DNA of 64,000 nt from Tahibacter amnicola (lineage in GTDB: Bacteria; Pseudomonadota; Gammaproteobacteria; Xanthomonadales; Rhodanobacteraceae), in the NCBI RefSeq assembly GCF_025398735.1, contig NZ_CP104694.1, positions 3,311,001 through 3,375,000 of the forward strand. Direction: 5' to 3'. Below, in pieces: positions 1 through 64,000 of this stretch (the first letter of the stretch is position 1; every line of letters starts with the position of its first letter). Made by a program: the position numbers and the translations under genes. A model generated the notes under the pieces. The model saw only the letters and a program-made list of their open reading frames with translations. It ran no database searches and had not been told where the DNA came from.

Positions 1-213
1 GCAGTACGAGCAAGAAGGCAGGGCTCATGGATATTGGCATCTTGCGGACGTAGTGGGAGCTGTCCGGCAGTACGTGGAATGACGGCACTTTCTCCGGGGT
101 GGGCTCAGCAGGGCCGTGAGACTGGAGCCGGCTGGCACCCGCGCGTGCGTCGCGAGCGTGCTAACGTTGCAGTCCTGTCGTGAAGGGAAGGTGCATCCTG
201 CCGGCCCATTGTT

Positions 214-1617
214 ATGCAGATGCCGATGATGAAACGAGCTGCGCGGTGTTTCGCGGTTGTCATGACCGTCTTGATGATTGGGGCTGGAGCGGGTGTGCCG
301 GGATCTTCCCTGGCGACAACATGGCATGTCGCCATTACCGGATCTGACAGCACTGGCAACGGTACCGCCGGGCTTCCCTATGCGACCCCGGCCAGGGGTT
401 TATCCATGGCGCAAGCGGGGGATACGGTGCTCTTGCACGGCGGTACCTATCACACGTCCACACTTGGCCTGTACGGCGCGATGACTTCGGCGTTGCCAGT
501 CACTCTGCAATCGGCGCCGGGCGAATGGGCCGTGCTGGACGGCAGCAACGCGGCTGCGGACACGCCGATCTTCTACATCCAGGGCAGTGGTTATCAGATC
601 CGGTCGCTCGAAATCGCCAACGCACGCAAAAGTGCCATTTCCATCGACGGTGGTCATGACCTCGTGATCGCCGATTGCGTCGTCCGCGACAGCATCGGTG
701 GCGCCGTCTATCCCTACAACGGCGCGCATCACCTGCGCATCGAGCGCAACGATTTCCATCACAACATACGTTCCAATCAGCCAACACCACGACCGGACGG
801 CGGCTGGCCCTCAGCCGTGAACCTGTCAGACCATGACGACGTCGTGACCGACAATCTCATCCACGAGAACTGGGGCGAGGGCATGGGCATCTACGGCCAG
901 CGCCACCGGGTGGCGCGGAATCGACTGCACGACAACTACAGCGTGGACCTGTACGCCAACAATCTCGTCGATTCCGAAGTGTCGGCCAACTTCGTCTATA
1001 CCCGCGGTCTCGCTGACTACTTTCGATTCGGTAGCGCGGCGATTGGTATCGACCTTGCCGCAGAGAGCGGCACGGACCCGAACGGATTCAGCAACAACCG
1101 CGTGGTCAACAACCTTGTGACAGGCGCGCGGCGGCGTTGCCTGGGACAGTGGAACGGTTTCGGCAACCGTCCTGCGCAGAACTCGCTTGTCGCCTTCAAT
1201 ACCCTGGTCTGCGCTGCGACCGAGGGCACGATGGTTTTCGACGACGGTCCGCATACGGGTGTTGTCGTGCGCAACAATGTTTTGGTGCAGTCCTTGCCCG
1301 GATCGCCTTTGATCGCCTTGGGTACTTCGCCTGCGATCACCTTCGATCACAATGCGCGCTGGGGCGGGCAGACGATACCGGGCGCTGCGATGGGTGCTGG
1401 GGATATCACAGCTGATCCGCGGCTTCGGTGCGCCGCTTCCGGTACGCGCAATGGATTGCGACTACGCGCAGATTCGCCATTGCGTGATGCGGCGCTGCCC
1501 GACGCGTCCGTGGCAACGGACGCTGACGGAGCGCAACGCGTGTCAGGATCAGCGCCGGATATCGGTGCTTTGGAGTATCCGGTCGATACGTTGCTGTATG
1601 CTGACTTCGACTGTTGA
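214..1617 (+). CDS. Secreted right-handed parallel beta-helix protein
   Basis: The 467-aa product has an N-terminal signal peptide (basic MMKR followed by a hydrophobic stretch to about residue 30). It then shows the repeated pattern of a right-handed beta-helix (PbH1/DUF1565-like): a GSDSTGNGT start, 'ATPARGLSMAQAGDTVLLHG', then successive N-rich turns such as RIERNDFHHN, VTDNLIHENW and VARNRLHDNY between about residues 125 and 390. Such folds occur in polysaccharide-binding or -cleaving exported proteins, but no lyase catalytic motif is visible, so the substrate is unknown. The last residues are TLLYADFDC, resembling the tails of the proteins at 32048-36217 and 44092-45471. ATG codons at 214, 223 and 226 are possible starts; 214 is the longest. 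Confidence 0.8.
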   Translation: MQMPMMKRAARCFAVVMTVLMIGAGAGVPGSSLATTWHVAITGSDSTGNGTAGLPYATPARGLSMAQAGDTVLLHGGTYHTSTLGLYGAMTSALPVTLQSAPGEWAVLDGSNAAADTPIFYIQGSGYQIRSLEIANARKSAISIDGGHDLVIADCVVRDSIGGAVYPYNGAHHLRIERNDFHHNIRSNQPTPRPDGGWPSAVNLSDHDDVVTDNLIHENWGEGMGIYGQRHRVARNRLHDNYSVDLYANNLVDSEVSANFVYTRGLADYFRFGSAAIGIDLAAESGTDPNGFSNNRVVNNLVTGARRRCLGQWNGFGNRPAQNSLVAFNTLVCAATEGTMVFDDGPHTGVVVRNNVLVQSLPGSPLIALGTSPAITFDHNARWGGQTIPGAAMGAGDITADPRLRCAASGTRNGLRLRADSPLRDAALPDASVATDADGAQRVSGSAPDIGALEYPVDTLLYADFDC

Positions 1618-1800
1618 CTGGCTGCGCCCTGGCGCCGCTGCAGAAACGGAGCGGCACGGGTTGTCACCCCGTGCGCAACAGCACCAGAGCACCTGAATGT
1701 CGCGGTCCGTTCCTCCGTTTGCGCCGAACTGCCACTTTTCTGCGTTATTACGCGAACCTTGGGCCGGGGGTTCAGGCGCTTGGGGGGCGATACTGGGCAA

Positions 1801-2508
1801 ATGCCCATCGACAATTCCGCCACCGTGTTCACGCCCCGCTTTTATCGCGTGGCTGCCATCTGCTCGATGGTTTCAGCCGCTACGACGTTGCTCCTGATTT
1901 TCCTGCCGTACGCCTACACTGGCGGATCTGACTTCGACAGCCGCATGGCGCGCGTGAACGATCCTGCGGCCATCCTCCGCGCATGGGCCTACCTGATCCA
2001 TCCGTTCCTGGTCGTCGGCGCGGCGCTGGGCGTGGCGATCCGTTTGCGTCGCCTCGCCGCGGGACTGGTGCTGCCCGGGTTTCTCGGATTCCTGCTGTGG
2101 GGCATGAGCGAAGCCGGGCAGCAGGCCATGACCCTGATTGCGTTTGATCGATGGCGTCATGCCTGGCTCGTGGCGGACGCCGCCACGAAGGACGCGCTCA
2201 GGGTACAGATCGCTGTTTATGATGGCCTCTGGGACGCACTGTACTTCCTGCTGTTGATCGCCTTTGTCATCGGCAACAGCTTCTACGCGATCGCCATCGC
2301 CCGGCGCGGACGCCTCGGCCGCTGGCTGGCGTTTTTTTACACGGCAGCCGCGGCACTCACCGTGACGATCATCGCCAGCGAACTTGGCGCACCGCCGTTG
2401 CCCGGCCCGCTGAACGCCGTGTTGTATCCGGCGCTGCAACCGTTGGCGCGGATACTGATCGGTGTGTGGTTGTGGCGGATGGCCGACGAGCGGGAACCGG
2501 CGGGGTAA
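1801..2508 (+). CDS. Multi-pass membrane protein of unknown function
   Basis: The product is about 235 aa if translation starts at the ATG at 1801; an in-frame ATG at 1759 would add 14 residues. I see about six hydrophobic segments, near residues 12-35, 62-82, 86-100, 142-162, 176-196 and 214-230, and no enzyme motif. It lies alone on the + strand, 183 nt after the beta-helix gene and followed by repeat-rich intergenic DNA, so no operon partner suggests a role. The topology resembles small DUF4386-like integral membrane proteins, but I cannot assign a family. Confidence 0.6.
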   Translation: MPIDNSATVFTPRFYRVAAICSMVSAATTLLLIFLPYAYTGGSDFDSRMARVNDPAAILRAWAYLIHPFLVVGAALGVAIRLRRLAAGLVLPGFLGFLLWGMSEAGQQAMTLIAFDRWRHAWLVADAATKDALRVQIAVYDGLWDALYFLLLIAFVIGNSFYAIAIARRGRLGRWLAFFYTAAAALTVTIIASELGAPPLPGPLNAVLYPALQPLARILIGVWLWRMADEREPAG

Positions 2509-2588
2509 GTGATGATCTCGTCGCAGCGTTGTGGAACTGCAGTCAGTCCACTGCGAAGTCATTTCAATCCGTCATTCCGGTCCCGCGT

Positions 2589-2643
2589 CATTCCAGGCCA
2601 ACCATGATTCGGTCTTTTCCGAGATCTTCGTCGGAATATTCCG
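2589..2643 (-). repeat. REP-like element (family I)
   Basis: On the minus strand this carries the family-I signature: CCGAATCATGGTTGGCC followed by TGGAAT. It is followed by a perfect 14-bp palindrome, TCGGAATATTCCGA (2630-2643). The same core recurs at 2817, around the transposase gene at 4563-5564, and in the 18.1-18.6 kb array. Confidence 0.75.
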
Positions 2644-2816
2644 AGAAGCCTGTATCTGCCCGTCCAGCAAACAGTGTCGGGCACTGCGCCAAGGCGCAGC
2701 GCCGGCTCCATCGGATGTTGTCGCCGTGAACAACAATCGGTCGACGGCAGGTTGTGCGGGCACAGGCCGGTGAGTGTCTGCACCAGGCAGCCTGCGAGAA
2801 ATGACCGGCGCCAACA

Positions 2817-2843
2817 TCGGAATTTTCCGAATGGTGGTTGGCC
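2817..2843 (+). repeat. REP-like element (family I)
   Basis: Plus-strand copy: palindromic TCGGAATTTTCCGA followed by ATGGTGGTTGGCC. With the inverted copy at 2589-2612 it forms an outward/inward pair, as in bacterial interspersed mosaic elements. The rest of 2509-2913 contains no gene that I can support. Confidence 0.8.
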
Positions 2844-2913
2844 CGGTTCCTCGGTTCCTGCTGGCGCGATTCCTTCGGTCCCCGTTTTTTAGGTCTGTCT
2901 TCCTCGTCGGACG

Positions 2914-3423
2914 TCAGCCGTCGACGCCCGAGAAGCTGTTGTGGTAAGTGACGCAACCTGAGGGAGACGCGCCGTCGAAGGAGAGGTTCAGGAAGTATTC
3001 CGGCGGCGCGTCGGCGTAGCGCACTGCCGGGTGTCGTTTGAAGCCAAACCGCTGGTAGTAGGACGGTTCGCCCAGTACGACGCAGCCGCGGGCGCCGCGA
3101 GCTTTCAGACGCGCCAGGCCGTCGGTGATCAGCGCAGCACCGATGCCTCGACGTTGCTGCTCAGGCAGAACTGATACAGGACCTAGACCAAACCATCCTT
3201 CATCGCGGCCGTCGATCAGAACAGGAGAGAAGGCAATGTGCCCGACGACACGCCCATCGCTCGTGGCGACCAGCGAAACGGTCAAGGCGCCGGCGCCACG
3301 CAGGTCATCGACAATGACGCCTTCGCGGCCATTGCTGCGCGTGGCCCGCTGGAAAGCAGCGTCGGTTACCTGACGGATGGCGAGCGAATCGTCTGGACAC
3401 TCGCCGCGGATGCAGTATGTCAT
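2914..3423 (-). CDS. GNAT-family N-acetyltransferase
   Basis: The 169-aa protein has the GNAT fold signature: an acetyl-CoA binding motif A with VSVLPEQQRRGIGAALI at about residues 84-100, preceded by the beta-strand GHIAFSPVLI. Towards the end, LGEPSYYQRFGF is typical of YhbS-like acetyltransferases. The acceptor substrate cannot be told from sequence. An AAAGG element precedes the ATG at 3423. The gene starts 12 nt after the stop codon of the lipoprotein hydrolase gene on the same strand, so the two are probably cotranscribed. Confidence 0.88.
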   Translation of the reverse strand: MTYCIRGECPDDSLAIRQVTDAAFQRATRSNGREGVIVDDLRGAGALTVSLVATSDGRVVGHIAFSPVLIDGRDEGWFGLGPVSVLPEQQRRGIGAALITDGLARLKARGARGCVVLGEPSYYQRFGFKRHPAVRYADAPPEYFLNLSFDGASPSGCVTYHNSFSGVDG

Positions 3424-3435
3424 GAGCGTGACCTT

Positions 3436-4344
3436 TTACTCGTGCGTCCGAAGGAATTCAGCCAGTAGCTGGTTGAATCGCTCGGGTTGTTCCATCTGAG
3501 GCAAGTGGTCTGTTCCGGCCATCGTCACGAGCCGGGCGCCGGGAATACGCGCAGACGCGAAACGCGCTGCTGCCTGAACCAGTTCGATATCCTTGTCGCC
3601 CACAATGAGCAGCGTCGGAGTGACGATATGCTCAAGACGATGGACGGCGCGCTTGTCGTCGTCTGGCCAGAACGGCAGGAGGAAGATCTGCCGGTTGTCC
3701 TGGAGCATGGCGTGAAGCCGAGGTGCGACGTTCCGGTCAGCGCGTGCGACCGAGACCATCGGATGCGCCTCCCATAGGGCCGCTGCTCGATCGACACCCT
3801 CCGTTGTAGCTGCTTCAAATACGGCGACGATGCTCGCGATCTCTTTCGCGTAACGTGGTCTGTCTTCCCCGAGTGGAAATCCGTTCGGACCACTGCTGAC
3901 GACGGTGAGGCTCGACACGCGGTCCGGATGTGCCAATGCAACGTCGATAGCCAGTGCACCGCCCATGGAATTGCCGACGAAGTGTGCCTTTGGGACACCC
4001 AGGTGATCCAGCACCGTCGCGATGTCGCCGACGGGGTCATAGGCAGCGGTCGGTGTCGGCGATGCGCCGAATCCCCGGAGATCGACGCGAATCACGCGGT
4101 AACGCGACGCGAGCTCGGTGAATTGGGCATCCCACATCCGGCGGTCGCCGAACCCGCCGTGGATGAGCAGGACAGCGCTGCCGGTGCCGACGGACTCAAC
4201 GTGCAGGGTTCCGCCATCGACGGGAACCACGCTGGCGACTGGTATCAGTGGGGATCCGCGTGGCGAACGGAAACGTTCGGTAGAGCTGCAGCCGGTGAGC
4301 AGGAGGGCGGCACCGGCGGAAAGGAAGAAGCGACGCGTCGTCAT
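3436..4344 (-). CDS. Alpha/beta-hydrolase lipoprotein
   Basis: The 302-aa protein starts with MTTRRFFLSAGAALLLTGCSS, a signal with a twin-Arg-like RRFF motif and a lipobox (LTGC, Cys about 18), so it is probably a lipoprotein. The hydrolase domain has the oxyanion region LLIHGGFGDRR, the nucleophile elbow GNSMGG (Ser in GxSxG), the acid region LLIVGDKD and a late His in GTDHLPQMEQP. The catalytic triad is therefore complete; the substrate is unknown. A GGGAGAG Shine-Dalgarno lies just upstream of the ATG at 4344, which favours this start over longer upstream codons. It is followed at 12 nt by the acetyltransferase gene. Confidence 0.87.
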   Translation of the reverse strand: MTTRRFFLSAGAALLLTGCSSTERFRSPRGSPLIPVASVVPVDGGTLHVESVGTGSAVLLIHGGFGDRRMWDAQFTELASRYRVIRVDLRGFGASPTPTAAYDPVGDIATVLDHLGVPKAHFVGNSMGGALAIDVALAHPDRVSSLTVVSSGPNGFPLGEDRPRYAKEIASIVAVFEAATTEGVDRAAALWEAHPMVSVARADRNVAPRLHAMLQDNRQIFLLPFWPDDDKRAVHRLEHIVTPTLLIVGDKDIELVQAAARFASARIPGARLVTMAGTDHLPQMEQPERFNQLLAEFLRTHE

Positions 4345-4420
4345 GCGGAGACTCTCCCGAACTGTGCATTCCCAAAGGGCCATCAACATGCGCATCTGAT
4401 CCGATTGTATCGGCCGACCG

Positions 4421-4508
4421 CGGGATCGTGCCAGCCACTGTTCGGAAGATTTTGACGGGATCATGCCCGACGGGATCGTGCCAGCCACGATTCGGAAAAT
4501 TCCGATGC
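4421..4508 (-). repeat. Two REP-like family-I elements directly upstream of the RAYT gene
   Basis: Two near-identical direct copies begin with CGGGATCGTGCCAGCCAC at 4421-4438 and 4471-4488. Each continues into TTCGGAA, and the second completes the TTCGGAAAATTCCGA palindrome. Reverse-complemented, they match the family-I core (TCGGAATTTTCCGAATCGTGGCTGGC) in pieces. They lie 55-140 nt before the transposase start codon at 4563. Confidence 0.75.
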
Positions 4509-4562
4509 TATGCCGGGAATAGCGCTGATTCCGTCTTCCGTGCCGTGGGGCATGATGGCGCC

Positions 4563-5564
4563 ATGAGCACTCCCCGACATTTGATGGTTCCCCCAGGCGT
4601 GGCTGGGGACTACCACTGCATTTCGCGATGCGTACGAAATGCCTTTCTCTGCGGCAAGGACCGCCTGTCCGGACGGGTCCTTGATCACCGCAAGCAGTGG
4701 ATCGAGGACCGCATCTACGCGCTTGCCGAGATTTTCGCCATTGGCATTCATGCATATGCGGTGATGAGCAATCATGTCCACGTGGTGGCACATGTGGCCC
4801 CTGAGGTCGCCATGAAATGGTCCGCAGTGGAGGTCGCCCGGCGCTGGGTCGCACTGTGCCCGGTGCGCCGTGGCAACGAGATCGACGAGAATGGCTGTGC
4901 CGAACGGGTGGTGCACATTGCGGCCGATGCCGGGCGCGTAGCGCTTTACCGCGAGCGGCTTTGCGCGCTCCCCTGGTTCATGCGTTTCCTCAACGAACCC
5001 ATAGCACGACGGGCCAATCGCGAGGATGCGTGCCGCGGCCGGTTCTGGGAAGGGCGGTATCACTGCCAGGCATTGCTGGACGACGCGGCGTTGCTGGCCT
5101 GCATGGCATATGTGGATCTCAACCCCATCCGCGCAGGCATCGCGAAGGATCTTTCCTCGTCGTCGCACACATCGGTGCGTCGTCGGTTGCGGCATATTTC
5201 CAGTCAGCAGCTGCTCGGTCCGGTCGCCGGGGAAGTCGACCGGATGCTGCCAATGCGTGCCATTGAGTACATACGCCTGGTGGACTGGACGGGGCGCCAG
5301 CGGCGTGCTGGAAAGCGTGGCGCAATCTCGCAGTCGGTACCGCTCGTACTGGGATCCCTCGGCATGACGCCCGAAGGGTGGCTTGCTGAGGCTTTCACGA
5401 TCGGGTCGCGCTATTGGCGCGCAGTGGGCTCGGTGCAGGCCCTGATGAGCAAGGCACGCGAGTTGGGACAGCAGTGGCTCAAGGGCGGAGGGCAGCATCA
5501 GCGCGGCCAGCGGTTCTTGCCGGCTGGCGCGCCTTCGCACCCACCTCTTGGCGGGTCACCCTGA
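4563..5564 (+). CDS. REP-associated tyrosine transposase (RAYT), IS200/IS605 TnpA-like
   Basis: The 333-aa product belongs to the Y1 HUH transposase superfamily. It has the start YHCISRCVRNAFLCG, a histidine-hydrophobic-histidine motif in SNHVHVV, WEGRYHCQALLDD, and the tyrosine helix MAYVDLNPIRAG that carries the presumed nucleophile. RAYTs are domesticated, single-copy relatives of IS200 transposases that act on REP hairpins. Upstream in-frame codons from 4428 only translate the repeat DNA, so the ATG at 4563 (MSTPRHLMVPPG) is the sensible start. Family-I REP copies sit at 4421-4508 before and 5771-5916 after the gene, which is the usual RAYT-REP arrangement. All motifs look intact. Confidence 0.9.
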   Translation: MSTPRHLMVPPGVAGDYHCISRCVRNAFLCGKDRLSGRVLDHRKQWIEDRIYALAEIFAIGIHAYAVMSNHVHVVAHVAPEVAMKWSAVEVARRWVALCPVRRGNEIDENGCAERVVHIAADAGRVALYRERLCALPWFMRFLNEPIARRANREDACRGRFWEGRYHCQALLDDAALLACMAYVDLNPIRAGIAKDLSSSSHTSVRRRLRHISSQQLLGPVAGEVDRMLPMRAIEYIRLVDWTGRQRRAGKRGAISQSVPLVLGSLGMTPEGWLAEAFTIGSRYWRAVGSVQALMSKARELGQQWLKGGGQHQRGQRFLPAGAPSHPPLGGSP

Positions 5565-5770
5565 TCCAACCCCCGCCGCACGGCTGGCGCTGGTGCTTGG
5601 ATTCAGGACGTGGACTGATCCCCATTTCACCGCACCCGGGAAACAGCGGTTCGCTGAAGCCACGACGGCGCTATCCGTGCCGGGACTTTTCAGGTTCTCT
5701 CAGGACTGTTTGGCGCCGTCACGGACTTGGTCTGCGCGCCAGGATTAGACACGCCAGGCCCATCCGATCG

Positions 5771-5793
5771 ACCAACCACGATTCGGAAATCTC
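5771..5793 (-). repeat. REP-like element (family I), downstream of RAYT
   Basis: Minus-oriented copy: CCAACCACGATTCGGAAAT, with the palindrome partly degraded. It pairs with the oppositely oriented copy at 5888-5916. The rest of the 5565-5962 gap contains no gene that I can support. Confidence 0.7.
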
Positions 5794-5887
5794 CCCTCGT
5801 CAGAGCGACCCACTGTTGTAGTTCATTGTTGGCGTCATCACGTGCCAAGGTGAAGGGCGTTGAACCGCGGTTGGTTCGGCCTGTCGC

Positions 5888-5916
5888 TCGGAAATTTCCG
5901 AATCGTGGCTGGCCTG
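5888..5916 (+). repeat. REP-like element (family I), downstream of RAYT
   Basis: Plus-oriented copy: TCGGAAATTTCCGA followed by ATCGTGGCTGGCCTG. It ends about 50 nt before the stop codon of the convergent XRE regulator gene and may also act as a 3' hairpin for that region. Confidence 0.75.
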
Positions 5917-5962
5917 ATTTGGCGAGGGCCTGTTGCGTGGCCGCCGCGAACACACCGGTGCG

Positions 5963-6226
5963 TCACGCGTGGGTCTCCTCGGTCATGTCGCTGAGTGTCG
6001 TTTCGTCGCTTGAGTTTTCGTCACGTCGAAACTCCAGCAGTTCGCCCGGCTGACAGTCGAGGGCAACGCAGATGGCTTCGAGGGTGGAGAAGCGGATTGC
6101 CTTGGCCTTTCCTGTCTTGAGGATTGAAAGATTGGCCACGGTGATATCGACGCGCGTGGCCAGCTCCGTCAGCGTCATACGACGCTCGTGCAGCTTTTCG
6201 TCGAGGCGGACGAGGATAGGCATCAC
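5963..6226 (-). CDS. XRE-family HTH regulator (paired with DUF2975)
   Basis: The 87-aa protein is nearly all one Cro/CI-type HTH: LDEKLHERRMTLTELATRVD, then ITVANLSILKTGKA, then a FSTLEAICVALDCQPGELLEF helix typical of the small YozG-like regulators. Its start codon overlaps the stop of the upstream DUF2975 gene by 4 nt (ATGA), so the two are translationally coupled. DUF2975 plus small XRE regulator is a recurrent bacterial pair. By analogy the regulator probably binds the dyad at 6748-6790 and autoregulates the operon. The acidic C-terminal tail (about residues 68-87) has no recognisable domain. Confidence 0.88.
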   Translation of the reverse strand: MMPILVRLDEKLHERRMTLTELATRVDITVANLSILKTGKAKAIRFSTLEAICVALDCQPGELLEFRRDENSSDETTLSDMTEETHA

Positions 6227-6735
6227 ACCGTGCCTTCAAGGTCCGCGCGCATCCGTGCGCCGTGCGCAAACACGCCAGCCAGCACGAATAGCAGCATTAC
6301 CGCAAGCCAGGGGGCGAGTGAGAAGGCGTCGATCTTGCCGGGCTCCCACACCACGGCCGCAATGGCTGCGACGATCAGGCGAAGCCCCTCGAGTGCGGCG
6401 ACTCGCCAGGCGATCGACTCCAGTCGCTGGGCGTTGTCGAGTACGAAGGGATCACCCCCGTGGACCGTACCCACGATGGCATCGAGTTGTCGCAGGATCG
6501 TGTGCACAATTCCTGCGCCCAGCAGTCCGACAATGACGATGGCGCGAAGTCCAAGACCGATCTGCGGATGGGCGTTGACGAGGTCGAAACCGAGCGGTCG
6601 TTCGGGCCAGCCCGGTATGAAAAAGCTGACGCCGAGCAGGGCGAGCAGCAGCAAGGCGTACAGGATGTTCAGGCCGACAAGGGCTCTGATCACAGGGCGG
6701 GCGAGGGCAAGGGCCTGGATGCTGACACGGGTCAT
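6223..6735 (-). CDS. DUF2975 integral membrane protein
   Basis: The 170-aa protein shows four hydrophobic segments (about residues 15-42, 62-82, 108-125 and 133-155) and the DUF2975 layout, with a central GDPFVLDNAQRLESIAWRV motif. The function is unknown. In this family it is almost always next to a small XRE regulator, as here (4-nt overlap with 5963-6226), suggesting a membrane sensor or modulator of that regulator; that role is inference. The ATG at 6735 gives MTRVSIQALALARP; longer upstream starts would run through the nested inverted repeat in front of the gene and are rejected. Confidence 0.85.
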   Translation of the reverse strand: MTRVSIQALALARPVIRALVGLNILYALLLLALLGVSFFIPGWPERPLGFDLVNAHPQIGLGLRAIVIVGLLGAGIVHTILRQLDAIVGTVHGGDPFVLDNAQRLESIAWRVAALEGLRLIVAAIAAVVWEPGKIDAFSLAPWLAVMLLFVLAGVFAHGARMRADLEGTV

Positions 6736-6747
6736 GGCGCGGTCTCC

Positions 6748-6790
6748 GCATATCGTGATGCGATATTGATCGCATCGATAAACGATATGC
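6748..6790 (-). promoter_or_regulatory. Nested inverted repeat upstream of DUF2975-XRE operon (candidate operator)
   Basis: Two perfect dyads are nested. The outer arms are GCATATCGT (6748-6756) and ACGATATGC (6782-6790). The inner arms are GATGCGAT (6757-6764) and ATCGCATC (6769-6776), separated by ATTG. The centre lies about 30 nt upstream of the start codon at 6735, where an autoregulating XRE dimer would block transcription. Confidence 0.6.
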
Positions 6791-6829
6791 AAGCCTGCCG
6801 GAGGTCATGAACCGTGGCAGATCGCTCCA

Positions 6830-9800
6830 TCAGTACCGTCTGGCTTCCACAGACGCCAGCAACCGTCCCAGCGCTTCCACATCGACGGGTTTTACCAGGT
6901 GATGGTCAATGCCGGCTTCCTTCGAGCGCCGCCGGTCCTCTTCCTGTCCCCAGCCGGTGAGTGCGATCAACGTCAGATCGCCTTGCGCCTTCAGGCGTGC
7001 CCGTCGGGCCAGTTCGTAGCCATCCATGCCCGGCATGCCGATGTCCAGCAGCACCACGTCCGGACACTCCGATTCCAGTGCTGCCAGCCCTTCGGGGCCG
7101 TCCCGCGCGACGCGTACCTGGTTTCCGAGTCCTTGCAGGATGAAGCTCAGGGTGTTTGCAGCATCTTCGTTGTCGTCAACCACGAGGATACGGTGTGCCG
7201 TCGTGCCGCGCGAAGGCTGATTCGAGGTCGGCACCACTGCTGTTGGGCGTTGACCCTGCGCCAATGGCAGCCGCACGATGAATTCGCTGCCCTTGCCGGG
7301 GCCATCGCTCCTGGCTTCGACCTGGCCGCCATGCATCTCCACGAGGCGTCGAACGAGCGTCAGTCCGATGCCCAGCCCGCCTTGGGCGCGGTGCCGGCCG
7401 TGTTCAAGCTGCGTGAAGAGATCAAAGACTTTCGCCAGCATGGTGTCGGGAATTCCGATGCCGTTGTCGCGCACAACGATCACGGCATCGGTCCCGTCGC
7501 GATGGGCGGTGAGCCAGATCTGGCCACCGGCGTCGGTATACTTGGCTGCATTATTCAGAAGGTTGGCGATGATCTGCGTCACCCGGACCGGATCTGCATC
7601 GAGAATCAGCGCTTCCGATGGCAAACTGGTAAGGAAGGCGTGGTCAGCTGCTTCGATCAGCGGGCGACTGGTTTCCATGGCGCTGCGCAGCAGGTCGGCC
7701 AGGTCTGCCGGCTCACTGCGCAACTCGATCTTTCCACCCGAAATGCGGGATACCTCCAGCAGGTCGTCCACCAGGCGGACCATGTGAGAAACCTGACGTT
7801 CCAGCATTTCGTATACAGCACTGGTATCGCCGACTCCGTTGCCATCTGAAGCCATCGCGCGAAGGATGTGCAGACCATTGCAGATCGGTGCCAACGGATT
7901 GCGCAGCTCGTGCGCCAGCGTCGCCAGGAATTCGTCTTTGCGACGATCGGCTTCACGCAGGGCATGCTCTGCATTTTTTACCTCGGACACGTCCTGGATT
8001 GCGACACAGGCGCCGATCACGATGCTGTTGTCATCGCGCAACGGCGCTGCGCTGACACGCATCCAGTAGGCGCGGCCATCGCCATCGATGTAGCGCATCT
8101 CCAGGCCAGGAAGCACGGTTTCGCCACGCAGGGCGCGCTTGCCGGGCCAGTTGTGCGGTGGCACGGGATTCCCGCGCTCGTCCCATCCGCTCCAGCGGGC
8201 GGCCCGTTCTGGCTGTGTCGATGGAATAGAGTGGGCGAAATACCGCTCCATCATCGAGTTGCAGAGGGTCCAGCGGCCGGTCTTGTCGGTGACGCCGACG
8301 CCAGCGGGCAGTTGTTCGATAACGGTGCGAAGCCGCTTTTCGCTGACTCGCAGCGCTTCCTCCACCTGCTTGCGTTCCGTGACGTCATTGAACAGCACCG
8401 CGACGCGTCGGTCCTCGGGCTTGCCCATGCGGAATGCATAGACGTCATACCAGCGATCCAGCCCGGTGGCGATATGGGTAAATCGTTCCGGTTGGCCGGT
8501 CGCCGCAATCCGGCCGTAGGTTTCAAACCAGAACGATTCGTGTTCGGGCACGATTTCACACATGCAGCGGCCAACTGCATTGTGGATACCCGTCTGCCGT
8601 GCGAAGGACTGGTTCACTTCTTCAAAACGATAATCGCAGGGTTTGCCCTTGTCATCGAACAGTACCCGGACGATGCAATAGCCTTCGTCGATGGAATCAA
8701 ACAGTGTGCGGTAGCGGCTCTCGCTGAGCTGCATGGCCTGCTCGGCCTCCTTGCGCAGCGTGACGTCGCTCGCCGCGCCGAACCATTCGACGATTTCGCC
8801 TTGCTGGTCGAAAATGGGAATGGCGCGAGAGTATGTCCAGCCAGGTGATCCGTCGACGCGGATGACGCGATGCTCCAGCTCAAAGACGCTGCGCGTCGTG
8901 ATGGCTCTCTGGACGTTGCGCATCACATAGGCCTGGTCCGCAGGATGGATGTACCGGCCGAGCCAGGTACGACTGGGCTCGAGTGTGTCGGGGATAAACC
9001 CCCGGCCACGCAGGTGGCGCATCTCGCTCCAGTCGCTGCTCATGCGGTAGACGGCATCGGACGTGGCACTGACCAGGGCACGGAAACGTTCTTCGCTTTC
9101 CTGGATGGCGCGGTTGACCTGCTGGCGCGCGAGGAAATCGGCAGCGTGACGGGCCAGCAGGCCGAGCAGGCGCATTTCACGCTCGCTTGGCCGGTGCGGT
9201 TCGCAGAAATGCACCGATATCACGCCAAGGACAGCGCCAGTGCCATCGGCAAGCGGTGTGCAGTGCATCGCGCGGACACCGCCTTCCAGCAGCATGGGCA
9301 GGGCGGGCGAATTGGCGAGCAAGCTGCTATGCGTAACGTCTTCGACAAAGACGCGCTGGTTTGACGCGATCGCCGCTGCGCAGGCGCTGGCGCCTGCGAT
9401 CGCCACGGTCTGGAAGTAGTCGACGAACCGGCTGTCGAAGCCACGGTGTGCCACCAGTCTCAGCGTATTGGTAGGCCGATCCAGTCGTTGCAGACTGCCT
9501 TTTTCGGCGCCGGAGAGGGCAATGGCCACTTTGACGACCTCGTCCAGGCACTCCTGCTCGCTTTCACCGGTTTTGGCGCAGCGGTTTGCGACATCGTTGA
9601 GGAGGTTCATCGCCTGGAGGTTGGCACGATCTGCCGCGGCTACCATCTGCTCGCGCCGCGTTGCGTCCTGCGTGGTTTCAATGGTGGGACAGAAAACCCC
9701 GACGATGTCGCCGTGGACGGTGCGGATCGGGCTTAGTGAAAATGTGACGCGAGCGTTTTCAGGAGTGCTGCGACGCGCCACGGGAAGTGACAGGTCGCGT

Positions 9801-10147
9801 AGTTGCACCGTCTCACCTCTGAGCATCACTGCTGAGACGCTTGGACCGACCAGGGCCCACAAATCCGGCCAGGCTTCGGCGCAGGGATGTCCCAGCACCG
9901 ACGGATGTCGCGCTCCGAGAAGCGCGCGGAATGCATCGTTGTAGAGGCACACGTGACGGGGGCCCCACCACAGCAGGATAGGCAGGGGGCTCGCCAGGCA
10001 CAGGCTCAGCGACGATCTCAGAAGTTCAGGCCAGCACTGGACAGGTCCGAGCGTGGCTGGGGCGGAATCAGGGGCGCAGAGGCGCCGGGCGATCTCACTG
10101 TCGCTGCAAAGCCAGCTGAACGGGTCGGGCGATTCTGCGGGTGCCAT
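6830..10147 (-). CDS. PAS/GAF hybrid sensor histidine kinase with C-terminal receiver
   Basis: The 1105-aa protein has no clear membrane segment and is probably cytoplasmic. Domains in order: PAS-like (about 20-165), GAF (about 180-345), three PAS domains (about 350-475, 480-605 and 610-740), HisKA with the H-box FLATLAHELRNPLAP (phosphorylated His about 746), HATPase with the N-box NLLNNAAKYTDAGG and the G-boxes VRDNGIGIPD and GGLGIGLTLV, and a receiver with VVLLDIGMPGMDG (Asp about 1035) and LVKPVD. All phosphotransfer residues are present. It is very similar to the IS-disrupted kinase at 24925-31655 (RTLFDSIDEGYCIVRVLFDD is shared), so the two are recent paralogs. No separate response regulator is adjacent. 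The signal is unknown. Confidence 0.92.
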   Translation of the reverse strand: MAPAESPDPFSWLCSDSEIARRLCAPDSAPATLGPVQCWPELLRSSLSLCLASPLPILLWWGPRHVCLYNDAFRALLGARHPSVLGHPCAEAWPDLWALVGPSVSAVMLRGETVQLRDLSLPVARRSTPENARVTFSLSPIRTVHGDIVGVFCPTIETTQDATRREQMVAAADRANLQAMNLLNDVANRCAKTGESEQECLDEVVKVAIALSGAEKGSLQRLDRPTNTLRLVAHRGFDSRFVDYFQTVAIAGASACAAAIASNQRVFVEDVTHSSLLANSPALPMLLEGGVRAMHCTPLADGTGAVLGVISVHFCEPHRPSEREMRLLGLLARHAADFLARQQVNRAIQESEERFRALVSATSDAVYRMSSDWSEMRHLRGRGFIPDTLEPSRTWLGRYIHPADQAYVMRNVQRAITTRSVFELEHRVIRVDGSPGWTYSRAIPIFDQQGEIVEWFGAASDVTLRKEAEQAMQLSESRYRTLFDSIDEGYCIVRVLFDDKGKPCDYRFEEVNQSFARQTGIHNAVGRCMCEIVPEHESFWFETYGRIAATGQPERFTHIATGLDRWYDVYAFRMGKPEDRRVAVLFNDVTERKQVEEALRVSEKRLRTVIEQLPAGVGVTDKTGRWTLCNSMMERYFAHSIPSTQPERAARWSGWDERGNPVPPHNWPGKRALRGETVLPGLEMRYIDGDGRAYWMRVSAAPLRDDNSIVIGACVAIQDVSEVKNAEHALREADRRKDEFLATLAHELRNPLAPICNGLHILRAMASDGNGVGDTSAVYEMLERQVSHMVRLVDDLLEVSRISGGKIELRSEPADLADLLRSAMETSRPLIEAADHAFLTSLPSEALILDADPVRVTQIIANLLNNAAKYTDAGGQIWLTAHRDGTDAVIVVRDNGIGIPDTMLAKVFDLFTQLEHGRHRAQGGLGIGLTLVRRLVEMHGGQVEARSDGPGKGSEFIVRLPLAQGQRPTAVVPTSNQPSRGTTAHRILVVDDNEDAANTLSFILQGLGNQVRVARDGPEGLAALESECPDVVLLDIGMPGMDGYELARRARLKAQGDLTLIALTGWGQEEDRRRSKEAGIDHHLVKPVDVEALGRLLASVEARRY

Positions 10148-10599
10148 TGTGTGCGCAATCCTGAAGAGCCTGGCTGTTGGAGCCCGGCTGTTACGGAGAA
10201 GTCATGGCATAGACGCACCATATCATGCGCTAGATCGTGTAATGCGCTGTGAGGCATTCGGCGCTATATCAATGATTATTACCAGGCTGCGCAATATACA
10301 AAGAATATGATGATGCGTTATCTACCAATAAACAGTGCTCCGTGCCAAGAATCACGCCGCTCCGGCCGGCGTTCGGTCACCGCGTCCGGTCGGTGCCTGG
10401 TCCCGGGGGCAACGCGCTGTAACTGCAGGGGGCGTTGATCCATTTCACAAGATCACTTGACATCGACCCTTTCCGATGCGCAGACTCCCGCCCCATCATG
10501 AATACCTGCCGCATCAACCTGCTTACGCTACTAACCCTGCCCCTTACGGGACGGGAGGGACGCGTTTGATTCGTTGAGCTGCCAAGGTCACGAATTCTC
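10148..10599. other. Intergenic region without a supported protein gene
   Basis: About 450 nt between the divergent kinase start and the terminator at 10600. The part from 10200 to 10340 is locally AT-rich and probably contains the kinase promoter on the minus strand. A TTGACA hexamer occurs at about 10458 on the plus strand, but I see no convincing -10 at the right distance. Because a plus-strand terminator follows with no plus-strand gene before it, a small RNA could be encoded here. Confidence 0.4.
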
Positions 10600-10638
10600 G
10601 AAGCCCCCGCTCGGTCTCCGTCGGGGGCTTCGTTTTTT
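10600..10638 (+). terminator. Rho-independent terminator immediately before the tRNA array
   Basis: Perfect 10-bp arms GAAGCCCCCG (10600-10609) and CGGGGGCTTC (10622-10631) enclose a 12-nt loop and are followed by GTTTTTT. This is a textbook intrinsic terminator on the plus strand. It ends 3 nt before the first tRNA, and no plus-strand gene precedes it within the window's last 450 nt. Confidence 0.85.
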
Positions 10639-10641
10639 CCA

Positions 10642-10718
10642 GCCCAGGTGGCGCAATTGGCAGACGCGCCGGTCTCAGAAGCCGGTTTTTGTGGGTTCAA
10701 ATCCCACCCTGGGCACCA
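10642..10718 (+). tRNA. tRNA-Leu-like (CAG), short variable loop, copy 1
   Basis: 77 nt including the encoded CCA. Acceptor arms are GCCCAGG and CCTGGGC with discriminator A. The D-arm GCGCAATTGGCAGACGC is leucine-like. The anticodon stem CCGGT/GCCGG holds the loop CTCAGAA (anticodon CAG), and the T-arm is GTGGG-TTCAAAT-CCCAC. Between anticodon stem and T-stem there are only 5 nt (TTTTT), whereas bacterial tRNA-Leu are class II with a long variable arm. The cloverleaf is otherwise complete. True aminoacylation identity is therefore uncertain. Confidence 0.8.
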
Positions 10719-10733
10719 TGTTTTTCGCAGCAA

Positions 10734-10810
10734 GCCCAGGTGGCGCAATTGGCAGACGCACCGGTCTCAGAAGCCGGTTGTTGTGGGTTCAAATCCCACC
10801 CTGGGCACCA
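10734..10810 (+). tRNA. tRNA-Leu-like (CAG), short variable loop, copy 2
   Basis: 77 nt, differing from copy 1 at position 26 (A instead of G) and in the variable loop (TTGTT). The spacer from copy 1 (TGTTTTTCGCAGCAA, 15 nt) is repeated exactly after this copy, showing tandem duplication of a 92-nt unit. Anticodon CAG; all stems pair. Confidence 0.8.
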
Positions 10811-10825
10811 TGTTTTTCGCAGCAA

Positions 10826-10901
10826 GCCCAGGTGGCGCAATTGGCAGACGCGCCGGTCTCAGAAGCCGGTTGTTGTGGGTTCAAATCCCACCCTGGCACC
10901 A
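10826..10901 (+). tRNA. tRNA-Leu-like (CAG), copy 3 with a broken acceptor stem
   Basis: 76 nt. The 3' acceptor strand reads CCTGGC instead of CCTGGGC, so one G is missing and the 7-bp acceptor stem cannot form in register. The rest matches copies 1 and 2 (anticodon CAG, variable loop TTGTT). It may be a decaying duplicate or contain a sequence error. Confidence 0.65.
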
Positions 10902-10919
10902 CAGATTTCCCGTCCACAT

Positions 10920-10996
10920 GCCCGGATGGCGCAATTGGCAGACGCGCCAGGTCGAGAGCCTGGTGGTTGTGGGTTCGAATCCCACTCCGGGCACCA
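10920..10996 (+). tRNA. tRNA-Leu-like (GAG), short variable loop, with C33
   Basis: 77 nt. Acceptor GCCCGGA/TCCGGGC, the same leucine-like D-arm, anticodon stem CCAGG/CCTGG with loop TCGAGAG, 5-nt variable loop TGGTT, and T-arm GTGGG-TTCGAAT-CCCAC. The anticodon by position is GAG. Position 33 is C, although U33 is nearly universal. As in the other three, the class II variable arm is missing. Confidence 0.7.
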
Positions 10997-11079
10997 GCAT
11001 TGTTCGCTACACAGGATAGACTGGCGAGTCTGTGCCAGTTTGCCCTCGTAGGATCGGCGAAGTCTCAGGAGGAATGCCG

Positions 11080-11739
11080 ATGTCGTTGATTCTCTACGGT
11101 CATCTGTTCTCGTCGTACACCCAGAAGGTGCTTGTGGCGCTGTACGAGAACGCCACCCCGTTCGAGTTCCGCAGTATCGGCCCGGACACGCCCGAGTACA
11201 CCGCGGAATGGCTGCGACGCTGGCCGTTGCGCAAGTTTCCACTTTTGGTTGACGACGGCAAGGATATCGCCGAAACCAGCATCATCATCGAGTATCTCCA
11301 GCTCGAGCATCCCGGCCCCGTTCGATTGATTCCAGACGATCCGCGGCACGCGCTGGAGGTGCGATTCCTGGATCGGTTCTTCGATTTGCACGTCATGAGC
11401 CCCGTCCAGCACGCCGTCGGTGCGGCGCTGACGGGTGATGCGACCAAGCGCCAGGACGGTCTGGCGGTTGCGACAGAGTTGCTGGAACGCGCCTACGCCT
11501 GGCTCGAAGGGACGCTGCGCGGAAAGACCTGGGCAGCAGGCGACTCCTTCTCGATGGCCGACTGCGCAGCAGCACCGGCGTTGTTCTACGCTGATTGGAC
11601 TCACCCGATTGCCCAGACGTATCCCGTGCTTCGCGCCTACCGTGCCCGTCTGCTCGGCCGCCCGGCGTTTGCGCGCGCGGTGGACGATGCGCGCTGGTTC
11701 CGCGTGAACTTCCCGCTTGGCGCACCGGATAGGGATTGA
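11080..11739 (+). CDS. Glutathione S-transferase family protein
   Basis: The 219-aa protein has the thioredoxin-like N-terminal domain (LILYGHLFSSYTQKVLVAL, FPLLVDDGKDIAETSIIIEYL with the conserved ETS glutathione-binding motif near residue 66) and an all-helical C-terminal domain with WAAGDSFSMADCAAAPALF, the N-capping-box helix of GSTs. It probably conjugates or reduces electrophiles in the cytoplasm; the substrate is unknown. An AGGAGGA at 11068-11073 sits 6 nt before the ATG at 11080, which decides the start over ATG 11074. It stands alone after the tRNA array and converges on 11773-12726. Confidence 0.9.
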   Translation: MSLILYGHLFSSYTQKVLVALYENATPFEFRSIGPDTPEYTAEWLRRWPLRKFPLLVDDGKDIAETSIIIEYLQLEHPGPVRLIPDDPRHALEVRFLDRFFDLHVMSPVQHAVGAALTGDATKRQDGLAVATELLERAYAWLEGTLRGKTWAAGDSFSMADCAAAPALFYADWTHPIAQTYPVLRAYRARLLGRPAFARAVDDARWFRVNFPLGAPDRD

Positions 11740-11772
11740 GCGGAGGCTCTAAGGGCGGGATAAACCTTTCGG

Positions 11773-12726
11773 TCAGGAGGAGCCGGCCGCGACGTGTGCC
11801 GGCTCGCCGCTTCCCGCGGACCTTTCCCGAAATGCCAGATACGCCTCGAGCACGGCGTCTGGCGCTTCGCATTGCGGGTAGTGCCCGATCTGCACCAGTT
11901 CGGTGATATCCGGACGGGGAACCAGTGAGCGGTAGCGGGCCACCATGTGCGCACCGGAAACGGGATCGGCCATGCCAGCGACAAGTGCGATCGGGACGCT
12001 GGATTGCTGCAGCGCGCCGACCCAGCGCGTGCGGTGGCGCCGACGTTCCACCATATATCGGATGAGTTTATGCATGACGTGCACGCCATCGTTGTGCTGC
12101 AGCAGGCGCCAGAATCCCGCTACAAGGGCCGGATGGGGCGGTGTGCCGGGGCCGAAGATCCGATGCAGCGCGGCGGAGAATCGCGCCTGGGTCATCGCCC
12201 GAGCCACCCACGGCCCTAGCGGCGACAGCAGCAGTCGCTGCACGATCACCGGGCGATGCGTTTCGGGGAACAGGCCACCATTGAGCAAAGCGGCAGTCAT
12301 CAGTCGCGGACGGCCGTCCGGGTCTGCCTGGCGGGCCAGCAATTCCTGGGCGACCGTATCGCCGTAGTCGTGTGCCAGGAGGTGGTAGCGCTCGATGCCT
12401 TGCGCCAGCAGGTACGCTTCGCACAGGTCTGCCTGGTCAAACAGGCTGTAGTCGTAGTCGCGTGGCTTGTCGGAAAACCCGAAGCCGATCATGTCGAGCG
12501 CGAGGACACGGTAGCGGCTGCACAGGGCAGGCCACAGCGCCTCCCAATCCCACGAGGCCGTCGGAAAACCGTGGATGAGCAGCAGCGGCGGGGCATCCGG
12601 CGCACCACCACGACACGAGAAGATCGCATGGCCGCGATAGTGAAAGTGCGTATCGCCCGCGGCGCGCCAGGCGTCCAACGACAGGGCCGGTACGGCTGCA
12701 CGGCTCGCGTCCATTCCACCCTCCAC
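11773..12726 (-). CDS. Alpha/beta hydrolase, haloalkane dehalogenase/epoxide hydrolase-like
   Basis: The 317-aa cytoplasmic protein has the oxyanion motif LLIHGFPTASWDW, then LDMIGFGFSDKP and the nucleophile elbow AHDYGD, in which the nucleophile is Asp rather than Ser, as in haloalkane dehalogenases and epoxide hydrolases. A late VAGMADPVSG and His in IGHYPQCEAP complete a triad. A cap domain lies between about residues 150 and 235. The substrate is unknown; closeness to meta-cleavage or lactonase enzymes is not excluded. The gene is divergent from the GGDEF-EAL gene. Confidence 0.85.
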   Translation of the reverse strand: MEGGMDASRAAVPALSLDAWRAAGDTHFHYRGHAIFSCRGGAPDAPPLLLIHGFPTASWDWEALWPALCSRYRVLALDMIGFGFSDKPRDYDYSLFDQADLCEAYLLAQGIERYHLLAHDYGDTVAQELLARQADPDGRPRLMTAALLNGGLFPETHRPVIVQRLLLSPLGPWVARAMTQARFSAALHRIFGPGTPPHPALVAGFWRLLQHNDGVHVMHKLIRYMVERRRHRTRWVGALQQSSVPIALVAGMADPVSGAHMVARYRSLVPRPDITELVQIGHYPQCEAPDAVLEAYLAFRERSAGSGEPAHVAAGSS

Positions 12727-12850
12727 GGGAATACAGGGTCTGGATTGTCCGATATCCGGCGGTCTCCAGGGGCGACGGAGCGGCCTGTCGCCGGGACAAT
12801 CGCGCTACTCTAGGACCAGTCATCGATCGTCAGCCAGGTGGCCCGTTCGA

Positions 12851-15800
12851 ATGAATCGGTATGTCCCCCTCGCGCTGGTCCTGATGGTGGCGGCTGGCCT
12901 CGCCCGGGAAGCATCCGGCGATGCGGAGCAGGGGCCTTCGAGGACGGACGTTCCCGGTCTGGGGGGAGCCTGCGTTCGAGCCGATCGGTTTGCGCCAGGG
13001 CATGGCCAGCAGCGCCATTTTCGCCACGTTTGTCGATCGCTTCGGGTTCGTCTGGTTTGCGGGCGATAACGGTGTGCATCGCTTCGACGGCCACGACGTG
13101 CGCTCAATCGACCGCGACCCGGATCAGCCCGGTACCCTGGTGAGTCGCACCAATGCCGACATGGCGCAGACGCGGGATGCACTGTGGATCCTGAGTTTCG
13201 CCGGCGTGCTGCAGCGCCTGGACAGCACGACCGGCGTGGTCGATGCGTACACCCTGGAACGCAACGGCATTCATTCGGCACGTGGCACGCACGTTGTCGC
13301 GGACCGCGAGGAGAACCTCTGGGTCAGCACGGACCGGGGTCTTTTCCGTTTTGATCCACGGTCGCGACGCGCACTGCCGGTTGATCTTGCGGATGGCGAG
13401 CAGCCGCGGGTCACCGCGCTGGCGTTGAGCGAAGACGGGCATCAGCTGTTTGCCGGATGCGTTGACGGGCGCGTGTTTCGCATCGCTGTGAGCGACTTCC
13501 GGCGCGCTGATCTGCTGGTATCGCTGGGGCAGGCGGTTGCGCTGGAAATCGTTCCTGCGGGCGAGCACCTGTGGCTCGGGACGGCCAAAGGTCTCTATCA
13601 CTACGACCCGCAAACGGGTATTGCCGGCCAATCCGGCATACCGTCGGCGCTGATGCACGGAAAGATAGACGCCATGACACTCGGCCGCGATGGCGCCCTG
13701 TGGATTGGCGGCGCGCATCATGTCGGGCTCCTGCGTTTCGATCCGGCATCGGGTTCGCTCGCGGTATACCGTCATCAGCCGGACGATCCGTACAGCTTGT
13801 CGTCCGATCGCGTCGCGGCGCTCGTCCTGGATGACCGGGACAATCTCTGGGTCGGGCTGCAACGCGACGGTGCCAACCGGTTGCGGGTGGGGCAGCACGG
13901 TGCAACCCGCTATCGCGCGCCGGAAGGCCGCAGCAACAGCTTTTGCGCCGCACGCGAACAGGCGGACGGGCGACTGCTCGTGCTGCTGTGCGGCGGAAGT
14001 GTCGGCGTGCTCGATCCACGCAACGGCGAGTTCGAGGATCGAAGCGCGGACATCGATCGCGCCTTGTCGTTCACCCAGCCGACGTTGTCTGGCCATGCGA
14101 TTGTCGCGGATGCGCACGGCGGCTACTGGCTGCCTACCAACAACACGGGCCTGCTGCACTGGCACCCGCAGCAGCGAGTGGCTCGGCGCTACCGGCTCGT
14201 GAGTGCAGACGGACGCGAAATGCCCGATCCGTACATGAACGCGGCTGTCCAGGACGCAGAAGGGCGCCTGTGGGTCGGTTGCAGCATCGGGCTGGCGGTC
14301 CTTGCACGGGGCGACTCCGCCCTGCGGCTGTTCGATCCGGCGAGTACGCCCGGCGGGGCCTTGACGGGCGGTGTGCTGAGCGTAGCTTTGGCCGATGACG
14401 GCAAGCTGTGGCTGGGTACGACGCAGGGCCTGGTGCATTTCGACCCGGCGACGAACGAGGTCACACGCCACGTTCACAATGCGCGTGACAAACGCAGCCT
14501 GTCCGACAATCTGGTCATCGCCACGCATGTCGATTCCCAGGGAACGTTATGGGTGGGCACGCAGGCGGGCCTCAACCGGGCCTCATTCGAGGCCGACGGC
14601 GTGCATTTCCGGCGCTACCTGCCGGCTGATGGTTTGCCTGATCAGACGATCGACGCGATTACCAGCGACACGCGGGGCACGCTGTGGGTGGGTACGAACC
14701 GGGGAATTGCGAGTCGCGACGCGGCGCAAGATCGCTTTGTCGCGTTCTCGTCCGCCGACGGCGTGCCGGATATCGGGGTCAACTGGCGCAGCGTGCTCGC
14801 GGCCACTGACGGCAGCGTCTACTTTGGCAGTGCCTCGGGTTTGCTGCGCCTGTTTCCCGAGCGCCTCAGCGTTACGCCGCCACAGCCTCTGATGCTCGGC
14901 AGCTACGAGGTCGGTGGTGTGGAACGGATCAATCTGCGCGGCCCCGACGTGGCATCGCTGCGCGTGGACTACACGCAAGCGCGCGTGCGCTTCAACGTTG
15001 CGGCTTTCGGGGATCACCGTCCCATTTCCTATCGGCTGGCGGGACTTCAGTCGCGTTGGCAGGACATGCCGGCCAGCCTTTCCATTGGTTATGACCCGCT
15101 GCCGCCCGGCAACTATCGCTTCGAGGCGCGGCAGATGGGCGGCAATGGGCAATGGTTGTCGCCGACGCTGTCGGTCTCGTTGACGGTATCACCGCCGCCG
15201 TGGCGGACGCGGGGTGCCTATGCGATCTACGCTGCATCGCTGCTTGGCGTACTGCTCCTGGCGGTGCTGACCTACCGCCAACGCCGCGCGAACGAACTGC
15301 GACACCTGGGTCAGCTGCAGCAGCTGGCGACCTATGACGCCCTGACCGGCCTGCCCAATCGCACGCGGTTTGTTGACGAACTGGCTGCCGCTATCGATCA
15401 CATGGGGCCCACCGACAAGCTGGCATTGATGTTCATCGACCTGGACCGCTTCAAGAACATCAATGACTCGCTCGGCCATCGCTTCGGTGATCTTGTCCTG
15501 ACCAAGGCCGCACAGCGCCTGCGCAGGGCGTTGCCGCAGCAGGCCCGCCTGGCGCGGCTGGGTGGCGACGAATTCACGGTCATTCTGCCCCGGCTGCAAC
15601 ATGAGACCGAGCCTGCCGTCGTCGCGCAGGCGCTGCTCGATGCGTTTGCGACGCCGCTGCGCGTGGAGGCGTCGGACGTCGTGGTGACACTGTCGCTGGG
15701 CATCAGCCGCTGTCCCTTGCACGCGACGGACCCCTTGCTGCTGGTCCAGTACGCTGACACGGCGATGTACTACGCCAAGCACGCCGGCCGCAACGCCTTT

Positions 15801-16625
15801 TGCGTCTTCCAGCCCGAGATGATCGCCCAGGTCTCGCGTCGCCTGACGCTGGAAACCGGTTTGCGGCAGGCCCTGGCGAACGATGAATTGCACCTGGTGT
15901 ACCAGCCCCAGGTCGACTTCGCTTCGGATCAGGTGTGTGGCGTGGAGGTCCTGCTGCGCTGGCGCAGCGCCGAACACGGTAATGTGACGCCCGCCGAGTT
16001 CATCCCGATTCTGGAAGATACGGGCCTGATCCACGAGGTGGGCGCGTGGGTCGTGGAGCAGGTTTGCCGGCAATTGCAGACGTGGATCAAGCACGATCGT
16101 GGCGCGCTGTGCGTGGCGGTGAATGTGTCTGCGCACCAGTTGATGCGGGGTGAACTGGTGGAGCGGCTGGCACAGCTGCTTGCAACGCTTTCGATACCGC
16201 GCCGCTCGCTGGAACTGGAAATCACCGAAAGCACACTGATGGACAATGCCCAGAGAGCCAGCAGCGTATTGCACGAGCTGCGTTCGCTGGGCCTGGGCGT
16301 CGCCATCGACGACTTCGGTACCGGGTATTCTTCGTTCGCCGCGCTGTCACGGCTACCTTTCGACAAGCTCAAGATCGACAAGACCTTCGTCGACGGTGTT
16401 GGCACGAGCACCAATGCCGATACCTTGTGTGCGGCGATTATCGCGATGGCGCACAACCTCAAGCTGCAAGTGGTCGCCGAAGGCGTCGAAACCGAGCTGC
16501 AGCACCGGCAACTCAAGGCCATGGGATGCGACTACGCGCAGGGATACTGGTATTGCCGTCCGGTATCTGTCGGCGAGTTTGAGCAGTTCCTCGAGCAGCG
16601 TCGTCAGCGCGCGCCGCAGACATGA
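12851..16625 (+). CDS. Propeller sensor-GGDEF-EAL protein, frameshifted near its N-terminus
   Basis: The 5' part (from ATG 12851) encodes a signal peptide, MNRYVPLALVLMVAAGLA, but the frame is lost at a run of six G (12961-12966). With five G the frame continues through FEPIGLRQGMASS and gives one protein of about 1257 aa. Domains: two-component-regulator propeller repeats in the periplasm (about 45-680; repeated LWVG and RFDP motifs), a Y_Y_Y domain (about 690-765), one membrane helix (GAYAIYAASLLGVLLLAVL), GGDEF with intact RLGGDEF (about 900), and EAL beginning near 990 with EVLLRW in place of EALLRW and an intact DDFGTGYSS. It is likely a bifunctional or one-sided c-di-GMP enzyme sensing an extracytoplasmic ligand. 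The 3' portion is otherwise clean, so an assembly error is as likely as a real mutation. Confidence 0.85.
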
Positions 16626-16666
16626 CCGGGACGGCGGTATCAGTTCACGACGTGGTGCCGGGCGAG

Positions 16667-16691
16667 CATCGCCCGTCCGTGACGGGCGATG
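16667..16691. terminator. Hairpin between convergent genes
   Basis: Perfect 11-bp arms CATCGCCCGTC and GACGGGCGATG with the loop CGT, between the convergent genes ending at 16625 and 16708. There is no T tract, so it is probably a bidirectional or Rho-assisted 3' end. Confidence 0.5.
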
Positions 16692-16707
16692 TGTGCGGAC
16701 AGGATGA

Positions 16708-17514
16708 TCAGCTATCCACACCGAAGTCGAAGAACGAATCCTGGCCGGTCAGGAAGAATCCCGACACGCGCACCTTGCTGTTGTAGGTGACCAGCGCGTA
16801 CTCGCCCTTCTTCAAGGGTTCGGTCGGGGAGATCTTGTAGAGCACAAAGCCCGGATGCGCCTTGGACTGGTCTGCCAGCTTCTCGCTGGTCGTCGGCACC
16901 ACGCGATCACGGTGAATGCCGGTTTCGTACGTCACCACGCCGCCGCCGACGAGCACCTCGCGGGTGCTGTTCTGGCGCACGGCGAAGCTCGCCAACGTGG
17001 CATAACTTTCCGGCTGCGCGTTCTCGGGCACCTCGATCAGAAAGGACGGTTGCGTGGTCCTGGCGCGAAGCTTTGCCGCCGGTCCATGCAGCACGGCGTA
17101 GGTGGCAACGCCGCCAAAGCCGAGTGCACGGGCGCCGGTTCGCATGGTGGGTGTGAGGTACTTCATGCGCACTTCTTCGCCGTCCTGGTTCAGGACGACC
17201 TCCTCCGGGTTGTAGCGGGAGATGCTGTGGAAATCAGCCGTGTTCGAGGCTGGCGCACCTGCGGCGGCCGGCTGCAGCATTGTATCGATGACGTCTTTGG
17301 GTACCCCGGCCGCAGACAGCTTGATCAGCGCATCGGCGCTGGTGTCGAAATCGGGCTTGGCCGACCGGATGGCAAGAATGATGGTGGACTCCGGCAGCTT
17401 GGCCTTGACCATCTTGACGACATCCGCGTTGATCATCGGCGCCTCGGCGGCCTGGACTTCAGTGGTGATAGCAAACATGGCGAGCAAGGCGGCGGCGAGT
17501 GGCCGAGCGATCAT
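16708..17514 (-). CDS. Exported protein of unknown function
   Basis: The 268-aa protein starts MIARPLAAALLAMFAITTEVQA, a signal peptide cut near residue 22. The first third (MINADVVKMVKAKLPESTIILAIRSA) resembles a short helical repeat seen in exported proteins that begin with a 'vkmvkaglpesiIl' motif. The C-terminal two thirds have no domain that I recognise. An AGGAG lies 9 nt upstream of the ATG at 17514, excluding the longer upstream start. The gene is convergent with the GGDEF-EAL gene. Confidence 0.7.
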   Translation of the reverse strand: MIARPLAAALLAMFAITTEVQAAEAPMINADVVKMVKAKLPESTIILAIRSAKPDFDTSADALIKLSAAGVPKDVIDTMLQPAAAGAPASNTADFHSISRYNPEEVVLNQDGEEVRMKYLTPTMRTGARALGFGGVATYAVLHGPAAKLRARTTQPSFLIEVPENAQPESYATLASFAVRQNSTREVLVGGGVVTYETGIHRDRVVPTTSEKLADQSKAHPGFVLYKISPTEPLKKGEYALVTYNSKVRVSGFFLTGQDSFFDFGVDS

Positions 17515-17657
17515 CAGGCGATCTCCTGGGGGTGTTGGGTGATGAAATCGCCGCAAAGTACCATACGATGCGCCCGCCAATGCCAGATCGCGCCACACTT
17601 TGCGATGCGTCGCTCCGGGGTAGGCGCAACGTACGACGGTCGACGCGGCTACCTCCG

Positions 17658-18035
17658 CTAGAACATTCCCAGCTCATTGGGAGAATCGGCTGGAATCTCC
17701 TGCCCGACATCCCACATTTCGGCAATCTTGCTGTCCTCGAACCTCAGGATATGCACTACCGCGTAGTTGAACCCTTGCTGGACTCGCTGCACCTGCGATA
17801 GCACGGCAACCGTATCGCCCGCCGCAATTGCCTGCTTGACGTCGAACGACGTGTTTGGCGCTTCGGCCGCGCTCTTTTCCATGGCCTCCAGCAGCGAGGT
17901 GCGGTCACTTCGGAAGTGGGGATTGTGATGACGGAAGCCCGCGGCGACGTGACGCTCGTAAGCCGTACGGACGTCTCCGGATGCGCACAAGGTAAGGAAC
18001 TCGATAGCGGTATCCTGGATGCTCGAGCTTGCCAT
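17658..18035 (-). CDS. SnoaL-like (NTF2-fold) protein
   Basis: The 125-aa protein has the SnoaL/NTF2 polyketide-cyclase-like layout: an N-terminal helix (AIEFLTLCASGDVRTAYERHV), FRHHNPHF, and the C-terminal VHILRFEDSKIAEMWDVGQEIP, which is characteristic of the family. Members include isomerases and small ligand-binding proteins; the substrate is not predictable. An AGGAG lies 6 nt before the ATG at 18035. It is 143 nt downstream of nothing on its own strand except the REP array, so it is probably monocistronic. Confidence 0.85.
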   Translation of the reverse strand: MASSSIQDTAIEFLTLCASGDVRTAYERHVAAGFRHHNPHFRSDRTSLLEAMEKSAAEAPNTSFDVKQAIAAGDTVAVLSQVQRVQQGFNYAVVHILRFEDSKIAEMWDVGQEIPADSPNELGMF

Positions 18036-18092
18036 GATCGACTCCTGCGAATGCGGGACTGCCGATCATAGGCTTCGTCGAAGCACGGCTTC

Positions 18093-18560
18093 GTCGAGGC
18101 TGGCAACGCCGTCATTCACTCGGAATTTTCCGGACCATGGCTGGCCTGAAGCGGTTGGCTGGCCCAACGTTGTTCCGGGCAGGAGTCAGGACCCTCAGCG
18201 CATTGCCCGGCACGCGGCTCGGAATTTTCCGGATTGTGGTTGGCCTGGATTGCACCTTCGCTCGGAATTTTCCGAATCGTGGTTGGCCTGGAATGCCGGG
18301 CCTGGAATGCCGTCGAGGTTGGCAACGCCGTCATTCACTCGGAATTTTCCGGACCATGGCTGGCCTGAAGCGATTGGCTGGCCCGACGCTGTTCCGGACA
18401 GGAGTCAGGATCCTCAGCGCATTGCCCGGCACGCGGCTCGGAATTTTCCGGATTGTGGTTGGCCTGGATTGCACCCTTCCGGGCAGGAGTCAGGACCCTC
18501 AGCGCATTGCCCCGCACGCGGCTCGGAATTTTCCGAATCGTGGTTGGCCTGGAATGATTT
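18093..18560 (+). repeat. Tandem array of six REP-like family-I elements
   Basis: Six copies of TCGGAATTTTCCG[AG] plus TGG[CT]TGGCC start at 18120, 18219, 18262, 18339, 18438 and 18523, all on the plus strand. They sit in a larger tandem duplication: 18093-18255 and 18312-18475 are near-identical (period 219 bp), and a partial third unit covers 18478-18560. Copies alternate between two subtypes (GACCATGGCTGGCC and GATTGTGGTTGGCC). This accounts for most of the 653-nt gap 18036-18688; the open frames through it are translated repeats. Confidence 0.85.
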
Positions 18561-18688
18561 GGCCTGGAATGCCGTAGTCGCCTGGAATGGCGGATGCGGA
18601 TCTGGAGCGCGGGCTGGGGGATGAGCCTTGTCTCACGCCATGACACCGCCGCGCGTATCCTTGCCGGATTCGTGCGGGAGGTGCCGGT

Positions 18689-19843
18689 GTGCTGCATACA
18701 TTCGTAGTGTCGAATTACCGGTCGTTACGTGATCTGAAGATGCGGCTGGAGCCGCTGACGCTGGTCACCGGTGCCAACGGCAGCGGGAAGTCGAATCTGT
18801 ATCGTGCGCTACGGTTGTTGTCGCAGGCGGCGAGTGGCCGGCTGGCCGAGTCGCTGGCGCTGGAAGGGGGCATGCCCTCGATCACCTGGGCAGGGCCGCG
18901 CGATACACGCAGCCAGCAGCGGCGCCGCGTGCCGATCCAGGGAACAGCGGGGGCGGCACCGGTGAGGGTCACGTTTGGTTTCGCCGCTGATGATGTTGCC
19001 TACGAAATTTCCCTGGGCCTGCCGACGAAGGGGCCGCCGACGCGATTCCTGCTGGATCCGGAGATCAAGTCCGAAGTCGTCTGGCAGGGTAGCCCTCGTC
19101 GCAAAGGGAACACCTGGCTCGAACGCGATGGCAACCATGTGACGTTGCAGGAGGCCGGTGGCGAATGGCAGCGTCTGGGCTTCATGCCCATTGCCAGCCG
19201 TTCGGTTTTGTCGGAACTGAGCGAGCCGGGGCGTTATCCCGAGGTGTTCGCTTTGCGCGAGCGCCTGCGCAGCTGGCGCTTCTACGATGGTTTCCGCACC
19301 GATGCGGAAAGTCCGTTGCGTCAGCCGCGCGTGAGTGTTCGCACAGACACGCTGGCGCACGACGGCAACGATCTGGCGGCAGCATTGCAGACGATCCTTG
19401 AAATTGGCGACAGCGACGCCCTGCAGGCGGCGGTGGACGATGCCTTCCCGGGTTCGCGACTGGTGATCCGTGATAGCGGCGACGCGCGCCTGGAAGTCGG
19501 GCTTGCCGTGGAGGGTCTGCTGCGCGAGCTCGGTGCCGCGGAACTGTCCGACGGCACCTTGCGCTACCTGTGTCTGCTGGCGGCGTTGATGAGCCCACGT
19601 CCGCCACCGCTGCTGGTGCTCAACGAGCCAGAGCAGAGCCTGCATGAAGACCTGCTCCGTCCGCTGGCGCGCCAGATCGCGGCAGCGGCGCGGCGCAGCC
19701 AGGTCTGGGTGATCAGTCATGCGCCGCCGCTGGTCGCCGCGCTGGAGGATGTCACCAACGTCTGTGCGACGGCCCTCGCGCGCGAATTCGGAGAGACGCG
19801 CATTCTCGGGCAGGGGCTGCTCGATGAGCCGCCCTGGCCGTAG
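18689..19843 (+). CDS. AAA-family ATPase (RecF/OLD-like, single gene)
   Basis: The 384-aa protein has the N-terminal strand FVVSNYRSLRDLKMRLEPL, a Walker A GANGSGKS at about residues 29-36, an ABC-signature-like ELSDGTLRYLCLLAAL, a Walker B LLVLNEPEQSLH and a switch His in VWVISHAPPL. This is the SMC/RecF-type AAA_21 layout. There is no nuclease (TOPRIM) domain and no adjacent partner gene, so assignment to a defence system is not supported. It starts at GTG 18689, 7 nt after GGGAGG. The function is unknown; DNA-related ATPase is the family expectation. Confidence 0.85.
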   Translation: MLHTFVVSNYRSLRDLKMRLEPLTLVTGANGSGKSNLYRALRLLSQAASGRLAESLALEGGMPSITWAGPRDTRSQQRRRVPIQGTAGAAPVRVTFGFAADDVAYEISLGLPTKGPPTRFLLDPEIKSEVVWQGSPRRKGNTWLERDGNHVTLQEAGGEWQRLGFMPIASRSVLSELSEPGRYPEVFALRERLRSWRFYDGFRTDAESPLRQPRVSVRTDTLAHDGNDLAAALQTILEIGDSDALQAAVDDAFPGSRLVIRDSGDARLEVGLAVEGLLRELGAAELSDGTLRYLCLLAALMSPRPPPLLVLNEPEQSLHEDLLRPLARQIAAAARRSQVWVISHAPPLVAALEDVTNVCATALAREFGETRILGQGLLDEPPWP

Positions 19844-19923
19844 AAGGCTCTCGTGTCGCCTCGCTGCTTCGCGGCCACCGCGTTGCGCGCAAAACAGCGA
19901 AGTTCCTCGGTACAGCCGGTGGA

Positions 19924-22215
19924 CTATTCGTTGTCACGTCCCTTCTTGCCCGGGCACGGCAAAGTGTCCCAGTCGTGCCCCTTTGGCGGATTCAGATACC
20001 CGTCGGCGAAGCGGCTGTCCCCCATGACGGCGACGTCGAACAGGCAGTTGTCGCGCAGTGCCTTGTCCTGTACCCGGCGACACGCCACTTCGGCCAGCTC
20101 CGGATGCATGCGGGTCAGCGGCGAATTGCTCGGCAATGTGGTCTTGCACGCCAAGCCACTGTCGGGAGCCGCAGGCCAGCTCTTGTCGGTAAAGTCCTGG
20201 GTGCTCATGCCCGGATCGTAGTCAAACAGACTGCTGATCCGGGTGACGCGCCAGGCGTTGGCAAATGTGCGATTGAGGACGTCGTGCCGATCGCCCAATG
20301 CCGCTGGCCGCGGACCGAATGACGAACCGTCGGGCGCGCGAGGGAGCCAGTCAGTGCCGATGACATGGCCTGCAATCCCTTCCCGCGCCGGCGTCTTGTG
20401 CACGTTCACGTCCAGATACCAGTATCCCTGGGATGACCAGAAGCGCGGCGTCACCGTCAGACGTGTGCCGTCGCCGGTCTTGATATCAAATCCGTCGCCG
20501 GACTCCGCGGCGGCAATCCAGCTGCCCTGGCCCAGGTCCAGGCGCGTCTCGGTGGCGGTGATCTCCCGGCCGTTAAGTCGAAGCACCATGTCGCCGTCCG
20601 GCTGGGCCGCCTTTCGCGGCTGGTAGGTGATGCGGTGTTTGCCGGCGCGGATAGCCACGGCGGTGTTCAGACTGACGCAACTGGAGAGTCCGGTGTATGC
20701 ATTTGGTGGTGGCGTGAACGTCGTCTGCACGGGCGATTGACGTGACTGCAATTCAAATCCCGTGGCGGAGTTCTTGAGCACGACGAATTCGCCGGCCGCC
20801 TGGAAATCGTAGTGAACGCCATTGGTGGTCGTGATGTGCGGATCACCCGCGTCGGCGGATGCGGCATCCGGTGGAAAGCCGCAGTAGGCATCCCGAAAGG
20901 TTTCGGCTGCGGCCTGCGCGCTGCCCGGTGAAGGCGGAGGCATCGTCGTCAGCAGGGCAGGCGACAACACCAGGGTGCAATAGCCGGGCAATTCGTTCGA
21001 CAGGTGCGGGAAGCGTCCTGCTACGCCCTTGACATGGCAGCCACCGCATTCGACAGGTACGGTGGGGCCCGCCTGCGACAGATCGTTCTGTGGCCACTCG
21101 GCCGGAACGATGGGTTCGTAGCGATTGGGCGCAAACGTCGGCAGATTCTCCGGCGGCCCGGACAGGCTGCTCCACAGTACACCGTCGCCCAGGTCAGCAT
21201 CCGGGTGCGTGATGTACGGATTCTCGCCCGCATGGCAGTCGGTGCACACACCGCCCGTGCCGCCGAGTAGCTCATAGCCACCCGCCTGGTAGCGTCCTTC
21301 CGGGTCGATGGCCAGGTTTGGAACACCGATCGGAATCTGGTCGCCCGCGTCGAATGTGAAGCCCACTCCGCTCATCTGGTTGTCCCAGAAGCAGACCTTC
21401 GAGGTCTCCTCGCTGAGGCAGATCACCCCGTCAAATTGGACGGAATCGAGCGTGTCGTCTACATAGCGCGGCAGCGCATAGCACATGCCGGCCGGCGATG
21501 TGCTCTTGTAGCTGCGCAGCTCGGCGGGTGTGCCGACGATGAACTGGATCGTTTCGGGAATGAATCCCTGCGATTTCCAGCCGGCCGTGCCGTTCGGATC
21601 CATCTGTCCGATCGGAGGTGGAATCGGCACCCGGGCGTCCATGCATTCGTTGATATAGAGCTGGCCGGAGTTCACGGTGGGTGACAACAGCCCCATGCCG
21701 GCTTTCGGCTTCACCCGCAACGCAGTCCACCGGCTGGCCTGCAACGGCGTGAGGACGAAAGGTTCACGGCGTGGTAGCCGGTCATTGGCTTTCTCGGGAA
21801 GTTTGGTCCGCAGGGCAATTTCGAGCGCGCGCAGTTTGCCCAGTAGTCGATCGTCGTCGCGGTGTCGCGCAGAGTGGGCGAACAGCCATTCCAGGCCATA
21901 CTGGCGCGCAACCAGTCGCGTCTGTCCCTTTACCGTGCCGACGCGCAGGAGGTTTCTCTCGAACTCCGCGAAGGCGCGTCGGCCGTCGTCATCGATGCTG
22001 GTCAACAGGTCAGTGCGATACCAGGATTGCGCCTGTTCGACAAACGCCTGTGTCACGCGGATCTGCTTTCCCTGCGCGTCGAAGAAGCCACCGTGGCCGA
22101 TGGTTGCAATTGGCTCGCCGGTTTGTGCAAGACCGACGAGCGTCCAGGCAGCCAGGCAGGTTGCCGCTATCGCTTCGCGCACCCGGTGGAGCGCGCATCT
22201 GAGCCGCAGTCGCAT
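19924..22215 (-). CDS. Secreted c-type cytochrome-like protein with a VWD-like domain
   Basis: The 763-aa protein begins with a basic, hydrophobic signal (to about residue 31, ending LVGLAQTG). Two haem-binding CxxCH motifs are present, CTDCH (about 328) and CGGCH (about 396). Further C-terminal, GDPHITTTNGVHYDFQAAGE (about 465-485) matches the start of a von Willebrand factor type D domain, and 'CGFPPDAA' lies between. Electron transfer plus a VWD-like adhesion module in the periplasm or outside the cell is the expectation; the redox partner is unknown. AGGAGA precedes the ATG at 22215. The gene is convergent with the AAA ATPase gene. Confidence 0.8.
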   Translation of the reverse strand: MRLRLRCALHRVREAIAATCLAAWTLVGLAQTGEPIATIGHGGFFDAQGKQIRVTQAFVEQAQSWYRTDLLTSIDDDGRRAFAEFERNLLRVGTVKGQTRLVARQYGLEWLFAHSARHRDDDRLLGKLRALEIALRTKLPEKANDRLPRREPFVLTPLQASRWTALRVKPKAGMGLLSPTVNSGQLYINECMDARVPIPPPIGQMDPNGTAGWKSQGFIPETIQFIVGTPAELRSYKSTSPAGMCYALPRYVDDTLDSVQFDGVICLSEETSKVCFWDNQMSGVGFTFDAGDQIPIGVPNLAIDPEGRYQAGGYELLGGTGGVCTDCHAGENPYITHPDADLGDGVLWSSLSGPPENLPTFAPNRYEPIVPAEWPQNDLSQAGPTVPVECGGCHVKGVAGRFPHLSNELPGYCTLVLSPALLTTMPPPSPGSAQAAAETFRDAYCGFPPDAASADAGDPHITTTNGVHYDFQAAGEFVVLKNSATGFELQSRQSPVQTTFTPPPNAYTGLSSCVSLNTAVAIRAGKHRITYQPRKAAQPDGDMVLRLNGREITATETRLDLGQGSWIAAAESGDGFDIKTGDGTRLTVTPRFWSSQGYWYLDVNVHKTPAREGIAGHVIGTDWLPRAPDGSSFGPRPAALGDRHDVLNRTFANAWRVTRISSLFDYDPGMSTQDFTDKSWPAAPDSGLACKTTLPSNSPLTRMHPELAEVACRRVQDKALRDNCLFDVAVMGDSRFADGYLNPPKGHDWDTLPCPGKKGRDNE

Positions 22216-22367
22216 GGGATTCTCCTCAGAGTAGTGAGCCCCCTTGGTCGACTAAACGATCGAAGTGACAAAAGCGAACAGTGAAAAAATAAATGCGATG
22301 TGATGCTGTGGTCTGCAGTCCCGCATTCTGCGGGGCGAGACTGACCCACGGGTCTACCCGTAGTCCG

Positions 22368-22389
22368 CCCCCTCCGGTGAAGGAGGGGG
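22368..22389 (-). terminator. Hairpin downstream of the metalloprotease gene
   Basis: Arms CCCCCTCC and GGAGGGGG around GGTGAA, 15 nt after the stop codon of the gene 22404-24842. No T tract follows on the minus strand. Confidence 0.5.
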
Positions 22390-22403
22390 TGGTATTCACA
22401 CGG

Positions 22404-24842
22404 TTACGGCGAGTAGTGGTGCACGTGCGACCAGCCATTTCCCGGCTGGATGCAGAGCAGTTCGTCGCGGCTGTCACCGGCAGCGAAATCGCCGGCCAGG
22501 CAGCGATCGCCGCTGTTGATCATCCACCAGCCGATACTGCCGCTACCGAGGTTTCCCCATTGGTATAGCCAGCTGACATTGTCATAGGCCAACAGCTGCG
22601 ACCAGCCATTGGGTGCAACCGCGAGGATTTCATCGCGACCATTTCCGCTGATGAAATTGCCCTTCACGTACACGTCCTGGTTGCCGATCCACCAGGTGTG
22701 GATCCAGTGATTGCCGCTGTTGCCCCACAGCGCGTTCCAGGCGCCCGTGATGTAGCGATTGGTGTGTGACCAGCCGTTCGGATTGATAGCCTGGAATTCG
22801 TCGCCCGCGTTAGCGGTGCCGAAGTTGCCGGCAACGTAGCGATCCAGCCAGCCGATGTTCCACCAGTAGATCGCGTTGTTGCCGAGGTTGGTCCAGGAGG
22901 TGGTCCATCCCGTTCCGGTAAGCCGCATCACGTGGGCGTAATAGCTGGCGGGGCTGATCGCGAGGAGTTCGTCGCCTGGGGCGGCGGCATCGAGCGAGGC
23001 CGCCAGATAGCGGTCGGCGGGCCCCAGCAGCCACCAATCCATCGCACCGTTGCCGCCGTTGGCCCACACGGTCGTCCAGTTGCCACCCTGGAACACCATC
23101 AGGTGTGCATAGCCCGACTGCGGATTGATCGCAAGCAGTTCGTCGCGGCCGTTGCCCGTGATGAAGTCGCCGGCAATGAACCGGTCGACCGGTCCGATCG
23201 CCCACCAGTGAACCGATCCGTTGCCCCCGTTGCCCCACTGCGTGGACCAGGCACCGCCGCTAAAATCCATCAGATGTGCATAGTGGGAGCCGGGATTGGC
23301 CGCAAACAGTTCGTCAGCGCCATCACCGTCAAAGTCGCCGACGGCGTAGTGGTCGTTGGCGTTGAAGTGCCACCAGTGAATCGTACCGTTGCCACCATTG
23401 CCCCAGAGGTATTTCCACCCCAGCGGCGCCACCGGCGTGAAGTTGCTGACAGTGCAGGCTGTGTCGCGCAAGACGCGTGCATTGTTGCGCTGCGAGTGGT
23501 CTCCGGTCTTGCGGCCGTTGTACTTCACATCCGGGTTTGAGAAATGTCCCACGCGCGGGCAATTTGAGTTGCAGTTGTACGCCATCACCGTGCGGTAGTT
23601 GTACAGCGGCCGCTGGGCGCCGTGTCCATGCGCGAAGGGTGAGGTGCCGGGATCGGCTTCCGGGTTGTGTCGCGCACCTTGCAGGTGTCCCACTTCGTGC
23701 GCGAACGTGAAGTTGCTGGTGGCATAGTTGTAGTGCACTACTGCAAAAGGGTTCGACGCGTTGGCCATGATCGAGGTGGCCTGGCCGGCGATGCCGCTGG
23801 GCAGGCTGCCTGTAAGCAAGACAATCACATCGGCGCCCAGCTCCGTACGCCAGGTGTGCACGATATCCATGAAGCCATCGCCATTGCCGTTGAGACGGAC
23901 CAGGTCTGTGGTCGAACTGCCGCTCATGGTATTCGACTCGGTGTAGCTCACCTGTCGCGCACCCACGAGATTCAGCTTGAGGTTGTGGACCTGACTGTTG
24001 ATGTAGGCCTGGTTGGCCTGGGCGATGGCATTCTGGGCCAGCAACGGGATGTTTCCATGCGCTGATTGTGCGGCCGGGGTGTACACGACCAGCACGTTGG
24101 TGATGCACGGTGACGCGGCTGCCGCCGCGGGTGCGGAAACGGCGGCCGCGCTACCGAAGTCGGCGAGGGCATCGCGCAGCGTCTGGTGTGCCGAGGGCGA
24201 CTTCGTTGTTGCCGATGCGTTCGTAGCGGGAGGCGGAAACGGACCGACGACGGACTCATCGGTGGCGCATTGCGTCTTCCCCACGATATCGCTGTCGATA
24301 CGGCGGACCAGTTGAGCGCCGCGTCCCAGCGGCTCGATCAGAAGGACATCCGTGCGGAGATCGCCGTGCGGTGGTGCGTCGTCGCCGTGATCCGGATCCG
24401 GCGGCAGGCGAGGGTCTTCGTGGTGGTGATTGACAGACACATAGCCGCTGAGTTCTCCGCGATGGGCTACCAGGACCGCTGTCGTGTTCTCGCCCTCGAC
24501 GTGTCCCTCCCAGGTGATCGCGCCGTCGGCATTGCGTTCCAGCGAATCGCGCACGAGTACCGAATCAACGTCGCGCAGCAGGTTCAGCCGCAGCGTTTCG
24601 CTGCTGGCAAGGTCGGCTTGCAGTCGGGCGATGCGGTGATCAAGGGTTTCTGGTTGGCGCAGGTGGCGCTGGAAGCGTTCGGTCTGGGCGGCGTCGAGCC
24701 GTGGCGAATCGTCGCTGAGCAGGGAGGGCACTTCCTGCGCGAAGGCGCTGGCAGTGCCGAGGGTCATCGCCAGCAGGCAGCCGATGCGCCGCGAGAGGCC
24801 GGCACAGTGTGGTCGGTCGTGGTGAGTTCGAGGAGCGGGCAT
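22404..24842 (-). CDS. Secreted metzincin metalloprotease with C-terminal propeller-like repeats
   Basis: The 812-aa protein has a signal peptide (GCLLAMTLGTASAFAQ), a propeptide-like region to about residue 245, then a catalytic domain with the zinc motif HEVGHLQGARH (His about 382, 386 and 392) and a downstream Met in VMAYNC, which together define a metzincin. From about residue 490 to the end there are seven repeats of about 46 residues built on WGNxGNGxxHWW, AGDF and RDELLAI...YAHLM, like FG-GAP/VCBS repeats. It is likely an exported protease with a substrate- or glycan-binding tail. AGGAA lies upstream of the ATG at 24842. No CTERM-type tail is present. Confidence 0.87.
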   Translation of the reverse strand: MPAPRTHHDRPHCAGLSRRIGCLLAMTLGTASAFAQEVPSLLSDDSPRLDAAQTERFQRHLRQPETLDHRIARLQADLASSETLRLNLLRDVDSVLVRDSLERNADGAITWEGHVEGENTTAVLVAHRGELSGYVSVNHHHEDPRLPPDPDHGDDAPPHGDLRTDVLLIEPLGRGAQLVRRIDSDIVGKTQCATDESVVGPFPPPATNASATTKSPSAHQTLRDALADFGSAAAVSAPAAAAASPCITNVLVVYTPAAQSAHGNIPLLAQNAIAQANQAYINSQVHNLKLNLVGARQVSYTESNTMSGSSTTDLVRLNGNGDGFMDIVHTWRTELGADVIVLLTGSLPSGIAGQATSIMANASNPFAVVHYNYATSNFTFAHEVGHLQGARHNPEADPGTSPFAHGHGAQRPLYNYRTVMAYNCNSNCPRVGHFSNPDVKYNGRKTGDHSQRNNARVLRDTACTVSNFTPVAPLGWKYLWGNGGNGTIHWWHFNANDHYAVGDFDGDGADELFAANPGSHYAHLMDFSGGAWSTQWGNGGNGSVHWWAIGPVDRFIAGDFITGNGRDELLAINPQSGYAHLMVFQGGNWTTVWANGGNGAMDWWLLGPADRYLAASLDAAAPGDELLAISPASYYAHVMRLTGTGWTTSWTNLGNNAIYWWNIGWLDRYVAGNFGTANAGDEFQAINPNGWSHTNRYITGAWNALWGNSGNHWIHTWWIGNQDVYVKGNFISGNGRDEILAVAPNGWSQLLAYDNVSWLYQWGNLGSGSIGWWMINSGDRCLAGDFAAGDSRDELLCIQPGNGWSHVHHYSP

Positions 24843-24924
24843 GGTCGTGTTCCTGGAAAAGCGCTGGAAGTGCGCTACGCCATGCTAAAAACGATACCGC
24901 CTGGATCCCGGGCACAAAGCGGTG

Positions 24925-27286
24925 TCAAATGGGTACGTCGTCCGGGCGTGTGGGACGAAATTGGCTGCAAGCCCTTGTTCCGGCAGCAGGTCTGAACCAA
25001 GGACGGTTTGTCGTCGACGGCGTCTGCTCCGAGGCGGTTATCTGCACTTGCCGGCCACCCGCTGCGACGGCTTGCCTGGTGCTTCCTGCGGATGCGGATC
25101 CTGGCAACGCCAGGGTCGCGGAAATGTCCAGCGGCGCCTCTGCTCCTGTTCCCTTTGCGCGGAACCGGCGTGCCGGACAAGTGGGGCAGTGCGGCGGAGG
25201 GTGTTTATCTGCCGTACTCAGTAGTTCCCACAGCGCCGCAAAGTCGACAGGCTTCACGAGGTGGTGATCGATGCCGGCTTCCTTGGAGCGTCGACGGTCT
25301 TCCTCCTGTCCCCAGCCAGTCAATGCAATCAGCGTGACGTCGTCGTCGCCGAGTGTCGTGCGCACCTGTCGTGCCAGTTCGTAGCCGTCCATACCCGGCA
25401 TGCCCAGGTCCAGCAGCACGACGTCGGGTCGCTCCGCTTCGATGGCAGCCAGTCCGGTTTCACCATCGTGGGCAATGCGGACTTCATTGCCAAGTCCGCG
25501 CAGGATGATGCCCAGGCTGTCGGCCGCATCTTCGTTGTCGTCGACCACCAGGATACGGTGCGGTACCAGACCCGGCGGCGGAATGCCCTGCCGTGCTGCC
25601 GGTTCCGCCCGATCGTCCGGTACGGATACCAGCGGCAGGCGTACGACAAATTCGCTTCCCTTGCCAACGCCGGCACTGCGCGCCTCGACGATGCCGCCAT
25701 GCATCGCCACCAGGCTGCGAACCAGGGTGAGGCCAATACCCAGTCCGCCCTGGGGCGTGTGCTCGACCTGGGTGAAAATGTCAAAGACACGCGGCAGCAT
25801 GGGTTCCGGAATGCCGTTGCCGTTATCCCGGACTGACAGTACGGCATGGCCCTGTTCACCGCCGACAGTGACGCAGATCCGGCCGCCGTCACTCGTGTAG
25901 CGGGCTGCATTGTTGAGCAGGTTGGCGACGACCTGCGTGAGCCGCACCGGATCTGCGTCGAGCATCACAGGGTAGGCCGGCATGCGCACGGTGAGATGGT
26001 GATGTGCCGCGTCGATCAACGGACGGCTCGTGTCGATGGCGTTGCGGATCACGTTGCGCAGGTCGACCATTTCCCGGCGCAACTCGATCTTTCCGCCCGT
26101 GATGCGGGACACTTCCAGGAGGTCATCGACCAGTCGGACCAGGTGCTCCACCTGGCGCTCAAGCATCGCGCACACGGCGGCAGTTCCTTTCGCGTCATCG
26201 CCAGCCTCGGCCGCGGAACGCAGGATGTACAGCCCGTTGCGAATGGGGGCCAGCGGGTTGCGCAGTTCGTGGGCGAGGGTGGCAAGGAACTCGTCCTTGC
26301 GGCGATCGGCCTCGTGCAGCGCCTGTGCGGCCTGTTTCACGAGGGTTACATCCTGTATCACCGAGCAGGCGCCGACGACGTCGCCGTCGTCATCGCGCAA
26401 CGGCGCCGCGCTCATCCGTACCCAGCTCTCGCTGCCGTCCGCATCGGTGTGCCGCATTTCCAGGCCCGGCATCACCGTTTCGCCCCGTAGGGCACGCTGG
26501 TCTGGCAGGTTTCGAAGCGGAACCGGCACGCCGTGCTCGTCCCAGGCTTCCCACTGTTTCATGGATGCGGCTTGCAGCGGGTTGGTTCTGGACAGATAGC
26601 GTTCCATGACCGAATTGCTCAGTGTCCGCGAGCCGGTCCTGTCCGTTACATTGACGGCGGCAGGTAGCTGCTCGATGATGGCACGCAGGCGCTTCTCGCT
26701 CAGGCGAAGTGCTTCCTCAGCCGCTTTGCGCTCGGAGATGTCATCGAGCAACACCGCCACCTGTCGCTCGGCGGGATTGCCCATGCGAAACGCATAGACG
26801 TTGAACCAACGTTGCGGAGCGCCGGTGGAATGGATGAAGCGCTCGGCGCGACCGGTCGTGACGATGCGGCCATAGGTTTCGAACCAGTGCGCTTCGTGGT
26901 CGGGCATGATCTCCCGCATGCTACGCCCCACCACATTATGGAAGCCCGTCTGGCGCGCGAAGGATTGATTGACCTCTTCGAAACGGTAGTCGCAGGCCTG
27001 CCCGTTGTCGTCGAAAAGCACCCGGACGATGCAATAGCCTTCGTCGATGGAATCGAACAAGGTCCTGTAGCGGGTCTCGCTCCGCCGCAAAGCCTGTTCG
27101 GCCTGCATGCGCGTGAGATAGTCGGCCGCATGGCGGGCAAGTAGTCCCATCAGGCGGAGTTCCCGCTCTGTAGGTTGATGCGATCTGCAGAAATGGGTGG
27201 AGACGATGCCGAGCACGGTGCCGGCACCGTCGATCAGCGGTGTGGATTGAACGGCATGGACGCCGGCATCCAACAGCACCTGCTGT
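24925..27286 (-). pseudogene. 3' fragment of an IS-disrupted hybrid histidine kinase
   Basis: This fragment starts at the IS66 junction (27286) with QQVLLDAGVHAVQSTP and continues the GAF domain, then two PAS domains (RTLFDSIDEGYCIVRVLFDD and IEQLPAAVNVTDRTG), HisKA (FLATLAHELRNPLAP), HATPase and a receiver (VVLLDLGMPGMDG, LVKPVD). A reading frame through the IS end would put a 40-residue leader in front, so a truncated but catalytically complete kinase could still be made if an outward promoter exists. The C-terminus runs about 90 residues beyond the receiver in low-complexity sequence, unlike the paralog at 6830-10147, perhaps because the original stop was lost. The 5' part is at 30893-31655. 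Confidence 0.88.
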
Positions 27287-27297
27287 GTAACCGTTAA

Positions 27298-28474
27298 GGA
27301 AAGTCTGAACAAGCCTCGAAAACTGCTTGTCTGAAGACTCGGTCGCATGCCGGTGGTGATGAAAATCGGTTCAGAGCGAACGAGATTGCTTTGCAAAGGC
27401 TGCAAATAGCAGCCTTTTTAACGCGCTATGCCACCTTCGGACGCAACTCGCCCGTCATCGCCAGCAATCGCTTTCGCGCCATCCACAGATTCGATAGCGC
27501 GAACAGCGTCAGGATCTGCGCCGTGTTCTTCGCCAGTCCCTTGAAGCGCACCTTCACGTAGCCGAACTGACGCTTCACGACACGGAACGGGTGCTCCACG
27601 CGCGCGCGAATACTCGCCTTGCGCTTCTCCGCTTTCTCGATCGCACGCTTCTGGCGTCCTTCCGGCATTGCCTTCACGCTGCTGCGTCGACGAGCAATCT
27701 GCCAGTCCAATCCTCGGCGCGACGAATGCTTGTCCGCGCCCGTGTAACCGGCATCGGCATAGACCACGCTTTCCTTGCCGTGCAGCAGATACTCCGCTTC
27801 ATTCACATCCGCTTCGTTCGCTGCGGTTGTCGTCACCGTGTGCACCAGTCCGGAGTCGACATCCACGCCAATGTGCGCCTTCATGCCGAAGAACCACTCA
27901 TTCCCCTTCTTCGTCTGATGCATCTCCGGATCTCGTTCACCTCCGGCGTTCTTCGTCGAGCTCGGTGCTGCGATGATCGTGGCGTCCACCATCGTTCCGC
28001 GCTTGAGCATCAGCCCTTTGCGCGACAGATAGCCGTTCACTCGAGCCAGAATCTCGGCACCCAGCTCGTAGGTTTCCAGCAACCTCCGGAAATTGAGAAT
28101 CGTCGTCTCGTCCGGGATCGGCTTCGTCAACGATAGGCTCGCGAACTGGCGCATCGACGCGATCTCGTACAGCGCTTCTTCCATCGCCGGGTCGCTCAGC
28201 CCGAACCAGTTCTGCATCAGATGAATCTTCAGCATCACCTTCAGCGGATACGGTCGCCGCCCATTGCCAGCCTTCGGATACACCGGCTCGATCAAGTTCA
28301 GCAGGATCGTCCAGGGAATAACCTGCTCCATCTCTGCCAGAAACACCTCGCGGCGGGTCCGTTTGCGCTTGCTCGCATACTCGGAGTCGCCGAAGCTCAT
28401 CTGGTCCATGCGCGTGCCTTTGTGTGGGAGGGTACTATCTCAACACAATCGGGTCGGACTTGTTCAGACCTTCC
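27298..28474 (-). mobile_element. IS5-family element inserted in the IS66 terminal repeat
   Basis: 1177 bp with imperfect terminal inverted repeats GGAAAGTCTGAACAAGCC (left) and GGAAGGTCTGAACAAGTCC (right, minus strand). The 4-bp TTAA duplication at 27294-27297 and 28475-28478 fits the YTAR preference of IS5 elements, and TTAA is part of the IS66 terminal repeat (GTAACCGTTAACT). Confidence 0.92.
27426..28409 (-). CDS. IS5-family transposase
   Basis: The 327-aa DDE transposase has the IS5 N-terminal SFGDSEYASKRKRTRREVFL, then WFGLSDPAMEEALYEIASMR, and the catalytic region MVDATIIAAPSSTKN with the first Asp. A second Asp lies in VVYADAGYTGADKH, and the C-terminal helix is IRARVEHPFRVVKRQFGY with the Glu of the E-x6-K motif. 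It is full length with no visible defect, so the element could be active. It lies on the minus strand inside the 1177-bp element. Confidence 0.93.
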   Translation of the reverse strand: MDQMSFGDSEYASKRKRTRREVFLAEMEQVIPWTILLNLIEPVYPKAGNGRRPYPLKVMLKIHLMQNWFGLSDPAMEEALYEIASMRQFASLSLTKPIPDETTILNFRRLLETYELGAEILARVNGYLSRKGLMLKRGTMVDATIIAAPSSTKNAGGERDPEMHQTKKGNEWFFGMKAHIGVDVDSGLVHTVTTTAANEADVNEAEYLLHGKESVVYADAGYTGADKHSSRRGLDWQIARRRSSVKAMPEGRQKRAIEKAEKRKASIRARVEHPFRVVKRQFGYVKVRFKGLAKNTAQILTLFALSNLWMARKRLLAMTGELRPKVA

Positions 28475-28478
28475 TTAA

Positions 28479-30092
28479 CTACCGGACGTACTTGCCACCT
28501 TCCCGCTGCAGCGTGTAGAGGATGGATCGAAGCGGGGCGTCAGCGAAGTGCTGTTTCCAAAGTCTGGGCGTGAGCTCATGAACGCGTGAAGCGGGATGTT
28601 GGCCGACGCGCTGTAGGACGTCGACGAGGTAGGTGTAAGGATCGATGCCGTGTAGCTGGCAGGTAACGATCAGGCTCTGCACGATGCCGACGTGCTTGGC
28701 GCCCAGCTCTGTCCAACAGAAGAGCCAATTGCGGCGTCCCATGGGGATGGGCCGCAAGCTGCGTTCGAGATGATTGGTGTCGATCGGTACATCGGGATCG
28801 GTCAGGTAGACCGACAGCGCGACACGCCGTTCCCAGGCATAACTGAGTGCCTTGGTGAAGGGATTGCTGGGTAATAGGTCTGGTCGTCGTCGTTGTTGTT
28901 CGACCCAGTCAAAGAACCACTCGATCCGGGGTTTGCTGTGCGTGGCGCGGAAGTTCTGTTTGTCTTCGGCGGCAAGATTTCGATCGCGTATGTCTTGCTC
29001 GATTTCGTAGAGCGCGCCGATCAGCTCCAGCGCTTGTGCGGTGCCCTCGGGGTCGCTGCTCTGCGCGTCAAAGAACTCACGACGGCAGTGCGCCCAGCAT
29101 TGGGCATGCGTGACGCCGGTTTGCTGCGCGTAGCGCGCATAGGCGGCGTAGCCGTCGGACACCAGCACGGCGTTGTCGCGCTGATGCAGACCCAGCGTTT
29201 GGGCGACCACGGTGTGCGCTCGTGTAGTGGCGAATGGGAAGCACACCTCGTCCTTGTCGCCGTATACCGGCCAGAAGTAGCCGGTTTTCATCTTGCCCTT
29301 GCCGGCCTGTCCGGCCTTGATCGGCGTCTCGTCCATCGCGATCACGCGACTGTCGCGGATCGAGGTCAGCTGCGCCTCATAGATCGGATACAGCAACGCA
29401 CAGATCTGCTGACTGAGCTGGTTGAGCCAAGGGCGGCTCACGGTAATGCCGGCATCGCCCAGTTGCTGGTGTTGGCGATAGAACGGCAGGTGGTAGCGGA
29501 ATTTGTTGACCAAGAGGCCCGCGCAAAAGCTCACATCGGCGCGGCTGCCCTCGAGCACGCCGGAAGGCGCGGGCGCGCACAACAGTTCACCCGTATCGCG
29601 TTGCTTGTACACCGGCCGCACGTATTTGATCACCACAAAGCTGGCCGGCTGCTGCGCCACCCGGAAGCTCTCTTTGTCGCCGATGTGCTCATACGCATCC
29701 GGCGCGAGCGCATCCATCCGCGGTGTGGTGACGACCACCGTATACATCGGTACACGTGATTCGTCGAAGAACGGTACGCTCTCGCTCTGCGCCGCATCGG
29801 TACGCGGTTTGCTCCGAACATGGGCAGGCACAACCTGTGACGACGCCGGCAATGACGCAATCTTTGCCGGATCGATCAGCATCGCATCAAGCGCCATCTG
29901 CGCCGGGTTGTCGATCAAACGGCGCTCACTTTTCTGGCCAAATATCTGGCGCTTGAGCCAGTCCAATTCGTTCGCCAGCGTGTCGATCCGATTCGTCAGT
30001 GTGCCAGCCAGATCGACCACCTGCTGCGGGCTCATTTGAGCCGCTTCAGACAGTGTCAATGTCGCTGCTGGCGAAGGACGTTTCATGGTCAT
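28479..30092 (-). CDS. tnpC: IS66 transposase TnpC
   Basis: The product is about 537 aa. It has an N-terminal zinc-finger/leucine-rich region (SPQQVVDLAGTLTNRIDTLANELDWLKRQIFGQKSERR) and the IS66 catalytic core: MDETPIK, VLVSDGYAAYARYAQQTGVTHAQCWAHCRREFFDA, and a late TNHLERSLRPIPMGRRNWLF with the final Glu. The stop codon (28479-28481) lies within the IS66 terminal inverted repeat, directly beside the TTAA duplication of the IS5 element. The start is either ATG 30092 or a codon slightly upstream; it overlaps the end of tnpB. Confidence 0.92.
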   Translation of the reverse strand: MTMKRPSPAATLTLSEAAQMSPQQVVDLAGTLTNRIDTLANELDWLKRQIFGQKSERRLIDNPAQMALDAMLIDPAKIASLPASSQVVPAHVRSKPRTDAAQSESVPFFDESRVPMYTVVVTTPRMDALAPDAYEHIGDKESFRVAQQPASFVVIKYVRPVYKQRDTGELLCAPAPSGVLEGSRADVSFCAGLLVNKFRYHLPFYRQHQQLGDAGITVSRPWLNQLSQQICALLYPIYEAQLTSIRDSRVIAMDETPIKAGQAGKGKMKTGYFWPVYGDKDEVCFPFATTRAHTVVAQTLGLHQRDNAVLVSDGYAAYARYAQQTGVTHAQCWAHCRREFFDAQSSDPEGTAQALELIGALYEIEQDIRDRNLAAEDKQNFRATHSKPRIEWFFDWVEQQRRRPDLLPSNPFTKALSYAWERRVALSVYLTDPDVPIDTNHLERSLRPIPMGRRNWLFCWTELGAKHVGIVQSLIVTCQLHGIDPYTYLVDVLQRVGQHPASRVHELTPRLWKQHFADAPLRSILYTLQREGGKYVR

Positions 30093-30475
30093 AGCGTACG
30101 CGATTGTGTACACGATGTATCGGCATTCCCGCGCTGCAAAACGTAGCGTTTGCGCCTAGACGTATTCGCTACATCGATCCCTTCAAGCAACAGCTTCAAC
30201 GCCGTCCAGTCCATCTCGCGCGATCGCACCTTGCGCCAATCACGGATGAAACAACCGCGCTCCAACCGCTTGCTCCACACGCACCAACCGCTGCGGTCGA
30301 AGTACAGCACTTTCGTCTGCGTACCACGCCGGTTCACGAAGACGAACAGCTGTCCGCTCAGCGGATCACAGCGCAGATCGGAACGCACCAAAGCGCTCAA
30401 TCCGTCGAACGACTTGCGCATGTCCGCCGGATGGCCATACAGCTGCACGCGGATCTGGCCTTCCGGAAAGAACAT
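30089..30475 (-). CDS. tnpB: IS66 accessory protein TnpB (Orf2)
   Basis: The 128-aa protein matches the IS66 Orf2 family: VQLYGHPADMRKSFDGLSALV, LFVFVNRRGTQTKVLYFDRSGWCVWSKRLE, then a shorter basic tail. It is required with TnpA and TnpC for transposition in this family; its biochemical role is unclear. The start codon overlaps the tnpA stop at 30475. Confidence 0.92.
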   Translation of the reverse strand: MFFPEGQIRVQLYGHPADMRKSFDGLSALVRSDLRCDPLSGQLFVFVNRRGTQTKVLYFDRSGWCVWSKRLERGCFIRDWRKVRSREMDWTALKLLLEGIDVANTSRRKRYVLQRGNADTSCTQSRTL

Positions 30476-30798
30476 CAGCCGCGCACCACGTGAATCACCA
30501 GGCCACCGCCCAGATCCAGCCGGATCTCCGTGCGAAGACTCGCTCCCGAAATCGGCGACGATGCGGCACTGGCACCTACCACACCCAAATCCACGAAAGG
30601 CGACTTACGCGATGAAGCCGCCGGCGCCAAACGCGAATCGACCAGCAAGCCACGCCACCGATACACACTGGCCGCACTGATCCCTTCGCGCTCGCAGAAC
30701 GCCGCGACCGAAAGATCGCTGCGCTCCAATCGCGACAACACCTCTCGCCACTGCGATTCGCTGCGTCGAATCCGAATACCTGCCGCCTTGCTCGCCAT
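30475..30798 (-). CDS. tnpA: IS66 accessory protein TnpA (Orf1)
   Basis: The 107-aa HTH protein (WREVLSRLERSDLSVAAFC, EREGISAASVYRWRGLL) is the usual first gene of IS66 elements. It is followed directly by tnpB with an overlapping stop/start at 30475. The gene starts about 95 nt inside the right inverted repeat. Confidence 0.9.
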   Translation of the reverse strand: MASKAAGIRIRRSESQWREVLSRLERSDLSVAAFCEREGISAASVYRWRGLLVDSRLAPAASSRKSPFVDLGVVGASAASSPISGASLRTEIRLDLGGGLVIHVVRG

Positions 30799-30881
30799 AC
30801 CTCATCTCCACTCGTCTCGACACCCGTCGTGTCGGCGCCCATTTTCGGGGCTTCGCGCGAGAGGGGAAGGACGCCGGGGAG

Positions 30882-31655
30882 TTAACGCTTACCCTGCTGT
30901 GAGGCAGATCCGGAGAAGATGGGGCTGATTGCCACTTCATCGACGACGATACATTTCCCCGCCTGCATCGCTTTCGCGCACGCGGACGCGTCGTCGGCGC
31001 CGACGGTACGGAAGAAGTCGAGGAACGGTGCCTCAAGCCCCTTGTGTGCGGCGATTGTCAGAATGCCTGACGTGCGGTCCAGGATCTGGAGGTTGCCCTT
31101 GTCAGCGCCGGTCAGTGCAATGGCGGCTGCGACAATCTCGTCCAGGCAGTGCTGTACGTTGTTGCCGGCCTGTACACAGCGTGTGGCGACCTCGTACAGC
31201 CAGTTCATCGCCTGCAGATCGGCCGAGATCAGCGCTTCGTGCTCACGGCGCAATCGCGACATCTTCACGTGGACGTTGACGCGCGCGAGCAGTTCCTGGG
31301 GCGAGAAGGGCTTGATCAGATAGTCGTCCGCGCCGGCCTGCAGCCCATCGAGCAGGGCGTTCTCGCTTACGCGGCCGGATACCAGGATCAGCGGTACTGT
31401 GCGCGTCCGTGGGTCAGCGCGCAGAGCCATAAGAAGCCCGAAGCCGTCCAAGTTTGGCATGACCACGTCGGCGAGAACGAGCTCGGGAACCTGTCGGCGC
31501 GCTGCCGCCAGCGCGGCCTCGCCATCCTCGACGGCCTCGACGGCATAGGGCGGGGATAACAACCGGGTGACATGCGCCCGCATACCGGGGTCATCTTCGG
31601 CCCACACGATACGCACAGGCTTGGGATGTGCCGCCAAGAACGACTCGTCACCCAT
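30882..31655 (-). pseudogene. 5' fragment of an IS-disrupted hybrid histidine kinase (REC and half of GAF)
   Basis: Starts at ATG 31655 (MGDESFLAAHPKPVRIVWAE). An N-terminal receiver domain carries the acidic pair AEDD, the phospho-acceptor Asp in LVLADVVMPNLDGFG and a Lys in YLIKPFS. It is followed by a linker (HEALISADLQAMNWLYEVA) and the first half of a GAF domain to FSGSASQQ, where it enters the IS66 element and stops after three residues (GKR). The paralog at 6830-10147 has a PAS instead of the receiver at its N-terminus. Joining 30893 to 27286 after deleting one target duplication restores the frame as ASQQVLLDAG. Confidence 0.88.
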
Positions 31656-32047
31656 CGTTCTTTCCCGTTGTGAGCGGTACCCGCTTCGAGAGCGGGGGCA
31701 CCACGCGTACACCATTGCCGGGCCCAACGATCGCCATCGGTCGCACCATCCCTCTGCATCGCCGTCTTGCCTCGGCCAATCCTGGCCCGGTTCCGTTCTA
31801 CCATAGCACGCAAAAGCGCAAAAAAGCATTGTGAAAAAAGAGCGGAGGATCTGGTTGAGATGGTGTGACGGCTGGCGGTCGCGTTCGGACCACACCCTTC
31901 GTAGCGTTCACTTCCAGTGCAGGGCCTGCACGCCGGCCGCCGCGTGCTGGCGGGAAACGGTCCAGTAGCCGGCGCGATGTCGCAATCGGGTGTATTTTCC
32001 GTATCCAGTTCCGAGCGCTCGAAAGAGCCTGGACCAGGGGATGCACG

Positions 32048-35000
32048 ATGAACCGGTATTTCCGCACCGCACAAGCCATCCTGGCGGGGATGTGGCTGAC
32101 GGCGCTTGCCCAGGCGCAGACGACCACCCAGTGGCCAACCGGGATCGGGTTTCCCAATATTGCCCGCACGGAGGGCGAGCTCATCGCTCCGCGTTTTGCC
32201 GGGCAGGATGGCCGCATGGCCATCCTGGCCTGGCATAACGGCGTGCTCGTGTCGGTACCGGAGGCGCCGGACAGTGCCCAGGGCTCGAATTTGCAGGTTC
32301 GACTGTGGAGCCTGATGAACCCGGCAGCGCCGCTGCGCATCGTCAACGCACCGGCGGACGCCAACGGTTCCCTGGGTCTGACGCCGATGCCGATCAATGC
32401 GCATGGCTATCTCTACCTCGGCCAGAACATGGAAACCGGGGCGGCCGGCCCGTTTCTCGTGATCGGCGCCGATTGGCCGCCATCGGCGCCCTGGAGCCTG
32501 CGGGCGCAGAACGGCGTTCCGGGGGTGACGCGGGAGGTGTCGGGCACGCTCGGGGCCGGCGTGCGCGGCGACCTGTTCCAGCCCTGGTTCGTCGGTGACA
32601 CCTGGTGGAGCTACAACCCCATCAGCGGCAACGCCACGCTGCGTTTTGGCGGCAATCAGTTCAACCCCGGCAGCCAGCTCCTGGCGACGTTTGATCACCT
32701 GGGCACCACGGGCGTTATCGGGCATCCCTTCATCCTGGGAAACCGGCTGTTCTTCGCCTCCGACATGACGCGCACGGGAATCGCCAGCTACGACATCAGC
32801 AACCCCGCCAATCCCGTGCTTCTGGATGTCCTCAAGACGGGTGGTGCCGGGGGCTACTGGCCGGAAGTCTGGGGCAACGATGGTGAGCTGTACTTCGTGT
32901 TTCCCTACAACAACGAAGGCAATGGCGTGCGGATCGTGGATGCGACCGATCCGGGCGATATGCGTTTTGTCGCGGATATTCCACTACCGCGGCCCAATGG
33001 CAGCGCGGGTGCCATGTACGCCCAGTTCCAGGATGAGTTCGCCTTCATCGGGGAGCACAAGATCGACCTTCGCACCCGGCAATCCGTGCGGCAGTTCGAG
33101 ACGATCACCAACGATGTCGAGATGACCCAGTTTGCGTTGCCAATCGGCAACCTGCTGGTGACGGGCGGATCGGGCGGGGCGCACCAGGGCATCGCGATCT
33201 TTGCGCATCAGGCTGCGCCGGATACGCGTCCGCCGAGCGTGGCATTTCACATTCCGCGCGCCGGGCAGACGAATTACCCGGTTGGCGCGCCAATCAGTCT
33301 CATCATCCACGAGACACTTGACACCCTGAGCATCGTCAACGGAACGAACCTGCTGCTCCGTCGCGTGCTGGGACCGGGCAGCTACGGGCCCGCGCTGCCG
33401 GGACGCTGGGTGCTCAGTTTCGACGACATCCTGACGTACACACCGGATCAGCCGTTGCAGGTCGATACGACGTACGAGTTCAGCCTCTCGGGCATCCGCG
33501 ATGCCGCGGGCAATGTCATGACGCCGTATGCCTTCACGTTCTCCACGGGTACGAATCTTGGCGGAAATCATCCACCGCAGATCAATGCGCTCGATGCGAC
33601 ACCCTATGCCGTCGCACCTGCCGCCACGGTGAGTTTTGCCGGTGTCGCGCTGGATCCTGACGGCGATTCGCTGGAATACCGCTACGACTTTGGTGACGGA
33701 ACGCCAAAGACCGCGTGGGGAAGCACTGCCAACGCGGATCACGTCTACGCCGCATCCGGTCACTACCGGGCGACGCTGCAGGCGCGCGACAGTTCCGGCG
33801 TCGTTGCCAGCCGAACGGTCACCGTGACTGTACTGACGCCGGTCGCCGCGACGGTGCCGACGCAGAGCGCACCGTTGACCTGTCATGGGCCCAGCCGGCG
33901 TGTGTGGGCCGTCAATCCGGACAGCGATACGGTCAGTGCAGTAAATGCCGACACCTTGGCGAAGGTGGCGGAATACGCGACCTGTGCTGATCCGCGCAGT
34001 ATTGCACGCACACCGCAAGGGCATCTGTGGGTAACCTGCCATGACGCCGACCGCGTCCGCGTGCTGAACGAAGACACGGGAAGTACCGTTGCGGAGATCG
34101 ACACGGGCTACGGCAGCGCGCCGTTCGCCGTGGCGCTGACGCCGTCCGGTACGACCGCTTTCGTCTCGCTGTTTGGAAAGGGAGTCGTACGTCGCTACGA
34201 CACCGCCACCCGGCAGATGACCGGTGAGCGGACGCTGGGCCCCGGTACGCGGGCGCTGGCTGTTTCCGCCGATGGCGCCAGTGTATTCGTGACGCGATTG
34301 CTGTCGCCCTTGCACCACGCGGAGACTTGGCGCGTCGATGCGTCGACGATGACGGTGACTGATACGCTGCGCATTCCGAAGTTCGGCAATGACGCCAATC
34401 GCGATACGCCTGCCTCGGGCCGCGGCGTTGCGAATACGCTGACCGGCATCGCGCTGTCGCCGCGGACGGGGCGCGCCTACGTCACGGCGAACAAACCGAA
34501 CAGCGAGCGCGGATTGCTGATTCATCCGAGCCAGGATCTCGACCAGGACAACACGGTGCGCAACCTGCTCGTCGAGCTGGATCCGGCGGCGGCGAATCCC
34601 GCCAGCCGTTTCCGGCGAGGTATCGACCTGGATAACAGCGATTCCGCCAGTGCGGTGGCTTTCTCGCCATTGGCCGATTACCTGTTCGTTACGCTGCAGG
34701 GCCTCAATGAAGTTCTGGTGCTCGATGCCTTGGCGCTCGACGCCAGCACGGGCCTTGGCGCATTGGTGACGCGTCTGGGTGTGGGTGCTGCGCCCCAGGG
34801 ACTGTGTCTGGATGCGGCAACTGAGCGCATTTTTGTGCAGAACTTCCTCGGGCGCTCGCTGAGCGTCATCGACGCTGCCGGACTTCTGCGTCGTGGTGAA
34901 CTCCAGCTGCCGACGACGGAAGTCGACGTGGTGACGACGGAATTGTTGTCGCCGGCCGTGCTGTCGGGAAAAACCCACTTTTACAACGCCACCGACCCAC

Positions 35001-36217
35001 GCATGAGCTCCGAGGGCTATCTTTCCTGCGCGACCTGCCACCTGGACGGCGCGGAAGACGGACGCGTGTGGGACTTCACCGGCCGCGGCGAAGGCCTGCG
35101 CAATACGGTCACATTGCAGGGGCGCAGCGGTACGGCGCACGGCAACGTGCACTGGTCCGCCAACTTCGATGAAATCCAGGATTTCGAAAACGACATCCGG
35201 CAGTTCTTCGGCGGTAGCGGCTTCATGAGCGATACCGACTACGCACAGACGCAGGCGCCGCTGGGCGCTGCCAAGGCGGGGCGCAGCGTGGCGCTGGACA
35301 ACCTGGCCGCCTACGTCGCATCGCTGGGCGTGGCGACGTTACCCCGCAGCCCGCACCGACCGGCGGACGGAAGCTACAGTGCGGCTGCCGTCGCCGGCGA
35401 ACTGATCTTTGCCCGCGAAGGCTGCACGGCGTGCCACGCGTCGCCCCGCTATACAGATAGCACCGTCGGGGCGGGCACGCTGCGACAGGTCGGCACGATC
35501 CGCGCGACATCCGGCACGCGACTGGGTCAGCCCCTGACGGGCATTGATACTCCCGGCTTGCGTGGGGTCTGGGCAACGGCGCCGTATTTCCACGATGGCT
35601 CGGCTGCAACACTGGATGACGTATTCCGTGTGACGCGCGGCTCGATACTACCGGCGGAAGCCGCGCAGTTGGCGGGAGGGGCCAGCCTCCAGTCCGGCTT
35701 CGGCGTCGCGCTGAACAACGACGACAGCGCCCGTGGGCGAGCTTACGCCCAGGTCGAGGGCGCGGGAGAGACAATCACCTTCACCGGCGTGAACGGTGGG
35801 GCAGGAGGTACCGGTGCCATCGAGATCCGGTACAGCAATTCCCGCGCGGGTGCGCAGACACAGGCGCTGGCGGTGCGCGTGAATGGACAGTTGCTGCCTG
35901 GCCTGGCGCTGCCCGCGAGCAACAACGATCCGAGCTGGCGGGCGACAAACTGGAACGTCTATCGCATCGAGAACGTGCCTCTGACCGCCAGCGCGACCAA
36001 TACGATTGAACTGTCGACAACCAACTGGTACGTCTCCGTCGACGAGATTCTCGTCGCAACCGCCAACGACCTTGCCATGGCTCTACCGCATCGGCGCGTG
36101 CAGTCGCTGCCTGCCGGCGAACGCGATGCACTCATTGCGTTCCTGCGTGAGCTGGATGGCAGCCCGACGCCAGTCGGCGCGGATACGCTGTTCGCCAGCG
36201 GCTTCGAACCGCTGTAG
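32048..36217 (+). CDS. Large exported protein: propeller, Big_5, PKD, di-haem cytochrome and CBM-like modules
   Basis: The 1389-aa product starts at ATG 32048 (signal MNRYFRTAQAILAGMWLTALAQA; earlier in-frame codons from 31865 precede the likely SD). Modules in order: an N-terminal propeller-like region (to about 390); a Big_5-like domain (RPPSVAFHIPRAGQTNY...YAFTFSTG, about 395-510); a PKD domain (DPDGDSLEYRYDFGDG, about 540); a YVTN-type propeller (VNPDSDTVSAVNADTLAKVA, about 620-980); a cytochrome c peroxidase-like region with two haem motifs, CATCH and CTACH (about 1000 and 1125); and a CBM6/35-like domain (about 1240-1360). The C-terminus is DTLFASGFEPL. It is probably a redox or surface protein; no partner is adjacent. 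The shadow frame on the minus strand (32984-35152) is an artefact of GC content. Confidence 0.85.
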   Translation: MNRYFRTAQAILAGMWLTALAQAQTTTQWPTGIGFPNIARTEGELIAPRFAGQDGRMAILAWHNGVLVSVPEAPDSAQGSNLQVRLWSLMNPAAPLRIVNAPADANGSLGLTPMPINAHGYLYLGQNMETGAAGPFLVIGADWPPSAPWSLRAQNGVPGVTREVSGTLGAGVRGDLFQPWFVGDTWWSYNPISGNATLRFGGNQFNPGSQLLATFDHLGTTGVIGHPFILGNRLFFASDMTRTGIASYDISNPANPVLLDVLKTGGAGGYWPEVWGNDGELYFVFPYNNEGNGVRIVDATDPGDMRFVADIPLPRPNGSAGAMYAQFQDEFAFIGEHKIDLRTRQSVRQFETITNDVEMTQFALPIGNLLVTGGSGGAHQGIAIFAHQAAPDTRPPSVAFHIPRAGQTNYPVGAPISLIIHETLDTLSIVNGTNLLLRRVLGPGSYGPALPGRWVLSFDDILTYTPDQPLQVDTTYEFSLSGIRDAAGNVMTPYAFTFSTGTNLGGNHPPQINALDATPYAVAPAATVSFAGVALDPDGDSLEYRYDFGDGTPKTAWGSTANADHVYAASGHYRATLQARDSSGVVASRTVTVTVLTPVAATVPTQSAPLTCHGPSRRVWAVNPDSDTVSAVNADTLAKVAEYATCADPRSIARTPQGHLWVTCHDADRVRVLNEDTGSTVAEIDTGYGSAPFAVALTPSGTTAFVSLFGKGVVRRYDTATRQMTGERTLGPGTRALAVSADGASVFVTRLLSPLHHAETWRVDASTMTVTDTLRIPKFGNDANRDTPASGRGVANTLTGIALSPRTGRAYVTANKPNSERGLLIHPSQDLDQDNTVRNLLVELDPAAANPASRFRRGIDLDNSDSASAVAFSPLADYLFVTLQGLNEVLVLDALALDASTGLGALVTRLGVGAAPQGLCLDAATERIFVQNFLGRSLSVIDAAGLLRRGELQLPTTEVDVVTTELLSPAVLSGKTHFYNATDPRMSSEGYLSCATCHLDGAEDGRVWDFTGRGEGLRNTVTLQGRSGTAHGNVHWSANFDEIQDFENDIRQFFGGSGFMSDTDYAQTQAPLGAAKAGRSVALDNLAAYVASLGVATLPRSPHRPADGSYSAAAVAGELIFAREGCTACHASPRYTDSTVGAGTLRQVGTIRATSGTRLGQPLTGIDTPGLRGVWATAPYFHDGSAATLDDVFRVTRGSILPAEAAQLAGGASLQSGFGVALNNDDSARGRAYAQVEGAGETITFTGVNGGAGGTGAIEIRYSNSRAGAQTQALAVRVNGQLLPGLALPASNNDPSWRATNWNVYRIENVPLTASATNTIELSTTNWYVSVDEILVATANDLAMALPHRRVQSLPAGERDALIAFLRELDGSPTPVGADTLFASGFEPL

Positions 36218-36294
36218 CACGGCGCTGTGGCGCCGTTCCGCCGCGCGTTTGCGACCACACCTCATAGGTCGCAGTTGCCCGTCACGGAAGCCGC

Positions 36295-36325
36295 GTAGCG
36301 TGCGGTCACCGCAGGTGACCGCACG
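36295..36325. repeat. GTAG-headed REP hairpin (family II), copy 1
   Basis: GTAG followed by perfect 12-bp arms CGTGCGGTCACC and GGTGACCGCACG around GCA. It lies 77 nt after the stop codon at 36217. Confidence 0.7.
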
Positions 36326-36399
36326 ATCGGGCCTCACCGATTGCGGAACCGTTGCCGCGTGCAGTCGCATGCGCGACCACACATTACGAAATGCGTGAC

Positions 36400-36430
36400 G
36401 TAGCGTGTGGTCACCGCAGGTGACCGCACG
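36400..36430. repeat. GTAG-headed REP hairpin (family II), copy 2
   Basis: GTAG plus CGTGTGGTCACC and GGTGACCGCACG around GCA. It is part of an imperfect tandem duplication: GCGACCACAC at 36251 and GCGACCACAC at 36373 each precede a hairpin, followed by a GCCTCAC-GAT-GCG-AA-CC pattern. Together they fill most of the 448-nt gap before the protease. Confidence 0.7.
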
Positions 36431-36665
36431 ACCAGGCCTCACTGATCGCGAAACCCCTCCACCGCGCAGGACGCGGTGTCCGCAATTGGCGGGTAAAAGT
36501 AGACCCATCCACATCGTGAAATTCTTCGGCGGGCCCATGTCGTTTCCGCCGCGACGCGGCGTAACTAGTGCTTGAGGATGTCTGAAGCGTTCCGTCGCTC
36601 GCATTCGCAGCGTTCGGGACCGGCATCCCTCGCCATTACACACTACCCCTTGAAAGGAATTGATC

Positions 36666-38393
36666 ATGATTTCTCGCAATCGAGGCCGTCTCCCGCTGGC
36701 TCTCGCGATCGCTGGCATTGTTGCTTCGTTCCCGGGCGTCGCGACCAGTGCTACAGCGGACGCAGCGCTGAGCGATGCGCTGGTCACCGAAAAGCTCTAC
36801 GTGCTGCCAGCGCCCGATACCTCAAAGATGGACACGGCCGACGGCGCCAAAGGAAAACCCTTCCAATACGGCGTCGTGATTCCCCAGAAGATCGACGCGC
36901 TCGCACGTTCGCTGGGCACCTGGGAAGATCTGGGCAAGAAGGACGCCCGCTGGCGCTGGACGGTGGCATCGCCCGGGGCACAGGCGTTGGAATTCCAGTT
37001 CTCCCGCCTGCGCCTGCCCAAGGGCGCCGTCCTGACGCTGCGCGGTGCCGACGATTCCGCCGTGCGCACCATTACGGCCGACGACCTTGCCAATCCGTAC
37101 TTCCGCACGGCATACGTGCCGGGCGAACGCGTGACCTTGCAGCTGGATGTCACGCAGGATGCCCGCTACTTCGTCGAAATGGCGCTCGAATCCGTGACCC
37201 ACGCGTATCGACTTCCGTTCGGCCAGGAAGGAATGGCCATCCGCTCCGCGTCCTGCAACGTCGATGTGGCCTGCACTTCCGGCAACCAGACACAGAACCA
37301 GATCGCCTCCGTCGGTCACTACACCTTCCTCGACGGCGGCCTGAGCTACGTCTGCACTGGCACGCTGATGGCCAATACCAGCATGGACGGGCGGCCCTTT
37401 TTCCTGACGGCCAATCACTGCCTGGAGCAGGAAGTTGTCGCCGATACGGTCGTCGTGTACTGGAACTACGAGAGCGCGACCTGCCGCGTGCCCGGATCGG
37501 CGGCCAGCGGCACGGCGCTCGGAAAGATCTATGCGACGCACACGCAGTCCGGCGCGACCCTGCGCGCCACCTACGGACCGACGGACTTCACCCTGCTGGA
37601 ACTGGACACCGATGCGCCCAGAAACGCACTGCCGTTCTTTGCCGGCTGGGATCGTAGCGCCGGCATGCCTACCTCGACGTACACCATTCATCATCCTAAT
37701 GGGGATGAGAAGCGCATCTCGCGTGACTACAACGCGCCGGCGCCCTCGGGCTACTACCTCGCCGCCAACGTCGGCAGCAGCCATATCCGTGTCGCTGACT
37801 GGGATTCCGGTACCACCGAAGGCGGTTCCTCCGGTGCGCCCTTGTTCAATCCGTCGGGACGGGTTATCGGCCAGCTGCATGGCGGCAATGCGGCCTGTGG
37901 CAACAACTCGCCGGACTGGTTCGGTCGCCTGGCTGAATCGTGGATTGGTGGCGGTAATGCCGGCAGCCGTCTGCGGGACTGGCTGGATCCGATCAATTCC
38001 AATGTGCTCAGTATGTCCGGGCATCACGGCGGCACGAAATACCAGAACACGACCGACACCGGCATTCCCGACAACAACACGCCGGTTGACGTGACCATCA
38101 ATGTGCCGGCCGTCGGAAATGCGGGCAACGTCGGTCCGAACAGCAGTATCCGTGTCCGCATCCAGCACACCTATATCGGCGACCTGGAAGTGAAGCTGAT
38201 CGCGCCGGACGGCGACACCTACCTGCTGCGCAACCTGGCCGGCGGATCCAGCGACAACCTGCACGAGATCTACCTGAAGAACCTGAGTGGCTCGCCGAAG
38301 GCCGGTGCGTGGAAGTTGCGCGTGACGGACAAGTCGCCGGGCGACAGCGGTTGGGTCGACTACTTCGGGCTCGGCGGCACCGGATGGAACTGA
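36666..38393 (+). CDS. Exported trypsin-like (lysyl endopeptidase-type) serine protease with P-domain
   Basis: The 575-aa protein starts at ATG 36666, 7 nt after AAAGGA; a TTG at 36660 is also in frame. The signal peptide ends near SATADA. A propeptide to about residue 200 precedes the chymotrypsin-fold domain, with His about 251 in LTANHC, Asp about 307 in TDFTLLEL and Ser about 389 in EGGSSGAPLF, plus several Cys. This resembles secreted lysyl endopeptidases of Lysobacter and Achromobacter; specificity is inferred. The end (about 470-575) is a proprotein-convertase P-like domain: VPAVGNAGNVGP and YIGDLEVKLIAPDGDTYLL. It likely degrades external proteins. Confidence 0.9.
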   Translation: MISRNRGRLPLALAIAGIVASFPGVATSATADAALSDALVTEKLYVLPAPDTSKMDTADGAKGKPFQYGVVIPQKIDALARSLGTWEDLGKKDARWRWTVASPGAQALEFQFSRLRLPKGAVLTLRGADDSAVRTITADDLANPYFRTAYVPGERVTLQLDVTQDARYFVEMALESVTHAYRLPFGQEGMAIRSASCNVDVACTSGNQTQNQIASVGHYTFLDGGLSYVCTGTLMANTSMDGRPFFLTANHCLEQEVVADTVVVYWNYESATCRVPGSAASGTALGKIYATHTQSGATLRATYGPTDFTLLELDTDAPRNALPFFAGWDRSAGMPTSTYTIHHPNGDEKRISRDYNAPAPSGYYLAANVGSSHIRVADWDSGTTEGGSSGAPLFNPSGRVIGQLHGGNAACGNNSPDWFGRLAESWIGGGNAGSRLRDWLDPINSNVLSMSGHHGGTKYQNTTDTGIPDNNTPVDVTINVPAVGNAGNVGPNSSIRVRIQHTYIGDLEVKLIAPDGDTYLLRNLAGGSSDNLHEIYLKNLSGSPKAGAWKLRVTDKSPGDSGWVDYFGLGGTGWN

Positions 38394-38408
38394 GCCGCTG
38401 CGGATGAC

Positions 38409-38441
38409 GTAGCCCGGGTTGGCCCGCAGGGTTCACCCGGG
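38409..38441. repeat. GTAG-headed hairpin (REP or terminator)
   Basis: GTAG followed by CCCGGGT and, 15 nt later, ACCCGGG. The GTAGCCCGGGT start is typical of Xanthomonadales REP units. It lies 15 nt after the protease stop codon and could also serve as its 3' end. Confidence 0.55.
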
Positions 38442-38669
38442 TGAAATCGCGACCTTGAAAACGCGGCGCAGAAGCACGCAGGGCTGGCAATGCGCTGCAC
38501 AGTGGGCCAGCTCAAGCAGGTGCGCCTTTTTTCTGGCGCTGCGCCCCCTGCAGATCTTTTTTGACGACGCATGTCGTCAGCGCATCGAAAGTCCGTAACA
38601 CCTTATCAGCCGACGCATCGCACCTTCGTTCATCGGCTCTACCCCTATCAAAATACCCTGGAGATTCCC

Positions 38670-40658
38670 GTGAAACGCAACACCTGTTCCCTGGCCATGG
38701 CCGTCATGGCCATCGCCATCGTCACCTCGGGAGCCGTTCTTCCCGGCATTGCCCACGCCGCGGAAAAAGCGGCAATCGGGTTTGCCGAACCAGCCGACGG
38801 CGCGCGCATGGCCAAGGCGCAGAAGACTGCCAATGCCTTGCGCACTGCGTCGGCGTCTGTTCGCAACGCACTCTACAACGCGATCACCGCACGTGGCGGC
38901 CGGCTGGCCTATTCGGAAATGCCGCTGGCGGCTCCCATTCCGGCCCTTTCAGACACCCATGATGCTCAGACAAAGATGCAGCTTGAGCTGCTCAAGCGCG
39001 ACGGCGATCCCGTAGCCGTGCTCTACACCTCCGACGACGATGACGATGTTGGCACTGTTTACCACGGCTACTCTGTCAGCACCGGAGCATCGTTGACCCG
39101 CACCTACAACGAGGTGAACTTCAGCCGCAGCTCCTACCTGATCGTCGATGACCACAGCGAAATCCAGCTGAGCGAACTGGTCGCCGAAGCCAACGCAGAA
39201 GTGCAGACCCAGCTGACCGCCTTCCGTCACACCGGATCAATCGGCGCGCTGCGTTGGGGTGGAAAGCCTGGCGCGCTCCGAATGGAAGCCGAGCCCGGTT
39301 CACGTGATTCGGCCACGTCCATTGCACCGGTGCCCAGCGCCGCTGCGACCAACGGATCCAGGACCTGGCTGACGTCCGTGCTGCACAGCATCCGTGCGGA
39401 TGAAGAGGTAAAGGCTGCAGGTGACGCGGAGATCTACGCCATCGTCGTGGGCTACTCCTACGAGGGTGAACCGCTGATGGAGGTCATCCAGATGCCGTAT
39501 TTCGACCGCCGCTATACCACCTACACGCCGGACCAGGTGATGGTGCAATGGGGCATCCGGGAGAATGGCGTGGTCGACTGGGACCGTGCGCCGTGGTTCG
39601 AAATGATCATCATGGAATACGACCGCAAGGAGAGCTTCCAGGAAGTCATCCAGATTGCGCTGGAAAAGGTCACGGAAGTCGCCGTGGCCGCAGGTGGAAA
39701 TCCCGTGATCGGAATGGCCGGCGCCGCGGCCTCGGCCATTGTCGGGGCCATACCCGATTATGTCTTCCGCGGCGAGGACGACTACCTCGATTCGTTTCAT
39801 CTCCTGCAGTACAACACGCCGTTCAAGGGGCGGGGTGCCGCCAACAATATCCACATTGACCTTGTTCCCCACGAGATGACGTTCAACACCGGCACCGTCT
39901 TTGCCGACCTCTCCGTCAAGCAGATTGTGGCCTCGGGCGGCAGCTTCTATCCGTACCAGAAACTGCCCGCTACGGTCTCCGTCACCAACGAAGGCGTGCT
40001 GCCGTCGGCGAGCTGGTCGGCGAAGTTCTACCTGGTGCCGGCCCTGGGCGGTACGCCGGTCCACATTGCGACGGGTACTGCCGGCAGCCTGAATCACAAC
40101 CAGGTGTTCAACCAGCACGTCGATCTGCCGCTCAACAATGCGGCCGTTACGCCGGGCGCGTACCGCCTGCGCGTGGATATTGAAACCGATGGCGACGTGC
40201 AGCCCACCAACAACTCCAGGACGACCACCTGGTCTGCGCTGATCCATGTGAAGGCGGCGCCGGGGCCGGGGGACCTGATCTGGGCCAAACCGGATCTCAA
40301 GGCGACCTACATCGTCGGGGTGCAGGGCGACTATGACACCAGCGACACAGTGGAAACCTGGTTCGGCTTCAACAATATCGGCGGCGGCGTGGGCGATTTT
40401 GACGTGCACTTCTGGGCCGTGCACCAGTCGACCGGCGTGGTGAAGTACCTGGCCAAGGGGCAGAGCGGCGGACTCACCGCGGGCCAGAGCTACGCCGGCA
40501 TCGTCGACCTGCCGTTGACGGGCCTTGCGCCGGGCCAGCACAAGCTGGTGATGCAGATAGCCGGCGTGCAGGGTGAGGGCTGGACGAACAACAACATCGT
40601 GCCTTCCCTGGGCACGATCAGCGTACGGGCAGACCTGACCGGCGAACTGGGCAATTGA
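38670..40658 (+). CDS. Exported protein with CARDB-like domains
   Basis: The 662-aa protein starts at GTG 38670 (VKRNTCSLAMAVMAIAIV signal, cleaved near AHA); GGAG lies about 7 nt upstream. An unrecognised middle part (about 30-380) is followed by two Ig-like CARDB-type domains: LPATVSVTNEGVLPSASWSAKFYL (about 430-520) and DTVETWFGFNNIGGGVGDFDV (about 550-650), each with the xNNS or xNNN turn near the end. CARDB domains are adhesion or bacterial-surface modules. It follows the protease gene at a 276-nt gap and precedes the ECF-kinase pair. Confidence 0.7.
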   Translation: MKRNTCSLAMAVMAIAIVTSGAVLPGIAHAAEKAAIGFAEPADGARMAKAQKTANALRTASASVRNALYNAITARGGRLAYSEMPLAAPIPALSDTHDAQTKMQLELLKRDGDPVAVLYTSDDDDDVGTVYHGYSVSTGASLTRTYNEVNFSRSSYLIVDDHSEIQLSELVAEANAEVQTQLTAFRHTGSIGALRWGGKPGALRMEAEPGSRDSATSIAPVPSAAATNGSRTWLTSVLHSIRADEEVKAAGDAEIYAIVVGYSYEGEPLMEVIQMPYFDRRYTTYTPDQVMVQWGIRENGVVDWDRAPWFEMIIMEYDRKESFQEVIQIALEKVTEVAVAAGGNPVIGMAGAAASAIVGAIPDYVFRGEDDYLDSFHLLQYNTPFKGRGAANNIHIDLVPHEMTFNTGTVFADLSVKQIVASGGSFYPYQKLPATVSVTNEGVLPSASWSAKFYLVPALGGTPVHIATGTAGSLNHNQVFNQHVDLPLNNAAVTPGAYRLRVDIETDGDVQPTNNSRTTTWSALIHVKAAPGPGDLIWAKPDLKATYIVGVQGDYDTSDTVETWFGFNNIGGGVGDFDVHFWAVHQSTGVVKYLAKGQSGGLTAGQSYAGIVDLPLTGLAPGQHKLVMQIAGVQGEGWTNNNIVPSLGTISVRADLTGELGN

Positions 40659-40682
40659 CGTCGCCCTCTGCGTGAAACGGAT

Positions 40683-40713
40683 GGCCAAGAGCTTGCGTGG
40701 CAGGCTCTTGGCC
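40683..40713 (+). terminator. Hairpin downstream of the CARDB-like gene
   Basis: Perfect 10-bp arms GGCCAAGAGC and GCTCTTGGCC with an 11-nt loop, 25 nt after the stop codon and followed by TTCGTCGTT. It separates the exported-protein genes from the ECF sigma factor. Confidence 0.6.
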
Positions 40714-40871
40714 TTCGTCGTTGGAACCGGACGTGGCTGGCTGTTTCGCAAAGGTTGCGCGTAAGATCGGGCGGCGTGTGTCCGGGGTAGGGCACGGGAG
40801 GACGCCGTCGATCGGGCTCCGCGCCTCCCCGCACCGCGAGCGGCCAATGACGGACCAGGGGAGGGCGCCAC

Positions 40872-41441
40872 GTGGACAGCGAAACGTTCGAGGAGAATCT
40901 GGGTGCCATCACGCAGATGCTCAACGGCGACTCGGGCGGCAAAGGGGCCATCGACCAGGTCTTCCCGCTGGTTTACCAGGAACTCAAGGCCATTGCCCAC
41001 CGCCTGCTGGCACGCGGCGGGTCATCCACGGTCACCCCTACCGTGCTGGTGCACGAGCTGTATTCCAAGCTCAATGCGAGCGAACAGCTGAGCGTCGAGG
41101 GAAAACGCCACTTTTTCTCCCTGTGCGCGCGGGTCATGAAACAGATCATCGTCGACTACGTTCGCCAGAAGGCGGCCGATAAGCGCAGTTCTCCGGGTGT
41201 TCGCGTTGAACTGGGCGATGTGGACGCGATGGAGCTGGGAGCGCCGGAGAACGTGCTCGCCATCGAAGTGGCCCTGAAGGTGCTGGAATCGCGGGACCAG
41301 CGCCTGGCCCAGATCATCGAGTACCGGGTCTTTGGCGGACTGGAACTGGAGCAGATTGCAGAGCTCTACGGCGTCACGTTGCGGCAGATACAGCGCGAAT
41401 GGGTGAGGGCGCGGATCTGGCTGACCGATAGCCTGGTCTGA
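40872..41441 (+). CDS. ECF-type RNA polymerase sigma factor
   Basis: The 189-aa protein has sigma region 2 (IDQVFPLVYQELKAIAHRLL, HFFSLCARVMKQIIVDYVRQ) and region 4 (LEQIAELYGVTLRQIQREWVRARIWL). The sequence style (TPTVLVHELYSKL, ADKRSSPGVRVELGD) is that of the TIGR02999-like group of ECF factors, which often precede Ser/Thr kinase genes, as here. No anti-sigma gene is adjacent; control by the kinase is plausible but inferred. It starts at GTG 40872 after AGGGGAGG. The gap to the kinase gene is 126 nt. Confidence 0.9.
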   Translation: MDSETFEENLGAITQMLNGDSGGKGAIDQVFPLVYQELKAIAHRLLARGGSSTVTPTVLVHELYSKLNASEQLSVEGKRHFFSLCARVMKQIIVDYVRQKAADKRSSPGVRVELGDVDAMELGAPENVLAIEVALKVLESRDQRLAQIIEYRVFGGLELEQIAELYGVTLRQIQREWVRARIWLTDSLV

Positions 41442-41567
41442 GCGCCGCCCCGGATGTCGTTTCCGCGGCGCGGCCGCGTATTGGATGTCATCACGCCGTT
41501 GCCGCCACGACGGCATGGCATCCCCGTCCGGGAACACGTCGGCCGATCTGCCAGGAGATTACGCACT

Positions 41568-43976
41568 ATGAATGGAACCGCGTCAGATCCGGAGGATTGG
41601 GCCAAGCTCGACCAGTTGCTCAGCCACGCCATCGACCTGGAGGAGAGCGATCGCGTCGTCTGGCTGCGTGATCTGCGGCGGGATGATCCCGTGGTTGCCG
41701 CCCGTATCGAACGACTCCTGGCCCTGGCCGACACGGGTAGTGTGCTGGATGTACTGATGTCCCAGCCCATGCTCGAAGGGGCATTGGCGCAATTCACGGA
41801 CGTGAGCAGCGGGACGCGTTTCGGCAGCTGGGTCATTCAGCGTCACCTGGGCGTTGGCGGCATGGCCGAGGTTTACCTGGCGCGGCGCGGCCTGGAGGAG
41901 GGTGAGCAGTTCGCTGCCCTGAAGCTGATCGCCACCGGCATGGCGCGCCCTGATGCCTTCGGCAAGTTCATCCGCGAGGCGGCGATCCTGTCGCAGCTCA
42001 ACGATCCGCGTATTGCCCGTCTCATTGACACCGGCCGTGCGGAGGACGGGCGGCCGTGGCTGGCGATGGAATATGTGGACGGTGATCCGCTCGACGTCGG
42101 TTGTGACCGTCGCGGCCTTGGCGTCCGCGAGCGCGTCGGATTGCTGATCGAAGTGGCCTTGGCTGTCGACCACGCGCATCGGCATCTGGTGGTCCATCGC
42201 GATATCAAGCCGGCCAACGTACTGCTGTGTGCTGACGGAAACGCGATCCGTCTGCTGGATTTCGGTATTGCCAAAGTGCTGGCGCATACCGACCAGGACC
42301 CGGCCAGCGCGACCCGGGTCTTCACGCCACATTTCGCCAGCCCCGAGCAGCTGTCGGGTGCGCCAGTGGGGATCGCCAGTGATGTTTACCAGCTTGGCGT
42401 GCTGACCTATCTGCTGCTGACCGGAACGCGACCGTTCCGGGCCGTGGACCAGAACCCGGCGGCGTTAGTGGCGGCCATGCAGGAAGGGGCCGTTCCGCCG
42501 AGTGTCGCTGTCCTGGCAAATCCCGAACGGCAGCTGGCGCGTACGGGTGTCCGTGCGGAACGCGTGTCGGCCATCCTGGAGGGTGATCTCGACACGATTG
42601 TGCGCAAGGCGATGGCCGGCGAGCCGGAACGGCGTTACCTGAGCGCGCGCGACCTGGCAGAAGACCTGATCCGCTGGTGTAACGCAGAAGCCATTGCTGC
42701 GCGACCCGATGCCTGGTACCGCGCGACAAAACGGATCCGCAGACACTGGGCCATTGTCACCGCTGCGGCGCTGGTCCTGACCTTGGTCGTCGCGTATGCC
42801 TTGACGGTGACGTGGCAACGCGAAGCGTTGCAAGTGGAGCGGGACGCCGCACGCAAGGCTCTGGCCCGCGCCGAGATGACGCGTCGATTCCTGATGCGCG
42901 TCATTGGAACGGCCAACCCTGTTGGCGCTCAATCCGGTACACGGAATATCAAGGAAGCATTGATCGAGGCAACCGATGCCGTGGAGACGGAATTTCGCGG
43001 CCAGCCGGAAGTCGCTGCCGAGGCCTATGCGGAACTTGGGCAGACATTCCAGGGAATGGAAGATCCGGTGAATGCCGAGCGGGCGTTCCGACGGGCCCTG
43101 GATAGCGTGCCGGCCGGTGCGGCGCCCGATGCGCGCACGGTCAGTCTGCTGGCCATTGCCCTGGCCGACCTGGGCCGCGTGGACGACGGCAAGGTATTGA
43201 TCGACCAGAACCGCGAGCGTATCGCCTTGCATTTCGGAGAGGCCTCCAACGAGCACGTGCTCGCGCTCTACGCCACCGCGCGCGTGGGCAAGGCCTTGCT
43301 GAAAAGCGCATCCGACAAGACCGCGCTTGAAGCGGAAATCATCGCAGCGCTCCAGCGTGCACTGGCGCTGCACAACACCTTGCATCCGCCGGCGGCCAAC
43401 GGGTTGGACCATGAGGTGGACGGCGTGCGGTCTGATATCGAGAGTGCCATCGGTGAGGCGCTGCTGCGCGCTGGAAAGATGGAGGAGGCGGTGGTGTATC
43501 TGCGTCGCCACTACGGATTGCAGCTACGCATGCATGGCCCCGCGGCGGCGCGGACGTTGAGTGCCCGCATGAATCTCGCCACGACCTTGCAAAAGCTGGA
43601 GAAGTACGCCGAATCCGGCGCACTGCTGGCCGGCCTGGTGGAGGCCATGCGGCGCGCCTACGGCAGTGAACCCAACCGGATGGTCGCATTCGCGCTCGGT
43701 GCACTCGGCAATCAGGCGCGACTGACCGGCGCGCATGCGGACGCTGCCGGATACTGGGCCAGCGCCGAAGCCGAAGCGGCGGGCGCGATGGGGGCCGATC
43801 ACCCGTGGCTGGGCACCGCGCGGTTCCGCCAAGCAGAAGCGCTGGCATTGGACGGGCGACGCGAGGAAGCCATTGCGATGCTGGAAGAGCTCACCCGGCG
43901 GCAAGGCAGAACCGATGACCTGGTCACGCGGGCCAGTGCCTTGCTGGCGAGTACGCGTGAAGGCGGCGCTCGGTAG
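41568..43976 (+). CDS. Membrane Ser/Thr protein kinase with C-terminal TPR-like region
   Basis: The 802-aa product starts at ATG 41568 (AGGAGA 9 nt upstream). N-terminal 80 residues unknown; the kinase domain is about 85-345 with the Gly-loop LGVGGMAEVYLA, Lys in ALKLIA, the catalytic loop HRDIKPANVLL (Asp about 212) and DFG about 231-233. All residues needed for activity are present. A single membrane helix (about 395-417, AIVTAAALVLTLVVAYAL) is followed by helical TPR-like repeats (about 445-800; EVAAEAYAELGQTFQGMEDP). It probably acts with the sigma factor at 40872-41441; the target is unproven. It resembles Hanks-type kinases with periplasmic repeat domains. Confidence 0.9.
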   Translation: MNGTASDPEDWAKLDQLLSHAIDLEESDRVVWLRDLRRDDPVVAARIERLLALADTGSVLDVLMSQPMLEGALAQFTDVSSGTRFGSWVIQRHLGVGGMAEVYLARRGLEEGEQFAALKLIATGMARPDAFGKFIREAAILSQLNDPRIARLIDTGRAEDGRPWLAMEYVDGDPLDVGCDRRGLGVRERVGLLIEVALAVDHAHRHLVVHRDIKPANVLLCADGNAIRLLDFGIAKVLAHTDQDPASATRVFTPHFASPEQLSGAPVGIASDVYQLGVLTYLLLTGTRPFRAVDQNPAALVAAMQEGAVPPSVAVLANPERQLARTGVRAERVSAILEGDLDTIVRKAMAGEPERRYLSARDLAEDLIRWCNAEAIAARPDAWYRATKRIRRHWAIVTAAALVLTLVVAYALTVTWQREALQVERDAARKALARAEMTRRFLMRVIGTANPVGAQSGTRNIKEALIEATDAVETEFRGQPEVAAEAYAELGQTFQGMEDPVNAERAFRRALDSVPAGAAPDARTVSLLAIALADLGRVDDGKVLIDQNRERIALHFGEASNEHVLALYATARVGKALLKSASDKTALEAEIIAALQRALALHNTLHPPAANGLDHEVDGVRSDIESAIGEALLRAGKMEEAVVYLRRHYGLQLRMHGPAAARTLSARMNLATTLQKLEKYAESGALLAGLVEAMRRAYGSEPNRMVAFALGALGNQARLTGAHADAAGYWASAEAEAAGAMGADHPWLGTARFRQAEALALDGRREEAIAMLEELTRRQGRTDDLVTRASALLASTREGGAR

Positions 43977-44025
43977 ATGCCACTGCCGCGCTTCCGCTAA
44001 GCGCGCCGAGACCGCTCTTGAATTC

Positions 44026-44056
44026 GTAGCGTGTGGTCGCCGCAGGGGACCGCACG
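44026..44056. repeat. GTAG-headed REP hairpin (family II), copy 3
   Basis: GTAG plus CGTGTGGTCGCC and GGGGACCGCACG around GCA, nearly the same as the copies at 36295 and 36400; one stem pair is mismatched. It lies between the convergent kinase and delta-60 genes. Confidence 0.7.
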
Positions 44057-44091
44057 GCCGGGCCCTGCAGATCACCGCATGCCGTCGGTCT

Positions 44092-45471
44092 TTAATCGAA
44101 ATCGTCCGCAAATAGATAGTTGCTGGCGATGCGTCCTACGAGGTAATCCGTGTCCAACGCGTCCGTGCAGTTCGCACTGACGTCCCCCACGAATACCGGT
44201 TTTCCCATCCAGACAGTCATCCGCGCGAAGCTCTGGCGCGACTGCTGCGTGGGACATTCTGCGTGACGGTATTGCGCCGTGCCTGCGCCTGTTGGTGTAA
44301 ACGCGCCTTCGACGCGATCGCGCATGGGTGTTTCGCCGATGGCTGCCATGGCGAAGTAGACGCCGACGTCCGGCTGGTTGAGCGCGGCAGCCACTGCGGC
44401 GCCATACATCACCCTGCCTCCTGGAAGAACAGTGACTCCCTGACGGCCGTAATGCGTGCTGACGGTCGCTGCGGATTCGGCCAGCATGGGATATGGCAAA
44501 GGCAGCACGGTGCGGCCACCCGGGCGGAAGACGACCAGGGCAGGGTGAACAACATTGCCAGGTGGCAGGATCATCGCCGGGGCGACGAAAACCCCGGGAC
44601 GGACCGAGCGGCCAGGTCCCACCAGTACGTTACCGGTCCCGGGCAGTGGGGCATCTACCGGCGCGGACTCCCACGCGAGGCTGGCGTAGTTCAGGCCCGC
44701 GCGGAACGGCACCATGCGCGTCTCGCCCGCGACTGTCTGAAGTCCTTCGCCGTAGATCCAGATGCGGCCGTCCGTGCCGACCTCACCGCCGCTCGCCGCT
44801 GACGTCGAGGGATGATCGAGCACTGCCACGGATGCGATCACGCCGGTGGCGGTGATGCGCGCGGCAAACGCACGGTCACTCGACCCGGTCGTGCTCAGCC
44901 GGACACGCCCGGTAACGAGGATATCGCCGTTCGACAGCATGTTCAGCCCCAGCGGCTGCTCGTCCGAGAGCGTGCCTGCCTGGTATGCATCGAGGTCGAG
45001 CATGACGACGCCGTCTTCGCTGAAGCCTGGATCCAGCTGCCCGTCGCTTCTGCTGATCCGGAAAATCTGGATGTTCTGGTCTGCTCCCGGGGAAAGCCGG
45101 TGTGATCGGGCCACGACCAGATTGCCATCCGACTGGCATAGCCCCGGTGGCTGGTCGGCGTCGATTCGCTTCAACAGGAACGATGCCTTGCCCTGCGAAC
45201 CGAACGACGTATCGTAACTGCCGTCGGCCCTGACACGGGCCGTTACGATGCGCTCGCGCTGCGACGCTTCGCCCACCACCGTCAACGTGTCGCCCGCGGA
45301 CGGACAGGCCACGATGGCCGCGTCCGCCAGCCCGCTGTTGTTGACGGGTAGAAAGCCGTAGTGCGCCATGCCGCCAGCGCCGAAGGTCGGGTCGACGGGG
45401 CCCTCATGGGCTAACAGCGCGGGGCTCGCGCAGGCAAGAAGGGCTGCAGTGAACCAGGTCGGGAAACGCAT
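44092..45471 (-). CDS. Exported delta-60 repeat protein
   Basis: The 459-aa protein has a signal peptide (MRFPTWFTAALLACASPALLA, cleaved near AHA) and repeats of the delta-60 type, with VDPTFGAGG, YDTSFGSQGK and LDPGFSEDGVV spaced about 60 residues apart, as in predicted seven-bladed propellers of unknown function. The final residues are NYLFADDFD, similar to the ends of 214-1617 and 32048-36217. The ATG at 45471 gives the only strong signal peptide. Substrate or binding partner unknown. Confidence 0.8.
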   Translation of the reverse strand: MRFPTWFTAALLACASPALLAHEGPVDPTFGAGGMAHYGFLPVNNSGLADAAIVACPSAGDTLTVVGEASQRERIVTARVRADGSYDTSFGSQGKASFLLKRIDADQPPGLCQSDGNLVVARSHRLSPGADQNIQIFRISRSDGQLDPGFSEDGVVMLDLDAYQAGTLSDEQPLGLNMLSNGDILVTGRVRLSTTGSSDRAFAARITATGVIASVAVLDHPSTSAASGGEVGTDGRIWIYGEGLQTVAGETRMVPFRAGLNYASLAWESAPVDAPLPGTGNVLVGPGRSVRPGVFVAPAMILPPGNVVHPALVVFRPGGRTVLPLPYPMLAESAATVSTHYGRQGVTVLPGGRVMYGAAVAAALNQPDVGVYFAMAAIGETPMRDRVEGAFTPTGAGTAQYRHAECPTQQSRQSFARMTVWMGKPVFVGDVSANCTDALDTDYLVGRIASNYLFADDFD

Positions 45472-45698
45472 GGAGGACGTCCTGTACAGGGGTACAGAAC
45501 GCAGTACGCAAGGTGGCTGCGTTTCCTCCGGACGTGGCGGGAGGGCGCGCCAACGGTGGGCGAAGCTCAGCGCGCACAGTGGTAGCGGGGCGCAGGTAAG
45601 AAACTGAGCGTGTTGACCCCGATCGTCCGCACTTCTCCCGCCAACCGGAGCGGTGATTACGTCGTTTTCACGTTGGCGACGAGTGATCAGGAGTTGGA

Positions 45699-46235
45699 AT
45701 GAAACGTGCTATTGCAGTTGTCTTGAGTCTTGCCATTTCTATGGCCGTGCAGGCTGCTCAGCCACTCGTCTTTACGACGGAAGACAGCCCTACGGATCGC
45801 AAGACAGTCACCATCCAGGGCGACGTTGTGACGTCGGTGCGTACGAAGGATGGTGCGCGTGAGACGACGCAGTTTATTCGTTCTGCGGACCAGTTCATCA
45901 TCACCCGTACGGATGCTGCCTCGGTATCAACCACTGTCATCGATCTTGCCGTTGCAGACGCGATTGCTGAAACGGGTCCGCATGCGTCGGTGGACACACT
46001 GGGCAAGAAAGCGGCACCGGACACTTTGAAACTGGTTTCGGGCCACCCGCGTGCTGACGGCAGTGGTTGTGTTCGTCTGCGGATGCAAGTGATCTCTGCT
46101 GCCAACGATATGGCCTTGTCATGCGGTGGAACCAGTCCAGGCAATCAAGCCAATTGCAATGCCGCGATCCAGCGGTATCTTGCGGCAACCTCGTCGCTGG
46201 CTAGTGCGGGCAGCAGTCCGGGCGGGCGCGATTGA
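45699..46235 (+). CDS. Small exported protein of unknown function
   Basis: The 178-aa protein has a signal peptide (MKRAIAVVLSLAISMAVQA) and a short mature part with no domain that I recognise; three cysteines (CVRLRM, LSCGG, NC) could form a disulfide. AGGAGTTGG precedes the ATG at 45699. It is isolated, between the delta-60 gene on the opposite strand and the transporter. Confidence 0.6.
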   Translation: MKRAIAVVLSLAISMAVQAAQPLVFTTEDSPTDRKTVTIQGDVVTSVRTKDGARETTQFIRSADQFIITRTDAASVSTTVIDLAVADAIAETGPHASVDTLGKKAAPDTLKLVSGHPRADGSGCVRLRMQVISAANDMALSCGGTSPGNQANCNAAIQRYLAATSSLASAGSSPGGRD

Positions 46236-46258
46236 GGTCAGCGTATTGCGGTGACCCG

Positions 46259-46284
46259 GCGGGTGAGCTGGCTATCTCACCCGC
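46259..46284. terminator. Hairpin downstream of the small exported protein gene
   Basis: Perfect 9-bp arms GCGGGTGAG and CTCACCCGC around CTGGCTAT, between the convergent genes at 45699-46235 and 46401-47336. Confidence 0.5.
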
Positions 46285-46400
46285 TACCGGATTTGCGCCA
46301 TGCGGTCTAACCGGATCCAACTTTCGTCGGTCAGGCAAGCGATGGCACTCGGGGTGATATTCGAGTTGGCATTGCCACGAGCGCGGCGGTTGGCAATCAG

Positions 46401-47336
46401 CTATCGCCGCGCTCTGCCGCTCGCCAGGAGTGGCTGTACCAACACAGCGCCAACAATGATCGTCACACCCACGTAGAACCGCAGGTCCAGTTCGCGCTGC
46501 TCGCCGAACAGAAGCGCGGCAAGCCCGATCGCATACACCGGCTCCAGATTGATTGCCAGCTGCGTGGTGAAGGTGCTGAGGTGGCGCAACGCCACCAGCG
46601 ACAAGGTGAACGGCAGCAGGGTGCAGCCAAAGGCCAGCACGCCCAGCCACAACGTATCGTGCAGGCCCGGCAGCGGGAACAGGGCGCCGGTGTGGGGCAA
46701 TAGCGGTGCCAATAGCGTCAGCAGCACGGTACCTGCCCCCAGTTCGATGCCGGTAACCGTCAGCGCGTCTGCCTCATTCACGAAGCGCTTGTTCAAGGCG
46801 GCGAAGATCGCGACCAGCACCGCTGACAGCACGCCGACAAACAGTCCTTTGTGCATATGACCCGGCATACCGCCGACCACCAGTGCGACACCGGGCACGA
46901 CAGCCATTCCCAGCAGCAGCTCGCGCAGATCGAATGCGCGCCGCGCGATCCAGGGCTCAACCAGTGCGAGGAAGACCGGGCTCAGTGCAACACAGGTGAC
47001 CGCCACCGAGGCATTGGCCAGCTTGATCGCCCCGTAGAAGGTCAGCCAGTGCAAGGCGACGACGGCTCCGATACCACTATAGATGGCCACAAGACGGCCC
47101 GGCAGAACGCGCAGGTTGCGCCAGACGCGGGGAACGAGCAGCAGTGCCAGCGTCACCACGAGCATTCGCCACCACACCAGTGCGATCGCCGGCAAGGTGA
47201 TGAGCTTTCCCAGGATAGCGGTGAAGCCCCACAGCATCACGCAGAAGTGGATCTGCAGCAGGGCTTTGTTATGGGATGAGAGCGCCACGACGAGGTGATT
47301 CCGAGCGATTGTGCATTGCAAGCGTGATTTCGTCAT
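46401..47336 (-). CDS. EamA/DMT-family transporter
   Basis: The 311-aa protein (or shorter, since the real start may lie downstream of ATG 47336, for instance near the HNKALLQIHFCVMLWGF stretch) has ten hydrophobic segments in two EamA repeats, each starting like ...WGFTAILGKLI... and ending ...EP.. (VFLALVEPWIAR and AINLEPVYAIGLAALLF). Such exporters carry amino acids, nucleosides or other metabolites out of the cytoplasm; the substrate is unknown. No partner gene is adjacent. Confidence 0.85.
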   Translation of the reverse strand: MTKSRLQCTIARNHLVVALSSHNKALLQIHFCVMLWGFTAILGKLITLPAIALVWWRMLVVTLALLLVPRVWRNLRVLPGRLVAIYSGIGAVVALHWLTFYGAIKLANASVAVTCVALSPVFLALVEPWIARRAFDLRELLLGMAVVPGVALVVGGMPGHMHKGLFVGVLSAVLVAIFAALNKRFVNEADALTVTGIELGAGTVLLTLLAPLLPHTGALFPLPGLHDTLWLGVLAFGCTLLPFTLSLVALRHLSTFTTQLAINLEPVYAIGLAALLFGEQRELDLRFYVGVTIIVGAVLVQPLLASGRARR

Positions 47337-47433
47337 TGCGCGTCAGCGTGATGTGCGCGCAGAGTCCTTCATCGAACCCGCACGGGTCGACGTCTTCCCA
47401 CGGTGGGCGTGTGCCAAGGAATAAGTAGTCCAT

Positions 47434-48549
47434 CTACTGGACGCCCGCCCGGCTGGTCAGGTACACCGCAAACGTCCCCAGCCAGTGTCCGCCCTCGTAG
47501 TGTTCGCCGGTCACTGCCGGCAATGCGGTGTCGCGGTGGAGTGCAGCAGCTGATCGCAGTGCGGCTACGCGCTTGTCCTTCGGTTTCAGCCCGTGCGCGA
47601 TTCCTTCCAGCATCCACGCACGGCTGAGATTGAGCCCGTCGATGTGGGCAAGCTTCGGATCCGTGCGATCCGTGACGACGCCGGGGTCCAACCACTGTGC
47701 GCTGTGCTTCGTCGGGATTTGCGGCAGGAACTCCGTGAGCCACTTCGCGTAGTCGTCGGGCGCCAGCACGCGCCGCATGAAATCCGCCTCCGCCAGGCAC
47801 GGCGAGAGAAAATCCTGGCCGGCGGGCTCGTAGGCGAGGGGGCAGTTTCGATTGTCGCGGTAGAAGCGCCCGGCGGTCGTACGCAGCAGTGATGTCATTT
47901 CGGCATCGCCGGCGACGCGGGCCCAATCCCAGATCAGTCCGAAGGAGAATGCGGTCTGGTCGTGCTCGCCGGTACGGATGGCGTAGTGCAGTACGGGCAG
48001 CCACGTTCTGATCCTGGAGGCGGCCAGCGTCTCAAGCGGAGCGAGTGCACCAGTCCACTGCCGGGCCTGCGGATCGTTCCAGCTGCGCAATTCTGCCGAC
48101 AGCTGCAGCACCCAGGCGAGTCCATAGGGGCGTTCGAACGAGGCGCGCTTGGGATGGCCGAGATACTCAACTTCCCGGGCGATGTTCTCCGGCGTGAAGC
48201 TTGCCGCCAGCGCCGCGCGCGCATCGGCGGCGAATGAGGCATTGGGGAACAGGCGAAGGAGTCGTACCAGCAACCAGTGGCCGTGCACAGCGGAATGCCA
48301 GTCGTAGCAGCCATAGAAGGCAGGCGTCAGCAGGCGCGGCGGACGCACATCGGCGTCGCTCTGCATCACGTGCGAGATCTTGTTGGGATATTCCTGGTGA
48401 AGACAGCTGAGGGCGAGCTGGGCGAAACGGGTTGCGGCGGCTTCCTGGAGTGTTTCCCCGGCCGTGGTGCGCGCGAGCTGCGTCGCTATCGCGATGCCGG
48501 GCAGGGCCAGAGCGACGCAAAGCAGGTATGTGGCCAGCCATCGACGCAT
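47434..48549 (-). CDS. DUF2891 family exported protein
   Basis: The product is about 371 aa from ATG 48549 (MRRWLATYLLCVALALPGIAIA, a signal peptide); an upstream ATG at 48621 would add 24 residues. It has the DUF2891 hallmarks: CLHQEYPNKISHVMQSDADV, FYGCYDWHSAVHGHWLLVRL and GEHYEGGHWLGTFAVYLTS. The many conserved Trp, His and Asp residues suggest an alpha/alpha-barrel enzyme, but no activity is established for the family. It reads towards the EamA gene, which starts about 100 nt after its stop codon, on the same strand. Confidence 0.88.
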   Translation of the reverse strand: MRRWLATYLLCVALALPGIAIATQLARTTAGETLQEAAATRFAQLALSCLHQEYPNKISHVMQSDADVRPPRLLTPAFYGCYDWHSAVHGHWLLVRLLRLFPNASFAADARAALAASFTPENIAREVEYLGHPKRASFERPYGLAWVLQLSAELRSWNDPQARQWTGALAPLETLAASRIRTWLPVLHYAIRTGEHDQTAFSFGLIWDWARVAGDAEMTSLLRTTAGRFYRDNRNCPLAYEPAGQDFLSPCLAEADFMRRVLAPDDYAKWLTEFLPQIPTKHSAQWLDPGVVTDRTDPKLAHIDGLNLSRAWMLEGIAHGLKPKDKRVAALRSAAALHRDTALPAVTGEHYEGGHWLGTFAVYLTSRAGVQ

Positions 48550-48754
48550 GGGATCGCTCCGGAGTTCAAGCAGGACATCCGCAATATGCACGGTGCACGG
48601 GGTGTTTCCCAGCCAGAGCAAGCCGGTGCCGGATCGTGCGTCGCAGCATGCGACGGGGCGGGGGCTTGTGCTAGCGTTGAATTGGAACGATCTAAATGCG
48701 TCGCCCAGTCTTTCGGATCGCGCAGTACGTCAGTAATCGATAGGGTGGATGGCG

Positions 48755-49000
48755 ATGATCTATTCCGACGGAAACGTGGTAATCCTCGGTGACGAAGTCT
48801 TGCTGCGTGCCACCAACCGCGGCGTGGTCGTCGCAGTCATTGACGAGGGCGAGTTTTCCTTCGCGTTTAGACAGTCCGAATGGATGTACCTGCAGAAAGG
48901 CGTGCTGATCGACTTTCCCGCATTGGGCCTGATGCATTTTGAGGACTTTGACCCGGACCTGCAGTTGCTCGCCCGGGCAGGCGCCCGCGGCGAGCATTAG
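48755..49000 (+). CDS. Small hypothetical protein
   Basis: About 81 aa from ATG 48755 (AGGGTGG lies 6 nt upstream; the ATG at 48749 is too close). The sequence is compact and mixed, IYSDGNVVILGDEVLLRATN then GVVVAVIDEGEFSFAFR, with a beta-rich look and no signal or membrane segment. Nothing is recognised. It lies between divergently or convergently arranged genes, so expression is unproven. Confidence 0.45.
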   Translation: MIYSDGNVVILGDEVLLRATNRGVVVAVIDEGEFSFAFRQSEWMYLQKGVLIDFPALGLMHFEDFDPDLQLLARAGARGEH

Positions 49001-49030
49001 GAACCCGGCAACCCGCACCTTGGACAGTGT

Positions 49031-49687
49031 CTACAACGTCCGTAACAGGCGGTCCTTGCGTGGCAGATAGTAGTTGTCGGGATTGAATGACGCTGCCACA
49101 CGGCGCGTCCGTCCGACGATCTCATCGCGCGGCACCGGACCTATGACTCGGCTGTCCGCACTGTTGTCGCGGTTGTCTCCCATCATGAAATAGTGGCCGG
49201 ACGGCAGGGTGACCGGACCAAAGTTGGCATAGCGGCTCGCGCTGCGTCGATCGAGCCGGATGCGGTGCGACACCCCGGCGACCGTTTCGGTCGCGTACTG
49301 CCCATCGGGCGTCTCCGAATAGTCCGAGTACTGTGCAGGCTGACCATTGACGAAAAGCCGGTTGTCGACGAGCTGGATCGTGTCGCCGGGCCGCCCGACG
49401 ACGCGCTTGACCAGGCGCGTCTTCGCGATGGCCGAGTCGAAGGTGACGATGTCGCCGCGCTCCGGGTCGCCGAACCGGTGCAGACTCCAGTGCGTCAGTG
49501 GAACGTTGAGATCAAAGGCCATCTTGTCGACCAGGATGCGGTCACCGGGGACGATCGTCGGCAGCATCGATCCTGTCGGAACGCTGTTCCAGTCCGCCAA
49601 TGAGCTGCGGAACACCACCATCAGCAACAGGAAGAGCACGAAACTGCGATTGCGACGCCAGGTTTCCGCCAGTTTTCTTGAGCGCAT
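49031..49687 (-). CDS. lepB: Signal peptidase I
   Basis: The 218-aa protein has an N-terminal membrane anchor (SFVLFLLLMVVFR), the catalytic Ser40 in TGSMLPT and Lys94 in RLVKRVVGRPGD, and the box E GDNRDNSADSR. This is the type I leader peptidase that cleaves Sec signal peptides at the periplasmic face. Only one membrane helix is visible, so it is shorter than E. coli LepB. It is not in the usual lepA-lepB-rnc context, which suggests an additional copy. The ATG at 49687 is used. Confidence 0.92.
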   Translation of the reverse strand: MRSRKLAETWRRNRSFVLFLLLMVVFRSSLADWNSVPTGSMLPTIVPGDRILVDKMAFDLNVPLTHWSLHRFGDPERGDIVTFDSAIAKTRLVKRVVGRPGDTIQLVDNRLFVNGQPAQYSDYSETPDGQYATETVAGVSHRIRLDRRSASRYANFGPVTLPSGHYFMMGDNRDNSADSRVIGPVPRDEIVGRTRRVAASFNPDNYYLPRKDRLLRTL

Positions 49688-49981
49688 GGGTGTGGCAGCC
49701 CGCAGGATGAGGGAGTTGCCAAAGAAGACGCCAAGGCCGGGGAAGTTCGCGGCGCGTTCCGGCGATGCGGCGAGATGTGCGCGGGTCGGGGTGGGCCGTT
49801 CCTGGTCGGGTGATCGGGCACGCGATTGCCGGCTTGATGCGAAGCTTCCCGACTTGCCGCACGAAATCGAACAGGTCGAGACAGTGACCAGTCATCCTCC
49901 CGGCTTTGTCGGCACTGAAACCGTGCGTTTCGTGCGGGCCTGAAGACCTCGGCGCTGGCACGCCAGCGCCGGATGTACGCC

Positions 49982-50461
49982 TCAGCCGCGGCGGGCAGCC
50001 TCGATGGTCGCGATATCTATCTTCCGCATCCCCATCATCGCGTCGAACGCGCGCTTGGCCGCCGCCGGATCGGGATCCGTGATGGCAGCCGTCAACGCAC
50101 GCGGCGTGATCTGCCAGGACAATCCCCATTTATCCTTGCACCAGCCGCATGCGCTTTCCTGCCCACCGTTGCCGACAATGGCGTCCCAAAGACGGTCGGT
50201 TTCGACCTGATCGTCCGTTGCCACCTGAAATGAGAACGCTTCCGTTTGCTTGAACTGGGGGCCGCCGTTGAGGCCCACGCAGGGAATGCCGAGCACGGTG
50301 AATTCCACCGTCAGCACATCACCTTCTTTTCCCGACGGGTAGTCGCCGGGCGCCCGGAGGATCTTGCCCACGGCACTGTCCGGGAAAATCTTTGCGTAGA
50401 ACGTAGCGGCGTCCAGGGCGCCGCCGTCGTACCACAGGCAGATCGTGTTCTTGGGGGGCAT
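49982..50461 (-). CDS. VOC-family PhnB-like protein
   Basis: The 159-aa protein matches the PhnB/3-demethylubiquinone methyltransferase-like branch of the vicinal-oxygen-chelate fold: CLWYDGGALDAATFYAKIFPDS, GIPCVGLNGGPQFKQTEAFSF and CGWCKDKWGLSWQITPRAL, which are conserved in this group. Despite the family name, methyltransferase activity is not expected; the function is unknown. ATG 50461 is chosen because the longer in-frame extension upstream has no similarity to the family. Confidence 0.87.
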   Translation of the reverse strand: MPPKNTICLWYDGGALDAATFYAKIFPDSAVGKILRAPGDYPSGKEGDVLTVEFTVLGIPCVGLNGGPQFKQTEAFSFQVATDDQVETDRLWDAIVGNGGQESACGWCKDKWGLSWQITPRALTAAITDPDPAAAKRAFDAMMGMRKIDIATIEAARRG

Positions 50462-50684
50462 CAGGTTCTCCCGGGCAGATGGGAACGCGGACATACGACA
50501 GACATTTTGCCCTTTGTACCGCTTTGCAATCCACTGCAGGCTCGCTTCCTTCGCCGAGCTCGCCTTCTTCTGCCGGAATCGCGCACTGGCTCGCACTTTG
50601 CCTGGCCCGCGAAGCACTTCCCCGGCGAGAGTGAATTAGTGACTCGTGCACGTCTTCTCCATCCGGACCCAGGGCAGGTGCGCC

Positions 50685-52673
50685 ATGAACCGACTCAGTG
50701 CAAGGCTCGTCGTCGCGGCGGCATTTGGATTCGCCCCATTCGCGTTGCCAGCCGCGACGACCGTCGAGGACAGGATCTTCGCCGGCCGTTTCGAATGTGT
50801 CGCGGGGTGCCGCTTCCATTTCCTCGCTGAGATTTCGGGCAACGATCCTGCGCCCTGGGCGGCTGTGCTGGCGACCTGGTATGGCTTCAACGGCTTTGGC
50901 TTCTGGGCGCCTCTGTCGGCGGCTAGCCAGGCGTACATCGCCAGCTCGCCGTTCGCGCTGTCGGCCTACATGCCGGCCGCCAATCGCGACATGCCCAGCT
51001 ACGGGTATGACTGGGATCCGGAAAACATTCCCACGCTGGAGGCGCAACTGCGCAGTCTTGCCGACGCATCTGCCGAGCAGGGCCGGATCGTCTGGAACGG
51101 AATGGCCGAGTTTGACCAGGGCGGCGGCGACTGGGCGCAGGGCAGGCCGCCGCCGAGCGCGGCTCTGACGCGCGAGCAAAACTACGTGCGTTACCGCGAC
51201 TTCTACCTCCACACCCTGGGCATGGGCGGCGTGCTCGGCCGGACACCCGAACAGCGCGGGTATGTGTTCGCCGCCGTGGCGGACTTTCCCTGGACGGCAC
51301 ACTGGGCCTACGACTGGGGAGCGGACCTGGTCATGGGCGAGCGCATCATCGACGAACTGAGCGGTATCGTCCCAGGCATGAGCTTCTATCGCGGTGCCGG
51401 GACGCAACATGGAAAAGCCTGGGGATTTGACTTTTCGACGTGGCGCTACTGGACCGATTCACCGACCGAGTACGACGCGCAGGATCGCCTCACCGGAGGA
51501 TGGTCGGCCAGCTGGTTCGAACGTCACCTCTACCTGGCATACATGGGGGGCGCCGATGTCGTGCACATGGAGCCGGCTGAATACTTCAATCCCTCCGGTG
51601 CGCCAAATCCGCTGGGCGCCACCGTCGGTGAGTTTGCCGCGTTCGCGATCGACCGGCATCCGGTCCGGCCGCGTTCGCACGTACCGTTCGCTTTGATGAT
51701 CGATCCCTATTCGGGTTTCGATCCGAAATTCGGCGAGTACCTGCAGGGCGACGGTGTCTGGTACGGCCAATTGCCCTATGCGGACAGCGATCACCTCATC
51801 GATAACCTGCTGCAGCTGGCCTATCCCGGACACGAGCGACACGGAACGCTGGTGCCCGGTGGTCCGCAGAACGTGGCCGAGTACCGCGCACGACTGGCTG
51901 CGGGCGAAGACCCGCGGCCGTGGGAGCCCATGGGCACGAGCCGTTGGGGCGATGTGTTCGACATCCTTACGACGACGGCCAGCACGCCTGCGCTGGTCCG
52001 GCATCGCGTGCTCGCACTGGCCACTGCGCAGGCCATGACACCGGCCCTGCGTGATCGCGTGCGTCGCTTCGTCGCCGCGGGGGGCGTTCTGGTGATCAAT
52101 GCAGCGCAAGTCGCGCCGGACGACGCGTCACTGAGCGGCGTCGAGCTCACCGGCGTGACAGCGCAATCGAACAACTCCGTGTGGCTGGGCGACGGCACCG
52201 GTTTTGGCGAGCCCACGTACCGTTACGCGAAGGTGGCCCTGCAGGGAGCGGCCGTCGTCGCGCGCAACGCGGCGGGCGACCCGCTGATCACCCGCTACGC
52301 TATCGGAAGCGGGGAGGTGTACCTGGTCACACCCATCTTGTTCCAGGACGATGCGCGCCAGCAGATCCTGGGCATTGTGGGCAAGTTGTTTGACGTGCTG
52401 GCAGCCCGTTATGCGCCGGCAGCCGTCGAGGGGCCGCCAGCGCTGTATCAGCTCAATGCCGATGACCGTCACACCACCGTCGCGCTCTACAACGGCGCTG
52501 GCAGCGTATGGTCGGGCGCGGTGCGATTTCCGCGTCCGACGGGAGCCTTCCGGACCGTCGAATGGCGTAGCGATGCATCCGTGCCGCACCAGGTCGACGC
52601 AAACACACTGCTCGTGCCGGCCAGCGTTCCGCCGTATGGCGTCAGGATCTACGCGCTGGAACGATTGCCATAG
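50685..52673 (+). CDS. Exported glycosidase-like protein
   Basis: The 662-aa protein starts at ATG 50685 (signal MNRLSARLVVAAAFGFAPFALPA). Soon after the signal comes TTVEDRIFAGRFECVAGC, resembling the IFA-x-FE tails seen at the C-terminus of other exported proteins here. The main part looks like a TIM barrel with aromatic-acidic loops (LAYMGGADVVHMEPAEYF, FALMIDPYSGFDP) and a later Rossmann-like segment (ALRDRVRRFVAAGGVLVINA, SGVELTGV), as in some glycoside hydrolases with a beta-sandwich end. I cannot name the GH family or substrate. It is divergent from the VOC gene. Confidence 0.65.
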   Translation: MNRLSARLVVAAAFGFAPFALPAATTVEDRIFAGRFECVAGCRFHFLAEISGNDPAPWAAVLATWYGFNGFGFWAPLSAASQAYIASSPFALSAYMPAANRDMPSYGYDWDPENIPTLEAQLRSLADASAEQGRIVWNGMAEFDQGGGDWAQGRPPPSAALTREQNYVRYRDFYLHTLGMGGVLGRTPEQRGYVFAAVADFPWTAHWAYDWGADLVMGERIIDELSGIVPGMSFYRGAGTQHGKAWGFDFSTWRYWTDSPTEYDAQDRLTGGWSASWFERHLYLAYMGGADVVHMEPAEYFNPSGAPNPLGATVGEFAAFAIDRHPVRPRSHVPFALMIDPYSGFDPKFGEYLQGDGVWYGQLPYADSDHLIDNLLQLAYPGHERHGTLVPGGPQNVAEYRARLAAGEDPRPWEPMGTSRWGDVFDILTTTASTPALVRHRVLALATAQAMTPALRDRVRRFVAAGGVLVINAAQVAPDDASLSGVELTGVTAQSNNSVWLGDGTGFGEPTYRYAKVALQGAAVVARNAAGDPLITRYAIGSGEVYLVTPILFQDDARQQILGIVGKLFDVLAARYAPAAVEGPPALYQLNADDRHTTVALYNGAGSVWSGAVRFPRPTGAFRTVEWRSDASVPHQVDANTLLVPASVPPYGVRIYALERLP

Positions 52674-52695
52674 GGAAGCCTTCCGGTGCCTTGCC

Positions 52696-54939
52696 CTACG
52701 CGAACGTGACGAATTTGCTGAAAGGCATTTCGCGCAGCCGCTGGCCGGTGGCAGAAAAGATCGCCGCAGCCAGCGCCGGAGCCGCCGGCGGCACCGGCGG
52801 TTCGCCCACACCGCGGATACGCGGCGCGTTCTGCAGGCCGCGAACGACTATGCGGGGGCACTGATCCAGGCGCATGCCCCGGAACTGCGGGAAATTTGTC
52901 TGTTGTGCCATGCCGTCGGCATAGGTGGTTTCGCAGTTCATCGCATGGCCCAGACCCCAGATCACCGCACCTTTGACCTGATTGTCGAAGTTCACCGGGT
53001 CGACGACACGACCGACGTCCAGGGCGGTGTATACATTGTCAATACGAATGCCATTGGGAGTCTTCGTGACCTCGACCACCTCGGCCACGGGTACTCCGAA
53101 GCTGTCTACGAAGGCGACACCGCGTCCGCGTCCGGGTTCCAGCGGGGAGCCCCAGTTGGACAGCTCGCCCACTGCCTCGAGCACTTTGCGGGAGACGTCG
53201 TGGTTGCACAGCCGGAGACGTTCCTGCAGCGGGTCCGCACCGGCTGCATGAATCAGTTCGTCCAGGAACGCGTTGGCGAAGAAGCCCTGTGTCGAAGCGC
53301 CGACCGACCGCCACGAACTGGTGGGCGCCAGCTCCGGCACTTTGTAGGCGCGCAGGCGGAAGTGCGGAATGGCAAACGGCTGGTTCCAGGCGCCGGCCGC
53401 GATCTGGCCGTCCGCACCGGGCGGCCGGGACTGGCCCAGCCGCGACGCCTGCGAGGCCGATGAACTGACAGTTGCCACCTGCAGGTCAAACGCGTGAACC
53501 TTGCCGTCCTTCACGACGCCTTTGCCACGTGCCATACCGATCTGGCGCGGGAAGTCGTGGGCGAAATCCTCCTCGCGGGAATAGGTGAGCTTCACTGCCG
53601 TGCCACGCATCTGGTTCGCTATTTCGGTACACAGCAGGATGTTCTGGAACTCCAGCCGATGGCCAAAGCTGCCGCCGGCATATTGCTGGTGATACCGCAC
53701 CTGCTCGGGTCTCATCCCGGTGATCGCGGCGACCTTCTGCTGCACGAAGCGTGGCATCTGGTGTGCTACCCACACATCCACGCTATCGGGGTTTACCCGG
53801 ACGACCGCATTCAAGGGTTCCATCGGAGCGTGGGCGAGATAGGGCGCCCGGTATTCGGCTTCGATGAGGTCCTCCCGCGCGAGAGCAGTGTCCATCTCAC
53901 CGTCGTCGCGCCATTGCTTGTCCATTCGCTCCGGTGTGAAGCTCGCGGCAACGGCAGCCCAGTGGTCCTTCATTTCGGCCGGATACGGTGCCTGGCTCCA
54001 TTCGCAGTCGATGAGCCTGGCCGCCTGGATGGCGCGCCAGGTGTTGTCCGCCACGACCGCGATGCCATTGGTCACGGGGAGAATCGTCATGACGCCCCGA
54101 AGATTTCTGGCCTTGCTGTCGTTGTGGCGGATCAGCGTTCCGCCCTGGCGCGGATTGACCTTTACCGTCGCATGTACCATGCCATCGATTGCCAGGTCGA
54201 TGCCGTACCGCAGCGTTCCAGTGGATTTTGAGACAATATCCAAACGTTGCATCGGCTTGCCGACAAGGCGCCAGGCGGAAGGATCCCGGAGCGTCACATC
54301 CGCTACGGGTTCGAGCGTTGCAGCGATTTCCGCCAGTTCTGTGTACATGAGCGCCGTACCGTCGGGCAGCCGTACGGCGCCGCGCGCCGTCTTCAACTGC
54401 GCAACCGGCACTCCCGTCTTGCGGGACGCGGCGAGCTTGAGCGTCTCGCGGGCGACAGCGCCAGCTTCCCGGAGCTTGTCGAAACTGTCCGGCACCGCTG
54501 AAGAGCCGCCGGTCACCATCAGGCCCATGACCTTGAAGATCCCGCCCATGACGTCCCGCATCGTCTCGGCTTGCCAGCTCACATCGTGCGAGTGAAAGGG
54601 CACCTGTTCTGAAGCGACTGCGCGGTTGTAGTAGGCCTCCGCCGGTAGGCCGGGCTCGATGGCGAACTGGCCGAACTCCAGGTCCAGTTCCTCGGCAATC
54701 AGGGCTGCCTGCATCGAGTAGGCGCCCTGGCCCAGATCCGAATGGGAGGTGATGAGGGTGACACCGCTTCTGTCGATCCGGACCCAGGGCGTCAGTGCCG
54801 CCTCGCCGGGCTTCAGGCCGGCCAGCAGTGGGTTGGGATGCGGCTTGCGCACCTGGTAGATGCCGAACAGCACGCCGCCAGCCACGGCAGCCGATCCAAT
54901 CAGGAATGCGCGGCGGGTGATGCGGCTGGCGCGGCTCAA
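52696..54939 (-). CDS. iorB: Molybdopterin-binding subunit of an isoquinoline 1-oxidoreductase-like hydroxylase
   Basis: The 747-aa protein begins at TTG 54939, whose last two bases overlap the TGA of the upstream iron-sulfur subunit gene (TTGA). The N-terminus has a Tat motif, [20 protein letters not shown], so the enzyme is exported or membrane-attached. The xanthine dehydrogenase family fold includes [34 protein letters not shown] and [12 protein letters not shown], which holds the active-site Glu. It is a subunit of a two-subunit (IorAB-type) molybdenum hydroxylase, in which electrons pass to the [2Fe-2S] subunit. The natural substrate is unknown. No XdhC-like maturation gene lies nearby. 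Confidence 0.9.
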
Positions 54940-55400
54940 GGGGCCTCTCCCCGCAGGGTCTTCGCGGCGGATTTCACGGCTTCGCGGATCAGTGGATAGG
55001 TGCCACACCGGCACAGGTTCGCCGACATCGCCTGGTCGATCTGCTCGTCGGTGGGCGAGGGGACTGTCACCAGGAACGCCGCAGCCGTCATGATCTGACC
55101 GGACTGGCAGTAGCCGCACTGGGCGACCTGGTGGTCAATCCAGGCCTTCTGCACCGCGTGCAATGCATCGGGCTGACCGAGCCCTTCAATCGTCACCACC
55201 GGCGCCGCAACAGCACTGGCCGGCATCACGCACGACCGCACTGCGGCGCCGCCCACATGGACCGTGCAGGCGCCGCAATACCCGATGCCACAGCCATATT
55301 TCGGGCCGGTGATGTGCAACTCATCGCGTAGCACCCACAGGAGCGGCATCGTGGGTTCCACATCCACTTCATGGTCGTGCCCATTGACGTTCAGTTTCAT
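54936..55400 (-). CDS. iorA: [2Fe-2S] subunit of an isoquinoline 1-oxidoreductase-like hydroxylase
   Basis: The 154-aa protein has the plant-type ferredoxin cluster [15 protein letters not shown]...C (about 42-65) and a second [2Fe-2S] site in the helical domain, CGYCQSGQ and CRCGTYP (about 102-140). This two-cluster subunit is the electron-transfer partner of the molybdopterin subunit encoded directly downstream with a TTGA stop/start overlap. AGGAG lies upstream of the ATG at 55400. The iorA-iorB order is standard for this family. Confidence 0.92.
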
Positions 55401-55457
55401 GCGAGGCTCCTGGCGGGCGAAGCAACTCACGATCACAGGCCGGGCGGAAAACGTGGC

Positions 55458-56131
55458 TCAGGCGGGCGGACGACGTTCGCGCTGCAGTGATCCGGAAAGC
55501 AGGATGGTATTGCCGGTTGCCGACGGAACGGCTGCCAGCAACGCGGCTGCAACGGCTGAGGCGCGTATGGGCTTGTAGTTCGCGGGAATCAGAAATCCGA
55601 GGGCGTTGCCGAGTACGCCCCCCCCCAGAACTCTCCCCGGCGGGTGGGTTGGCCGAGCATTTCCCGGTTCCCGAGCAGAAGGGACGGGCGGGCGATAACC
55701 CTCCCTGTGAAGGGCAGTGCCGCCACGGCGTCTTCGAGTTCGCCTTTCACCCGGCTATAGAAGATCGACGATCGGGCGTCGGCGCCCATGGAGCTCACCA
55801 GGCCGAGGGTTTTCGCCCCGGCGGCCACCGCGGCAGTTGCCACTGCCAGATTGGCGTCGTAGTCGATCGCGCGAAAGGCCTCCTGGCTTCCGGCGACCCT
55901 GATCGTCGTTCCCAGCGCGAGGTACACCTCGTCAGCCGGCGGCAGGGCGGGCAACGCGGCAAAGTCGACGCTGTGCGCGGTCAGCTTCGGGTGCGGGGCC
56001 GGATTTCGTCGGCCGAGGCTGTGTACGGCACCGACGCCGGGATCGGCAAGCAGCCCCTCCAGGATCTGCCGGCCCACCAGCCCCGTTGCACCGGCGATAA
56101 GGGCGACGCGAGCTTTGGCGCGCGCCGTCAT
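55458..56131 (-). pseudogene. NAD(P)-binding SDR-like (HTATIP2-type) protein, frameshifted in a poly-G run
   Basis: The N-terminus has the Rossmann motif ALIAGATGLVGRQILEGLL and then LGLVSSMGADARSSIFYSRVKGELE, which contains a YxxxK-like pair. Reading from ATG 56131, the frame stops at 55589 after RGEFWGGAYSATPSDF, but in a shifted frame the protein continues with GNALGFLIPANYKPIRASAV and stops at 55458. The switch point is a run of nine G on the coding strand (C at 55616-55624); ten G would give a continuous product of about 224 aa. It is either a sequence error or a real (possibly variable) frameshift. The start overlaps the AraC gene stop by 4 nt. Confidence 0.8.
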
Positions 56132-57252
56132 GCCGTCGCCACGGAAGCCGCTGTGTCACGCGGACCGTCCAGCGCCTCACTGCGAAACGCGCTGGGCGTC
56201 TGGCCGGTGCTGGCCTTGAAGGCGCGGTTGAAGGGGCCGATCGAGGCAAACCCGCTGTCGATGCCGATCGCCAGAATGGAACGGGAACGCAGCGCCGGAT
56301 CGCTGAGCAGGCGTGTCGCGTGATCGATCCGGTAGCTGTTGATGAAGCGATTGAAGTTCGCGTGTCCGAGGCCCAGCGTGATGGCCCGGCTGATGCGGTA
56401 GTCCGGCGTTGCCAGTGCCTCGGCCAGGTCAGCCACTTTCAGTTCCGGCTCAAGGTATAGCGATCGGTCGCGCACGCAGGATTCGATGCGGCGGGCCAAG
56501 GCGAGGTCGTCGTCATCCGGGAGCCGTTCGGGTTCGGAGGGGGTAGCAGCGATTTCCTCGACCAGTGGATTCCGGGTACGAAAATGGACGGCATAGCCGG
56601 CCACCAGCAGCATCACAAGGGCGCTGGCTGCCTCCAGCAACGGGCCGATCTGCGCCAGGGGCGAGGTCGGATCCTGGGTCGGGCTGGTCCACAGCGTGCA
56701 GGCGAGTGCGCAGGCCACATAGGTACTGAGAAAGAGCCAGCGCAGTCGCCGCTCGGCGGCTGGCAGGTCGCGGCGCCACTCGCGCGCGCCCTCCCAGAAC
56801 GCCAGCAACAGGACGCCAGAGCCGAGCAGCTGAATCCACTCGGCAATACCGCCGGTAGCAATGCGATACAGGGGGTTGCCGAGCACTTCCTGTGCGGCGA
56901 CCAACTGCATCAACTGACCGAGCACGATGGGCGCAGACAGCGCGGCCGCAAACAGGATGTGCCGGGCCTGGAAGGGCTGTCCGGTCCGGAACAGCGCCCG
57001 TGAAACCAGCCAGAACACGTTGCAGGTAGCGCAGGCGCCCATGCCGACGAGGTAACGGTAGCTGCCCAGCGAGTCGGCCATCGCGGCCTTGGCCAACATC
57101 AGGCAGAGGGAGCCGCAGAACACCGCCCAGGTCACATGCAGAGCCGTCTTGCGCGGCGTGGCCAGCAATGCGAACAGCCAGGCCAGTCCCACTGCGATCG
57201 CCGCGAACTGCGTCAGCGTTACCAGCGAGTCCATTGGCGGCGCCCACTCCAT
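56128..57252 (-). CDS. Membrane-anchored AraC-family transcriptional regulator
   Basis: The 374-aa protein has seven hydrophobic segments in the first 240 residues (for example FAAIAVGLAWLFALLA and LGSGVLLLAFW) and a C-terminal AraC DNA-binding domain with two HTH motifs: LKVADLAEALATPDYRISRAI and the conserved SILAIGIDSGFASIGPFNRAFKASTGQTPSAFR. It is likely a regulator whose integral membrane part senses a signal. The stop overlaps the ATG of the NAD(P)-binding gene (ATGA), which would be coexpressed. ATG 57252 is taken; ATG 57234 is an alternative start. The gene is divergent from the DUF2306 gene. Confidence 0.88.
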   Translation of the reverse strand: MEWAPPMDSLVTLTQFAAIAVGLAWLFALLATPRKTALHVTWAVFCGSLCLMLAKAAMADSLGSYRYLVGMGACATCNVFWLVSRALFRTGQPFQARHILFAAALSAPIVLGQLMQLVAAQEVLGNPLYRIATGGIAEWIQLLGSGVLLLAFWEGAREWRRDLPAAERRLRWLFLSTYVACALACTLWTSPTQDPTSPLAQIGPLLEAASALVMLLVAGYAVHFRTRNPLVEEIAATPSEPERLPDDDDLALARRIESCVRDRSLYLEPELKVADLAEALATPDYRISRAITLGLGHANFNRFINSYRIDHATRLLSDPALRSRSILAIGIDSGFASIGPFNRAFKASTGQTPSAFRSEALDGPRDTAASVATA

Positions 57253-57364
57253 CGTCGAGAGGGCGCCATGGTTGCGTGGCCGGCAGTCACGGTCAACTCC
57301 CGATAGTCAGGGGAGAACGACGGTCATCTGGTGCAGCCAAAGGTCATGGTGGACCGAAAAGCAT

Positions 57365-57386
57365 TCGCCGATTTCCGAATCGGCGA
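57365..57386. promoter_or_regulatory. Inverted repeat in the AraC-DUF2306 divergent intergenic region
   Basis: 9-bp perfect arms TCGCCGATT and AATCGGCGA around TCCG, located between two divergent genes (start codons at 57252 and 57476). It could be a regulator-binding site controlling one or both genes; AraC-type sites are usually direct repeats, so another factor is possible. Confidence 0.4.
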
Positions 57387-57475
57387 GACGCGAGTCGTGG
57401 GATCGCCGACAACGGAATGCGCGGGCCCGCCAGGTGACACCCGGCCCGTCACACCACCTCGCATAAGGCCACTGC

Positions 57476-58288
57476 ATGAATGCAATCGCTATCCCCTTAC
57501 CCCGTTCACGCGGCGGAACGGCCCTCGCGCTCGTGGCGGCCGCCTGGTATGCCGTCGCCGCGGCCGGTCATTGGCTGTTCGTCTACTACCTTGCCATTGC
57601 CTACGGCGCGCCGACCTGGGCGGGTGACGCTGCAGCGTGGAACCGCAAGGCGATCGTCGGCCATGTCGCCGGCGATACGGCTGGCAATGCCTTGTTCATC
57701 AGTCACGTTCTGCTGGCGATCGTGCTCTCACTCGGTGGCCTGCTGCAGCTGGCTCCGCAGGTTCGGCAGCGCTGGCCGGCGCTCCACCGTTGGAACGGGC
57801 GCCTGTTCCTGGCAATCGCAGCGGTGGCAGCGACCAGTGGGCTGCTGATGACCTGGTGGCGTGGGGCCCATTTGAGCCTTGGCGGTGCCGTGGGGATCAG
57901 CGTGAATGCGGTGCTGATCCTTTTCTTCTCGGCGCTGGCTCTCCGCTACGCCCGTCACGGCCAGTTCGCCAGGCATCGGCGCTGGGCGCTGCGGTGCTTC
58001 ATGGTGGTCAACGGCGTGTGGTTCTACCGGCTCGGATTTTCGGCCTGGATCCTTCTGAATCAAGGGCCCCGCTGGAGCACACCGGCCGTGGACGGCCCCT
58101 TCGACCTGGCCTGGGCGTTCGGCTGCTACCTGCTGCCGCTGGCCGTGTTGGAGCTGTATTTCCTTGCCCAGCGCGTGCAGTCGGCCCGCGTGCGAATGGC
58201 GATCGTGGTTACGCTGGCTGGATTCACCGCGTTGACCGCCCTGGGCGTCTTCGGCGCCTACCAGCTTCTGTGGAAACCACATCTGTAG
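57476..58288 (+). CDS. DUF2306 membrane protein
   Basis: The 270-aa protein has about seven hydrophobic segments and the DUF2306-style pairs of histidines in GNALFISHVLLAIVLSLGGLLQL and WPALHRWNGRLFLAIAA, with ARHGQFARHRRWALRCF in the second half. Its function is not known; several members are thought to be haem- or redox-related membrane proteins because of conserved His, which is inference here. It may be controlled by the divergent AraC-type regulator. Confidence 0.8.
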   Translation: MNAIAIPLPRSRGGTALALVAAAWYAVAAAGHWLFVYYLAIAYGAPTWAGDAAAWNRKAIVGHVAGDTAGNALFISHVLLAIVLSLGGLLQLAPQVRQRWPALHRWNGRLFLAIAAVAATSGLLMTWWRGAHLSLGGAVGISVNAVLILFFSALALRYARHGQFARHRRWALRCFMVVNGVWFYRLGFSAWILLNQGPRWSTPAVDGPFDLAWAFGCYLLPLAVLELYFLAQRVQSARVRMAIVVTLAGFTALTALGVFGAYQLLWKPHL

Positions 58289-58303
58289 TCACGTCCTGTT
58301 GGG

Positions 58304-58322
58304 GGCGCGGCTGGGCCGCGCC
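58304..58322. other. GC-rich hairpin after the DUF2306 gene
   Basis: 8-bp arms GGCGCGGC and GCCGCGCC around TGG, 15 nt after the stop codon at 58288. There is no T tract; it could be a terminator or a short REP-type unit. Confidence 0.4.
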
Positions 58323-58384
58323 TGAGTCGTGCGATGAAAAGTGGCCTGTTCGCGGCCTGGTCAGAAGTCATTGGAGAAATGGTG

Positions 58385-59071
58385 ATGGAACGTTTGCAAA
58401 AGCTTGGCGGAATAGCTGCTCTTGTCGAGGCGGCTCTGTACATTCTGTTGTTTGCCTTTTTCGGCGCGTACTGGAAGTACCCCGTCGATGCTGGCGTGGT
58501 CGAAAAGCTGGCCTATCTGGCCGACCATGCAGCGTTGCTTGCCAGCATGCACCTGGCCGGCTTCGTCGGCTTTGGCGTCGCGCTGGCGCTGCTGGTTCTT
58601 GCGGTCCATGAACGATTGAGGGCGGGCAGCCCTCTGCTGGCGCGTCTGTCGGCCGTCTTCGGAATGCTATGGGTCGGACTGGTGATCGCAGCTGGCATGA
58701 TTGCCAATGTCGGATTGTTCGCCGCTGTCGATTGGGCGGGCAAAGACCCGGATCGCGCATTCGCCATGTACTCGACGATCAACGTGGTCGTCGAGGGCAT
58801 TGGCGGCGGCAATGAGGTTGTCGGCGGCCTTTGGGTGCTGCTCCTCAGCATTGCCGCCCTCGGTGGCGCTCTATCAAGGCCGTTGTGCTATCTCGGCCTG
58901 CTGGTAGGCGCAGCAGGTATCGCGACTGTCGCGCCTGGCGAAGCAACCAAGGCGGTTTTCGGACTGAGCCAGATCGCCTGGTTCATCTGGCTGGGCGTGG
59001 CCTTGTTGAGACACGGGCGTAGCCGTAATAGCTCAGGAAGCTTTCATACTGCGGTGCCGGTGACGCCCTAG
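58385..59071 (+). CDS. Membrane protein of unknown function (DUF4386-like)
   Basis: The 228-aa protein starts at ATG 58385, 6 nt after GGAGAA; starts at 58334 and 58379 are less well placed. Six hydrophobic segments are visible, at about 8-27, 46-66, 84-106, 130-150, 153-172 and 186-205. Hydrophilic loops carry no enzyme motif. It follows the DUF2306 gene by 97 nt on the same strand, so it could be cotranscribed. Confidence 0.7.
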   Translation: MERLQKLGGIAALVEAALYILLFAFFGAYWKYPVDAGVVEKLAYLADHAALLASMHLAGFVGFGVALALLVLAVHERLRAGSPLLARLSAVFGMLWVGLVIAAGMIANVGLFAAVDWAGKDPDRAFAMYSTINVVVEGIGGGNEVVGGLWVLLLSIAALGGALSRPLCYLGLLVGAAGIATVAPGEATKAVFGLSQIAWFIWLGVALLRHGRSRNSSGSFHTAVPVTP

Positions 59072-59106
59072 GATGGCGCGTTCCTCCACCTGGAAGCATG
59101 CGCGCC

Positions 59107-60318
59107 ATGAATTCCCTGTCGACTTGCAAGCTGCTCCCCATCGGGATTCGGTGTTTGCTGGCAGTAGCGTCAATTCCACTGCCTGCACATGCGGCGGCCG
59201 CCACGGACGATTGCAAGCCAGATGCAGCCTATAGTGGGCCGCCACGACGCCAACTCCCGCTGGACGCGGCGTGGTCCGTCGGTGAGGGTAGCGACGCCGC
59301 GCTGGATACGAAGACGGCCCGTCGGCTCCAGGCGGCGATGCAGAAGGCCCTGACAGCGACCCGGGCAACCGCCATGACGGTGGCGGTCAAAGCACCGGGA
59401 AGGGGTACCTGGCAGGCCCGTCATCCCGGGAGCGGGCCGGAAATGCTGCACTATTGGGCGAGTGCGGGGAAGTCATTTGTCGCTGTTGCCGTGATGCAGC
59501 TGATGGAAGAGGGCAAGCTCGCGCTGACTGATCCCATTTCCCGCTGGGTGGAAAATGTACCCAATGGTGAAATGATCACCGTGGAAATGCTGCTGTCGCA
59601 CACCAGCGGCCTCTACAGCTACAACGAAGATCCCGCCTTCCGCGCTGTAAGACGGCGTCTGTCGGCAACCGAGGTCGTCACGATCGCGCGCGAGCACGGT
59701 CCACTGTTCTGTCCAGGTACGAACTGGCGCTATTCGAACACCGGCTACACCTTGCTGGGCGCGGTCATTGAAGCCGTTGAGGGAAAGCCATTGGAGCAGG
59801 CGTTGACCGAGCGCGTGGTTGCCCGCCTGAAACATGGACGCGTCCGGACGATTGTCAGGGAGGACGCACTGGCGGACATCGCGTCGCCGGCTTCCACTAC
59901 CGATGAACCTGCCGTTGATCCGCGAACACCGGGCGCTTCCGGACCGATCGCCGCGGACGCCGAAGGCATGGTCGCGTTTGAAAGTGCCTTGCTCCAGGGG
60001 CATCTGGTTCGCCTCGAATCCCTGCGCCTGATGTATTCGCGCCTGTATCCGATGTTCGGGCAGCCCATGAGTTACGGCATGGGTGTGATGGCCTACGAGA
60101 TCCCGTCGACGCAGGGCGACCCCGCTATCTGGATTGGCCATAGCGGCGGCGCGCCGGGTGTGAAAGCCGTCGTGGCCTATTCGCTGGCCGACAACGCGTA
60201 TGTCGCCGTTGCGCTCACTGGCGATGGATCTGCGGAAGCAACGGCAAATCTCCTGATCCAGGCGCTGCGACCGGTGCAACCAACGTCGGAGGCGCCGGCC
60301 GAAGCACGCCGGGAATAG
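59107..60318 (+). CDS. Exported serine beta-lactamase-like hydrolase (class C fold)
   Basis: The 403-aa protein has a signal peptide (ending about residue 30, PAHA) and the penicillin-binding/beta-lactamase fold: SxxK in SAGKS (Ser119, Lys122), YxN in WRYSN (Tyr209 and Asn211), and HSGG in the place of KTG, as in esterases and D-aminopeptidases of this family. A true beta-lactamase is therefore less likely than a peptidase or esterase. ATG 59107 is preferred because GGAAG is 10 nt upstream; ATG 59098 is only 1 nt from it. It is a periplasmic enzyme of unknown substrate. Confidence 0.87.
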   Translation: MNSLSTCKLLPIGIRCLLAVASIPLPAHAAAATDDCKPDAAYSGPPRRQLPLDAAWSVGEGSDAALDTKTARRLQAAMQKALTATRATAMTVAVKAPGRGTWQARHPGSGPEMLHYWASAGKSFVAVAVMQLMEEGKLALTDPISRWVENVPNGEMITVEMLLSHTSGLYSYNEDPAFRAVRRRLSATEVVTIAREHGPLFCPGTNWRYSNTGYTLLGAVIEAVEGKPLEQALTERVVARLKHGRVRTIVREDALADIASPASTTDEPAVDPRTPGASGPIAADAEGMVAFESALLQGHLVRLESLRLMYSRLYPMFGQPMSYGMGVMAYEIPSTQGDPAIWIGHSGGAPGVKAVVAYSLADNAYVAVALTGDGSAEATANLLIQALRPVQPTSEAPAEARRE

Positions 60319-60323
60319 GTCCG

Positions 60324-60354
60324 CCACTCCCGCCGGCGAAAGCCGGGGGAGTGG
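60324..60354. terminator. Bidirectional hairpin between convergent genes
   Basis: Outer arms CCACTCCC and GGGAGTGG and an inner stem CCGGC/GCCGG capped by a GAAA tetraloop, with one bulged G. It lies between the stop codons at 60318 and 60382. Confidence 0.7.
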
Positions 60355-60381
60355 TTCACTATCGCTTGCTACGGCCTGTTT

Positions 60382-62829
60382 CTAGCGCTTCGCCTGCGTA
60401 CCGTCGGACAAGACTTCCCACGATCCGGCGAACACCGCTCCTCCCTTGCTGGTGCCATAGGGTGGTGGGGTCGATGCATAGGGGGCGCCAATCAGGACAT
60501 AGGAGCCGGATATCGCAACGGCGCGGCCGAACTGTGCGCGGGCGTTGATGATCGGTGCAACCAGGCGCTCACGCCATTGCCAGCCGTCGACGCCATGGCT
60601 GAAGCTGTGGGCGACACCGGCGCGTGCCAGCCCATCGACCGCTGCCATGGGCGCGCCGACCAGAACGGCTGGACCATCGATGGCGACGGCGGAGCCGAAC
60701 TCGTCACCGGCTATTCCGTCGGGTGCCACCAGTTCGGCAGTCCGGTTCCAGCTGCCATTGGACTTTGTGAACACGTACGCTTTTCCGCGCCGCTCGAGCG
60801 AGCCGGGGCTGCCGACGATAATGCGTCCCTCGTCGATCTGTACCATTTCGCCAAAACGATCGCCGGGTTGGCCGTCCATGTCTGTCAGCCGTGCGCGCTG
60901 AGTCCAGGTGCCATTCACCAGCGCGAATACGTAGGCGGCGCCGCGCGGCGTGTTTCCGCCCAGGGTGTCGCGTGGTGCACCCACGACAATTGTGTTGCCC
61001 TGGATGTCGACGTAGCGGCCGAAACCACCGGCCCCCGGAGAGGCCGGTGTCAGGACAGCCTTGCGTATCCACGTACTGTTTTCGCGTTCGTAGACGATGG
61101 CTGCGCCCGGTTGCTGAAAGGTGTCGTCACTGCGTGCGCCCACGACGATGCGCGATCCGCTGGCGGAGACCGATTCACCAAATCCCTTGTAGGGAAGGTC
61201 CGGTGCGGTCAGGATCGCGTCCTGCAACCACATTTGCTGTTCGAACCGGGATACTTCCACGGAGCCTGACCCGGAACCCGGACGACCCGCCACGGCGACG
61301 CGGCCATCGATGGCAACACTTTCGCCGGCACCGGTGTCCGGGTCACCGGGGCTTGAGGCGCGTCCCGGCCACCACCCTCCCCAGTAGCGCTTCAGATAGA
61401 TCTGCGCGCCGACACCGGCGTAGCTGGGCGCGCCCACCAGGGCTGTTTCTCCGTCGGCACTGATGGACATGCCGACAGAGGCCCGGCCGCCACCGCCCAC
61501 CGCGATCGCATCGCCGGTTCTGCCATCGAAGAGCGGCAGCAAATACTGTATGACCGCGCCCTGTTCTTCGAAATCGTCATCGAATGTCGGTACGCCGACA
61601 AACAAGTCCCGCGATACATCCATCGGTATCGTGAATTCACCGCGCACATTCGCGTGTTCCACGGTGCCGATGGCGGTCCACCGGTCAGAGAAATATTCAA
61701 AGCCGGTCACGTGGGCGAGGTCCCCTTGCTGCGGCTGATCTGCGGCATACAGCCTGCGCACGTCATCCACCTTCATCAGCACGGAGGCGCCAAATCGCGC
61801 ATTGGCCGCCGGTTGTGGCGATAGGACGATCTGCGGACTGCTCCACTGATCGGTCATTACGCGATCGAACACGCCCACCTGGCCGGCGGATGTTTTGCCG
61901 TCCACCGTCGCGTAGGGTGATCCCACGACGATTTTGTGCCAGTTGACCGCCGCCACGGGGACTGAAGGTACCGCTTCTGCTGGCCTCGATCCGGCCGCGG
62001 GCATCGACGCAAGGGCAGTACGACTCCAGACGCCATTTCTGCGGTCGTACACGACCGCGGTATCCCTCGCCGGGCCTCCATCCGTGGCAATGACAGCGCC
62101 CACGACCACCATGTCGCCATAGACGGCAACCTGGCGACCGAACCCGGAGTTCGTCCAGCCGTCGTCGGGCAGGAGGACGCCCTGTTCGGTCCACGTGTCA
62201 CCACTTTGGGTGAACACGACGGCACCCTTGCCCTTGCTCCCGACGACTAAGGTGTCTTCGAACAGCGCCAGGGACGTTCCGAATTCGGCGTCGCAGGGCA
62301 GGCTTGTGGATACGATCCTGGCCTTCTGGGACCACACCTCCTGGCCGCTTTCGAAGACATAGACCGCGCCACAGCCATCGCCCGGGGCGCCGGCAATGGC
62401 AATCGGCTGGGGAAATGGCAAGCTCCGGGCGGCGACCGAGGTCCCGAAACGGGCGTGCTTGCGTTGCGTTGATGGAATGAGCTTGGCGAAGGGGCGCCCG
62501 AGCAACCCGGGGCGCATCAGATAGACGGAACCGGCATTTTCTGGTCCACCTGCGCTGTCGCCCGGCAGGCCGACAACGACCGCATCCTGTGATACGGCAA
62601 GGCTGGCACCGAACCATTCGCGTGCGCCGCCGTCCCAACCAAGGCTATCGAGGAGGCCGCCGGTAACCAGTTCCAACGGGTTGCCGGATTCACTGCGTTT
62701 GATTTCGTTGGCCGACAGGTTGCAGGTCGGTGTACTGCTGCCCAGGATCACCAGTAGCGCAATCGCGCTACCCGATACCCGATGCCGCCAGGACGATCGC
62801 TCCTGCGTGTATGAAATGACTTGTCTCAT
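60382..62829 (-). CDS. Exported FG-GAP-like propeller protein
   Basis: The 815-aa protein has a signal-type N-terminus (ALLVILGSSTPTCNLSA) and then repeats of about 50-60 residues of the type FGxSVAVxGxxVVVGAP/xxYVFxxxxxxW (for example FGASLAVSQDAVVVGLPGD, FGRYVDIQGNTIVVGAPRD, FGSAVAIDGPAVLVGAPMA). These are FG-GAP/integrin-alpha-like repeats that build a beta-propeller. No catalytic motif is seen; binding or adhesion is the expected role. It is convergent with the beta-lactamase-like gene. Confidence 0.85.
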   Translation of the reverse strand: MRQVISYTQERSSWRHRVSGSAIALLVILGSSTPTCNLSANEIKRSESGNPLELVTGGLLDSLGWDGGAREWFGASLAVSQDAVVVGLPGDSAGGPENAGSVYLMRPGLLGRPFAKLIPSTQRKHARFGTSVAARSLPFPQPIAIAGAPGDGCGAVYVFESGQEVWSQKARIVSTSLPCDAEFGTSLALFEDTLVVGSKGKGAVVFTQSGDTWTEQGVLLPDDGWTNSGFGRQVAVYGDMVVVGAVIATDGGPARDTAVVYDRRNGVWSRTALASMPAAGSRPAEAVPSVPVAAVNWHKIVVGSPYATVDGKTSAGQVGVFDRVMTDQWSSPQIVLSPQPAANARFGASVLMKVDDVRRLYAADQPQQGDLAHVTGFEYFSDRWTAIGTVEHANVRGEFTIPMDVSRDLFVGVPTFDDDFEEQGAVIQYLLPLFDGRTGDAIAVGGGGRASVGMSISADGETALVGAPSYAGVGAQIYLKRYWGGWWPGRASSPGDPDTGAGESVAIDGRVAVAGRPGSGSGSVEVSRFEQQMWLQDAILTAPDLPYKGFGESVSASGSRIVVGARSDDTFQQPGAAIVYERENSTWIRKAVLTPASPGAGGFGRYVDIQGNTIVVGAPRDTLGGNTPRGAAYVFALVNGTWTQRARLTDMDGQPGDRFGEMVQIDEGRIIVGSPGSLERRGKAYVFTKSNGSWNRTAELVAPDGIAGDEFGSAVAIDGPAVLVGAPMAAVDGLARAGVAHSFSHGVDGWQWRERLVAPIINARAQFGRAVAISGSYVLIGAPYASTPPPYGTSKGGAVFAGSWEVLSDGTQAKR

Positions 62830-63606
62830 TTGAGGTCATCCAGAGAATGGGAGGATGACGTGTGTATCGCCCTGCTTCCCGCAAGGTGGGCCCCCGGCGT
62901 GACACGCGTCAGGCAGGTACCCGCGACGGGAGGGGAAACATGGTCAGCCGCTAGCAGGGAAGGGTGAAAGATGGGCGTTACGTCACAGTTCCGTACGGCG
63001 TGTCGCCAACGGTGCTACGTCATTGCCAGCACCGGGAATCCACCATTGCTATCACCCACCGGAGTTAGCGGTAGCGACAATCGCTGTCTTGCGGCCGTCG
63101 TTTTTCTGTATGCGAGGAAGCGGCGTAGCGCTGCCGGAACCACGTCGGCTCGGCGAACCGTCTCAAATCCGGCGAACATGCGGCTGATCGGCCGGTTCAA
63201 GGTCAGCATGGTGCTGGTCGACGCTGATGGTGCCCGGCGGATTCGTCGGGCTGTGTGCGCGGACCGGACTCTTGATGGACTCCAGGTCGATCGATCGCTT
63301 CGCTTTGGGTAGCGCCGGGTTATGGCGGGTGGGCACACGTGACGTTGCCCGGCACGCCGACAGGCTCGACCAGTGGCAGGCGGCGAATGGAGAGGGCAGC
63401 GCTGGAGTCCCGAAAAGGGTCCACTCCGATACCGAGCTGGGGTCGCCGACGCCACCGCACAAACCGACCAGCGTTGCCAACACGCCCTCAGACGGGCTGG
63501 CTGTGTTGGGGTTCTATGCTAGTTTCTGCGGGTGTCATGGAGGACGCCAGGTGGGCACCAGGGATGCGTCGAAAATGCTGCACCGCAGAGAGGATGGCCT
63601 GACACG
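62830..63606. other. Intergenic region, no supported gene
   Basis: 777 nt. Several short frames are open on both strands but show no domain, signal peptide, start-site support or neighbour logic. I see no repeat family member or tRNA. It should contain the promoters for the divergent genes at 62829 and 63607. Confidence 0.4.
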
Positions 63607-64000
63607 ATGCGTACCCTGTACGAACTCATCGACCTCCACGAGCCAGCGTTTCCCCTGGTGCGCCAATGGGCTGCTTCCGCTGTCAGGTCGGTGGAGATCC
63701 TGCCTCCGTCGGCCCAACGCGATGCGGCCCTGCTCAAGGTGCAGGTCACCACCCGATCGCCAATGGGAGCGATCATCCATGATACCGGCGGTATCTTGGT
63801 CGATGGAGGATGGCTGCGCATTCTAGGCTCCGGCCACCCCCGGCTGACACGAACGCTGCCGGGCTGGAACGTCGGGCGCGGCGAAGGCTTCCTGCTCGTC
63901 GCCGACGACGCCGTCGGGGGGTTCTTCGCCATCAACGGCGGCGCGCTCGGCGGCGATCCGGGTGGCATGTACTACTTCGCACCCGACTCGCTGGCGTGGG
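63607..64000 (+). CDS. DUF2625 family protein, cut by the window end
   Basis: Only the first 131 codons are in the window. From ATG 63607 the product begins MRTLYELIDLHEPAFPLVRQ and contains VEILPPSAQRDAALLKVQVT, TRSPMGAIIHDTGGILVDGG and WLRILGSGHPRL, which are the conserved blocks of DUF2625. The C-terminus is beyond position 64000. The family has no assigned function. A frame at 63227-63826 overlaps it but lacks domain support. Confidence 0.85.
   Translation, partial: MRTLYELIDLHEPAFPLVRQWAASAVRSVEILPPSAQRDAALLKVQVTTRSPMGAIIHDTGGILVDGGWLRILGSGHPRLTRTLPGWNVGRGEGFLLVADDAVGGFFAINGGALGGDPGGMYYFAPDSLAW

What the first reader, a model, noticed from the sequence alone, without database searches (positions are those of the whole stretch)
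10642..10996. Array of four leucine-anticodon tRNAs without the class II variable arm
Four tandem tRNA genes have leucine-type D-arms (GCGCAATTGGCAGACGC) and anticodons CAG (three) and GAG (one), but only 5 nt between the anticodon and T stems (77 nt in total). Bacterial tRNA-Leu normally has a long variable arm. They could be mischarged, serve as regulatory or decoy RNAs, or be recognised by LeuRS in an unusual way. A 92-nt unit was duplicated (identical 15-nt spacers).
Basis: partly seen in the sequence, partly recalled or inferred. Interest (0 to 1): 0.78.

Follow-up and report, generated by a model that had tools for sequence, protein, structure and literature searches.

The report
Self-sensing operon of replacement leucine tRNAs
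A bacterium carries a spare set of slimmed-down leucine tRNAs behind what looks like a built-in sensor that would turn them on when its normal leucine tRNAs run short, and similar-looking sensor-plus-tRNA operons occur in several distant bacterial groups.

Summary
The array is real: four tRNA-Leu genes (CAG x3, GAG) with a 5-nt variable region, in a genome that also holds all five canonical long-arm tRNA-Leu. They keep the elements leucyl-tRNA synthetase reads (A73, A15-U48, G18G19, A20a), so mischarging or decoy roles are unlikely. Short-arm tRNA-Leu occur in phages, plasmid tRNA islands and scattered bacterial genomes.

The new part lies upstream: a TTGACA box, a 23-codon leader ORF with six Leu codons (MNTCRINLLTLLTLPLTGREGRV) and an intrinsic terminator directly before tRNA 1. 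Three other gammaproteobacterial arrays of short-arm Leu genes share this layout and a 9-nt core (ACGGGAGGG) that can pair with the terminator's 5' arm. Of 64 short-arm arrays usable, 27 have a nearby terminator, and 23 of these have a leader ORF ending 18-35 nt before it (3.1 expected; range set after seeing data). None of 31 canonical tRNA units of this genome does.

Best reading: leader-peptide attenuation controls a replacement-tRNA operon induced when charged tRNA-Leu is depleted, most usefully by tRNA-cutting nucleases. The attenuator is inferred from sequence; the window's own antiterminator is not significant alone. Charging, induction and nuclease evasion are untested.

The parts
10457..10486 (+). 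putative promoter: TTGACA (10457-10462), 18-nt spacer, CAGACT (10481-10486)
   Evidence: TTGACA lies 36-41 nt before the leader ATG in 4 of 4 gamma loci. The -10 match is weak here (3 of 6); 4 of 6 in L052, 3 of 6 in G084, 5 of 6 in L121. The consensus scanner found no promoter.
10498..10569 (+). leader ORF MNTCRINLLTLLTLPLTGREGRV* with six Leu codons (CTG CTT CTA CTA CTG CTT)
   Evidence: counterparts at L052, G084/L284 and L121; pooled Leu 21 of 89 residues, expected fraction 0.099. A second overlapping ORF (33 codons, not Leu-rich) ends 21 nt before the terminator.
10535..10543 (+). segment 1: 5' arm of the pause hairpin (CCCTGCCCC), inside the leader codons
   Evidence: minimum-energy folds
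10546..10560 (+). segment 2: ACGGGACGGGAGGGA, proposed antiterminator strand, contains ACGGGAGGG
   Evidence: ACGGGAGGG (10551-10559) invariant in the 4 aligned loci; pairs with the terminator 5' arm when RNA covered by a stalled ribosome is withheld. For the window alone the duplex is no better than shuffles (p=0.57).
10599..10638 (+). intrinsic terminator: 34-nt hairpin (-25.6 kcal/mol) and T6, directly before tRNA 1
10642..10718 (+). tRNA-Leu(CAG) copy 1, 5-nt V region TTTTT
10734..10810 (+). tRNA-Leu(CAG) copy 2, V region TTGTT
10826..10901 (+). tRNA-Leu(CAG) copy 3, one base missing in the 3' acceptor strand, probably impaired
   Evidence: ARAGORN ends it at 10900
10920..10996 (+). tRNA-Leu(GAG) copy 4, V region TGGTT, C33

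Best explanation
The locus is an operon of replacement leucine tRNAs controlled by leader-peptide transcription attenuation. RNA polymerase starts just before a short leader ORF that contains six CUN leucine codons. If charged tRNA-Leu is plentiful, the ribosome reaches the stop codon 29 nt before the terminator and keeps segment 2 covered or paired, so the terminator forms and the tRNAs are not made. If charged CUN-reading tRNA-Leu is scarce, the ribosome stalls on the Leu codons. Segment 2 then pairs with the 5' arm of the terminator, and polymerase reads through into the tRNA genes. The tRNAs lack the variable arm, which LeuRS does not need, are charged with leucine, and restore decoding, which closes the loop. 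Making more tRNA helps only if tRNA itself is lost, so the likeliest trigger is destruction or inactivation of the normal tRNA-Leu, for example by a tRNase; the missing arm and altered anticodon loops would protect the replacements. Shown from sequence: genes, identity elements, leader ORF, terminator, shared layout. Predicted: antiterminator, promoter. Inferred: translation of the leader, induction, charging, trigger, protection.
For: (1) Leader ORF plus terminator precede 4 of 4 gammaproteobacterial loci found with two or more short-arm Leu genes: window, L052, G084/L284, L121, with TTGACA 36-41 nt before the ATG in 4 of 4 and an invariant ACGGGAGGG. (2) Pooled Leu content 21 of 89, p=1.3e-4 (leaders chosen by me). 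(3) Folding the RNA downstream of a ribosome stalled on Leu codons gives a helix between segment 2 and the terminator 5' arm in 4 of 4. (4) Wider set: 23 of 27 short-arm arrays with a terminator within 130 nt have an ATG ORF ending 18-35 nt before it, 3.1 expected; 11 of 13 lineage representatives, 1.5 expected. (5) Several leaders are enriched for the amino acids of their own operon: L068 [Leu x5, Tyr], L115 [Tyr, Ser, Ser, Leu, Leu], L067, L060, L080, L058, L110 (random-set p 0.0003-0.008). (6) Antiterminator pairing beats shuffles over 24 of the 27 loci, Fisher p 5e-11, many of them related. (7) 0 of 31 canonical tRNA units of this genome have such a leader. (8) A73 in 196 of 198 and U48 in 195 of 198 distinct short-arm tRNAs; A73, A15-U48, G18G19 and A20a are described as E. 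coli leucine determinants, and variants missing the variable arm as active (PMC9976931 passages). (9) One strong LeuRS hit and all five canonical tRNA-Leu in the genome.
Against: The window's own antiterminator duplex is not better than shuffled sequence (p=0.57; L052 p=0.10). Before the terminator's 3' arm is made, G084 and L121 are predicted to form the antiterminator even without a ribosome, so there control would rest on the ribosome covering segment 2. The G084 leader alone is not Leu-rich (4 of 22), and no Leu-only leader passes the random-set test at 0.05 (p 0.051-0.15). A second ORF in the window ends 21 nt before the same terminator. A first whole-ORF test gave only 10 of 64 arrays at p<=0.05. 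The 18-35 nt range was set after seeing data. 37 of 64 short-arm arrays have no terminator within 130 nt; of 24 Leu-only ones only the four gamma loci do, and two further gamma loci with one short-arm gene (L287, L159) and L049, an alphaproteobacterial Leu-only array, do not. The -10 box is weak. Copy 3 is damaged. No expression data exist here. No tRNase that cuts tRNA-Leu was sought in this genome.
Confidence: 0.66

Rival explanations
1. The array is a relic of a phage or plasmid tRNA island that supplies common codons; the upstream ORF and terminator are incidental.
For: Short-arm tRNA-Leu are found in phages and plasmid tRNA islands. None of 7 congeners matches the array beyond the 37 bases that canonical tRNA-Leu(CAG) also gives, and 3 of 3 nearly full-length GST loci of congeners have no tRNA. 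Copy 3 is decaying.
Against: Leader and terminator recur at four gamma loci with shared elements and nothing comparable precedes 31 canonical units. The immediate neighbours are a hybrid histidine kinase and a GST, not phage genes.
Confidence: 0.16
2. The unit responds to leucine starvation and the extra uncharged tRNAs amplify the stringent response or act as regulatory RNAs.
For: Such a leader would sense low Leu-tRNA from any cause, including starvation (general knowledge of attenuators).
Against: Leaders of several mixed-tRNA operons match several amino acids at once, which starvation for one amino acid would not explain; identity elements for charging are conserved.
Confidence: 0.1
3. One reading: the tRNAs are mischarged or serve as decoys.
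For: They lack the class II arm and have unusual loops (A37; C33 in GAG).
Against: A73 and U48 are conserved in 196 and 195 of 198 distinct genes, Leu anticodons in 65 of 66 anticodon-free matches; the arm is described as dispensable for E. coli LeuRS.
Confidence: 0.05

Closest known systems
Amino-acid biosynthesis attenuators with Leu leader peptides (E. coli leuL-leuABCD; recalled)
   Same: short leader rich in regulatory codons, pause hairpin, antiterminator, intrinsic terminator
   Different: the genes behind it are tRNA genes, not biosynthetic enzymes; directly upstream of ilvC in this genome there is another ORF and no such leader
trn operon of Anabaena sp. PCC 7120 (26 tRNAs; passages of PMC10272220)
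   Same: an accessory tRNA operon, silent at rest and induced under translational stress; Nostoc and Kovacikia plasmid tRNA clusters, which I take to be related, also hold short-arm tRNA-Leu
   Different: controlled by the repressor TrcR; many tRNA types
Phage-encoded tRNAs proposed to evade tRNA-cutting defences (passages of PMC10264068)
   Same: supernumerary tRNAs with altered anticodon loops; phages also carry short-arm tRNA-Leu
   Different: here chromosomal, Leu-only, behind a putative attenuator; no phage genes next to it
Mycobacterium tRNA cluster with a short-loop tRNA-Leu(TAG) (passage of PMC6582537)
   Same: extra tRNA-Leu with short variable loop beside a canonical isoacceptor elsewhere
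   Different: large mixed cluster; no leader peptide in the passages seen
Animal mitochondrial tRNA-Leu (passages of PMC9976931)
   Same: charged despite no long variable arm
   Different: organellar

Membership tests
Bacterial tRNA-Leu (LeuRS substrate) | A73, A15-U48, G18G19, A20a | tested here: met
   Read from the four genes (numbering mine). Wider set: A73 196 of 198, U48 195 of 198, A15 160 of the 163 that could be parsed (the parse required A14)
Bacterial tRNA-Leu (LeuRS substrate) | long variable arm (class II) | tested here: not met
   5 nt in all four
Bacterial tRNA-Leu (LeuRS substrate) | charged with leucine in the cell | not testable with these tools
   needs acid northern or tRNA-seq
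Leader-peptide attenuator | short ORF with clustered regulatory codons | tested here: met
   6 Leu in 22 residues (binomial p=0.018, random-set p=0.051); pooled four loci p=1.3e-4
Leader-peptide attenuator | intrinsic terminator between leader and structural genes | tested here: met
   10599-10638
Leader-peptide attenuator | mutually exclusive antiterminator | tested here: inconclusive
   predicted in 4 of 4; window alone p=0.57 against shuffles, 24 loci together p=5e-11
Leader-peptide attenuator | response to charged tRNA level | not testable with these tools
   needs a reporter assay
Amino-acid biosynthesis attenuator | downstream biosynthesis genes | tested here: not met
   tRNA genes follow, then a GST gene
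tRNA island / tRNA array unit | dense array of many different tRNA types | tested here: not met
   four tRNAs, one amino acid
TrcR-controlled trn operon | TrcR repressor site over the promoter | not tested
   no search for TrcR was made

The most novel reading that the evidence does not exclude
These arrays belong to an undescribed, widely scattered class of self-sensing tRNA-replacement operons: a leader peptide spells out the amino acids whose tRNAs the operon encodes, a terminator-antiterminator switch reads ribosome stalling on those codons, and the output is structurally altered tRNAs that resist whatever destroyed the originals.
Probability: 0.5. Interest if true: 0.92.

Novelty: new variant of a known kind. 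Interest (0 to 1): 0.8.

Why it matters
[quoted passage not shown] The scan here holds 196 distinct short-arm genes with Leu anticodons from bacterial and viral contigs, which speaks against this for Leu. If the attenuator reading holds, cells measure depletion of particular tRNAs and answer by making replacements, a bacterial counterpart of the phage strategy of bringing one's own tRNAs. The leader peptide would then also hint at which tRNAs are under attack, so unknown tRNA-cutting toxins might be predicted from leader sequences.

Tried and rejected
Hidden long arm: rejected, only 5 nt between the stems. Leader as a common ilv or leu leader: no match in 40 other genomes and one in the own genome by DNA search, and none directly upstream of ilvC; the leuA region was not looked at. 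Known RNA family upstream: nothing but the tRNAs above gathering score. Codon-compensation relic: kept as a rival. Second LeuRS: one strong hit (238 bits) and two weak ones over the cut-off (30-32 bits), which I take for related synthetases without checking. A composition test on all upstream ORFs was weak (10 of 64 at p<=0.05) because it took only the first start codon and missed leaders such as L121's; the later tests fix the leader by its distance to the terminator, a range set after seeing the data. For L052 and L121 I used an internal ATG that aligns with the window leader; the longest in-frame ORFs there are 57 and 31 codons.

Rows dropped: of 101 arrays, 9 had under 250 nt upstream and 28 more than 12 tRNAs, leaving 64. 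27 of 64 had a terminator within 130 nt. 16 of the 113 genome stretches held no matching ARAGORN tRNA. The lineage representatives (13 of 27), the leaders (13 of the 23, plus L115) and the loci (24 of 27) were picked by me. In one search the hit for L114 is probably chance. A script reading anticodons was one base out; one search repeats it correctly over all 100 stretches, and one search had used 80 of them (53 of 54).

Rarity by the pattern, own genome included: 3 of 398 genomes of the order, one of them (G163) not a tRNA by its sequence; 3 of 369 in the class; 2 of 398 in the phylum, the second (G1023) not resembling a tRNA by eye; 1 of 9 in the family of G084 (that one is G084 itself).

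Literature: no paper on leader-peptide control of tRNA operons appeared in searches (one library of open-licence papers; most subscription papers are missing). For PMC9976931, PMC6582537, PMC10272220, PMC10264068, PMC13273310, PMC5966550 and PMC7609411 I saw passages only; other papers only as search listings. E. coli leuL is recalled.

Full report
What was checked. The window contains four tandem tRNA-Leu genes at 10642-10996. All have a 5-nt variable region. Copies 1 and 2 are sound by sequence; copy 3 lacks one base in its 3' acceptor strand; copy 4 (GAG) has C33 in place of the usual U33. The pattern that describes them is not expected by chance in the window (4 found, 0.00 expected).

The genome. 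The window lies in a 6.46 Mb single-contig genome. ARAGORN on 25 fetched stretches around the other tRNA hits finds five canonical long-arm tRNA-Leu: UAG, UAA, CAA, GAG, CAG. There is one strong LeuRS hit. The array is therefore additional. In 7 congeners the DNA search finds at most the 37 bases that the canonical tRNA-Leu(CAG) also gives (two of the seven have 87% and 95% completeness). The short-arm pattern finds one further real array among 398 genomes of the order, in G084. The neighbouring GST gene is found over nearly its full length in three congeners, and none of those three loci has a tRNA gene. Long-arm tRNA-Leu also occur in G084, in G405 (the contig of L121) and in the genome of L052, two matches each to a long-arm pattern whose reversed control gives 0-1 matches per genome; 8 of the 11 genomes asked had a match.

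What the tRNAs are. The four genes keep A73, A15, U48, G18G19 and A20a. In E. coli these are described as leucine determinants, while the long arm is not one and variants missing it remain active (PMC9976931 passages). The pattern itself asked for A35 and R36, so a viral scan that left the anticodon free is the better test: 66 distinct sequences, 65 with a Leu anticodon. So selection seems to keep them as leucine tRNAs. They occur in Vibrio phage JSF10 and Citrobacter phage Ci1, in Nostoc and Kovacikia plasmid tRNA clusters, and in bacterial genome contigs of several phyla. One paper already notes a short-loop tRNA-Leu(TAG) in a Mycobacterium cluster (PMC6582537 passage). The short arm by itself is thus an under-noticed variant, not a first.

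The upstream element. Between the divergent histidine kinase gene and tRNA 1 lies a TTGACA box (10457), a 23-codon ORF (10498-10569) with six Leu codons, including two CTA and two CTT, and a strong terminator (10599-10638). The same order is found at three other gammaproteobacterial loci with two or three short-arm Leu genes: L052 (MNIRRNLLCNLLSPLRAGREGSA), G084 (MNIIRTQRLRRLSLPLTGREGCV) and L121 (MNINHKKYLLLLSLKKREGYFLSC). TTGACA lies 36-41 nt before the ATG in all four, so the transcript would be nearly leaderless (inference). The aligned loci share ACGGGAGGG. Two further gammaproteobacterial loci with a single short-arm tRNA-Leu (L287 from G751, and L159) have no terminator by my scan.

Fold logic. 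For the complete leader, a hairpin in the Leu-codon stretch and the terminator are predicted together. If RNA up to 11 nt past a stalled A-site codon and the terminator's 3' arm are withheld, the remaining RNA folds with segment 2 paired to the terminator 5' arm, for several of the Leu codons in each of the four loci. In G084 and L121 this pairing is predicted without a ribosome too while the 3' arm is missing, so there the switch would need the ribosome at the stop codon to cover segment 2, which lies in the last codons of the leader. With the complete terminator present the fold is more stable again, as is usual for kinetic attenuators (general knowledge). Against shuffles the duplex gives p=0.57 for the window, 0.10 for L052, 0.03 for G084 and 0.006 for L121; over 24 loci the combined p is 5e-11, though many come from related Flavobacterium and Chryseobacterium relatives.

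Beyond gammaproteobacteria. Of 64 usable short-arm arrays, 27 have a terminator within 130 nt of the first tRNA; 23 of these 27 have an ATG ORF that ends 18-35 nt before the hairpin, against 3.1 expected from shuffles. For 13 lineage representatives chosen by me the figures are 11 and 1.5. The spacing range was set after seeing the first results, so the p-values are too small, but the excess is large. The control on 31 canonical tRNA units of the own genome gives 2 terminators and 0 leaders. Of the 24 Leu-only arrays, only the four gamma loci have a terminator; the others are mostly single genes, many from Frankiales and Streptomyces. In several cases the leader is enriched for the amino acids of its own operon: L068 (Leu x5, Tyr...LGYYLLLSSL...), L115 (Tyr, Ser, Ser, Leu, Leu; MFALRLHLLRYLSRSSS, but no terminator found), L067 (Leu, Pro, Trp, Gln, Asp, Tyr, Cys, Asn; MSNPQADLWPCDYQDQVQPGGGRA), and L060, L080, L058, L110. 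L132 shows no enrichment, L106 and G084 are not significant, and single-amino-acid sets cannot do better than about 0.05 in that test. A cruder earlier test gave 10 of 64 arrays at p<=0.05.

Interpretation. The simplest account is a leader-peptide attenuator whose output is the tRNA that the leader measures. Because more tRNA cures a shortage of charged tRNA only when the tRNA itself is missing, the likely trigger is tRNA damage. Phage tRNAs with altered anticodon loops are proposed to evade tRNases (PMC10264068 passages), and VapC52 of M. tuberculosis is reported to cut a tRNA-Ser in its variable loop (PMC13273310 passages). The array's tRNAs differ from the canonical ones in both places. This last step is inference; no such nuclease was looked for here. 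The Anabaena trn operon shows that an accessory tRNA operon can be silent and stress-induced, there through the repressor TrcR (PMC10272220 passages).

Novelty. Leader-peptide attenuation and accessory tRNA operons are both known; their combination was not found in the searches made. I rate it a new variant of a known kind, with an even chance that it defines a class of its own.

Noticed in passing
window 10920-10996 and host loci L047, L052, L057, L075, L083, L101, L108, L115, L129, L153: C33 in place of U33 occurs only in short-arm tRNA-Leu(GAG): 10 of 14 distinct host GAG genes and 0 of 11 viral ones, plus one viral case among 20 GAG; none with other anticodons. Recurs in several phyla; unexplained.
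   Followed up: partly
L060, L074, L077, L080, L097, L134, L146 and L088, L122, L151, L154, L156: Two families of conserved leader ORFs (M[KQ]QLH... and MALHN/MALQN...) end 21-33 nt before terminators in front of mixed tRNA arrays of Chryseobacterium/Epilithonimonas and Flavobacterium; in 11 of these 12 loci (L074 not tested) GGTGC in the leader pairs with the terminator 5' arm.
   Followed up: partly
L061, L067, L106 (Variovorax): Related reading frames with ...QA(N/D)LW(P/A)CD...PGG... before a strong terminator and arrays that begin Leu-Pro-Trp.
   Followed up: partly
L287 and L159: Both short-arm tRNA-Leu(UAG) genes are preceded by a similar reading frame WGRYQASLVP.FSVTGREW, with no terminator found by my scan.
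   Followed up: no
window 4428-5564 and 18019-18624: ORF with a Y1 transposase match below the curated cut-off, and repeated peptide-like frames (SEFSESWLAW / NFPDCGWPGLH) that suggest REP-like repeats.
   Followed up: no
own genome G000: No tRNA-Ile(GAU) or tRNA-Ala(UGC) among the tRNAs called around the 49 Rfam hits; possibly rRNA operons are masked.
   Followed up: no
L040 (Variovorax sp. WDL1 plasmid 3), 3000-4901: Island of 18 tRNA genes with no feature annotated under it in the table shown, including a long-arm tRNA-Leu(CAG) with the same loop CTCAGAA as the window array.
   Followed up: no
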